36,375 nt of DNA, taken from positions 1-36,375 of the forward strand of contig JAFTPR010000010.1 of the NCBI GenBank assembly GCA_017463145.1, written 5' to 3'. The position numbers and the translations under genes were made by a program. This document shows, piece after piece, positions 1 to 36,375 of this stretch. Every line of letters starts with the position of its first letter. The stretch's first letter is position 1. The DNA comes from Clostridia bacterium (lineage in GTDB: Bacteria > Bacillota > Clostridia > Christensenellales > Borkfalkiaceae). The notes beneath the pieces were generated by a model. The model saw only the letters and a program-made list of their open reading frames with translations. It was not told the DNA's origin and did not search any database.

Positions 1-19
1 GAATCAAACTCTTAAGTTT
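1..19 (-). rRNA. rrs: 16S rRNA, 5' end only (runs off left edge)
   Basis: On the minus strand, positions 12 to 1 read AGAGTTTGATTC, the start of the universal bacterial 16S 27F primer site. The bases just before it align with the first eight bases of mature 16S rRNA, putting the mature 5' end near position 19. Only the extreme 5' end is inside the window. The tandem promoters and roughly 220-base leader upstream agree with the start of an rRNA operon transcribed leftward. So little of the gene is present that the call rests on this one conserved motif plus its context. Confidence 0.85.
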
Positions 20-242
20 AATTGCTTAAAGTCGCTATATATCTCATATATAACAACGGCTCTAACTTTGTTATCTCTTGCTGACTTGCTTTCAAGGTTC
101 CTTGTAAGTTCTTCAACCTACAAGGGCTTTGAAAAAATTAACGGAAATTACCTTTCATTTTCTTGTTGTCACAAATTATTTCTCATTTCTTTCTTATTCT
201 GTTTTTAATCTGCTTTTCCCGAACTTCAGTTCGGTTCTGCCC
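20..242 (-). promoter_or_regulatory. rRNA operon leader (pre-16S)
   Basis: This is the transcribed leader between promoter P2 and the 16S 5' end, read on the minus strand. It contains no credible gene. A small stem-loop (CTTGTA/TACAAG arms, 101-124) and a CCTTGAAAGCAAG stretch resemble the CTTTGAAAACT-type sequences found in Firmicute 16S leaders, where processing and antitermination signals lie. The assignment as leader follows from position; individual boxA or RNase III sites cannot be proven here. Confidence 0.6.
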
Positions 243-263
243 CCTCGCGGCGACAGCTTGTAC

Positions 264-293
264 ATTCTACCATATCCAAGCTACCTTTGTCAA
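264..293 (-). promoter_or_regulatory. rRNA promoter P2
   Basis: Minus-strand TTGACA (288-293) and TAGAAT (264-269) are separated by 18 bp. An A/T-rich tract lies directly upstream of the -35 box, as in UP elements of rRNA promoters. The surrounding sequence is a near copy of the P1 region about 117 bp further upstream, including a shared CAGTTGACAA before the spacer and ACAAGCTGTC after the -10. Confidence 0.75.
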
Positions 294-380
294 CTGTTTT
301 TTATTACTTTTTTAAAAAAATTTTTTTCTTTTTTAAAACTTTTTTCTCAGTTGTGACCCTTCCTCGCGGACAGCTTGTAT

Positions 381-409
381 ATATTACCACTTTATCTTTT
401 TATTGTCAA
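381..409 (-). promoter_or_regulatory. rRNA promoter P1
   Basis: Minus-strand TTGACA (404-409) and TAATAT (381-386) have an ideal 17-bp spacer. A long A-rich UP-like tract (410-450) precedes the -35. With P2 it forms a tandem promoter pair, the usual arrangement for growth-regulated rRNA operons. Confidence 0.8.
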
Positions 410-468
410 CTGTTTTTTCTACCTTTTTTTAAATTTTTTAAAAAAATTCCAAAAATCGTCAAACGCCC

Positions 469-1188
469 TTATTTTTCAAGCTTTTTCGCATTTCTGCCCG
501 CAGGTATTTTTATCACTTCGTCGTAAATAAACACGTTTGTTTGCGGCATTTCCAACAAATACTTGCCAAAGTCCACGCTGTTTTTTACCGTTTTCGGCAC
601 AAGCATACCCGCGCGAATATCCCTCTCGGGGAAATGGTAGTCCGTTCCGCAGGTGACAACCAAGCCCGTATTATTTGCGATACGAACAATCTCCTCGCGT
701 TTTTCAAAATCAGCAGGCGTACAGTTTATTTCTATCCCGTCAAGGTAATCGGTATCCCCCACACCCTCGTGCCGAAGCGGGTGCGCCTGTATAAGCGTGA
801 CCCCGTTTTCCTTACAAAGCGCGTACAGCTCCTTTTGCGTAAGTTGATACAAACAGGGCGTCCGTCTTAAAAAACCTTCCGTAACACCAAATAAAAGATA
901 GTCTGCATAAGCGGGAACGTTGAGCGTAACCTCTAATCCCAACCAAAAAGCAAAACCCAACGTATCGGCATACGCCTTGCCTTTTTTATATTCCGCAATG
1001 ACGGCTTCGATATACGCGCCGTGTTGTTCAGGCGGATAATACCAAGCCTGACAATGATTCGTTAAAATGACGCCGTCGTAGCCGAGTTTACGTTTTTCCA
1101 CGATAATCTGTTCAGGCGTCACCTTGGAACATTTACTCACACCGCACGAATGCGTATGCGTGTCGATCCTCAAAAATGCTTCTTCCAT
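469..1188 (-). CDS. PHP-domain phosphoesterase
   Basis: This 239-residue protein carries the PHP (polymerase and histidinol phosphatase) metal-site motifs in order: HTH at residues 11-13, an NH pair near residue 45, a central Glu in LEVTLN, AHPLRHEG and GTDYHFPERD. PHP enzymes hydrolyse phosphoesters using a multinuclear metal site; the substrate here cannot be deduced. It is the size of stand-alone PHP proteins such as histidinol-phosphatase or tyrosine-phosphatase relatives. The ATG has a strong GGAGGAG site immediately upstream and its own consensus promoter, so it is probably monocistronic. The 3' end lies about 60 bp upstream of rRNA promoter P1, in the same direction. No strong terminator is seen between them. 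Confidence 0.8.
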   Translation of the reverse strand: MEEAFLRIDTHTHSCGVSKCSKVTPEQIIVEKRKLGYDGVILTNHCQAWYYPPEQHGAYIEAVIAEYKKGKAYADTLGFAFWLGLEVTLNVPAYADYLLFGVTEGFLRRTPCLYQLTQKELYALCKENGVTLIQAHPLRHEGVGDTDYLDGIEINCTPADFEKREEIVRIANNTGLVVTCGTDYHFPERDIRAGMLVPKTVKNSVDFGKYLLEMPQTNVFIYDEVIKIPAGRNAKKLEK

Positions 1189-1205
1189 ATTCTCCTCCGA
1201 CGTTC

Positions 1206-1234
1206 ATTATAGCCCTTTTTGGGAGCGTTGTCAA
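1206..1234 (-). promoter_or_regulatory. Promoter of the PHP gene
   Basis: Minus-strand TTGACA (1229-1234), 17-bp spacer, TATAAT (1206-1211): a perfect consensus. The predicted start of transcription leaves a leader of only about 11 bases, nearly all of it ribosome binding site. Confidence 0.85.
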
Positions 1235-1253
1235 CGTTTTGGAAGCAATTTCC

Positions 1254-1282
1254 TTGACTTACGCGTGCGCGCGTGATACAAT
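1254..1282 (+). promoter_or_regulatory. Promoter of small membrane protein gene (1307)
   Basis: TTGACT (1254-1259), 17-bp spacer, TACAAT (1277-1282), followed by an AAGGAG site and the ATG at 1307. It is divergent from the PHP promoter, with 19 bp between the two -35 boxes. Confidence 0.8.
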
Positions 1283-1306
1283 ATATAATATATAAGGAGA
1301 AAACGT

Positions 1307-1525
1307 ATGCTTACCAAACTTCAAGTTCTATTTACGGTCCTTTCCGCTTTATGCGTTGCCGCCGTGATGCCCGTGGGCGTATGGTTGGGCTTTGCATGGG
1401 CAATCGGCTTTATCCTCGGCGCAGTCCTGTTTTTCGGGTTGATGTTGCTTTGCAAACAAAGCGCGCAAGCAAACACCCCGAAGGAAAACGAACAAACGGA
1501 CGAAAACGACAAAAAAACCGAATAA
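1307..1525 (+). CDS. Small two-TM membrane protein, function unknown
   Basis: A 72-residue protein with two hydrophobic segments (about residues 5-24 and 26-48) and a short hydrophilic tail rich in Glu, Asp, Lys and Asn (residues 52-72). I do not recognise the family. Coding is supported by a consensus promoter and an AAGGAG ribosome binding site 7 bases before the ATG. The layout suggests an inner-membrane protein with a charged cytoplasmic tail. No terminator hairpin is evident before the next promoter at 1561. Confidence 0.7.
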   Translation: MLTKLQVLFTVLSALCVAAVMPVGVWLGFAWAIGFILGAVLFFGLMLLCKQSAQANTPKENEQTDENDKKTE

Positions 1526-1560
1526 TTCCTTTTTTACCGAATTTTTTTTAAATACGAAGG

Positions 1561-1606
1561 TTGACAAAAGGCGTTTCGTATAGTATAATAATAGTATCAA
1601 TACTAT
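1561..1606 (+). promoter_or_regulatory. Promoter plus possible operator of gene 1623
   Basis: TTGACA (1561-1566), 17-bp spacer and TATAAT (1584-1589) form a perfect consensus promoter. Immediately downstream, 1591-1606 is a 7-bp perfect inverted repeat (ATAGTAT, two bases, ATACTAT) spanning the expected transcription start. It could be a repressor operator or a 5' mRNA hairpin. The operator role is inference from position and symmetry. Confidence 0.75.
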
Positions 1607-1622
1607 ATGGAGGTATACTGTT

Positions 1623-1841
1623 ATGGCTTCAAAGAAAGATTATTTCGGTCTTGATTGGATTGTAAGCTTGGTGCTTGCCATTATTCCCGTTACGGCGTGG
1701 TTCTGCGGCGTAGTTACGAGATTGCAAGAGGGCAAAATCGTAGCAGGCATCATCCGCATCTTCGGCGGTTGGCTTATCTGGGTGCTCGATCTCGTTTGCA
1801 TGATTACGAAAAAGAGCATTTGCCGTATCCTCAACGTTTAA
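1623..1841 (+). CDS. Small conserved-looking membrane protein
   Basis: A 72-residue protein preceded by a GGAGG site and a perfect promoter, and followed by a strong terminator, so it is a self-contained transcription unit. It has two hydrophobic segments (about residues 13-30 and 40-62) joined by a short basic/acidic loop, and a C-terminal ITKKSICRILNV. Tiny Firmicute membrane proteins with this general layout exist, but I cannot give a function. Its promoter strength and solitary arrangement suggest high or conditional expression. Confidence 0.75.
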   Translation: MASKKDYFGLDWIVSLVLAIIPVTAWFCGVVTRLQEGKIVAGIIRIFGGWLIWVLDLVCMITKKSICRILNV

Positions 1842-1858
1842 TTACGGACATTAAAAAA

Positions 1859-1890
1859 CTGCTCGGCTTCAGCAAAGCCGAGCAGTTTTT
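1859..1890. terminator. Bidirectional terminator
   Basis: An 11-bp perfect stem (CTGCTCGGCTT, 1859-1869, with its complement at 1875-1885) encloses a 5-base loop. It is followed by TTTTT on the plus strand and preceded by AAAAA, so it can end both the plus-strand small gene and the convergent glycosyltransferase gene, whose stop codon overlaps the far side. Confidence 0.9.
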
Positions 1891-1891
1891 C

Positions 1892-2824
1892 TTATTCCAC
1901 AAAATTTTTCTTTTCCGATACGATATATTTCGGGCGGTTTTGCGCTTCCCGATAAATCATTGCAATATGGATATTGGTCAATCCCTGACAAAGCAATACC
2001 GCTCCCGTTGCAACGCCTATCGCAGGAAAAATCCATGCTATAAGCCCGCCAAACGAAACGCCAGCGCAAGACAGCGCGATAAATACAACCATACAAACCA
2101 CACTCAAAACAAGGAGCGCTATCCCCGATTTCAAAGGCAACGTGAGCGTATAGTCGGTATTGGGAAAAATACCCGCTTGGGCGAGCTTACACATTTTTTT
2201 GACGGTGTAATGCGTTTTTCCCGCCACCCGTTGCGGCCGCTCGAAATCAACGAACGCTTGCTTAAAACCCAGCCACGCCGTCTGCGCGCGGAGCAATCTG
2301 TCGTGTTCGCTCAACGAAAGCACGGCGTTGACCACCTTCCGATCGTACAGCTTGAAATCCCCCACGCTTGACGGGATATCCAAGCCCGTTATTTTACGGG
2401 TAAAGCCGTAAAACAGCTTTGCCGTATTCTTCTTAAACGCGGACTCTCCGTGTCGCTTTTCACGTCTGCCGTGAACAAGCTCGTACCCCTCTTTCCATTT
2501 TTCAATCATTTTCAGCGCAACGGCGGGCGGGTCTTGCAGGTCAGCGTCCATAACGAGGACGGCTTCCCCTTTTGCATTGTCCATACCGCAAAGTATTGCG
2601 GGTTGTTGCCCGAAGTTACGGGAAAAACGACAAACCTTTACACGCTTGTCCAATGCGCAAAGCCCGTCCAAAACAGATTGTGTTCCGTCCGTACTGCCGT
2701 CATTGACAAAAATTATCTCGTATTCCTCGCCAAGCGTATCAAATTCTTTCGTCACCGCCGCATGAAAAATCTGCAAACTCTTTTCCTCGTTATACGTCGG
2801 CACGACAATCGAATATTTCACCAT
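1892..2824 (-). CDS. Family 2 glycosyltransferase, DPM1/GtrB type
   Basis: A 310-residue membrane-anchored glycosyltransferase. The N-terminal GT-A domain shows SIVVPTYNEE (residues 5-14), NDGSTDGT (41-48) and the metal-binding DADLQDPP (93-100). The C-terminal part has two hydrophobic segments (about residues 225-285). That layout is typical of polyprenyl-phosphate hexose transferases (DPM1, GtrB, YkoT), which move a sugar from a nucleotide donor to undecaprenyl phosphate at the inner face of the membrane. The open frame continues upstream, but the ATG at 2824 is chosen because it starts exactly at the family N-terminus, has an AGAGGTAG site, and follows a perfect promoter at 2844-2872. The sugar and acceptor pathway are unknown; no flippase or polymer gene is adjacent. 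Confidence 0.88.
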   Translation of the reverse strand: MVKYSIVVPTYNEEKSLQIFHAAVTKEFDTLGEEYEIIFVNDGSTDGTQSVLDGLCALDKRVKVCRFSRNFGQQPAILCGMDNAKGEAVLVMDADLQDPPAVALKMIEKWKEGYELVHGRREKRHGESAFKKNTAKLFYGFTRKITGLDIPSSVGDFKLYDRKVVNAVLSLSEHDRLLRAQTAWLGFKQAFVDFERPQRVAGKTHYTVKKMCKLAQAGIFPNTDYTLTLPLKSGIALLVLSVVCMVVFIALSCAGVSFGGLIAWIFPAIGVATGAVLLCQGLTNIHIAMIYREAQNRPKYIVSEKKNFVE

Positions 2825-2843
2825 AATACTACCTCTTTCCTTT

Positions 2844-2872
2844 ATTATACAATATGCGCGGCGTTTTGTCAA
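2844..2872 (-). promoter_or_regulatory. Promoter of the glycosyltransferase gene
   Basis: Minus-strand TTGACA (2867-2872), 17-bp spacer, TATAAT (2844-2849). It is divergent from the promoter at 2880, with only 7 bp between the two -35 boxes, so the two polymerases may compete. Confidence 0.88.
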
Positions 2873-2879
2873 CATTAAC

Positions 2880-2908
2880 TTGACTTCTTCCCCAAACCGT
2901 GCTATAAT
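2880..2908 (+). promoter_or_regulatory. Promoter giving a leaderless mRNA for gene 2915
   Basis: TTGACT (2880-2885), 17-bp spacer, TATAAT (2903-2908). The expected start of transcription, about 7 bases after the -10, coincides with the ATG at 2915, and no Shine-Dalgarno sequence precedes that ATG. Confidence 0.8.
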
Positions 2909-2914
2909 TTTCAT

Positions 2915-3685
2915 ATGAAAAGTAAAAAAATGTGGCAAGCGTTCTTGCTGATAACAGTTTATCTTGTATTCGTCGCCGTATGCGTATACGCCTTTACGGC
3001 GCTTGGCAACGCCTTTGCGTGGAAGTGGGGCGTACCGTTTGCAATTGGCGTTGTGCTTTGGCTCGTTTCGGCAATCTTGTTCGCCGTAAGGGCGCAAGGC
3101 ACAGCTTTCCGCTACTGCGCTCTGTTTGTAAGCGCTCTTGCCTGCGGACTGCTGATTACTGCCTATGCAGTCGGCAAACAAGTCACCGTACATATCCCCT
3201 CGCTCCTTGCTTTGGCGGGTATAGCAAGCGCCTGTTTCCTTGTCTTTATGGCGTTTCTTACCCCTTATCGACTTGCCGCCAAGCCGTGGTATATTGCCCT
3301 TTGCTCCATACTTTTTGTAGGCGTGTGCATAACGGCAGGGGTATGTTGCGCTCCGCTGTTTGCCAATACCTTTCAAAACGCAACGCATGCGGGTATGTTT
3401 TTCCTGTTCTTTTTATTGCTTGTCGGCGTATTGGGTTTCGGCGCGCTTGCGCCTGCGGAAAACTTCGCCGAGCTGACGGCGGCGCTCGTCACACCGGCAA
3501 TCCTCGTGACCTGCGGCATAGGGATTATCGTACTGATTGCCCTTATTTGCGGCGACGGAGATTGCGACTGCGCCGACTGTGGCATTTCCGACTGTTGCGA
3601 TTGTACAGGAAATTCCAAGGGCAACAACCCCACCGTGTATAATAAAAAGAAGAAAACCACAATGAGCGGGCTTTCCGCACCGTAA
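2915..3685 (+). CDS. Polytopic membrane protein with Cys/Asp-rich tail, function unknown
   Basis: A 256-residue protein with about seven hydrophobic segments between residues 8 and 212. After the last helix comes a short motif dense in Cys and Asp (eight Cys in about 20 residues, near 211-230), then a basic stretch. I do not recognise the family. The cysteine cluster could bind metal or form disulfides, depending on which side it faces; this is inference. The promoter sits so close to the start codon that translation is probably leaderless. An alternative start at Met6 also lacks a Shine-Dalgarno sequence. A terminator follows at 3706. Confidence 0.75.
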   Translation: MKSKKMWQAFLLITVYLVFVAVCVYAFTALGNAFAWKWGVPFAIGVVLWLVSAILFAVRAQGTAFRYCALFVSALACGLLITAYAVGKQVTVHIPSLLALAGIASACFLVFMAFLTPYRLAAKPWYIALCSILFVGVCITAGVCCAPLFANTFQNATHAGMFFLFFLLLVGVLGFGALAPAENFAELTAALVTPAILVTCGIGIIVLIALICGDGDCDCADCGISDCCDCTGNSKGNNPTVYNKKKKTTMSGLSAP

Positions 3686-3700
3686 ATAGACAAAGAAAAA

Positions 3701-3735
3701 AATTTGGGCTTCGACCGATTTGGTCGAAGCCCGAT
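3701..3735. terminator. Bidirectional terminator between gene 2915 and pnp
   Basis: An 11-bp perfect stem (GGGCTTCGACC, 3706-3716, with 3722-3732) has a 5-base loop. On the minus strand it is followed by a long T run (complement of 3695-3705), making it a strong terminator for pnp. On the plus strand the tail ATTTATTTT is weaker. Confidence 0.9.
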
Positions 3736-3746
3736 TTATTTTGTCA

Positions 3747-5846
3747 TTAGTCCATTTTTTCAAGAAGGCGAAGGTCGATTCCCTTTTCACCAATCTTGAT
3801 AATCTCTACTTTAACCTTGTCGCCGATATTAAGAACGTCCTCTACTTGGTTCACTCTCTGTTCGGAAAGCTTCGAGATGTGAATCATACCGTCCTTACCG
3901 GGCGCAAACTCTACGAACGCACCGACTTTGGAGAGGATACGAACGACTACACCCACGAACATATCGCCAACCTCGGGATCGTGCGCAATGCTCTCAACAA
4001 TCGCTTTCGCGCGGTTCGCATTTGCAATATCACCATAGCAAGCGATACATACCGTGCCGTCCTCTTCGATATCGATCTTCGTACCCGTTTGCTCGATAAT
4101 CTTGTTGATGACCTTGCCCTGTTTACCGACAACGTCACCAATCTTTTCGGGGTTGATCTTGAACGTAACGATCTTGGGCGCGTATACGGACAATTCTTCC
4201 TTAACTTCGGGGATACATTCGAGCATCTTGCCGAGGATAAATCTTCTGCCCTCTTGCGCCTGCGCGATTGCATCCAACATAATCTGTTCGGAAATACCCT
4301 TAATCTTGATATCCATTTGGATAGCCGTGATACCCTTTTCCGTACCCGCTACCTTGAAGTCCATATCACCGAGGAAGTCTTCCAAGCCTTGGATATCCGT
4401 CATGATGACGTATTTACCCGTTTCGGGATCTTTGATAAGACCCATAGCGCAACCTGCAACGGGTGCTTTGATGGGAACGCCTGCATCCATAAGCGCCATC
4501 GTCGAGCCGCAAACGGAAGCCATCGAGGACGAACCGTTCGAGGACATAATATCGGATACAACGCGGATTGCATACGGGAATTCGCTAGGTTCGGGAATAA
4601 CGGGAACAAGCGCTCTTTCCGCAAGCGCACCGTGACCGATTTCACGACGGCCGGGGCTTCTAAGCGCCTTTGCTTCGCCCGTACAGTAGCCGGGGAAGTT
4701 GTATTGATGCATATATCTCTTCTCTTCTTCTTCGTCAAGACCTTCCATTCTCTGCGCTTCGCCGAGCATGCCGAGCGTACACGTCGTAAGGGCTTGCGTT
4801 TGACCTCTCGTGAACACCGCCGAACCGTGTACTCTGGGCAGAACGCCGTGTTCGCACCAGATAGGACGGACTTCTTTCAAGCCTCTACCGTCGGGACGGA
4901 TACCCTTATCGAAAATCTTTGCGCGGACGATACCTTTTACAATATAGTAAATGGAATCTTTCACTTCGCGCATCTGTTCGGGATAGATTTCCTTGAAGTG
5001 CTCGATAATCTCTGCTTCCGCTTCCGCTTGACGGGTTTGTCTTTCCTGACGGTCGAACGTGTCGAGCGCAGCGTACAGCTTGTCGTAGCCGTATGCTTTC
5101 ACCGCCGCATCCAAATCTTCGGGAATGTGGTAAAGCTCCATTTCTTTCTTGGGTTTGCCCACTTCTTTGGCAATTTCGTCAATCCAAGCGCAAACCTTTT
5201 TGATTTCCTCGTGACCGTACATAATCGCTCCAACCATCTCCGCGTCGGTCACTTCTTTCGCGCCCGCTTCGATCATAAGGATAGCGTCTTTCGTACCCGC
5301 AAGGGAGAGGTGAATGGTGCTTTGTTCCTTTTCCGCAACCGTAGGGTTGATGACGTATTTCCCGTCGATACAACCAACGATAACCGAACCCGTAGGGCCT
5401 GCCCAAGGAATATCGGAAATCGAAAGCGCAACGGACGAACCGATCATTGCGAGGGGTTCGGGAGCGATATCGGGATCAACGGAAAGCGCCGTCGCTACGA
5501 CGACTACGTCGTTGAAAATTCCTTTCGGGAACAGGGGACGGATAGGTCTGTCAATCAAACGGGAAACAAGGATAGCCTTGTCCGACGCACGTCCTTCGCG
5601 TTTTTTGAAACCGCCGGGGATTTTACCTACGGCGAACATCTTTTCTTCATAGTCAACGGAAAGGGGGAAGAAATCCATACCCTCTCTTGCCGTTTCACTC
5701 ATACAAACCGTTACGTTTACGGCAGTATCACCACAACGCACCAAGCATGCGCCGTTCGCTTGCTCGGCATACTTGCCGATTTCCACTACGAGTTCTTTCC
5801 CCGCATAGTCCGTTTTGAATACTCTTGCATTTTCTAAATTTGGCAT
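3747..5846 (-). CDS. pnp: Polyribonucleotide nucleotidyltransferase (PNPase)
   Basis: PNPase degrades RNA 3' to 5' by phosphorolysis, releasing nucleoside diphosphates, and works in mRNA turnover. The 699-residue length is normal. Two RNase PH domains are visible (first with LIDRPIRPLFPKG; second with IWCEHGVLPRVHGSAVFTRGQTQ), then a KH domain (GDVVGKQGKVINKI) and a C-terminal S1 domain (VGAFVEFAPGKDGMIHISKL). The reading frame is open for 25 more codons upstream, but the ATG at 5846 is preferred: it matches the family N-terminus and has AAGGAG 9 bases upstream. It lies directly downstream of rpsO, the usual rpsO-pnp pairing, with the rpsO terminator and a possible leader hairpin between them. 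Confidence 0.97.
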   Translation of the reverse strand: MPNLENARVFKTDYAGKELVVEIGKYAEQANGACLVRCGDTAVNVTVCMSETAREGMDFFPLSVDYEEKMFAVGKIPGGFKKREGRASDKAILVSRLIDRPIRPLFPKGIFNDVVVVATALSVDPDIAPEPLAMIGSSVALSISDIPWAGPTGSVIVGCIDGKYVINPTVAEKEQSTIHLSLAGTKDAILMIEAGAKEVTDAEMVGAIMYGHEEIKKVCAWIDEIAKEVGKPKKEMELYHIPEDLDAAVKAYGYDKLYAALDTFDRQERQTRQAEAEAEIIEHFKEIYPEQMREVKDSIYYIVKGIVRAKIFDKGIRPDGRGLKEVRPIWCEHGVLPRVHGSAVFTRGQTQALTTCTLGMLGEAQRMEGLDEEEEKRYMHQYNFPGYCTGEAKALRSPGRREIGHGALAERALVPVIPEPSEFPYAIRVVSDIMSSNGSSSMASVCGSTMALMDAGVPIKAPVAGCAMGLIKDPETGKYVIMTDIQGLEDFLGDMDFKVAGTEKGITAIQMDIKIKGISEQIMLDAIAQAQEGRRFILGKMLECIPEVKEELSVYAPKIVTFKINPEKIGDVVGKQGKVINKIIEQTGTKIDIEEDGTVCIACYGDIANANRAKAIVESIAHDPEVGDMFVGVVVRILSKVGAFVEFAPGKDGMIHISKLSEQRVNQVEDVLNIGDKVKVEIIKIGEKGIDLRLLEKMD

Positions 5847-5900
5847 TGTAAAAATTCTCCTTTCTCTTGATTCTTTTTTGTTCTTGTCCGTACCCGACCG

Positions 5901-5948
5901 CTCGGCATACGGTATCGGCATACGTTACGCGAAGAAGCTTATGCCGAG
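5901..5948 (-). promoter_or_regulatory. Possible structured pnp leader
   Basis: Two 9-base perfectly complementary arms (CTCGGCATA at 5901-5909 and TATGCCGAG at 5940-5948) lie 55-100 bases upstream of the pnp start. In several bacteria pnp is autoregulated through RNase III cleavage of a leader stem. This hairpin is in the right place, but its role is inferred. I saw no convincing separate pnp promoter. Confidence 0.35.
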
Positions 5949-5973
5949 GCTTGTCCGCTTAGCGTATACCCGC

Positions 5974-6004
5974 AAAAAAGGGCGAGTTAAAATAACCCGC
6001 CCTT
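5974..6004 (-). terminator. rpsO terminator or attenuator
   Basis: On the minus strand, AAGGGCG and CGCCCTT arms enclose an inner GTTA/TAAC pairing, and the stem is followed by six T residues. Because pnp lies downstream in the same direction with no clear promoter, partial readthrough is likely. Confidence 0.8.
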
Positions 6005-6015
6005 TCGTGCTTTCA

Positions 6016-6276
6016 TTACTTTCTCAACCCCAACGCTTCGACGATAGCTCTGTATCTTGCGATATCTTTTTCTTTAAGATAGTCCAAAAGACCACGGCGT
6101 TTACCTACCATCTTCAAAAGACCGCGGCGGGAGTGATTGTCCTGCTTGTGCTCTTTCAAATGCTCGTTCAAATGATTGATTCTTTGCGTAAGCAAAGCGA
6201 TTTGAACTTCGGGCGAACCCGTGTCGCCTTCGTGCGTTGCGAATTTTGCAATAATTTCGTTCTTTTCCCTTTCTTT
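6016..6276 (-). CDS. rpsO: Ribosomal protein S15, start codon not identifiable
   Basis: The translated frame is a clear S15: [19 protein letters not shown] near the N-terminus, then [20 protein letters not shown], ending in ALGLRK. S15 binds 16S rRNA early in 30S assembly. The frame holds 86 codons; the family is usually 88-89 residues, so only two or three N-terminal residues are missing. An in-frame TAA (6277-6279) sits immediately before the first codon, and there is no ATG, GTG or TTG until well inside the protein. A strong AGGAGG (6281-6286) is correctly placed for a start near 6273-6276. Either a small indel has removed the start codon in this sequence, or an unusual start such as ATT (6250-6255) is used. 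Promoter at 6355; pnp downstream. Confidence 0.88.
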
Positions 6277-6354
6277 TTATCCTCCTATGGAATGTTTATC
6301 CCGTATCGCTAAGGGGAACGTGGAGAATCGTTTCTCTTGGCGACCGTTACTATT

Positions 6355-6383
6355 ATTTTAACATAATCTTTGGCGAATGTAAA
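6355..6383 (-). promoter_or_regulatory. rpsO promoter and leader
   Basis: Minus-strand TTTACA (6378-6383), 17-bp spacer, TAAAAT (6355-6360). The leader of about 70 bases down to the AGGAGG includes a small GAGAA/TTCTC hairpin. S15 autoregulation through its leader is known in several bacteria, but I cannot assign a specific structure here. Confidence 0.65.
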
Positions 6384-6408
6384 TTAAATTTGCGCCGTTT
6401 TCCGTTTT

Positions 6409-7773
6409 TTATTCAAAAAATTTTCGTTTTTTCTCGATAATTGTGTCGATATTGTCGATATACGTTTTCAAATCCTTTGGCGAACCCAATCTTTCTATCC
6501 TGCCCTGCGCCGTCCATACCCGCTTGGAGATTGCATTTGCGCCCACAGCGAGGTTGTCTGCCGTTTCCTCCATTACGTCTATATTATATATGCACGCCTT
6601 ACCCGCTTTCGTCCAACCCACGTTTTCGTTGTTGCCCGCTTGATATTTTTGACGGTACATATAATAAGGCAAATACCCTGCCTCGCTTAAAATTTTACGG
6701 GAGGAGGCAACCATATCCGAAACGAACCCGTTTTCTATATACGAAATCTCCTCTTTGAGCTTTGCTCCCGATTTTAAGGACAGGCAATGCACCGTGATAT
6801 TGTTTGCTTGCAACGCCGCCGCCTTCTCTACGCCTTCTTCAAACGTTTCCACCGTTTCCTCCGTCAACCCTGCAATAAGGTCGATATTGACGGAAAAACC
6901 GTACTTTTCGGCTATCGCATACGCCCTGTAAAAGTCCGCAACGGTGTGTTTCCTGCCGATTTTTTGCAGCGTTACGTCTGAAAACGTTTGGGGATTGATA
7001 CAAATACGGGTCACGCCGTACTCTTTGAGAAGGGATAATTTCTCCTCGGTAAACACGTCCGGTCTACCTGCCTCAACGGTATATTCAACGCTGTCCGCAA
7101 AGGGCGCAACCGCTTGCAATACCTGTTGCAAATCGGGCGTATCCAATGCAAACGGCGTACCCCCGCCGATATAGATACTGCGCAAGGTTTTCACGGAATC
7201 CGTTGCAGCGGCAAGTTCCTTTTCCAAACAAGCAAGATAGGCGGGCAAAAAGGAACAGGTCTTGTCAATGGGCGCGGTAATAAAGGAACAGTACGCGCAC
7301 TTGGTGGGACAAAACGGTATCGAAACGAATAAATCGGTATTCCCGTCTCGTTTTTCGTAAATACCCTCTTGCGTTTGCAAAATATCCCGCACGAGGCGTA
7401 TATTCTCTTGGGAAACGTGCATTTTTTCAAACAAATCCGTAAAGTCGTTCCCGCCTTCAAGCTCCGTATACGCAAGCTTGGTCGGGCGAATCCCCGTCAA
7501 TGCGCCCCAAGGCATTTTTTCGCCGTATTTTTCACTCAATATCTCGTACAAGCGGAGTTTGGCAAAACGGCGCTCCAACCGTTTCAACAGCAATTCGTCG
7601 CATACCTGCCCCTTATCTTCAAAGGCGAATGTGTCGCCGTCCACCTCAAAAGCATTATAAAAAACACCGCCGTCGAAACGGAAAGAATGTTTCACCGTTT
7701 CGGGTCGGGTTTTAAACAGGCGGAGAATATCCGCTATTTCGTTTTCGAGAAAAGCGCAATCGGTTGTAATCAT
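6409..7773 (-). CDS. hemZ: HemZ-type radical SAM protein (coproporphyrinogen dehydrogenase-like)
   Basis: A 454-residue radical SAM enzyme. The 4Fe-4S motif is CPTKCAYC (CX3CX2C, about residue 155), followed by the SAM-binding YIGGGTP. The roughly 150-residue N-terminal extension, including GALTGIRPTKL, is typical of HemZ and separates it from HemW. HemZ is annotated as an oxygen-independent coproporphyrinogen III dehydrogenase, but in organisms without a heme pathway the true role is uncertain, and no other heme gene is seen here. The ATG at 7773 follows the stop of the upstream metallo-hydrolase by 5 bases, so the two are cotranscribed. The relA-hydrolase-hemZ order is common in Clostridia. 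Confidence 0.85.
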   Translation of the reverse strand: MITTDCAFLENEIADILRLFKTRPETVKHSFRFDGGVFYNAFEVDGDTFAFEDKGQVCDELLLKRLERRFAKLRLYEILSEKYGEKMPWGALTGIRPTKLAYTELEGGNDFTDLFEKMHVSQENIRLVRDILQTQEGIYEKRDGNTDLFVSIPFCPTKCAYCSFITAPIDKTCSFLPAYLACLEKELAAATDSVKTLRSIYIGGGTPFALDTPDLQQVLQAVAPFADSVEYTVEAGRPDVFTEEKLSLLKEYGVTRICINPQTFSDVTLQKIGRKHTVADFYRAYAIAEKYGFSVNIDLIAGLTEETVETFEEGVEKAAALQANNITVHCLSLKSGAKLKEEISYIENGFVSDMVASSRKILSEAGYLPYYMYRQKYQAGNNENVGWTKAGKACIYNIDVMEETADNLAVGANAISKRVWTAQGRIERLGSPKDLKTYIDNIDTIIEKKRKFFE

Positions 7774-7778
7774 ACTGC

Positions 7779-8393
7779 TTATTCTACCATAAAGGGATTC
7801 GTTTTACGCTCCGTTTCGAGCGTTGTTTCTTCTTCGTGCCCTGCATATACAGGCATATCCTCTAAAAGCGCAAGCTTTTTAAGGCTGCGGCGAAGTTCGC
7901 CCAAATCACCCGTAGGGAAGTCCGTTCTGCCAATCGTACCCGCAAACAGCGTATCACCCGTAAAAAGATACTTTTCTTTGTTCTCCTCTATCAGATAGCA
8001 AACGCTGCCCGCCGTATGTCCAGGCGTGAACAGCGCCGTTACGGAAATACCCGCCAACGTTTTCGTTTCCCCGTCCAAAAACGTACTATCGACGGCATAT
8101 GCCGTACGGGGAGAACCGAAAAAGTCGAACAAATCCGCCGCCGTACCGATAAGCGGTTTTTCCGCCTCGCCGCAAAGCACCTTTGCGCCCGCCTGTTGCA
8201 GGGGCGCAACGCCGCCTACGTGATCGAAATGGCAATGTGTCAATAATACGTACTCCGCTTGCAGACCAAGCTTGATAAGCTCGCTTTCCACGCGGTTTTG
8301 CGCAGGGTCAATCACAACGGCGCGCTTTCCGTCCGCCGTCAATACGTACGTATTCGAGCCGAAGCCCCTTGGAGCAATTTTGATAATTTGCAT
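7779..8393 (-). CDS. Metallo-beta-lactamase-fold hydrolase, glyoxalase II-like
   Basis: A protein of about 204 residues with the full metal-binding set: THCHFDHVGG, TPGHTAGS, FTGDTLFAGTIGRTD and YAGHEEETT. The spacing fits the glyoxalase II/YcbL group of thioester hydrolases. The substrate is not determined; YcbL-type proteins are often annotated as hydroxyacylglutathione hydrolases even in organisms without glutathione. The frame can start at a GTG at 8414, but the ATG at 8393 begins at the usual family N-terminus (MQIIKIAPRGFGSN). Its ribosome binding site is weak. It sits between relA and hemZ in one operon, 64 bases after the relA stop. Confidence 0.85.
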   Translation of the reverse strand: MQIIKIAPRGFGSNTYVLTADGKRAVVIDPAQNRVESELIKLGLQAEYVLLTHCHFDHVGGVAPLQQAGAKVLCGEAEKPLIGTAADLFDFFGSPRTAYAVDSTFLDGETKTLAGISVTALFTPGHTAGSVCYLIEENKEKYLFTGDTLFAGTIGRTDFPTGDLGELRRSLKKLALLEDMPVYAGHEEETTLETERKTNPFMVE

Positions 8394-8441
8394 AATTCTA
8401 CCATAACGCCGCACCCATACAAAAGATCGGCGAAGTTTTAA

Positions 8442-8455
8442 GACGTATATACGTC
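8442..8455. repeat. 14-bp perfect palindrome downstream of relA
   Basis: GACGTATATACGTC reads identically on both strands and begins right after the relA stop codon. Such a compact palindrome could be a protein-binding site or a minor RNA structure; it lacks the T run of a terminator. Function is not known. Confidence 0.4.
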
Positions 8456-8457
8456 GT

Positions 8458-10605
8458 TTAGGACAAAGAAGTTATACGGTGTACCTCGTAAATGCGTTTA
8501 TCCGTCTGCATCTTCTTAATGAGCATATCCACCTCGGCAATATCCGTCAAGGAGATAGATGCCTCCAAAACCGCGTCACGATTTTTATCGATACGCCCGT
8601 TGATTGCCGTGATAGATAACTTCAAATCAGCCACCACTTGCGAAAGCACGGACAATGCCGCGCCCTGATCCGCCGCGCGAATGGAAATATTTGCGTTGTA
8701 TCTTTGCTTCATACCCGCTTCGATACGCCAAGAGGCAGGCAACAACCGTTCTCCCGCTTCGGCGATATTCGGACAATCGCAACGGTGGATAACAACGCCC
8801 CTGCCGCGTGAGGTGTATCCTACAATCTCGTCCCCAGGAACGGGCGAACAACATCCCGCAAACCGTACGAGCATACCCGATTGCCCGTTGACAAGTACGC
8901 CGCCAACATTCCTACCCGTGCCGATTCCCTCGTGCAACTCAAACCCGTGCGGAGTTTCCTTGCGGTAAAAATCAATCAGCTTAAAGAGTACCTGATTGAC
9001 GGACACCGAGCCGTACCCGACCGCCGCAAACAATTCCTCCGTTTCCGTAAACGAGAAACGCTCGGAAACGCGTTTGAAGCTTTCGGGCGTAAGGAGCGTA
9101 TTGAGTGTAAAACCGCGTTTTTTCGCTTCCTCTTCCAGCTTAATCTGCCCGACACGGATATTTTCTTCTTTCAGCTCGTTCTTATAGAACTGTTTGATTT
9201 TCGCCTTTGCGCTGGACGATTTGATAAATTTGAGCCAATCGCGCGAAGGTCCTTTGGAGTTCGGCGAAGTGATAATCTCTACAACGTCGCCCACTTCAAG
9301 CGTGGTGGTAAGCGGTACTATCTTGGAATTGACGCGCGCGCCCGTACAGCGGTTGCCCACTTCCGAGTGTATCGCATACGCAAAATCGACGGGCGTAGCC
9401 TCAGGCGGCAGGGAAATGACCTTGCCGCGCGGCGTGAACACCAACAACTCGTGGCTGTACAGCTCCGTTTTGAGCGCGTCGATAAACTCGCGGGAGTCTT
9501 TCAAATCTCCCTGCCATTCCATGACCTCTCTCAACCACGTGAGTCTGCTTTCAAACGCCGTCGTTTCCTCTGCGCTTCTGCCCTCTTTATATTTCCAATG
9601 CGCCGCGATACCGAACTCGGCAATACGGTGCATTTCTTCCGTACGAATTTGAATTTCAAACGGCTGACCGTATTTTGTCATAACCGTCGTATGCAAAGAT
9701 TGGTATTTGTTGGGCTTTGGCGTTGCGATATAGTCTTTAATTCTGCCGGGAATAGGCTTCCACTTTTCGTGGATTCGACCAAGCACCGTATAGCATTGTC
9801 CCACGTCCTGTACAATAACCCGCACGGCGGAAAGGTCGTAAATCTGATCGATTGTCTTGCCCTTATTCTTCATCTTTTTGTAGATGGAATAGAAATGCTT
9901 GGGTCGTCCGAACACCTCCCCCTCTATGCCGTCGCCCGACATAAGTTCCTTGATTTCCTCAACAATCTGCGCCACGAAATCCTTACGTTCGGACAAGCGT
10001 TCGCGGATGTTGTACACAAGGAAATCATACCCCTCGGGATCGATATATTTCAAACACAAATCTTCCAATTCGCACTTAATTTGCGAAATACCGAGTCTAC
10101 CCGCAAGCGGCGCGTAAATTTCCAGCGTTTCGTTTGCCATACGTTGTTGCCGTTCGTAGGAAAGGAAATTCAAAGACCGCATATTGTGCAATCTGTCCGC
10201 AAGTTTGATGATGATTACGCGTACGTCTTTCGCCATAGCGATAAAGATTTTACGGAAATTTTCCGCGTCTGCGTCCTCTTGCGATTTGAAAACGATTTTT
10301 TCCAGCTTGGTTACGCCGCTGACCAGCCCCAAAACCTCTGTGCCGAACGCCTTTTTGATATCCTCTTCGGTGGAAGCGGTATCTTCTATAACGTCGTGCA
10401 AAAGCGCCGCGGCAATCGTCGCAGCATCCAAACCGAGATCGATAAGAATATCGGCAACCGCGCAAGGGTGTATAAAATACGGCTCGCCCGAAGCGCGCTT
10501 TTGGTTAGCGTGCGCCGCTTCCGCGTACTCGTACGCCTTTAAAAGCATACCCTCGTCCACGCCGTTGTAATTCTCTTGTATTCTTTCTAACGTAGTCTTT
10601 TTCAT
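8458..10605 (-). CDS. relA: Bifunctional (p)ppGpp synthetase/hydrolase (Rel)
   Basis: A full-length 715-residue long RSH enzyme that makes and degrades the stringent-response alarmone (p)ppGpp. Domains in order: HD hydrolase with intact His46, His70-Asp71 and RLADRLHNMR; synthetase with GRIKDYIATPKPNKYQSLHT; TGS domain (LLVFTPRGKVISLP, then ATPVDFAYAIH); conserved-cysteine/zinc-finger region (FAGCCSPVPGDEI, then HRCDCPN); and C-terminal ACT domain. The synthetase carries RxKD (RIKD) rather than the ExDD of synthetase-only RelA, and the HD site is intact, so both activities are expected. It starts 7 bases after the recJ stop, within the recJ-relA-hydrolase-hemZ operon. The ribosome binding site (AAGG) overlaps the end of recJ, suggesting translational coupling. 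Confidence 0.96.
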   Translation of the reverse strand: MKKTTLERIQENYNGVDEGMLLKAYEYAEAAHANQKRASGEPYFIHPCAVADILIDLGLDAATIAAALLHDVIEDTASTEEDIKKAFGTEVLGLVSGVTKLEKIVFKSQEDADAENFRKIFIAMAKDVRVIIIKLADRLHNMRSLNFLSYERQQRMANETLEIYAPLAGRLGISQIKCELEDLCLKYIDPEGYDFLVYNIRERLSERKDFVAQIVEEIKELMSGDGIEGEVFGRPKHFYSIYKKMKNKGKTIDQIYDLSAVRVIVQDVGQCYTVLGRIHEKWKPIPGRIKDYIATPKPNKYQSLHTTVMTKYGQPFEIQIRTEEMHRIAEFGIAAHWKYKEGRSAEETTAFESRLTWLREVMEWQGDLKDSREFIDALKTELYSHELLVFTPRGKVISLPPEATPVDFAYAIHSEVGNRCTGARVNSKIVPLTTTLEVGDVVEIITSPNSKGPSRDWLKFIKSSSAKAKIKQFYKNELKEENIRVGQIKLEEEAKKRGFTLNTLLTPESFKRVSERFSFTETEELFAAVGYGSVSVNQVLFKLIDFYRKETPHGFELHEGIGTGRNVGGVLVNGQSGMLVRFAGCCSPVPGDEIVGYTSRGRGVVIHRCDCPNIAEAGERLLPASWRIEAGMKQRYNANISIRAADQGAALSVLSQVVADLKLSITAINGRIDKNRDAVLEASISLTDIAEVDMLIKKMQTDKRIYEVHRITSLS

Positions 10606-10612
10606 ATCCGTA

Positions 10613-12937
10613 CTAACCTTGTTGTAAAGAACAAACCTTGCGATAAATTTCAGAATCGGTAAGCTCCGCTTTTACTCCTCTGTACACCGTGAGTTTTCCG
10701 TCCGCAAAGGAAATCAAACCAAGCTCCTCGAATACCGTCAACGCAAAAATAAATTCAAGCCTATCAAACCCCAATCCGCCCGAAGAAAGAGCAACCGCTT
10801 CGGCATTTTCGCCTCTGAGCAAATTCACGTCCCGCCGTATGGCGGAGAAAATGTCGAGCAACCGTTCTCTTGAAACGGTGAGATTTTCAAACATTGTATA
10901 CCCGCAAATATCCCGATTGACGTACACACGCTTGCCTTGAAGCGAAGCAATATTGAAATCGGACGGGGTATCCAAAAATACAATATCCCTAAACCCTGCC
11001 AAATCGGCGTCGGGCGCAGGAGAAACGATCAGCATATTGGAAACGTTTCTCGACGAGGGGTAGAACAAATCACACCCAAGTTCCTCCAAGCCCTCATATG
11101 CGCGAACGGTGCGCCTGTCCGAAGCGATAAGACAAAGCCCGTACGCGCAAGCCTTACGCTTTTCCTCTATCAAACGTACGGTTTCTTCGGTGGAAAGCTC
11201 CACAATCTCCGACACGCCCCCTTTCACGTTGGATCGGGCGACGGTGTTTGCGAATATCCGTTCGGAAACGCTTCTTCCCGTTCTGCCGTCGTAGAGAAGA
11301 TCCCGCACAATCCCTTTAATATACTCCTTGCCCTTGAAATGCGAAACGTTTACCTCGAACACGAGTTGCTTTTTCACGTCGCTTTCGATAATCTTCAAAT
11401 GCTTCAAGCCTGAAAAATAGGTAAGGTCGATCAAATCGCTTTTCACCGACAGGTGCGGCGAGCCTGCTTTGAGTATTCGCGCCGTACACGCCCCCGTCGA
11501 AATACTGAATAGCGGACGCCTATGCCCTACGCCGTACGGCTCCATTGCCATCAATTCTCGGGCAAATTTATCGGGCAGCGGCGAAGATATTTCCTCGCTG
11601 ATAAACACGTTCTGTTCAAAGTCCTTTCTTTCGTAGGACGAACCAATCTCGCAGTTAAGCGCATTTTCAAGCGCCTCAAAATTCTCGTATCTTAAGTTGA
11701 TACCTGCCGCTTGCGCATGTCCGCCGAATTCTTCAATGTACGCCGAACAATTTTTCAAAGCGGTGAATATGTTCACGCTTTCGATACTTCTTGCGCTGCC
11801 TTTCAGCATATCGCCGTGCCGCACAAAAAGCAACGTGGGGCGGTTGTATTCCTCTGCGATACGGGCAGCGACGATACCGATAAATCCAGCGTTCCAGCTC
11901 TCGTCAGAAAGCATAATCACGTTGCCGTACGCGCCTTTTTCCAGAATTTTCTTCTTCGCCGAAGCGTACAGCTCGTCACAACACTTCTGCCGCTCGGTAT
12001 TATACAAGCAAAGCTTGACAGACAAATCGTATATTTCCGCCTCGTTCTCGCTTGTAAACAGCCTGAACGCCGCGCGCGCGTCACCCATACGCCCCGAAGC
12101 GTTTACGCGGGGAGCAACGGAAAACGCAAGCGTTTGTGCCGTTACGCCGTCGTACGTTTTGCCAATCAAAGCCGCAAAGCAAGGGCGAATAGCGTGGTTA
12201 AAAAGTTTTAACCCCTCCGTCACAATATCACGGTTTTCACCCAACAACGGTACGCTGTCCGCAACGGTAGCAAGAGCTGCAAAATCAAGATATTGATACG
12301 CCTTTTCACCAATCAAAGCGCAAGCCAACTTGAACGCTACGCCCGCACCGCAAAGATTATCGTACGGATAATCGTCTTGGAGTTTGGGGTTTACAACGAT
12401 ACAGTCGGGCAAAACCTCGGGCAATTCGTGGTGGTCGGTGACGATTACGTCCGAACCAAGCTCATAAATATATTGCGCCTCTTTGGCGTTGGAAATGCCG
12501 CAGTCTACGGTGATAAACAATTCGGGATTACATTCCTCGAAAATACGGTCTACCGCCTCGACGGACAATCCGTATCCGTCTGCGCGTTCGGGAATATAAA
12601 TTTGCGCTTCGATACCAAAATCCCGCAAGGCGTGATACATAATCGCCGAAGCGCAAATGCCGTCTGCGTCGTAGTCGCCAAACACCGCCACCGTCTTGCC
12701 CTCGTCACGGGCTTCGGTAATCAGGCGCACCGCCTCCTCCATACCCCGCATCAAAAAGGGGGAAAGGAAATTCTTTTTTGACGGATTCATAAACCGCTTA
12801 ATTTTTTCGGCGGTATCTACGCCACGTGCAAAAAGGATACGGGTGACGTGCTCCGTCAATCCCGTCTGCGCGGCGAGCGAATGAATGATATTCAGTTGTT
12901 CCGCATCAAACGCGTATTCGGGAATGAGTTTTTTCAT
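10613..12937 (-). CDS. recJ: Single-stranded-DNA-specific 5'-3' exonuclease RecJ
   Basis: A 774-residue DHH-family nuclease. Motif I is GDYDADG (Asp88, Asp90, Asp92), motif III ITVDCGIS and motif IV TDHHE (168-171). The DHHA1 part contains GGHAQAAGINL, followed by an OB-like nucleic-acid-binding segment. RecJ degrades single-stranded DNA 5' to 3' in recombination and mismatch repair. The protein is longer than Escherichia coli RecJ, with an extra C-terminal domain of about 200 residues, as in many Firmicute RecJ proteins. The ATG has AGGA 5 bases upstream. It is the first gene after the secF terminator-like hairpin, in the conserved secDF-recJ-relA order. Confidence 0.95.
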   Translation of the reverse strand: MKKLIPEYAFDAEQLNIIHSLAAQTGLTEHVTRILFARGVDTAEKIKRFMNPSKKNFLSPFLMRGMEEAVRLITEARDEGKTVAVFGDYDADGICASAIMYHALRDFGIEAQIYIPERADGYGLSVEAVDRIFEECNPELFITVDCGISNAKEAQYIYELGSDVIVTDHHELPEVLPDCIVVNPKLQDDYPYDNLCGAGVAFKLACALIGEKAYQYLDFAALATVADSVPLLGENRDIVTEGLKLFNHAIRPCFAALIGKTYDGVTAQTLAFSVAPRVNASGRMGDARAAFRLFTSENEAEIYDLSVKLCLYNTERQKCCDELYASAKKKILEKGAYGNVIMLSDESWNAGFIGIVAARIAEEYNRPTLLFVRHGDMLKGSARSIESVNIFTALKNCSAYIEEFGGHAQAAGINLRYENFEALENALNCEIGSSYERKDFEQNVFISEEISSPLPDKFARELMAMEPYGVGHRRPLFSISTGACTARILKAGSPHLSVKSDLIDLTYFSGLKHLKIIESDVKKQLVFEVNVSHFKGKEYIKGIVRDLLYDGRTGRSVSERIFANTVARSNVKGGVSEIVELSTEETVRLIEEKRKACAYGLCLIASDRRTVRAYEGLEELGCDLFYPSSRNVSNMLIVSPAPDADLAGFRDIVFLDTPSDFNIASLQGKRVYVNRDICGYTMFENLTVSRERLLDIFSAIRRDVNLLRGENAEAVALSSGGLGFDRLEFIFALTVFEELGLISFADGKLTVYRGVKAELTDSEIYRKVCSLQQG

Positions 12938-12995
12938 AGCCGTCCTATCTTACCTTTTTTACCGATCGACTTCCATTCGGTTATGTTAATCAAAT

Positions 12996-13019
12996 GCGGG
13001 AGGGGCAAAGCCCTCCCGC
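12996..13019 (-). terminator. Hairpin between secF and recJ
   Basis: A 9-bp GC-rich stem (GCGGGAGGG, 12996-13004, with 13011-13019) has a 6-base loop. The minus-strand tail has only a few T residues (ATTTGATTAAC), so termination of secF may be incomplete and recJ may receive readthrough. Confidence 0.6.
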
Positions 13020-13039
13020 CCTTTTCTCGTATCGGTTTT

Positions 13040-14212
13040 TTATTCGTTGCTTTCTTCCGTTTTCTCAACGGGTGCTTCTTCAACAACCGTTTCTTCCACG
13101 GGTATTTCTTCCGCCGCTTCCTCGACAGGTTCTTCCGCCGCCGTTTCGACAGGCGTTTCTTCAACAGGCGTTTGCTCAACAGGAGCTTCGTTTGTTTCCG
13201 TTACAGGCGTTTGCGCAACGGGAGCTTCCGTCTTTTCTTTCGTGGCCTTTGCGCCTTTGTAGCCTTTCGCATTTTTCGCCGCGCGCTCGTTTGCCTTTAC
13301 GGTAAGAGGAACGCAAAGCGCAGGTACGAAGAACAACGATACACCCGCAGACACGACAAGGGAGATGAGCGAAGCGAGCGCAAACCAACGGGTTGAAGCC
13401 GTTGCAATCGCGCCGACGAGAATCAACGCCACGCCGAGGGAAATTGTCATGCCGAGGATTTCTTTCGTCGCCACGCTTTCAACCACCAACGTTTCCGTAT
13501 CTTTATCCGTTTCCTCTTTCATTGCCGCGCGAAGCTTGTTCAAGGACGCCAGCACGAAGATTGCCGTAAGGAGCGCCGAAACCACAATCGCATACAGTAC
13601 GGACTGCGTGAACGGGAATCTCGTAAGCACGACAAGAGCAGCCGTCATCAGCGAGCTTACCGCAATACCGATTGCCGCAAGGCAACCAAGATGCCATCTG
13701 TAACGGAGCGCTACGTAGATAAGCGCAAGCACAGCAAAGAATGCCACGGCGACCGCCGCTCGTACGTAGTTTGCCGCCGCAATCTTCACAGGCAACGTTT
13801 CCGTCGCGGAAGCTACGGTGATTTCAAATCCGTCCCAAGCCGCGCCCGCAGCCGTTTTGGTTGCAAACGTCGTTTTCAAACTTGCTACGGCTTTGGAAAC
13901 GTCTGCTTTTTTATCAAAGAAGTATACGATTTCACATTCGTCGCCGCCCATCGTGCCGTCTTGCTCAAACGCCACTTTCAAGCCTTGCTTATCAAACTCC
14001 GCTTCGCAAGCGGTTTTCACCGCATTCAATTCCGTTTCGTTTCTGTACAGGTAGGAGCTCATTGTCACCGTAACGGACTTGCTATCGTCAATCGTTGCCG
14101 CGTAGTTTACGCCGAAGATCGCCGCTATCACGATTGCCGCCGCCAATACGACCGCCATAATAACCGAAATGAGCGTGAATTTCTTTACCGTTTTCGTCAA
14201 AAGCTTATTCAT
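13040..14212 (-). CDS. secF: SecF subunit of the protein translocase, with acidic repeat tail
   Basis: A 390-residue divergent SecF. It has an N-terminal membrane segment (about residues 12-34), a periplasmic-side domain of about 100 residues, then five hydrophobic segments. SecDF uses the proton gradient to help pull exported proteins across the membrane. A hydrophilic tail of about 80 residues follows, built from repeats such as PVEETPVE and EEAPVEKTEE. The second ATG (14212) is chosen because GGGAGG lies 9 bases upstream of it, whereas the first ATG (14221) is only 1 base from that site. It overlaps the secD stop by 8 bases (ATGAATAA), indicating translational coupling. Family motifs are weak, so the call leans on the secD neighbour and topology. 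Confidence 0.85.
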   Translation of the reverse strand: MNKLLTKTVKKFTLISVIMAVVLAAAIVIAAIFGVNYAATIDDSKSVTVTMSSYLYRNETELNAVKTACEAEFDKQGLKVAFEQDGTMGGDECEIVYFFDKKADVSKAVASLKTTFATKTAAGAAWDGFEITVASATETLPVKIAAANYVRAAVAVAFFAVLALIYVALRYRWHLGCLAAIGIAVSSLMTAALVVLTRFPFTQSVLYAIVVSALLTAIFVLASLNKLRAAMKEETDKDTETLVVESVATKEILGMTISLGVALILVGAIATASTRWFALASLISLVVSAGVSLFFVPALCVPLTVKANERAAKNAKGYKGAKATKEKTEAPVAQTPVTETNEAPVEQTPVEETPVETAAEEPVEEAAEEIPVEETVVEEAPVEKTEESNE

Positions 14213-15758
14213 CGTCGTCATCCTCCCTTACAAAGCGGTAATACTTGTATTTATCCTTGCTTGCGGAAAGATACGTGAAGTTGATGGCGCGCGCCCAAAG
14301 GAGATTGATAAAAGCGCCTGCGATAATGCAAATAAGCGCTTGCAACGCAACCGTTCTGATACCCGCCGTTGCCACAAGGAACGCAAGCGCGCCAAGCACC
14401 AATACGGCATAGATGTCGATAATACCCCAAAGCGTCTTTTTGTAGCCGCCTTTCACCGAGGACTCTACCGTTTTACCCAAAGCAAATTCCGCTTTGATTG
14501 CATTGTAGATATGATATTGAAGCAAGTTCACGAGGATAAGTCCTACAAGGAACACAAGCACCGTGCCAAGCGATACTTCAAACGTGCCGCTCGTAATAAA
14601 TGCAAAGCAAATCAGCGTTATGATGCAGTAGGAAAGGGTTGCATACAGGCTTACTACGCCGTATCTGCCCATCTTTACGATTGCAAGCGCAATCACCGCG
14701 ACGATCGTAACACCCACCGCGATAAAGAGAAGTGTTAAAGCGTTTTCGCCGTATACAGGCTCGAACGAACGCACCGCATCCGCCTCGAACGTAACCTCAA
14801 AGCCGCCCTTTTGCAATGCGGACGTGAACAGAATTTCAATCGTTTCGAGGTAATCTCTGTTTACTTCGTCCACGAACATTGCGCGAAGTTCTTTCTTGTC
14901 GTTGCCCGAAACGCTGTCGCTGTAAAGCTGTGCAACCGTTTCTTCTCCGACAACGATATCCAGCGTCGTAATCGAAGAGGTATCCGTAGAGGTGCTTGCA
15001 TCCGTCGAAGCGGAAAGTTCGCCCTTATAGCCTTGGAACATTGCCTCGCCTGCGGCCGTCAAGCGGATACGCAAATACGCCGTCTTATAACGGGTAGCAA
15101 TCGATACGCTCTTGATAAGGTCGCTTGCTTTCGCGCCCTCTTCTTCCAATTCCTTAATCACTTCGCCGCCCTTTTTCACGGTCATTTCGCCCGTGTTGGA
15201 AAGGTAGGAAAGCGCTGCGCTTGCCTTTTGGCTATCCTCGGAAGCGGGAAGCTGTACTTTCAAGGAATACCCGTCCACAACCGCCACGCGGTAATCGGAA
15301 TATTCTTTCTTTGCAAAACGGTCGGCAATTTCGTCCGAAGCCGCTTTAAACGCTTTTACGAACTCGTCCGTGAGCTTGTCCCCGTCAACGATATTCAGTT
15401 TTTCTTCCGTGGAGAAATACAGCGTAGACCCTTTTACTTGCGTATAGGCGTCTTTATAATCGTTCAATTCTTCTTCCGCTTTCGCTTTCTCGTCAGCCGT
15501 GGCGTTATCTACCGCTTCCTGTAACGTGGAAACGTTTTCGTTGTACTCCGTTTCGGAAATTACGCCTTCCGGATAGTAATACGCGTAATATCCGCCGCCG
15601 AGGTCTGCCCCCAAATCGTACTGCAATACAACGGGATTCCACTTCTTTACGCCCTCCGTGCCGGGAAGAGTAAAGGCAGGGAACGCCGTGAGCGCGCACA
15701 ATACGACGATTACGATGGTAAGAAGCGTCATCAATACCACCGATTTCTTTTTGCCCAT
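14205..15758 (-). CDS. secD: SecD subunit of the protein translocase
   Basis: A 517-residue SecD. The N-terminal membrane segment (residues 7-28) is followed by the P1 signature LGADLGGGYY (SecD consensus LGxDLxGG), a large extracytoplasmic domain of about 300 residues, and a C-terminal bundle of about five membrane segments, ending in an acidic EDDDDE. Relative to Escherichia coli SecD the membrane signature motifs have drifted, as often seen in Clostridia. It starts at an ATG with AGGAGG 6 bases upstream and a good promoter at 15811. The secD-secF pair is coupled by overlap and lies downstream of the SCIFF genes, as in many clostridial genomes. Confidence 0.92.
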   Translation of the reverse strand: MGKKKSVVLMTLLTIVIVVLCALTAFPAFTLPGTEGVKKWNPVVLQYDLGADLGGGYYAYYYPEGVISETEYNENVSTLQEAVDNATADEKAKAEEELNDYKDAYTQVKGSTLYFSTEEKLNIVDGDKLTDEFVKAFKAASDEIADRFAKKEYSDYRVAVVDGYSLKVQLPASEDSQKASAALSYLSNTGEMTVKKGGEVIKELEEEGAKASDLIKSVSIATRYKTAYLRIRLTAAGEAMFQGYKGELSASTDASTSTDTSSITTLDIVVGEETVAQLYSDSVSGNDKKELRAMFVDEVNRDYLETIEILFTSALQKGGFEVTFEADAVRSFEPVYGENALTLLFIAVGVTIVAVIALAIVKMGRYGVVSLYATLSYCIITLICFAFITSGTFEVSLGTVLVFLVGLILVNLLQYHIYNAIKAEFALGKTVESSVKGGYKKTLWGIIDIYAVLVLGALAFLVATAGIRTVALQALICIIAGAFINLLWARAINFTYLSASKDKYKYYRFVREDDDDE

Positions 15759-15779
15759 TCGTTGCCTCCTGATGTGTTT

Positions 15780-15840
15780 TCGGTTTTAACCGATAACAAT
15801 GTACTTCATTATTATAACTTATTTTTCATTCCCTCGTCAA
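15780..15840 (-). promoter_or_regulatory. secD promoter and leader hairpin
   Basis: Minus-strand TTGACG (15835-15840), 18-bp spacer, TATAAT (15811-15816). The leader contains a small perfect inverted repeat (TCGGTT, TT, AACCGA; 15780-15793) just before the ribosome binding site. A possible weak terminator for the upstream maturase gene (GGGAATT/AATTCCC arms) lies beyond it. Confidence 0.7.
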
Positions 15841-15915
15841 GTCATAACGGCGGGAATTATAAATTTTTTACGTTTTTTGCAAAAAAATTCCCTTAAAAAC
15901 AACCTCTTGCGCCGC

Positions 15916-17241
15916 TTAACCGTTCATTTTTTTGACGGCAAGGATATGCATAGCGCACTCCACCCGTTTTTTCATCATTGCGCACGTTGTTTCGTACGGC
16001 TCGTCTATGTCGCCGTTGAAATGGTAATTGTTTGCGCTGCACCCGCCGGAACAGATGAATTTTGCGAAACAATCCTCGCATTTTTTCCTCGTAAATACGC
16101 AGGAATTTTTGAATTTTTCCCGAATGTCGGGGCGGGTAATACCCTCGAACACGCTTCCCATACGGAAATTCTTATCCCCTGCAAATTGATGACAGGGATA
16201 CAGATCGCCGTTGGGTGTCACGGAAAAATATTCGTTCCCCGCGCCACAAGCGGAAACCCGTTTGGAAAGACAAGGTCCGCCCTCCAAATCAACGTTAAAA
16301 TGGAAGAAATTGAAACCCTTTCCCTCCGCGTAGCGTTTCAAATACGCGTCGCAAAGATTTTCGTATTCCTTTTCAATCGTCGGTAAATGCTCGTCCGTAA
16401 TCTTCAAGTCGGGAATATCCGTCACTACGGGTTCCATCGAAATAGAGTCTACGCCCTGATCGGCAATGAACAGCACGTCTTTGCCAAAGTCAAGATTTTT
16501 CGCCGTGAACGTACCGCGCACGTAATAGCTCTTTTCTCCGCGCAAGGAAATGAATTTCTTGATTTTATCGATAATCAAATCGAACGTACCCTTGCCGTTT
16601 ACCGTGGTACGGATTGCGTCGTGCACCTCTTTTCGCCCGTCGAGCGAAAGCACAACGTTCTCCATTTCTTCGTTGAAAAATTGTATCGTTTCGTCGTTGA
16701 GAAGCAGGGCGTTGGTCGTCGTCGTGAACAGGAATTTCTTCCCCGCCTTTGCCCCCGCCTCTTTGGCGTAATACACCGTTTGTTTGAGCACGTCGAGATT
16801 CATCAGCGGTTCGCCGCCGAAAAAGTCCATTTCAAGAACCTTTCTTTTGCCGCTGTTTTCAATCAGAAAATCGACGGCTTGCTTCGCCGTCGCAAAGTCC
16901 ATAGACTCCCGTTTTGCGTGGTATGCCCCCTCGTCGGCAAAGCAATATCTGCAACGAAAATTGCAATCGTGGCAGATATGTATGCAAAGCGCCTTAATCT
17001 CCGAACTTTTCAAAGGATACGCCTTGACCTCTTCTTTAAACAAAAGCCCCTGCGCCTTTAACGCCTCTATATCCGATACGGCTTCTTTAATTTGCTCGTC
17101 CGTCAAATACGTGATATCGACGTCTTGTCCCTCTGCCTTTGCTTTGAGGTAATCGGCGGTAGCTTTATCGCTTTCGTGGAGCGAACCGCTGCCCACGTCG
17201 TAAATGTAATTTTTATCTTTGTAGTTAAATACGTGTATCAT
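15916..17241 (-). CDS. scfB: SCIFF peptide maturase, radical SAM/SPASM
   Basis: A 441-residue radical SAM enzyme of the six-cysteine-in-forty-five (SCIFF) maturase family. It installs thioether (Cys-to-alpha/beta/gamma-carbon) cross-links in the SCIFF precursor. The radical SAM cluster motif is CNFRCRYC (Cys93, Cys97, Cys100), preceded by CIHICHD with additional cysteines at 86 and 90, and followed by FFGGEPLMN. The C-terminal SPASM domain contains CGAGNEYFSVTPNGDLYPCH and later Cys residues including CEDCFAKFICSGGC, enough for two auxiliary 4Fe-4S clusters. The N-terminal ~75 residues resemble a peptide-recognition (RRE-like) domain. It lies just downstream of the SCIFF gene, separated by a terminator-like hairpin, so its expression is probably lower than that of the peptide. 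The closest characterised relatives I know are CteB and Tte1186. Confidence 0.95.
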   Translation of the reverse strand: MIHVFNYKDKNYIYDVGSGSLHESDKATADYLKAKAEGQDVDITYLTDEQIKEAVSDIEALKAQGLLFKEEVKAYPLKSSEIKALCIHICHDCNFRCRYCFADEGAYHAKRESMDFATAKQAVDFLIENSGKRKVLEMDFFGGEPLMNLDVLKQTVYYAKEAGAKAGKKFLFTTTTNALLLNDETIQFFNEEMENVVLSLDGRKEVHDAIRTTVNGKGTFDLIIDKIKKFISLRGEKSYYVRGTFTAKNLDFGKDVLFIADQGVDSISMEPVVTDIPDLKITDEHLPTIEKEYENLCDAYLKRYAEGKGFNFFHFNVDLEGGPCLSKRVSACGAGNEYFSVTPNGDLYPCHQFAGDKNFRMGSVFEGITRPDIREKFKNSCVFTRKKCEDCFAKFICSGGCSANNYHFNGDIDEPYETTCAMMKKRVECAMHILAVKKMNG

Positions 17242-17272
17242 ACGTTGTTCCTATCCGCAAACGGCAAAAAAC

Positions 17273-17297
17273 GGCGCGTACGGTACGCGCCTTTTTT
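17273..17297. terminator. Terminator between SCIFF and its maturase
   Basis: An 8-bp perfect stem (GGCGCGTA and its complement, 17273-17280 with 17284-17291) has a 3-base loop and T runs on both strands. On the minus strand it separates scfA from scfB, so it likely lets only part of the transcripts reach the maturase gene. Confidence 0.85.
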
Positions 17298-17321
17298 GCG
17301 TTTTTTCGTTTACTGCCTTAC

Positions 17322-17474
17322 TTATTTGCGTTCGATCTTGTCTTCGCGCGTGATTCTCTCGCAGGATTGATTTCCTACCGTACAGCTCGTCTTGCAAGCG
17401 GATTGGCAAGTGCTTCTGCATTCGCCGCAAGCAGTAACTTTCTTATCTGCGGGTTTTGCGATCGTCTTAATCAT
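17322..17474 (-). CDS. scfA: SCIFF ranthipeptide precursor
   Basis: A 50-residue peptide matching the SCIFF family almost exactly through the core: CGECRSTCQSACKTSC then TVGNQSCE. Its six cysteines are at 16, 19, 23, 27, 31 and 38. The N-terminal ~14 residues act as the leader; the Cys-rich core receives thioether links from the adjacent maturase. The chosen ATG (17474) has GGAGG 5 bases upstream, whereas an upstream in-frame start at 17537 would overlap the -35 box of the promoter. Unusually, the sequence continues 11 residues past the last conserved Cys-Glu with a charged tail (RITREDKIERK). SCIFF peptides are nearly universal in Clostridia; their physiological role remains unclear. Confidence 0.96.
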   Translation of the reverse strand: MIKTIAKPADKKVTACGECRSTCQSACKTSCTVGNQSCERITREDKIERK

Positions 17475-17508
17475 AGCGTCCTCCTGTCCAAAATGATTTG
17501 ATACGTCT

Positions 17509-17537
17509 ATTATAATATACTTTTCCCAAAATTGCAA
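17509..17537 (-). promoter_or_regulatory. scfA promoter
   Basis: Minus-strand TTGCAA (17532-17537), 17-bp spacer, TATAAT (17509-17514). It precedes the GGAGG site of the SCIFF gene and fixes the downstream ATG as the true start. Confidence 0.82.
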
Positions 17538-17568
17538 GCGGTTTACAGGGAAAATACAACATTTTTCC

Positions 17569-17949
17569 TCAACGTGTACGTAAATTCACGGCAATCGCCC
17601 CGAAAACCCCGCCCGCAAACGCCGCAAGCGCAAATTCTGCGAGTATGAGCCACAAAAGAGAAAAATCTCCGCCAATCGCTGAAAACGCAAGATAGGAAAG
17701 CGCCGTGAACAGCACGCCGACGGCTATGCCTTTCAATAGCCCCTTTTCCTCCCGTACGAACGAAAACGCGCCGATACACACCGCAAGCACCTTAATCGTT
17801 TGATTGACGGGATAGATAACCGAACTTTTTATGGGCGCGGCAGTCAAAATACTTGCAAAAATTATCGCTCCGAGAAAGGATAATCCCAACGCCAACCCAA
17901 CACCTTTTACCACTTGAAAAATACCGTTGCCAACCGATTCATTCTGCAT
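17569..17949 (-). CDS. TIGR04086-type membrane protein
   Basis: A 126-residue protein with four hydrophobic segments (about 14-36, 46-64, 70-90 and 95-118) and little else. Length, topology and position between yajC and the SCIFF gene match the TIGR04086 family of putative membrane proteins found at this locus in Clostridia; the function is unknown. The GGAGG ribosome binding site, 8 bases before the ATG, lies entirely inside the 3' arm of the hairpin at 17950-17984. The gene is therefore translated either from messages that read through that terminator, or only when the hairpin is opened. Confidence 0.85.
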   Translation of the reverse strand: MQNESVGNGIFQVVKGVGLALGLSFLGAIIFASILTAAPIKSSVIYPVNQTIKVLAVCIGAFSFVREEKGLLKGIAVGVLFTALSYLAFSAIGGDFSLLWLILAEFALAAFAGGVFGAIAVNLRTR

Positions 17950-17984
17950 AAAAAATACCTCCGCTTTATCGTATGCGGAGGTAT
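17950..17984 (-). terminator. yajC terminator overlapping the next gene's ribosome binding site
   Basis: On the minus strand a perfect 10-bp stem (ATACCTCCGC, 17975-17984, and GCGGAGGTAT, 17955-17964) with a 10-base loop is followed by six T residues and then directly by the ATG of the TIGR04086 gene. The 3' arm contains that gene's GGAGG. One structure therefore looks like both a rho-independent terminator and a ribosome-binding-site sequestering hairpin. Confidence 0.85.
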
Positions 17985-18000
17985 ATTCGTTTAGAAGTGT

Positions 18001-18456
18001 TTATTGTTCGTCGCTCGTTTTTTCTTCTGCGGGCGTCTCTTCTGCGGGCGTTTCAGCAGCCGCCTCGTCTGCGGGAGCCTCCGTTTCGCTCTTCGCTTCG
18101 GGAGCTTTCTTTTCCACTACTGCGTCCGTCTGATAAACGGCTTGCTTATCAAACTTGATATACGCTTTGCCGCTTGCTTCCGTACCCGTTTCCAACACGA
18201 ACGTACCGTCGTCGCAAATTTCTACGACAACACCGCAAATGCCGCCAATCGTCTTGACCTTGTTGCCCGGCTTGATTGCGTCGAGCATATCCATCGTTTC
18301 CTGTTGACGCTTCTTTTGCGTACGTCTGTTATACACCATAAATACAACGAGGATCAAAACGAGGATACCTACCATCAGCCACGTACCCCAAGTGCTGCCG
18401 CCCGTACCCGTACCGGAAGAAGTAGTCGCGCTTGCGCTTAACAAATTAAACAACAT
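18001..18456 (-). CDS. yajC: YajC, accessory Sec translocase protein, with acidic tail
   Basis: A 151-residue protein with one membrane segment (about residues 25-43), then the YajC core: YNRRTQKKRQQE, the loop DAIKPGNKVKTIGGICGVVVE and FVLETG. YajC associates with SecDF and the SecYEG channel. The last ~40 residues are a low-complexity acidic tail of Ala, Pro, Glu and Thr (AETPAEETPAEE) similar in character to the tail on SecF. The ATG has AAGGAG 6 bases upstream and a promoter at 18497. In many Clostridia yajC directly follows tgt; here an ABC operon and the lipoprotein genes lie between them. Confidence 0.92.
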   Translation of the reverse strand: MLFNLLSASATTSSGTGTGGSTWGTWLMVGILVLILVVFMVYNRRTQKKRQQETMDMLDAIKPGNKVKTIGGICGVVVEICDDGTFVLETGTEASGKAYIKFDKQAVYQTDAVVEKKAPEAKSETEAPADEAAAETPAEETPAEEKTSDEQ

Positions 18457-18496
18457 AAAATTCTCCTTAATGCCTTTCGGCGTTTTTCGTACTTAT

Positions 18497-18525
18497 ATAA
18501 TAGCCGTTTTTTCTTTTTTTTGCAA
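18497..18525 (-). promoter_or_regulatory. yajC promoter
   Basis: Minus-strand TTGCAA (18520-18525), 17-bp A-rich spacer, TATTAT (18497-18502). It drives yajC and, by readthrough, the TIGR04086 gene. Confidence 0.75.
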
Positions 18526-18612
18526 GCGATTTCCCGCCATATTTTTCATTTTTTTTATTTTCACCCACATTTCACGCGGCTTTTTCAAGTCTTTTTTCGT
18601 CGAAAGCTACGT

Positions 18613-19557
18613 TCAACGCGTACCTGTCCCTTTATTTTTATCTTTCGCGCGTTTTTTCTCCCGCAGGGCATGCAATACGATATATGCGCCTAACAGCACC
18701 GCAATCGAACCGATCAGCACGATATACATTGTCCATACCTCGACGGTATGCGTGAAAAACTGCAAGTCGCAATCGGCGACCTTTCGAATCCCGTCAATCG
18801 CCTCTTGGGGCAAACCGTCCTTCGCCATCTGCGCGCAAACGCCCCGAAGCGCGTGATTGCGCACAAGCGACGTACCGTACGTGCCAGGGAAGAAGGAAAG
18901 AACCCGTTGCAAGCCCGTTGAAAATTGCGAGATAGGCATATATGCCCCGCAAATAAACCCGCATCCCGAGCTGACAATCGTTCCAACGGCAGAAAGCTGT
19001 CCCTGCGAGGTCAGCGGATAACAGATAAGCGACGACAACGCCGTGCCGAACATCACGAGCAGGAATATATCGAGCGCAAGCAACAATACGTCGAGTGCAG
19101 AGAGAAACCAACCCGTAAACGCAAGGTACGCAAACCCCACGATCGCCGTGACAATCCCGATAAGCATAGCGTTGATCACAGTCGCAAGATAGTAACTCAC
19201 CGCAAGCGTACTCGGCTTAATGGGCGAAACGTCGAAATCCGTTCTTGCCCCCGTTACTTTGTCTTGCACGAGAAAGAGATTGGCGCAAAAAGAAACGGTG
19301 ACTGAACTTACCGCAAGCAGAGAGGACAAAAGCAAACCGCCCACCAAGCCGCCCAATACCTTATCGTCGAACGCAAGCCCCGCAGGCAGGGAGGCGCGGA
19401 AGCTGTCCTCGTACACCTTATAGAGAAACGTTGCATACAGCACAAGCAGAATCAGCGGCGTTATCAGCGACGTAAAGAACATTCCCTTGTCCTTAAAGAA
19501 ACATTTTACGTTCCGTCCGACAAGCACGGGCAACGCTTTTGTATCTACCGTTTTCAT
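18613..19557 (-). CDS. ABC-2 type exporter permease (DrrB-like)
   Basis: A 314-residue integral membrane protein with a short cytoplasmic N-terminus, a first membrane segment near residues 27-47 and about five more further on, the ABC-2 permease layout. The conserved-looking stretch GYMP-type region appears as GFICGAYMPISQF near residue 205, followed by FFPGTYGTSL. The C-terminal ~20 residues are strongly basic. Its ATG overlaps the stop of the ATPase gene upstream (ATGA), so the two form one exporter. The exported substrate is unknown; DrrAB-type systems move drugs, lipids or antibiotics. Confidence 0.88.
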   Translation of the reverse strand: MKTVDTKALPVLVGRNVKCFFKDKGMFFTSLITPLILLVLYATFLYKVYEDSFRASLPAGLAFDDKVLGGLVGGLLLSSLLAVSSVTVSFCANLFLVQDKVTGARTDFDVSPIKPSTLAVSYYLATVINAMLIGIVTAIVGFAYLAFTGWFLSALDVLLLALDIFLLVMFGTALSSLICYPLTSQGQLSAVGTIVSSGCGFICGAYMPISQFSTGLQRVLSFFPGTYGTSLVRNHALRGVCAQMAKDGLPQEAIDGIRKVADCDLQFFTHTVEVWTMYIVLIGSIAVLLGAYIVLHALREKKRAKDKNKGTGTR

Positions 19558-20462
19558 TCCTTTTCTCCTTTCAACGCCTTGCCCGTAACTGCAAGAAATA
19601 CGTCGTCCATTTTTCCTTTTACAATCTCGTAGTCCGTAAACAAATCGGGGTATTGCAAAATCAACGCGGTTGCCTCCTTGGTATTCGCAACCAAAATACG
19701 GAACGCCTCGGGCAATTTTTCATACGGTTTGCCCAACGTTTGCACGTCCTCTTCCGTTACGTTATACAACGTGATACAATCTCGCGTGTACGCATTTTTC
19801 AGCGCAAGCGGCGTACCCTCTGCGGCAATTTTACCGCTGTCGAGAATTACGACGTAATCCGCATCTGCCGCCTCTTCCATATAATGCGTAGTCAAAAACA
19901 CCGTCATACCCTTTTCCTTGCGCAACCCGTCGATAATTCCCCACACCGTCTTGCGCGTCTGCGGATCAAGCCCTGTTGTCGGCTCGTCGAGAATGAGGAT
20001 TTGCGGCTCGTGCAAAAGCGCTCTCGCCACGTCGATCCGGCGGCGTTGTCCGCCCGAAAGCTTGCCGACGGGTCTTTGCAAAATATCACCGATATCAAGT
20101 AATTGGCAAAGCGTTTGCAAGCGCGCCCGAAACGCTTCGCCCGTAATACCGTACAGCGCGGCGCGCGTTTTGAGATTGTCGTATACGGACAGCGGTTTAT
20201 CGAGCGCGGAATTTTGAAATACCACGCCGATTTCACGGCGTATCTTATCGGCGTGTTTGTCGAGATCCTTGCCGTTAATCTCAACCCTGCCCCCGTCCTT
20301 TTCCAATGTACCGCATAAAATGGAGATAGTCGTGCTCTTGCCCGCACCATTTAACCCAAGGAAAGCGAACAGTTCTCCTTTCTTTACACGGAAGCTTACG
20401 TTTTGCACGGCTTTCACCGCCCCGTAACTTTTATACAGACCGTCTATCTTTATTATATCCAT
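19554..20462 (-). CDS. ABC exporter ATP-binding protein (DrrA-like)
   Basis: A 302-residue ATPase with Walker A GLNGAGKST (36-44), signature LSGGQ (135-139), Walker B LILDEP (156-161) and the switch histidine in TTHYMEEA. The ~70-residue C-terminal extension after the nucleotide-binding domain is typical of DrrA/CcmA-type exporters. It overlaps the permease gene by 4 bases and starts 12 bases after the stop of the upstream permease, placing it third in a four-gene operon. Its own ribosome binding site is weak, suggesting coupling. Confidence 0.92.
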   Translation of the reverse strand: MDIIKIDGLYKSYGAVKAVQNVSFRVKKGELFAFLGLNGAGKSTTISILCGTLEKDGGRVEINGKDLDKHADKIRREIGVVFQNSALDKPLSVYDNLKTRAALYGITGEAFRARLQTLCQLLDIGDILQRPVGKLSGGQRRRIDVARALLHEPQILILDEPTTGLDPQTRKTVWGIIDGLRKEKGMTVFLTTHYMEEAADADYVVILDSGKIAAEGTPLALKNAYTRDCITLYNVTEEDVQTLGKPYEKLPEAFRILVANTKEATALILQYPDLFTDYEIVKGKMDDVFLAVTGKALKGEKE

Positions 20463-20474
20463 AATGTCAAATTC

Positions 20475-22058
20475 TTAAAGCTCCTCAAACAGTTTTTCTC
20501 CACGCCGTTTCAGCCATACGCAAAGGAGCAGACTCCCTACTGCAAGCAAAACGACAGCCATGCACAAAAATGCCCAAACAGGCAAATACCGCCTCAACAA
20601 CACGTACGCAAGCGCAAGCGTAAGCACCACGCCCCAACCTGCAAATATAGACACCATCGGCGAAAGACTTTGCTTCACCGCCGCCACTTCGTTCGTCCAA
20701 TGCAGGTTTGGAAATTTCAGATTGATTGCCAACCCCGACAACGCCGTCAAAACAATGACCGCCATAACCGCCAACCAAACAAGCAACGCATACGAAACGG
20801 GCAACGCCAACAAAACGGATAAAACGATATGGCAAATCGTTGCAAGAACAGCCGTTACCAAGATGTGCAACAACAGTTTTGCCGCAAATACAGTACCTGT
20901 TTTTACAGGAGAAGAGCGGACAATCCAAACGCTTTCGCCCTCCAAAGATATGCTTGAAGCCGTCACCCCATTCATTGTGCTCACCATTGCAAGCAGACCT
21001 GCAAGCAACAACACTTTCAAGTCTTTTCCGCCCGCGGTAAGCAACTGCACCATTTCTTTATTCAGGCACAAAAGAACGGGCAATAACAGAAAAAACACCG
21101 CTCCAAGCATGCTGTTCAATAAGATAAGCGGGTTCTTACAAAACCGAAACGTTTCCTTTTTCAACAGGGCGATAAGCACAGAGCTTTGCTTGGCTTTGTT
21201 TTCCTTATACGTCGCTTTCTGTTCTCCACGTTTTTGCGTGACCAGCCAAACGTACGTTACGCTGAGCAGGAAATATACAAGCGCAAACACGCCGATAAAT
21301 ATTCCCGCAAAACCGAGAAAAGACAACGCTTTCCCGCTTGCGCCCAAACCAAACAGCCAAAACGGGAACAGCCACGCCTTGATGGTATTCCCCACCGCCG
21401 CGCCGTGCGTAAGCAAATAGGAAAGATACGTATTTATTTTTGAATACGCCCAAAAATACAGAACGAAAAATGCCAAGGAAAACAAGAGGGTGAACAGGTT
21501 CTTCGCGCGCAGCTTTCGCGTGAGGAGCGCAAGAAGAAATCCCAACACACAGGACAACGCAACCGCGCCAAGCGGCAAAATCACAAGCGAAAGCAGAGCA
21601 AACAAAACCGTGAGCGCAGAAAAAACCGCTTGAATACAATAGCAAACGACGGCGGGTAAATAGATGAGCGCCACGCTGAAAAACGCCGTTACGTACAACC
21701 CGAACATACGGGAAAACAACACCGCCCAAGGCTTAATCGGCATAGAAAAAAGCAAATCGTTATCCTTTGCTTCGTACAGCTTGTTTCGGACAGCAAAAAT
21801 TGTTCCCACCACCGCAAACGCCGTAGCCATAGCAGCAAAGAATGCGAAATATACCCACGCAAGCCCGCCGTTGACAAGCGGCAGGCAAAGCTTTTCCGCC
21901 ATCATATAGAACATTGCAATCATCACAACCACAACGTACAGCATCAAAACACCAAACCCGATCACCGCACCCTTAGAACGGCGTTTGCCGTTTTTTGCGT
22001 CAATCAGAAAAAAGGACAACGTTTCCAAAAGCTGTTTTTTAAGCAATGCTTTTACCAT
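20475..22058 (-). CDS. Large ABC exporter permease (EcsB/YthQ-like role)
   Basis: A 527-residue polytopic protein with roughly twelve hydrophobic segments and a basic N-terminus. A central cytoplasmic region (about residues 270-300, rich in Lys/Glu/Gln) splits it into two halves. The motif GESVWIVRSSPVK near residue 380 resembles the SLEGxxxWxLKxxPI element of putative ABC-2 exporters of this size in Firmicutes. Its ATPase partner is encoded directly upstream, 10 bases away. The substrate is unknown; relatives have been linked to membrane stress or protease-related export, but that cannot be read here. Confidence 0.8.
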   Translation of the reverse strand: MVKALLKKQLLETLSFFLIDAKNGKRRSKGAVIGFGVLMLYVVVVMIAMFYMMAEKLCLPLVNGGLAWVYFAFFAAMATAFAVVGTIFAVRNKLYEAKDNDLLFSMPIKPWAVLFSRMFGLYVTAFFSVALIYLPAVVCYCIQAVFSALTVLFALLSLVILPLGAVALSCVLGFLLALLTRKLRAKNLFTLLFSLAFFVLYFWAYSKINTYLSYLLTHGAAVGNTIKAWLFPFWLFGLGASGKALSFLGFAGIFIGVFALVYFLLSVTYVWLVTQKRGEQKATYKENKAKQSSVLIALLKKETFRFCKNPLILLNSMLGAVFFLLLPVLLCLNKEMVQLLTAGGKDLKVLLLAGLLAMVSTMNGVTASSISLEGESVWIVRSSPVKTGTVFAAKLLLHILVTAVLATICHIVLSVLLALPVSYALLVWLAVMAVIVLTALSGLAINLKFPNLHWTNEVAAVKQSLSPMVSIFAGWGVVLTLALAYVLLRRYLPVWAFLCMAVVLLAVGSLLLCVWLKRRGEKLFEEL

Positions 22059-22068
22059 AATCCTATCC

Positions 22069-22770
22069 TCACTCCACGGTGTCGAGAAACGCGCTTTCCA
22101 AGCTCTCGTCCCCTTTCACCTCGGACATGCCGCCCGCTTTTATCAATTTGCCGCCCTTTATAATCGCCACTTTATCACACAACCTTTCCGCCACGTCCAA
22201 CACGTGCGTAGAGAAAAAGATTGCGCCGCCGCGGCGGCAAATATCCCGCATAATTTCTTTTAAGGAATGTGCCGCTTTGGGATCTAACCCTACGAACGGT
22301 TCGTCCATTACAAGGAGTTTCGGTTCGTGCATAAGCGCGGAAATGAGCGCAAGTTTTTGTTTCATTCCGTGCGAATATGCCCCAATCGGTTGCGCTAAGT
22401 CCCCCGTCAGAGAAAAGATTTCCCCGTATTTTTCGATACGCTCCGTACGCTCTTTTCCCACCCCGTAAATATCCGCAATGAAATTGAGGTACTGTATCCC
22501 CGTCATAAAAGCGTATAAATCGGGATTATCGGGAATGTAGGCAAGCCTCTTTTTTGCCTCGATCGGGTCTTTCCGCACGGAAATACCGTCCACGTAAATT
22601 TCTCCCTCTTCAAATCCGAGAATCCCCACGCACGCCTTTAACGTCGTGGTTTTTCCCGCGCCGTTATGCCCGATAAACCCGTAAATCTCCCCCTCCTGTA
22701 TATGCAAGGACAGGTTATCCACCGCCTTTTTCTCCCCATAGCTCTTGCTCAAATGTTCGATACGAAGCAT
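22069..22770 (-). CDS. ABC exporter ATP-binding protein (EcsA-like)
   Basis: A 233-residue ATPase with Walker A GHNGAGKTT (34-42), a degenerate signature YSHGMKQ (132-138), Walker B LLVMDEP (152-158) and a switch histidine in FSTHVLDVAE. The YSHGMKQ form and short C-terminus fit the EcsA/YthP group of exporter ATPases. It is the first gene of the four-gene ABC operon: AGGAGG-type site GGAGG before the ATG and promoter at 22805. Confidence 0.92.
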   Translation of the reverse strand: MLRIEHLSKSYGEKKAVDNLSLHIQEGEIYGFIGHNGAGKTTTLKACVGILGFEEGEIYVDGISVRKDPIEAKKRLAYIPDNPDLYAFMTGIQYLNFIADIYGVGKERTERIEKYGEIFSLTGDLAQPIGAYSHGMKQKLALISALMHEPKLLVMDEPFVGLDPKAAHSLKEIMRDICRRGGAIFFSTHVLDVAERLCDKVAIIKGGKLIKAGGMSEVKGDESLESAFLDTVE

Positions 22771-22804
22771 TTCTTTCCTCCGTTTATGGTTTATTGATAT
22801 TAAA

Positions 22805-22834
22805 ATGATATCACATTGATAGCTTTCTTGTCAA
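22805..22834 (-). promoter_or_regulatory. Promoter of the ABC operon
   Basis: Minus-strand TTGACA (22829-22834), 18-bp spacer, TATCAT (22805-22810). An imperfect inverted repeat (TGATAT/ATATCA, seven bases apart) overlaps the -10 and start region and could be an operator. Confidence 0.65.
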
Positions 22835-22861
22835 GCATTTTGCCATATAAATTGAGAAATA

Positions 22862-22883
22862 CGGTCGGAATTTTTTCCGACCG
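22862..22883 (-). terminator. tgt terminator
   Basis: A 9-bp perfect stem (CGGTCGGAA, 22862-22870, with 22875-22883) has a 4-base loop, just after the tgt stop codon. The tail on the minus strand is TATTTCTC, so termination strength is moderate. Confidence 0.75.
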
Positions 22884-22898
22884 CAAATTTTTCTATGC

Positions 22899-24041
<1,143 letters not shown>

Positions 24042-25484
24042 TTAATAAATACTGAACGATACCCAAAGATAATTGCTCTTCCAAGTATCCCCGAAATTGC
24101 CATGCGCGCTATAACACATATACACCGTATCCCAAACCGCCGAAAGATCAAGTACAAATTGGAATTTATGGGTTGCATCCGTGCCTTGAGTCAGCTCCGT
24201 TACACTCCAAAGGGAAGGATTGCCTTGATCCACGTCCGCATAAACGCTGTTGGCAAGGTATATTTCTTTATATCCGTCATCCAGCTCCGTTATACTTATT
24301 TCTACGCTTACGGAAATCTTCGTATACCCTTCGGAAATCATAGTGCCAATGCCGCGCCCGAACAGTTCGTATAGCCTGATCGTGTCAAACGGATTTTTTT
24401 GCGTATGCTCGTCGTTGATTTCCAATCCCGCATTTCTCGAATAGACAGCCACCTCGCAACGCCATTGCGCCGTGAACGTAACGTCCGCAGCGGGAAGCGT
24501 GAACTGACCGCGATAGGTTGACCCGCCGTACTCCCAACCGATAAATTTATAGTATTGACGGCTGATATCGGGCAACGTAAGCACCGTTCCCGCGGCATAT
24601 TTGCCGCCTGCCACAATCTCACCGCCCGCACTCTCGAAAGAAACGGTGACGGCTTGTACTTTATCCGCAACGTACAATTTAATATTGCCCTCTACCTTGC
24701 CTGTATACACAAAACCCTTTACGTCGTCGTTCGTGGCGGTCGACCAATCGGTAATAAAAAATCCGTCCTCCACAACCCCCGCCGTCAACAAAGCAATATC
24801 CGTACCATACACCGCCGTTTCCGTTTTGAGCAGTTTCGACCCGTCCTTAGAATACAACTGCACCTCATAGCTTGCCAACTCGAAGCCTGCATACAAACGG
24901 ATATTTCTGTTTGCATCCGCAAGATTACGGAACGCCTTATCGCAAGCGTAGGTAGATATCCCCAGCTTATCGGCTATCATCAAGCCGCCGCAATTTTGCT
25001 CCGTATACCAACCCTTGAAAATTTGATGCCGATTCGTATGCACAATCAACTGCGCCGGCAATGCGGGTATACTTTCGTCCGTATGTACCTCTTCCACGGA
25101 AGCGCCCGTAACGTTCGCTTCGCCGTAATCGAGCACAAGCTTATACGTATATGCTTCAAACTGCGGATGCAAAACAATATCTCTACCGTCTAAAAACGCT
25201 TGCACGCACATACCGTCGGGGGTCACGTATTGCTTACCGTACTCCGTCAAATCATACCAACCGAGAAACGTATATCCGTCCTTTTGCGGAATATGTTCTT
25301 GGGGAATAGAATACAGTTTCCCCTCCGTCACCGTAAGCGTATGCGACGATATTCCGTCCGAATACATGATTGCATATTCGCCGAGGACAGAGCTATCCTT
25401 TTTCTTCAAAGCGTCGCACCCGCCAAGCAGACACGCGCAAAACAACAGGGACAATATGCCTAACCATACACACCTTTTCTTCAT
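24042..25484 (-). CDS. InlB-type beta-repeat lipoprotein, copy 4
   Basis: A 480-residue predicted lipoprotein with a signal peptide ending in LLGGC (residues 19-23). The first module after the signal (YAIMYSDGISSHTLTV, then GYTFLGWYD) is a Flg_new/InlB B-repeat-like beta-grasp unit. A second unit contains FKGWYTEQNCGG; a third ITDWSTATN; a fourth KFIGWEYGG ending FTAQW. The final ~130 residues (from CEVAVYSRNAG) are a different, non-repeat domain rich in Ser/Tyr/Val and probably beta-sheet. Such lipoproteins are surface-exposed in Gram-positives; no partner is known. Strong AAGGAGG site; last lipoprotein gene before tgt. Confidence 0.85.
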   Translation of the reverse strand: MKKRCVWLGILSLLFCACLLGGCDALKKKDSSVLGEYAIMYSDGISSHTLTVTEGKLYSIPQEHIPQKDGYTFLGWYDLTEYGKQYVTPDGMCVQAFLDGRDIVLHPQFEAYTYKLVLDYGEANVTGASVEEVHTDESIPALPAQLIVHTNRHQIFKGWYTEQNCGGLMIADKLGISTYACDKAFRNLADANRNIRLYAGFELASYEVQLYSKDGSKLLKTETAVYGTDIALLTAGVVEDGFFITDWSTATNDDVKGFVYTGKVEGNIKLYVADKVQAVTVSFESAGGEIVAGGKYAAGTVLTLPDISRQYYKFIGWEYGGSTYRGQFTLPAADVTFTAQWRCEVAVYSRNAGLEINDEHTQKNPFDTIRLYELFGRGIGTMISEGYTKISVSVEISITELDDGYKEIYLANSVYADVDQGNPSLWSVTELTQGTDATHKFQFVLDLSAVWDTVYMCYSAHGNFGDTWKSNYLWVSFSIY

Positions 25485-26030
25485 TCGTACAAAGCCTCCT
25501 TGGATTATCCACCGTAGTTTGCAAGCTCAAAGCCCGCATACAAACGAATGTTGCCGTTTTCGTCCGCAAGCGCGCGGAACGTTCCGTTACAAGTATACGT
25601 GGATATCCCCATTTTATCCGCAATCATCAAACCGCCGCAATTCTCTTCCGTATACCAACCTTTAAAAATCATATCACGGTTTGTTGGAATGACAAGTTGC
25701 GAGGGCAACACGGGTAAATTCTCATCCGTGCATACTTCCTCAACGGTAACGCCGTTCACGTCTGCGTCGCCGTAATCGAGCACGATCTTATACGTATTCG
25801 CCTCGAATTGCGGATACAGTATCAAATCCCTGCCGTCCAAAAACGGCTGTACGCACATACCGTCGGGCGTAACGTACTGCCGTCCGTACTCACGCGCGTC
25901 AAACCAGCCGAGGAACGTATATCCGTCCTTGGGCGCGGGAATGTGTTGCTGGGAAATGGAATACAGCTTGCCCTCCGTCACCGTAAGCGTATGCGACGAA
26001 ACGCCGTCCGAATACATAATATCGTATTGC
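24870..26030. repeat. Direct repeat of two paralogous lipoprotein N-terminal halves
   Basis: The segments about 24,870-25,400 and 25,500-26,030 encode near-identical protein modules and share long stretches of nucleotide identity, for example around the codons for MYSDG, SHTLTVTEGKLYSI and WYTE-NCGG. They are direct repeats in the same orientation and could recombine. Confidence 0.7.
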
Positions 26031-26197
26031 TCGGGCGCAGAGCTTGCCTGTTTTTGCGGAGGAGCGCAACTACCGTACAAAAATCTGTACATTTGCGGAT
26101 CCATATTCTCCGTATCCGTCAATTCTTCGCACCCGCCGCAAAAGCACGCGCAAAATAAGCCTAACACCGCGCCTATCAACGCAAATTTCTTTTTCAT
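25505..26197 (-). CDS. Short InlB-type beta-repeat lipoprotein, copy 3 (truncated paralog)
   Basis: A 230-residue relative of the downstream lipoprotein, with signal peptide ending CGGC, an extra ~25-residue linker, then the same first two modules (YDIMYSDGVSSHTLTV, GYTFLGWFD, FKGWYTEENCGGLMIADKMG). It stops at ELANYGG, exactly where the paralog continues with ELASYEVQLYSK, so about 250 C-terminal residues are absent. The stop codon is followed at once by the ribosome binding site of the next gene, so the truncation could come from recombination between the two copies. It may still be made and exported as a short protein. Confidence 0.8.
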   Translation of the reverse strand: MKKKFALIGAVLGLFCACFCGGCEELTDTENMDPQMYRFLYGSCAPPQKQASSAPEQYDIMYSDGVSSHTLTVTEGKLYSISQQHIPAPKDGYTFLGWFDAREYGRQYVTPDGMCVQPFLDGRDLILYPQFEANTYKIVLDYGDADVNGVTVEEVCTDENLPVLPSQLVIPTNRDMIFKGWYTEENCGGLMIADKMGISTYTCNGTFRALADENGNIRLYAGFELANYGG

Positions 26198-26214
26198 CTA
26201 TAACCTTCTCCTTT

Positions 26215-28722
26215 TTATTTCCAGCCGTAAATGATTACAGGTCCTGCCGACGAATCCTGCCAAACACTCGAAGAAAAACCGAGGTTGGAAAGGCTCATAG
26301 TTACTTTCGACGCGCCGCTGCTGCTTCCTGAACCGATCAACGTATCGCTCGCCTCGCTGTAACACCTTGCCATGCTTGCGCTGCCATTCACGCCGATTAG
26401 CGAACCGCCGTACGCCGTATTATGCCCCTTTGCGCCCTCCTCCGCCTTTGCAGAGATTGTGTTTCGATACCCCAACACGTTCGTCATAAACACGGAAGAA
26501 GCGTAGCCAACTACGCCGCCCGCATAGGACTTGGGTCTGCCGCCGCCTGTTTCGATACCGAATATACCGTACATTTTACTACCCTTGCCGTACGCCGTAA
26601 TTTTACCGTTTCGAGAATAACAATTTTCAATATTCCCGCCCGTTGCTTGCCCGACGATACCGCCTACATAGCTTCTTGCGTCCTCGTAGCCCGTGCGCGT
26701 TTGCGCCTCTATCGTGCAGTTCGTTACGCCGCATTTCTTGATTGTACCCGTGCTTTCGCCCGCAACCGTTCCCGCATACGTATTGAACGTAGTGGAAACC
26801 TCAATCTTACCGAGTTTGCCGTACACGCTACCGTTTTGCACAATTACGTTTTCGATTGTACCCGTATTTACGCCACAGACCGTACCGATATACAGCGTTC
26901 TTGTGCTTGCGTTGCCGAGGTCGCCTGTATTCAGCGTACAACCGCTCAGCTTCAAATTCTTAATCGTACCCTTATTCGTACCGAACAAACCGACTTTAAA
27001 ATCGCCTGTCACGCCCGTATAATTCCAATTCGAAATCGTATAGCCGTTACCGTCCAACGTGCCTTGGAACGTTCCCAAAGGTACGTAGCCCGCATCCTTT
27101 AAACTGAAACTCTTCAAAAGAAGATAATTCCCCGCCGTGGCAATCGTCTTAAAATCGCTTGCGGAAGCGATATACGTCTTATCATACGTTTGCGCCCACT
27201 TTGCGTACAGTTTACAATCCTCTTCTCTTATCCACGTATACCCGCCCGCGCGGTTTTGCGTATAGCCGCTACAAGCAATCAAAGCGCCTTGCCCGTCCGT
27301 AACTGCCGTATCCGCAGCAAAAGTCGAGCTTGTATACCAACCGACGAACGTATAATATTCCGACGTAGGCACGGCAAGCTTTTGTCTGCTTCCGTCGTAA
27401 ATTCCCGCAGTATTTTGCGTAACCGTTGCCGTCGTTTTCAACGTAGATAAGCTCAAATCATACGTCACCGTCGAGTTTTTCCCCCAACTCGCCACGAGCG
27501 TTATCCCCGTCACTTTATTCCAATTCGTAACGCTGCTGCCCGACTCACCGGTCAACGATTCTCCGTCCTCCGTCTGCCACGCAAGGAACGTATACCCCGA
27601 TTTTTGGGGTACGGGCAACGTATACGCCGCGCCGTAATACACCGTTTTTTCCGTTGCGGAAAGGTCGCCGCCGTTTGCATCCAACTGTACAACGTACGCA
27701 TTTGCGCTCCATTTTGCCGTCAAGGTCATATTCGCCATAGGCGCAACGGAAGCTTCGTCAATTATCTTGCCTACCGCGTCCAACCAGCCCTCAAACGTGT
27801 AGCCCGTCCGTTCCGCCGTAGGCAAAACAACGCTATCGCCCTCTGCCACGCGTTTGGTTTCCGTCGTGCCGTCCGCATAATCAAACGTAAACAAAAAGCC
27901 GTAAGAACGTACGTACAAGACAAGCGTACCCTCTACGTTACCCGTCACCGCAGAACCGCCGTTGGTTCTCGTCCAATCAACAATCTGCTTGCCCTCGTAT
28001 TCCGTAGGCGCAATATCCGCTATCGCTGTTCCGTAAGGCACGGTCGTTTCCTTTAATAATGCGCCGTCCTTAGAATGGAATTTTACCGAATACGAACCAA
28101 TCTCGTATCCTGCATATAATTGCAACGCTCGGTTCTCGTCCGCAAGCGCGCGGAAATCCGCATCAAAGGTCAAATCGGAAGCTCCGTTCGCCCCGCTAAC
28201 CTTTACGCCCCCACAATTCTCTTCCGTATACCAGCCTTGAAATACGTAATAGTGGAGTTCGCCCTTGGGAAATCCCACGGGAAGCTGCGGAAACGCCTCG
28301 TCCGAAGCGACCGTATACGTATCTTCATTGTCGCCTGCAATGCCGTAGTCGAGATGCAGTTTATATTCGTACGCCTCGAATTGGGGATATAAAACGATAT
28401 TTTTATTGTCCGCAAAGGCCTCTTTGCCCATACCGAGTTCCGTCACGTACTGTTTGCCCCACTCCTCACCGTCAAACCAGCCGAGGAAGGTATATCCTTC
28501 CTTTTGCGGGATATGCTCTTGGGGAATGGTATACAGTTGTCCTTTTTGCACCGTCAGCGTATGCGTCGTCACGCCGTCCGAATACAGAATTTCGTAAAAA
28601 GCAGGCGCAACGTCGCTGCTCGGCTTCAAGCCCGAGATGACGCTTTTGAATTTATCGCACCCGCAAAACAGACAAGCGCAACCGATTGCGGCAAGCCCCG
28701 CCGCCAAAAGCTTCTTATTCAT
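26215..28722 (-). CDS. InlB-repeat and GLUG-repeat lipoprotein, copy 2
   Basis: An 835-residue predicted lipoprotein with signal peptide ending FCGC. About six InlB/Flg_new-like modules follow (GYTFLGWFD, FQGWYTEENCGG, IVDWTRTNGG, GYTFEGWLD, GYTFLAWQT, FVGWYTSS), each ending in an LYAxW or similar beta-strand. From about residue 545 the sequence turns into GLUG-like repeats, including VGLFGTNKGTIKN, AGTVAGESTGTIKK, VGGIVGQATGGNIEN and AGGVVGYASS. It closes with LGFSSSVWQDS, a common end of GLUG regions. GLUG repeats form beta-helical, often adhesive surfaces. AAAAGGAG site upstream of the ATG; 17 bases separate it from the next gene. Confidence 0.87.
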   Translation of the reverse strand: MNKKLLAAGLAAIGCACLFCGCDKFKSVISGLKPSSDVAPAFYEILYSDGVTTHTLTVQKGQLYTIPQEHIPQKEGYTFLGWFDGEEWGKQYVTELGMGKEAFADNKNIVLYPQFEAYEYKLHLDYGIAGDNEDTYTVASDEAFPQLPVGFPKGELHYYVFQGWYTEENCGGVKVSGANGASDLTFDADFRALADENRALQLYAGYEIGSYSVKFHSKDGALLKETTVPYGTAIADIAPTEYEGKQIVDWTRTNGGSAVTGNVEGTLVLYVRSYGFLFTFDYADGTTETKRVAEGDSVVLPTAERTGYTFEGWLDAVGKIIDEASVAPMANMTLTAKWSANAYVVQLDANGGDLSATEKTVYYGAAYTLPVPQKSGYTFLAWQTEDGESLTGESGSSVTNWNKVTGITLVASWGKNSTVTYDLSLSTLKTTATVTQNTAGIYDGSRQKLAVPTSEYYTFVGWYTSSTFAADTAVTDGQGALIACSGYTQNRAGGYTWIREEDCKLYAKWAQTYDKTYIASASDFKTIATAGNYLLLKSFSLKDAGYVPLGTFQGTLDGNGYTISNWNYTGVTGDFKVGLFGTNKGTIKNLKLSGCTLNTGDLGNASTRTLYIGTVCGVNTGTIENVIVQNGSVYGKLGKIEVSTTFNTYAGTVAGESTGTIKKCGVTNCTIEAQTRTGYEDARSYVGGIVGQATGGNIENCYSRNGKITAYGKGSKMYGIFGIETGGGRPKSYAGGVVGYASSVFMTNVLGYRNTISAKAEEGAKGHNTAYGGSLIGVNGSASMARCYSEASDTLIGSGSSSGASKVTMSLSNLGFSSSVWQDSSAGPVIIYGWK

Positions 28723-28743
28723 CTTACGCTTCCTCCAAACAAA

Positions 28744-31700
28744 TTATATCCCGGGTTGCCCCGTCGCGCCCTTGCCGCCTGCGCTGCCGTACCAAGTTCC
28801 GTGATCCCAGCTATGGTTATATACGTATCCTCTTGCGCCGCCGTCACCGCCGTCGCCACCCAAACCGGGCTTAGGCGTAGCCGTACTCGCCTTTCCTGCG
28901 CTGTTACTGCAAGTCGAACCGACGTTGGCGGAAGCCTTTCCTGCGCTTCCGTTGAAACCACGGTCGCCGCCCGTACCGCCTGTACCGCCCGTACCGCCCT
29001 TCAAACCGCGGTGACGGGAAGTATCGACAATCAACACGCCGTTGCCGTTATGCACCGCGCCCTGTCCGCCCGTGCCGCCTTTTCCGCCTTTTCCGCCGTC
29101 TGCGCCCGCGCCTGCGTTACCCGAAACAAGGGTTACGTTTGCGGGAAGCGGAGAATAGACCAATACGGAAACCGCCACGCCGCCGTCACCGCCGTCACCA
29201 CCGTCGCCGCCCGTATAGCCCATACCGCCCTTGCCGCCGTTTTTGCCTTCGGAAGCGTTTGTACTGAACGCATACGTGCCTTTCGTACCCGTATCGCCTT
29301 GCGCGCCTTGCGCGCCTTCCTTGCCGTTGCCGCCGTGACCGCCGTACACGCTCACCTTACCCGACATTGTAACACTCATACGCGTTGCCGAAATACCGAT
29401 ACCGCCGTTTCCGCCGTCACCGCTCGACACCGTTGCGTTTGCGCCGTTACCCGCTTTCACCGTCAATTCGCCGTCGCCCTTAATCAACAGCTCCGCGCCC
29501 TTTAAGTTGAACACGTTTCCGCTTGCCGCGCTCGTGCTGACGGTGCTGTACCCCTTTACGTTGAGTACGACGTACGCACCCGAATCGTTATACAGCTCGA
29601 CAACGTTGCCTGCGTTCCCCGTGAAATTGAAATCGACGAAATGGATATCCACACGCTGTCCGTTGGCAAAGTTGCAAATATCCAAACAAAGATTGGTAAA
29701 CGTCTTGGAGGAGTTGCCGATAAATACGACCTCTTCCGTCGTGTTGCCGATATTGATATGGTTATAATTGCCGTTTACAACAAATCTCGACGTATGGTTT
29801 AAAAGATTTGTGTCCGTTTCCTTGCTCCAATCAAGAATGACTCTGCCTGCCGTCGTATACGGCGAAGCGTCGATACTCGTGTATACCGTACACAAATCCC
29901 ACGCGGCATACAAAGTGACGTCCCTCGGATTTTCCTCCAAAGCAAAGGGAGAACACCAATCCGTTAAATCCTCGTCTAAATACCACCCGTCGAAACGGTT
30001 ATACTCGGCATACGTGGTGTAAACGGGTTTGGGGAATTGCGTGAGTTTGGTATACTTCACCGTATACGTCGCCGCCCCGCTGAGAATACCCCCGTTAGGT
30101 ATAAGCGTGACCTCATAGCTGTTCTCCGACCATTTCGCCGTTACCGTAACGCTCTTTTCGGGTGTGATATCCGCAGTCACTTCAACGCCCTTATTATCAA
30201 ACCAACCGAGGAACGTATAGCCTGTTCTTTCCACAAACGGAAGCTCTACGCTTTCCCCTTCCATAACACGCTCCACCTCGGTCGTACCGTAGCCGTAGTC
30301 AAACGTGACAAGGTAGCCGTAGTGCAATACGTAAAATTTCGATTCCCCGACAATCGCGCCTTCGTACGAATCGCCCCCGATTGTTTTCGACCAATCGACG
30401 ATATCCCCCTCGCCCGTTTCCTGCGTCGGGGCGATATCGTAAATACTCTGTCCGTATTTACCTACCGTTTCCAACAGCAATTTTCCGCCGCTCTTGGAAT
30501 AAAACTGTACGGTATAGCCCACGGCTTCCCATTGCGCGTACAATTTCACGCGCGCCGTAAGTTCCCAAGCAATCAAACTGTCGCCGTATTCGTCCGTAAA
30601 GGGCACGCCGTTCTCGTCCGCCCAACCCGCGAACGTATACCCCGTTTTCATAGGTACGGGCAGGGAATATTTGCTCTTGTATTCCACAAGCTGTTCCACT
30701 ACGGACAGCGAACCGCCCTTTGCGTCGAACAGTACTTTATACTTGTTTGCTTCCCATTTCGCGCGAAGCGTGACGTTCCACGTGGGGCAATAATCCCCTG
30801 TATGTACGTTGCCTTTTTCGTCCGCCCAACCCGCCAAGGTGTAGCCCTCACGGCTGACCTCGGGCAGGAACGTGCTTTCGCCTTCCGTCAAAACAACGGG
30901 CGCAGGCACTACGTCCAACGTGCCGTCGAACGTGACCGTGAATTTATAGTGCATTACGTAGAGATTGAGGTTGCCTTCCAGCATACCCGTAAACACGACC
31001 GAACCGCCGTAGCCTCTCGTCCAATCGACAATCTCCATCGTACCCTCGTGCGTGGGCGCAAGGGAAAGAACCTCTGCGCCATACTTGGCGGTTTCTTCTT
31101 TTAAAAGCTCGCCGTTCTTGGAATGAAACTTCACGGAATATTCGGCAATTTTATAACCCGCATATAATTGCAAAGAACGGTTCTCGTCCGCCATATCGCG
31201 GTACTTTTTCCCAAACGTCAATTTAGACGCGCCGTTCGCGCCGCAAACCTGTTCCCCCCCGCAATTCTCTTCCGTGTACCAGCCTTGGAACACGTAATAG
31301 TGGTATTCGCCCTTGGGTACGCAAACGGGAAGCGAAGGGAACGTTTCGTCCGAACATACCGTATCATACTCCTCCGTTGCCTCCGCTACGCCGTAATCGA
31401 GATACAACGTGTATTCCAGCGGGATAAATTGCGGATACAATACAAGGCTTTTCTTATCGGCAAACGCTTCCTTACAAGTGCCGTTTGCGCTCACGTATTG
31501 TTTGCCGTACTCCTCTAAATCGTACCAACCGTCAAATACGTAACCCTCCCGTTCCGCGGGAATATGTTCTTCGGGTATGGCGTATAATTCGCCCCACTCG
31601 ACTTTCAGCGTATGCGTGGATACCCCGTCGCTGTACATAATTGAATATTCTGCTGCGCCGCTAGACGCTTCTTCCTTTTTTTTTGTTGCAACCGACGAAT

Positions 31701-31762
31701 ATAAAAAGCCCGCAAACCGCGCATAAAATCGCCGATATCCATAACCTCTTATTCCTTTTCAT
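28744..31762 (-). CDS. Large InlB-repeat, Gly-rich lipoprotein, copy 1, split by a 1-base insertion
   Basis: The downstream frame (from 31638) encodes 964 residues with seven or more InlB/Flg_new modules (GYVFDGWYD, FQGWYTEENCGG, IVDWTRGYGG, GYTLAGWAD, GYTFAGWAD, GYTFLGWFD, YNRFDGWYL), then a beta-helix-like region (about 560-720), then a ~250-residue Gly-rich, collagen-like or PGRS-like tail with runs of GG-D and GG-T triplets. By itself this frame has no signal peptide. Upstream, the ATG at 31762 (GGGAGG 10 bases before) begins a lipoprotein signal, MKRNKRLWISAIL then CGLFIFVGC, in another frame. The two join if one A is removed from the A9 run at 31676-31684, giving CNKKKEEASSGAAEYSIMYSDG. 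As sequenced, the upstream frame stops four codons after the A run. The tract may be a phase-variation switch, a slippage site or a sequencing error. Confidence 0.82.
31676..31684 (-). repeat. A9 homopolymer at the frameshift in the lipoprotein gene
   Basis: Nine consecutive A residues on the coding strand directly follow the codon for Asn after the lipobox Cys. Eight As would restore a single reading frame from the signal peptide into the repeat protein. Confidence 0.85.
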
Positions 31763-31799
31763 ACGGCAATAACCTCCCGATTATACTCATACATAATAC

Positions 31800-31828
31800 A
31801 TTATAACATATTTCTCTATATATTGCAA
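31800..31828 (-). promoter_or_regulatory. Promoter of the lipoprotein-tgt operon
   Basis: Minus-strand TTGCAA (31823-31828), 17-bp spacer, TATAAT (31800-31805), followed by the GGGAGG ribosome binding site and the ATG at 31762. It is the only clear promoter seen before tgt, so all five genes may depend on it. Confidence 0.8.
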
Positions 31829-31838
31829 CCCTTTTTAA

Positions 31839-31881
31839 CAAAAAAATAAAAGCCCGAAGCGGGTATACTGCCCCGCCTCGG
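31839..31881 (-). terminator. Terminator of the alpha/beta hydrolase gene
   Basis: Arms CCGAAGCGGG (31854-31863) and CCCGCCTCGG (31872-31881) pair with two mismatches or wobbles, and on the minus strand the stem is followed by a long T-rich run (complement of 31839-31851). It insulates the lipoprotein operon from the hydrolase. Confidence 0.8.
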
Positions 31882-31909
31882 AACTTTCACAGTAGCCAAG
31901 TCAATACTT

Positions 31910-32851
31910 TCAATCTTTGGAAAGAACAGCGTCGATAAACCGATCCACCGTTTGCGCGTAGTCCTGCGGATAGCCGATAAAGCTTATGCCGTGCCCCGCA
32001 TCCGCAAACGTGACCAACGTGATTTTTTCGGGATTGGCTGCGTAAATTTCTCTGCTCATTTCGCACGGCACAAATAAATCCGCTTCGCCGTGGATAAGCA
32101 GGATCGGCACGTTTGCTTTCTTTACCGCCTCCACCGCCGAACCGTCTAACTTGAAACCGCCGAATAACCTTGCTCCCAAGCGCAAAAATGGCAAGGCAAG
32201 CTTGGGCGGATATCCCATTTCCTTGCATACCTTGCGTATGATTGCTTCGGGCGAGGAAAACGGACTGTCCGCAATCACGCCCTTGATGTTTTTCGGGAGC
32301 GGGTATTCGCAAGCCATCAAAACCGTTGCCGCACCCATTGAAACGCCCGAAAGCAATATTTGGACGTCTTTTCCAAATCTTTTTAATGCGTAGTCTATCC
32401 ACGCAAGACAATCCTGCCGTTCCCGTATACCGAACGTGATTGCCGTACCGCCGCTTTTACCATGCGCCCTTTGATCGATTACAAGCGTATTATGCCCTTT
32501 CTCTCTGGCAAGCTTGTTCCCGCCGCAAAAATCACGGTACGCCGTACCACGGTAGCCATGAAACTGTATCTGTAAAGGCGCTTCATCTCGTACATGGTAG
32601 TACCTTCCGCAAAGTTTTGTCCCGTCAGGAGCAGTAATTTCGACCGCTTCAAACGGCAGCTTTTCCATCTCCTGTATCAACGAGATCATAAACGGTTTGC
32701 CCGCCTCGTACTGTTTGCCCTTGGGGATATCAAAGATGTCCTCTTTGCGGTTTTTAGGCGAATAAAACGCAACCGTATATGTCCACCTTGCAATCAGCAA
32801 CGCCGCCGCAAGTAATACAAGCGCTATTCCCAAAGCAATTTTCCAACCCAT
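31910..32851 (-). CDS. Membrane-anchored alpha/beta hydrolase
   Basis: A 313-residue serine hydrolase with an N-terminal membrane anchor (residues 4-27). The catalytic triad is readable: Ser171 in GVSMGA, Asp258 in HGEADLFVP and His287 in DAGHGISF; the oxyanion region is FHGYRGTA (98-105). This layout is shared by many Firmicute YqkD-like or BAAT-like esterases and thioesterases, so the substrate cannot be named. The anchor suggests it acts outside the membrane, though a signal-peptide role is possible. AAGGAG lies 6 bases before the ATG. Monocistronic: its own promoter and terminator. Confidence 0.88.
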   Translation of the reverse strand: MGWKIALGIALVLLAAALLIARWTYTVAFYSPKNRKEDIFDIPKGKQYEAGKPFMISLIQEMEKLPFEAVEITAPDGTKLCGRYYHVRDEAPLQIQFHGYRGTAYRDFCGGNKLAREKGHNTLVIDQRAHGKSGGTAITFGIRERQDCLAWIDYALKRFGKDVQILLSGVSMGAATVLMACEYPLPKNIKGVIADSPFSSPEAIIRKVCKEMGYPPKLALPFLRLGARLFGGFKLDGSAVEAVKKANVPILLIHGEADLFVPCEMSREIYAANPEKITLVTFADAGHGISFIGYPQDYAQTVDRFIDAVLSKD

Positions 32852-32886
32852 ATCCCACTCCTTAAATGCCTATTGTTTATATATAA

Positions 32887-32915
32887 ATTGTACCACATTT
32901 TCCGCTGTAAAGCAA
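32887..32915 (-). promoter_or_regulatory. Promoter of the hydrolase gene
   Basis: Minus-strand TTGCTT (32910-32915), 17-bp spacer, TACAAT (32887-32892). The -35 is a weak match; the -10 is good. Confidence 0.55.
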
Positions 32916-32917
32916 CA

Positions 32918-32949
32918 AAAACCGAGCGTTTTTTCAAACCCTCGGTTTT
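32918..32949. terminator. Hairpin in the hydrolase upstream region
   Basis: AAAACCGAG (32918-32926) and CTCGGTTTT (32941-32949) are perfectly complementary with a 14-base loop. T runs follow on either side, so it may stop leftward readthrough from the acquired segment or rightward antisense transcription. Confidence 0.55.
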
Positions 32950-33202
32950 CCTTTACTTGCAATGCCACTCCCCCGCAGTCAATTGCAACGCCTTTCAACC
33001 TTTTTACGCATTTTCTATGCTTATCGCAACCGCTTTTCGTCTTGCAATTTCGCAAAGCTTACCCCATTTTATTCTTCCGCGCGGTATAGGATTTTCTTTT
33101 GCTTTTACGGACATTCCTAATACAACAGGAGAAAACGGGGATAAAAAGCAAAACACACTTCCACCCTCGACTCTCGTCAGTAAACGATTTTTCGACATAA
33201 AA
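32950..33202. other. Intergenic stretch, no supported gene
   Basis: About 250 bases between the two hairpins. Both strands have short open frames but none with a ribosome binding site, promoter or recognisable protein. Its base composition is intermediate between the core region and the AT-rich cassette, so it may be the boundary of the acquired DNA or a decayed gene. Confidence 0.4.
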
Positions 33203-33234
33203 CAGCCCTGCGGAGAGAGATTTCCACAGGGCTG
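33203..33234 (-). terminator. Terminator of the FRG operon
   Basis: CAGCCCTG (33203-33210) and CAGGGCTG (33227-33234) form a perfect 8-bp stem, extended by a partial GGAAA/CGGA pairing. On the minus strand it is followed by TTTTATG. It lies about 30 bases past the last gene of the operon. Confidence 0.75.
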
Positions 33235-33265
33235 AATGTAAGAATAGGTTATAAAATGGGATTTT

Positions 33266-34012
33266 TCAAGTATCAAGTTCTTTATAATAACAAATCTCTA
33301 TTTTTTCTTCTTCGGTAATACCAAAAAGTGCCGCGTATTTTTTATATTTCTCGTAAAAAATCTTTTTATACTCAATCAATCCATGTCTATCGTACCAATC
33401 AGCTTCATTAACAATGGACTCAACGATATTTTTCAAGGACGCCAAATCTTTAATTTCCTCTTCTGAAAATATTCCATTGATAAAGAAGAAAGAACTATTT
33501 TCGATAATATCAGCAATCCTACTATTTAATACTGTATAATAAGGCATTATTTGATTGCATAAAAAACCATGTTTTTTCCTTTCGATTTCCGCATCAACTA
33601 TGGGTTGTTCGTCATCTAAACTCATTTTCTCTTTTGCTTTTTCAATGCAACTTAAAAGCAATTTATTTATTTCGCCTATTTTCATTTCTTGAGAACAGAA
33701 AGTAAAACTTTGAGGATTGTGAAGATGTAAATATCCTGACGTTTTTTGTATTTCTAAAGCGAGAACTTGCTTCATCCATATTCTCGTCGACATAGTAACA
33801 AATTCACGTTGCTTGCTAATGTTAGCCTTTTGTTCGCGTAAATTAGCCGCCTCGACTCTCCATGAAACAATAGCGGAACAAAGAACGCCTGAACCTATCA
33901 TCGCCATAATATTCCAAATAACATCCCATACACAATCGGAAAAAATAGTGAATATTAGCGATAAAGTTGCAAGTACTCCAAAGGTTATCATAATGATATA
34001 TTTCTTTTTCAC
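33266..34012 (-). CDS. Two-TM membrane protein with helical cytoplasmic domain, third gene of FRG cassette
   Basis: A 248-residue protein starting at a GTG (34012) with AAAGGTGG 7 bases upstream; longer frames overlap the previous gene and lack a ribosome binding site. Two hydrophobic segments (about residues 6-23 and 30-50) form an N-terminal hairpin, followed by ~195 hydrophilic, mostly helical residues rich in Glu, Lys and Ile. No enzyme motif is visible. I do not recognise the family. It follows the zinc-ribbon gene by 14 bases and shares its low GC, so it is part of the same operon. Two-TM effector-like proteins are common in bacterial defence operons, but a role here is inference. Confidence 0.8.
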   Translation of the reverse strand: MKKKYIIMITFGVLATLSLIFTIFSDCVWDVIWNIMAMIGSGVLCSAIVSWRVEAANLREQKANISKQREFVTMSTRIWMKQVLALEIQKTSGYLHLHNPQSFTFCSQEMKIGEINKLLLSCIEKAKEKMSLDDEQPIVDAEIERKKHGFLCNQIMPYYTVLNSRIADIIENSSFFFINGIFSEEEIKDLASLKNIVESIVNEADWYDRHGLIEYKKIFYEKYKKYAALFGITEEEKIEICYYKELDT

Positions 34013-34026
34013 TTGTATTCCACCTT

Positions 34027-34767
34027 TTAATAATCTTTTTTCTTGCCACAACGCGAACAAATATCCGAAGTAAAGAAGATAAACTTTTTCTTGAACGCAC
34101 CGCCACAATGCTGACATAATCCTTGATTGCGGTAAGACCTTTTCTGCGCTTCAATTCTTTCTTGTCTTTTGCGCGCTTCTTCTTTCCTTTGTTGGTCTTG
34201 TTGCTTTCTCTTCGTATCTAAATCGACCACAGGAACTGTTATTTCTATCTTTTGCGGTTTTTGTTCGGGTGTATAGATTGTTGCTTGTTTTGCTGTGTTG
34301 CATTTTTTAAGATATAAGGGTATCGACTTCCATTCATTTATAAAAGATTCTAAATCGGAATAAGTCGCCGCTTTTGCATACAACACGCCTAATAACAACT
34401 TATGAGTGTCGTATCTATTGTACAGTTTTTCTTGTATAATAAACTCTACAATTTCACTCATTGTCGAATTGTTTATATTTATCAATGATTCAAACTGTTT
34501 TTTATCTATGAAATCTTCACAAGTCTGCTTTGATACAATATAAATAATCATTAAGCTCTTGTAATGCTGATATGTAAATTGCGATTTCGAAAGATTTGAA
34601 TAGCTTAAAAACGCGCCGTGTGTATTTTGACTTATCCTGTCCACTTCAACATGCTTTAATATCGCACTTACAATGATATTTTTTAACGTATTATCTTTTT
34701 CTATTTTTACAGCTTCTCGCTCCAAATAGAAGATTTTTAGAAACACCATTAAAGCTTGATATTCCAT
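34027..34767 (-). CDS. Coiled-coil plus C-terminal zinc-ribbon protein, second gene of FRG cassette
   Basis: A 246-residue protein. The first ~150 residues are helical with no recognised motif. A highly charged Lys/Arg/Gln/Glu coiled-coil follows (about 183-214: KRKQQDQQRKEEARKRQERI). The last 30 residues form a zinc ribbon with two CxxC knuckles, LCQHCGG and ICSRCGKK. The longer frame begins 25 codons earlier, inside the FRG gene; the ATG at 34767, 4 bases after the FRG stop, is the more natural start and implies translational coupling. The ribbon suggests nucleic-acid or protein binding. The family is not one I recognise. Confidence 0.8.
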   Translation of the reverse strand: MEYQALMVFLKIFYLEREAVKIEKDNTLKNIIVSAILKHVEVDRISQNTHGAFLSYSNLSKSQFTYQHYKSLMIIYIVSKQTCEDFIDKKQFESLININNSTMSEIVEFIIQEKLYNRYDTHKLLLGVLYAKAATYSDLESFINEWKSIPLYLKKCNTAKQATIYTPEQKPQKIEITVPVVDLDTKRKQQDQQRKEEARKRQERIEAQKRSYRNQGLCQHCGGAFKKKFIFFTSDICSRCGKKKDY

Positions 34768-34771
34768 AGCT

Positions 34772-35896
34772 TCAATTATACGACGACAGGAATTTCTTAA
34801 ACGGAAAGTGTGTGAACGGACTATATTTGCAGTTTTCCACATAGTTATCTAAATGATATTTACAATTTGCTGGACACAAGAAACCGCTTCCGATTGTAAA
34901 TGGACAACGCCCACGATACCTAAATCTATTTAATTCGTTGCTATCCGTAGATAACCCACATAAAATGAAAGCACCATCCTGCTTGATAATTCGTTTGTTG
35001 TTTTTTGTCGCCAAAACAATAATACTGCGTAATATATCTTCTTTTTTAATATTTGCTTCAAACGCAGGTTTTTCAAATCTTATTTCGTGCAATAATTTCC
35101 CCACCTTATCATTAAAATCTTTTTGCGATAACATATTGTCTTCTGCATTAAGCTTAAACATATTTTGTATTGCCTCGCTAAATACAGGCAAACTTGCCAA
35201 GATAGTAGCTGTATCGCTTTGAGGATATCTTATTTGATTTTTCTCCGACTCAATAAGAACAACTTCACCATCGCGATCAAAATGATTCTCACAAGCAAAA
35301 TATAAAGCGACCAAAGGATTCGTAGTAATATCCAATAATCTTGTCGGCAAACCATAGTGTTGCATTTCCACTAATTTTTCCAAGTGTGAGTGTAAATTAT
35401 AAAAATCATCTGGGCAAGTTATAAGTACCTCTTGATACATTTCGCTTTCTTTCTTTTTCCAAGAAAGATTTCGATAAATAGAAGGTTGCAAAACATAATT
35501 AACATCTGCGTGACCACGATAAAATGTCATTTTATCTCTTTTATTGTAATTGGCAATAGCAGAATTAAAGGAAGCAATAGATATAATCGGCTTAATTTCT
35601 ATTTTTCTTTCATTGTAAAAAATACCATTCTCGTAAACAATGTTATATTCAATAGAGCTCAGCTCCTTGATTTGCCCAAATAAGCTTAAAGTTTGATCTA
35701 TTCTTTGTTGTTTTTCTTCTAATGCGCCATACGCCCAATATAAAATAGCCTCTGCTTCTACTCGATTTATTTTTTCTTCTTTTTCAATCGAAAACCCCAT
35801 TTGTCCCCAAACTTGCCTAATCGTATCCTTTGTGGGATATTCCATTTTGTATAAATTGATAAATTTTGATTTTACAGTAGCTAAACGAAACGACAT
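34772..35896 (-). CDS. FRG-domain protein, first gene of a three-gene cassette
   Basis: A 374-residue protein with a clear FRG domain: MTFYRGHADVNYVLQPSIYR (residues 123-142, containing the Phe-x-Arg-Gly core) and LVEMQHYGLPTRLLDITTNP (175-194), then ALYFAC. The FRG domain (PF08867) occurs in many bacteria and phages; its biochemical activity is not established to my knowledge. The C-terminal ~50 residues have four cysteines (GRCPF, LCPANC, ENCKY) that could bind metal. The start ATG at 35896 has only a weak ribosome binding site; the alternative Met18 has none. Base composition is much more AT-rich than the core genes. It heads an operon of three tightly spaced genes and is divergent from the transposase. 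Confidence 0.88.
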   Translation of the reverse strand: MSFRLATVKSKFINLYKMEYPTKDTIRQVWGQMGFSIEKEEKINRVEAEAILYWAYGALEEKQQRIDQTLSLFGQIKELSSIEYNIVYENGIFYNERKIEIKPIISIASFNSAIANYNKRDKMTFYRGHADVNYVLQPSIYRNLSWKKKESEMYQEVLITCPDDFYNLHSHLEKLVEMQHYGLPTRLLDITTNPLVALYFACENHFDRDGEVVLIESEKNQIRYPQSDTATILASLPVFSEAIQNMFKLNAEDNMLSQKDFNDKVGKLLHEIRFEKPAFEANIKKEDILRSIIVLATKNNKRIIKQDGAFILCGLSTDSNELNRFRYRGRCPFTIGSGFLCPANCKYHLDNYVENCKYSPFTHFPFKKFLSSYN

Positions 35897-35981
35897 TTCT
35901 TCATTGCTACCATAGTTATTTCAAAAAATCCCAGATAAGCGTATCTCTCCTTAATTTATACTAGTCACTTCTTTAATTCTC
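35897..35981 (-). other. Upstream region of the FRG operon
   Basis: Minus-strand TATAAA near 35957-35962 could be a -10 box, but no good -35 is visible, and an AAGGAG-like sequence near 35950 has no start codon at the right distance. An imperfect inverted repeat (AGATA/TATCT) lies between. Either the FRG promoter is non-canonical or insertion of the neighbouring element has changed this region. Confidence 0.3.
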
Positions 35982-36033
35982 TTGTATTTCGTCTCGACTT
36001 TCCTTTATAATTAAATTACCGATATTTTATCGG
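35982..36033 (+). promoter_or_regulatory. Transposase promoter with 5' hairpin
   Basis: TTGTAT (35982-35987), 18-bp spacer, TATAAT (36006-36011). Just downstream, CCGATA (36019-36024) and TATCGG (36028-36033) form a perfect 6-bp stem with a 3-base loop, at the expected 5' end of the mRNA. Confidence 0.6.
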
Positions 36034-36060
36034 AATAAATAATTTTAAGGAGTTATACTC

Positions 36061-36375
36061 ATGAAAAAACACTATTCACCATCTCAAATCGCACAATGCT
36101 GTTTAGAATACAAGCGTGGGCTATCCGTTCAGGAACTAATGGAAAAGTATCAAATCCCCCGCAGCACTCTCTATTATTGGTTCAAGAAATATAATGATTT
36201 ACCGAAAAATAATCAAATTAAATTAACGCATGTCTGTGAAATTTTGCAAAAAGTCAACTGCACAGCATCTGCGCCTTTAAAGACAAGACTGTATGAATTA
36301 GAAAAGCTCTACGGGGAATATTCCGTACACGAATTATGTTCAGCTTTAAACGTAAGTCGTGGCACTTTTTACAAC
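36061..36375 (+). CDS. IS3-like transposase, N-terminal part (runs off right edge)
   Basis: The first 105 codons of a transposase. Residues 1-45 form a helix-turn-helix (SPSQIAQCCLEYKRGLSVQE, then YQIPRSTLYYWFKKY) like IS3-family OrfA. They are followed without a frame break by KTRLYELEKLYGEYSVHELC and ALNVSRGTFYN, resembling the N-terminus of IS3 OrfB. The DDE catalytic domain would lie outside the window. A fused OrfA-OrfB reading frame is seen in a subset of IS3 relatives. AAGGAG lies 8 bases before the ATG. The gene belongs to a mobile element whose left end should be between the FRG start and this promoter; I could not define the terminal inverted repeat. Confidence 0.85.
   Translation, partial: MKKHYSPSQIAQCCLEYKRGLSVQELMEKYQIPRSTLYYWFKKYNDLPKNNQIKLTHVCEILQKVNCTASAPLKTRLYELEKLYGEYSVHELCSALNVSRGTFYN

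Follow-up and report, generated by a model that had tools for sequence, protein, structure and literature searches.

Results

A three-gene operon of foreign base composition

The window, that is the whole stretch of DNA analysed, is an entire contig of 36,375 nucleotides from a 1.4-Mb metagenome assembly of 64 contigs (76% complete). Towards its end lie three minus-strand genes encoding 374, 246 and 248 amino acids, with intergenic gaps of 4 and 14 bases and all frames open, which are referred to below as the cassette:

34772..35896, minus strand: gene 1, FRG protein P0001, 374 aa (Pfam FRG, PDC-S15 and viral FRG HMM matches)
34775..34915, minus strand: module A, cysteine-rich C-terminus of gene 1, residues 328-374 (match in genome G024)
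34027..34767, minus strand: gene 2, P0002, 246 aa, ATG start, gap of 4 (translation, Pfam, sequence comparison)
34288..34743, minus strand: body of gene 2, residues 9-160 (distant relative in genome G076)
34007..34292, minus strand: block B, 286 bp, reaching from the linker of gene 2 across the ribbon to the gene 3 start codon (blastn)
34030..34116, minus strand: KDY zinc ribbon, CxxCGGxFKxxF...CxxCGKKKDY, ending at the stop codon (translation, profile, pattern)
33266..34012, minus strand: gene 3, P0003, 248 aa, GTG start, gap of 14 (two membrane segments and a soluble part; orphan)
33203..33234, minus strand: terminator of the operon (12-pair stem, then TTTTAT)
36061..36375, plus strand: transposase-like ORF, incomplete at the contig end (Pfam HTH_23 1e-9, HTH_Tnp_1 1.7e-7)

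An earlier note, made from the sequence alone, had described a one-strand trio with these gaps and a common terminator, and this was borne out by the reading frames and by the 12-pair hairpin at 33234-33203, which has the longest stem among the four terminator-like sites of the region (mean of 2.1 in shuffles). The ribosome-binding site upstream of gene 3 (AAAGGTGG) is good, and gene 2 is probably translated via coupling to gene 1. The note had also called the cassette far more AT-rich than its flanks, and the measured GC agrees (0.32-0.33 vs. about 0.50): genes 1, 2 and 3 have a GC content of 0.329, 0.331 and 0.320 and a GC3 of 0.288, 0.332 and 0.285, against 0.498-0.539 and 0.551-0.663, respectively, in the four other window genes measured. 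The adjoining transposase that it reported has clear HTH_23 and HTH_Tnp_1 matches, but the call rests on the N-terminal 105 aa, because the ORF is cut at the contig end, which is also the window end. For an empty-site analysis, five loci with the hydrolase gene that neighbours the cassette were compared, and its surroundings were not conserved among them. Elsewhere in the window (24042-31638), four consecutive minus-strand ORFs encode related repeat proteins with motifs such as YTFLGWYD; by eye, three have a lipoprotein-like start, and the last one has a long glycine-rich end.

Gene 1 carries an FRG core without the usual C-terminal block

That gene 1 encodes an FRG-domain protein was confirmed with Pfam FRG (PF08867; E 3.7e-20, 73.1 bits, above the gathering score of 25). 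P0001 also matched 15 models of PDC-S15, the PADLOC candidate built on FRG proteins (best 4.8e-74; 17 families were listed in all), and the match spans profile positions 6-229 of 286, with the usual C-terminal block missing. From its name, we take PDC-S15 to be a single-protein candidate without adaptor or membrane partner. An HMM built from 32 viral FRGs matched P0001 at residues 62-323 only, here termed the FRG core. R127, H180, T185, D189 and Q306 are among the residues that never vary in an alignment of P0001 with 30 of the 32 non-redundant viral FRGs, and R127 and Q306 may be catalytic. A sequence search of the PDB with P0001 gave no match. Passages of PMC9503650 assign FRG, like RES, to the ART superfamily and regard it as a potential antiviral effector, possibly an NADase; the placement of the cassette FRG in that superfamily rests on these passages, its fold and activity being putative.

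Relatives of the FRG protein were found in 281 plasmid records, 201 of them called conjugative, in 16 phage records, including TP901-1 and a P2-like phage, and on 82 viral contigs (80 kept), in line with the earlier statement that FRG domains are widespread in bacteria and phages. In Lactococcus phage TP901-1, the match to the FRG core (E 3e-8) lies in ORF54 (L101:4052-4387), a short ORF after the lysin gene. Fifty of the 80 viral loci yielded 47 FRG ORFs, of which 43 remained unique when compared over the last 200 aa. On visual inspection, a common block was recognised in the C-termini, some 60-70 aa or more past Q-x-G-A-F, with L167 as a clear exception. An HMM of this block, which lies outside the Pfam FRG definition, was built from 32 non-redundant viral FRGs with L167 excluded; it gave P0001 -0.8 and -1.9 bits vs. 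49-55 bits for the FRG of genome G036. Six-frame scans covering the operon and 6 kb of L016 detected no displaced copy of the block.

Among the 61 relatives searched, seven matched P0001, one of which, G024, did so via module A alone. The closest FRG copy, in G005 (L016:1825-2694), is 87-89% identical (89% over 243 codons, with dN 0.064, dS 0.82 and dN/dS about 0.08); judged by these codons, the FRG core is under purifying selection. The G005 copy ends early, cut after about residue 277. It sits at a border between genes of 0.42-0.46 GC with the look of a mobile element (by eye) and core metabolic genes. Gene 1 may thus be a broken gene, given the lost C-terminal block and the truncation of its closest copy.

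Modules exchanged with a nuclease-like locus

In the position of the usual FRG C-terminal block, gene 1 carries module A, which shares 77% identity with a 44-residue stretch in the middle of a 919-aa protein of G024 (DNA 80.8% identical over 99 bp). Since the FRG match ends at residue 323 and the usual block is absent, gene 1 is a chimaera of an FRG core and module A. Differences from G024 at the first, second and third codon positions number 6, 6 and 23, with dS saturated, a pattern that by its codon distribution indicates selection of module A as protein, which may predate the fusion to FRG. Module A was present in two of the 57 genus genomes (its own and G024) and, among 391 class genomes, in its own only, a count that leaves out a weak second match (3.3e-4) with an internal stop. 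A diverged FRG C-terminal block was considered as its origin and rejected: the block HMM scored -1.9 bits, a value equalled or bettered by 246 of 719 scored shuffles (1000 made). Alignment with the FRG block lines up K346 and a T-x-F-P pattern.

The second shared segment, block B, is 96.5% identical to G024 DNA and ends where the third gene begins, at its start codon. In protein terms, the final 90 aa of gene 2 are 91% identical to the end of the same 919-aa protein, so that one G024 protein holds both module A and this terminus. Differences by codon position are 1, 0 and 6 over 83 codons, which points, on codon pattern, to selection at the protein level. At its N-terminus, the 919-aa protein has similarity to DUF4379 and to MTES_1575-type nucleases (E 9e-4, below cut-off), and a 1003-aa homologue in G005, which shares the ribbon, passes the DUF4379 cut-off; the third gene in G024 is HNH-like (HNH_5 E 0.0039, below cut-off) in place of P0003. 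The cassette and G024 thus have one module order (effector, A, body, B, accessory gene) but different effectors, bodies and accessory genes: the G024 and G005 proteins have the MTES_1575/DUF4379-like N-terminus in one fused gene with other accessory genes, and the cassette has an FRG in a two-gene arrangement. At the level of these alignments, genes 1 and 2 are shown to be mosaics that exchanged modules with the nuclease-like locus of another species.

A junction of FRG with module A, or of the gene 2 body with block B, could in principle have been created by the metagenome assembler, and an assembly of 64 contigs at 76% completeness, together with the 96.5% identity of block B to another species' locus, invites the suspicion. 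We nevertheless consider such an artefact very improbable, given that GC is uniform over the three genes and that both frames are kept across the junctions; a simple mis-join with the G024 locus is unlikely because module A is only 80.8% identical over 99 bp.

The body of gene 2 and its links to defence-type genes

The translation of gene 2 consists of a helical-looking body, a linker rich in E, K, R and Q, and a C-terminal CxxC...CxxC zinc ribbon. The earlier note had described a coiled-coil/zinc-ribbon protein, and the charged stretch and the ribbon are visible in the translation. No curated family, including antitoxin and DNA-binding families, matched at cut-off. Within the genus, the body has one weak relative, a part of a 513-aa Mrr-nuclease protein in G076 (E 7.8e-7, 25% identity; blastp E 9.6e-8, 24%), and in the 391 class genomes none beyond its own; a plasmid search with the G076 protein gave nothing useful. 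By Pfam, the G076 protein adjoins a RES-domain gene, a point in common with the FRG/RES clades of the ART superfamily; the cassette itself has no RES domain.

The promoter, leader and first codons of the G076 gene (125 bp) are 98.4% identical to those of an unrelated helicase-nuclease gene in G022 that matches PADLOC PDC-S37 and Hhe:

L022:2793-2917 and L204:7896-8020: shared 125-bp promoter/leader in two species of the genus, 98.4% identical

A search with this leader returned one full match, in G022, besides many short ones of promoter-like kind spread over 21 of 33 genomes. The two loci have an additional 33-bp match at their far ends. Because the G076 and G022 genes are unrelated and share this leader, different defence-type genes stand behind one promoter in the genus. 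The RES neighbour and the shared promoter count in favour of the defence reading given in the earlier note.

The same neighbourhood raises the alternative of a toxin-antitoxin-like module, with FRG as the toxin, gene 2 as the antitoxin and gene 3 unrelated, serving maintenance of a mobile element and not immunity. RES toxins are known from RES-Xre modules, the gene 2 body relative adjoins an ART-type RES gene, and the FRG gene and gene 2 are tightly coupled as a pair. This seems improbable to us. Family searches with gene 2 returned neither an antitoxin nor a DNA-binding domain; in G036, the other FRG gene of the genus inspected in full, neither gene 2 nor gene 3 accompanies FRG, and the 43 unique viral FRG ORFs showed no common downstream partner by eye, a small membrane-protein-like ORF following in two of them (L124, L170).

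Gene 3 and the single occurrence of the trio

P0003 has two N-terminal hydrophobic segments (residues 6-24 and 31-49) followed by a soluble part, as expected from its earlier description as a two-TM protein. Relatives were found in its own genome only among the 57 genus and 391 class genomes, and none in plasmids, phages, viral contigs, genome contigs or the PDB, some of these scans being pattern-based and able to find close relatives only. Membership of a known family was rejected, as no curated family fits, and so was kinship with the 4-TM protein of the ribbon loci described below, which is unrelated. The ribbon gene of G005 also has a neighbour whose product is predicted to contain two membrane segments; this neighbour lies on the other strand and has no similarity to P0003. 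With gene 3 lacking relatives in all collections searched, no second genome with the trio is known, and the co-occurrence in distant genomes on which the earlier note had placed its check failed to appear in the genus genomes, the class genomes or the genome contigs.

The absence of the FRG C-terminal end and the single sighting of the trio make a decaying mosaic the strongest rival explanation, namely that chance joined an FRG gene without its 3' end to parts of a nuclease-like locus next to a transposon, with no working system now. The G005 FRG copy likewise lacks its end, and a transposase fragment is adjacent. We hold this to be rather unlikely: the three frames are open, closely spaced and followed by a terminator, both fusions are in frame, the differences in module A and block B fall mostly at third codon positions, and the FRG core retains its invariant residues.

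A zinc ribbon shared by unrelated proteins

Gene 2 conforms to the ribbon as defined here, CxxCG..C..C closing in K-D-Y at the stop codon. A profile of its last 47 aa, searched against one genome per species in 84,980 species, returned 29 loci, of which 25 are in records named as Clostridia groups, one in Coriobacteriales, one in Synergistaceae and two in spirochaetes. By manual count, K-D-Y or K-N-Y stands exactly at the stop in 22 of the 29 loci; of the remainder, the protein ends before it in three, continues for three residues beyond it in two and has it internally in two. A K-[DN]-Y pattern applied without a C-terminus requirement found 27 ORFs in the 29 loci, all 27 ending there, and 29 of 31 ORFs in other, redundant loci did likewise.

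The proteins and neighbours of these loci are diverse. Pfam identified TIR in 12 of the 29, RCC1 in 11, BspA-type LRR in five (one below cut-off) and an Mrr nuclease in one, four loci being read through the same genes in other loci. Among 185 neighbour ORFs, an SPFH/Band-7-type gene was seen in at least 10 of the 29 (both examples tested were confirmed by Pfam) and a 4-TM gene beside it in at least eight, these counts being lower bounds because the flanks extended up to 5 kb. In L074 there is also a SIR2 gene that matches ThsA and LmuA weakly, and in L071 a PDC-S31 gene (DUF2971). In gut Clostridia MAGs, tandem TIR/TPR/RCC1 genes, several of them KDY-ended, form an operon with genes for a 4-TM protein and an SPFH/Band-7 zinc protein (L074:1236-10113; also L073, L077, L085, L087, L088, L090 and L097, the last from a Treponema MAG).

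In the genus, five genomes had strong ribbon matches (G000, G005, G019, G024 and G075) out of 39 of 57 listed; no weak match was counted, since of four opened, three proved to be another, acidic protein with a zinc ribbon, and the last one sits among the same neighbours as that protein. Of 11 among the 391 class genomes listed, the cassette's own genome, G337, G456, G160 and G215 were counted after ORF reading, and G204, G118, G253, G257, G267 and G461 were dropped as other zinc proteins or chance. G160 alone encodes five BspA-type LRR-like ribbon proteins (L028, L036, L037, L038, L039), several adjacent, with one ending in KDYR, one in KNY and one in KSY. On viral contigs, the profile of the ribbon had no match, and none of the 80 viral FRG loci had a KDY ORF, both of which speak against a tight link with FRG. 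Judged by this distribution, the KDY ribbon is a C-terminal module common to many unrelated proteins and not specifically a nucleic-acid binder; the earlier note, which had read gene 2 as a nucleic-acid-type zinc protein, had not seen this.

Discussion

Considering the above results, we tentatively propose, at somewhat less than even confidence, that the cassette is a horizontally acquired, mobile operon of the abortive-infection type that combines an FRG (ART-superfamily) effector with a module-swapped adaptor. The proposal builds on the operon layout and the foreign composition, on an FRG core that keeps its invariant residues, and on the exchanged modules and the ribbon common to many other proteins. 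In this model, the FRG core would be an ART-superfamily enzyme that, once triggered, consumes NAD+ or modifies a target. Gene 2 would be an adaptor or sensor with a variable body and the ribbon as docking tag, restraining the FRG protein or switching it on when infection is sensed, and gene 3 would anchor the complex to the membrane or serve there as a second effector. The locus would diversify as effector, body and accessory gene are swapped around the conserved blocks A and B.

We count in favour of the operon reading the TIR (12 of 29), SPFH (at least 10 of 29) and 4-TM (at least 8 of 29) genes at the ribbon loci, together with the SIR2 and PDC-S31 genes of single loci. Against it stand the single sighting of the trio, the possibly broken gene 1, the one weak relative of the gene 2 body, the orphan status of gene 3 and the lack of any KDY ORF at the 80 viral FRG loci. 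The defence-type module suggested in the earlier note is supported in part, as regards its operon-like form, foreign composition, PDC-S15 match and mobile FRG relatives, but not as a set of three genes found together elsewhere.

The TIR-RCC1/LRR ribbon proteins with SPFH and 4-TM genes, a gut-Clostridia group for which we know of no name, resemble the cassette in the ribbon with its K-D-Y end, in an NAD+-related enzyme type and in a membrane protein nearby; TIR proteins cleave NAD+ in known cases. No TIR or SPFH domain was found by Pfam in the three cassette genes. PADLOC has no models for genes 2 and 3, for the 919-aa, HNH-like and HEPN-like proteins, or for the TIR-RCC1-KDY, SPFH and 4-TM proteins. 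A broader idea, which we regard as speculative and unlikely as it stands, is that the KDY ribbon may be a portable C-terminal docking tag that plugs varied effectors and sensors into a common immune hub of gut anaerobes, often beside an SPFH scaffold, in loci that swap bodies between conserved tag blocks; the cassette would then be the FRG-armed version. Such a tag would cover TIR proteins, the FRG-linked adaptor, Mrr/Vsr-like nucleases and RCC1/LRR/WG repeat proteins.

FRG as a defence candidate is already known. For the ribbon, the module exchange and this gene set, no published description was found in the papers searched on FRG, PDC-S15 and TIR-zinc ribbon/RCC1/SPFH/Band 7, in agreement with the earlier note, to which no described system with this exact set was known. 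FRG proteins are frequent on plasmids and phages and biochemically open, and a swappable adaptor offers a route to their trigger. Furthermore, the recurring ribbon ties several kinds of enzyme to one possible docking partner, and one shared partner could account for an entire group of as yet unnamed immune-type proteins from gut bacteria.
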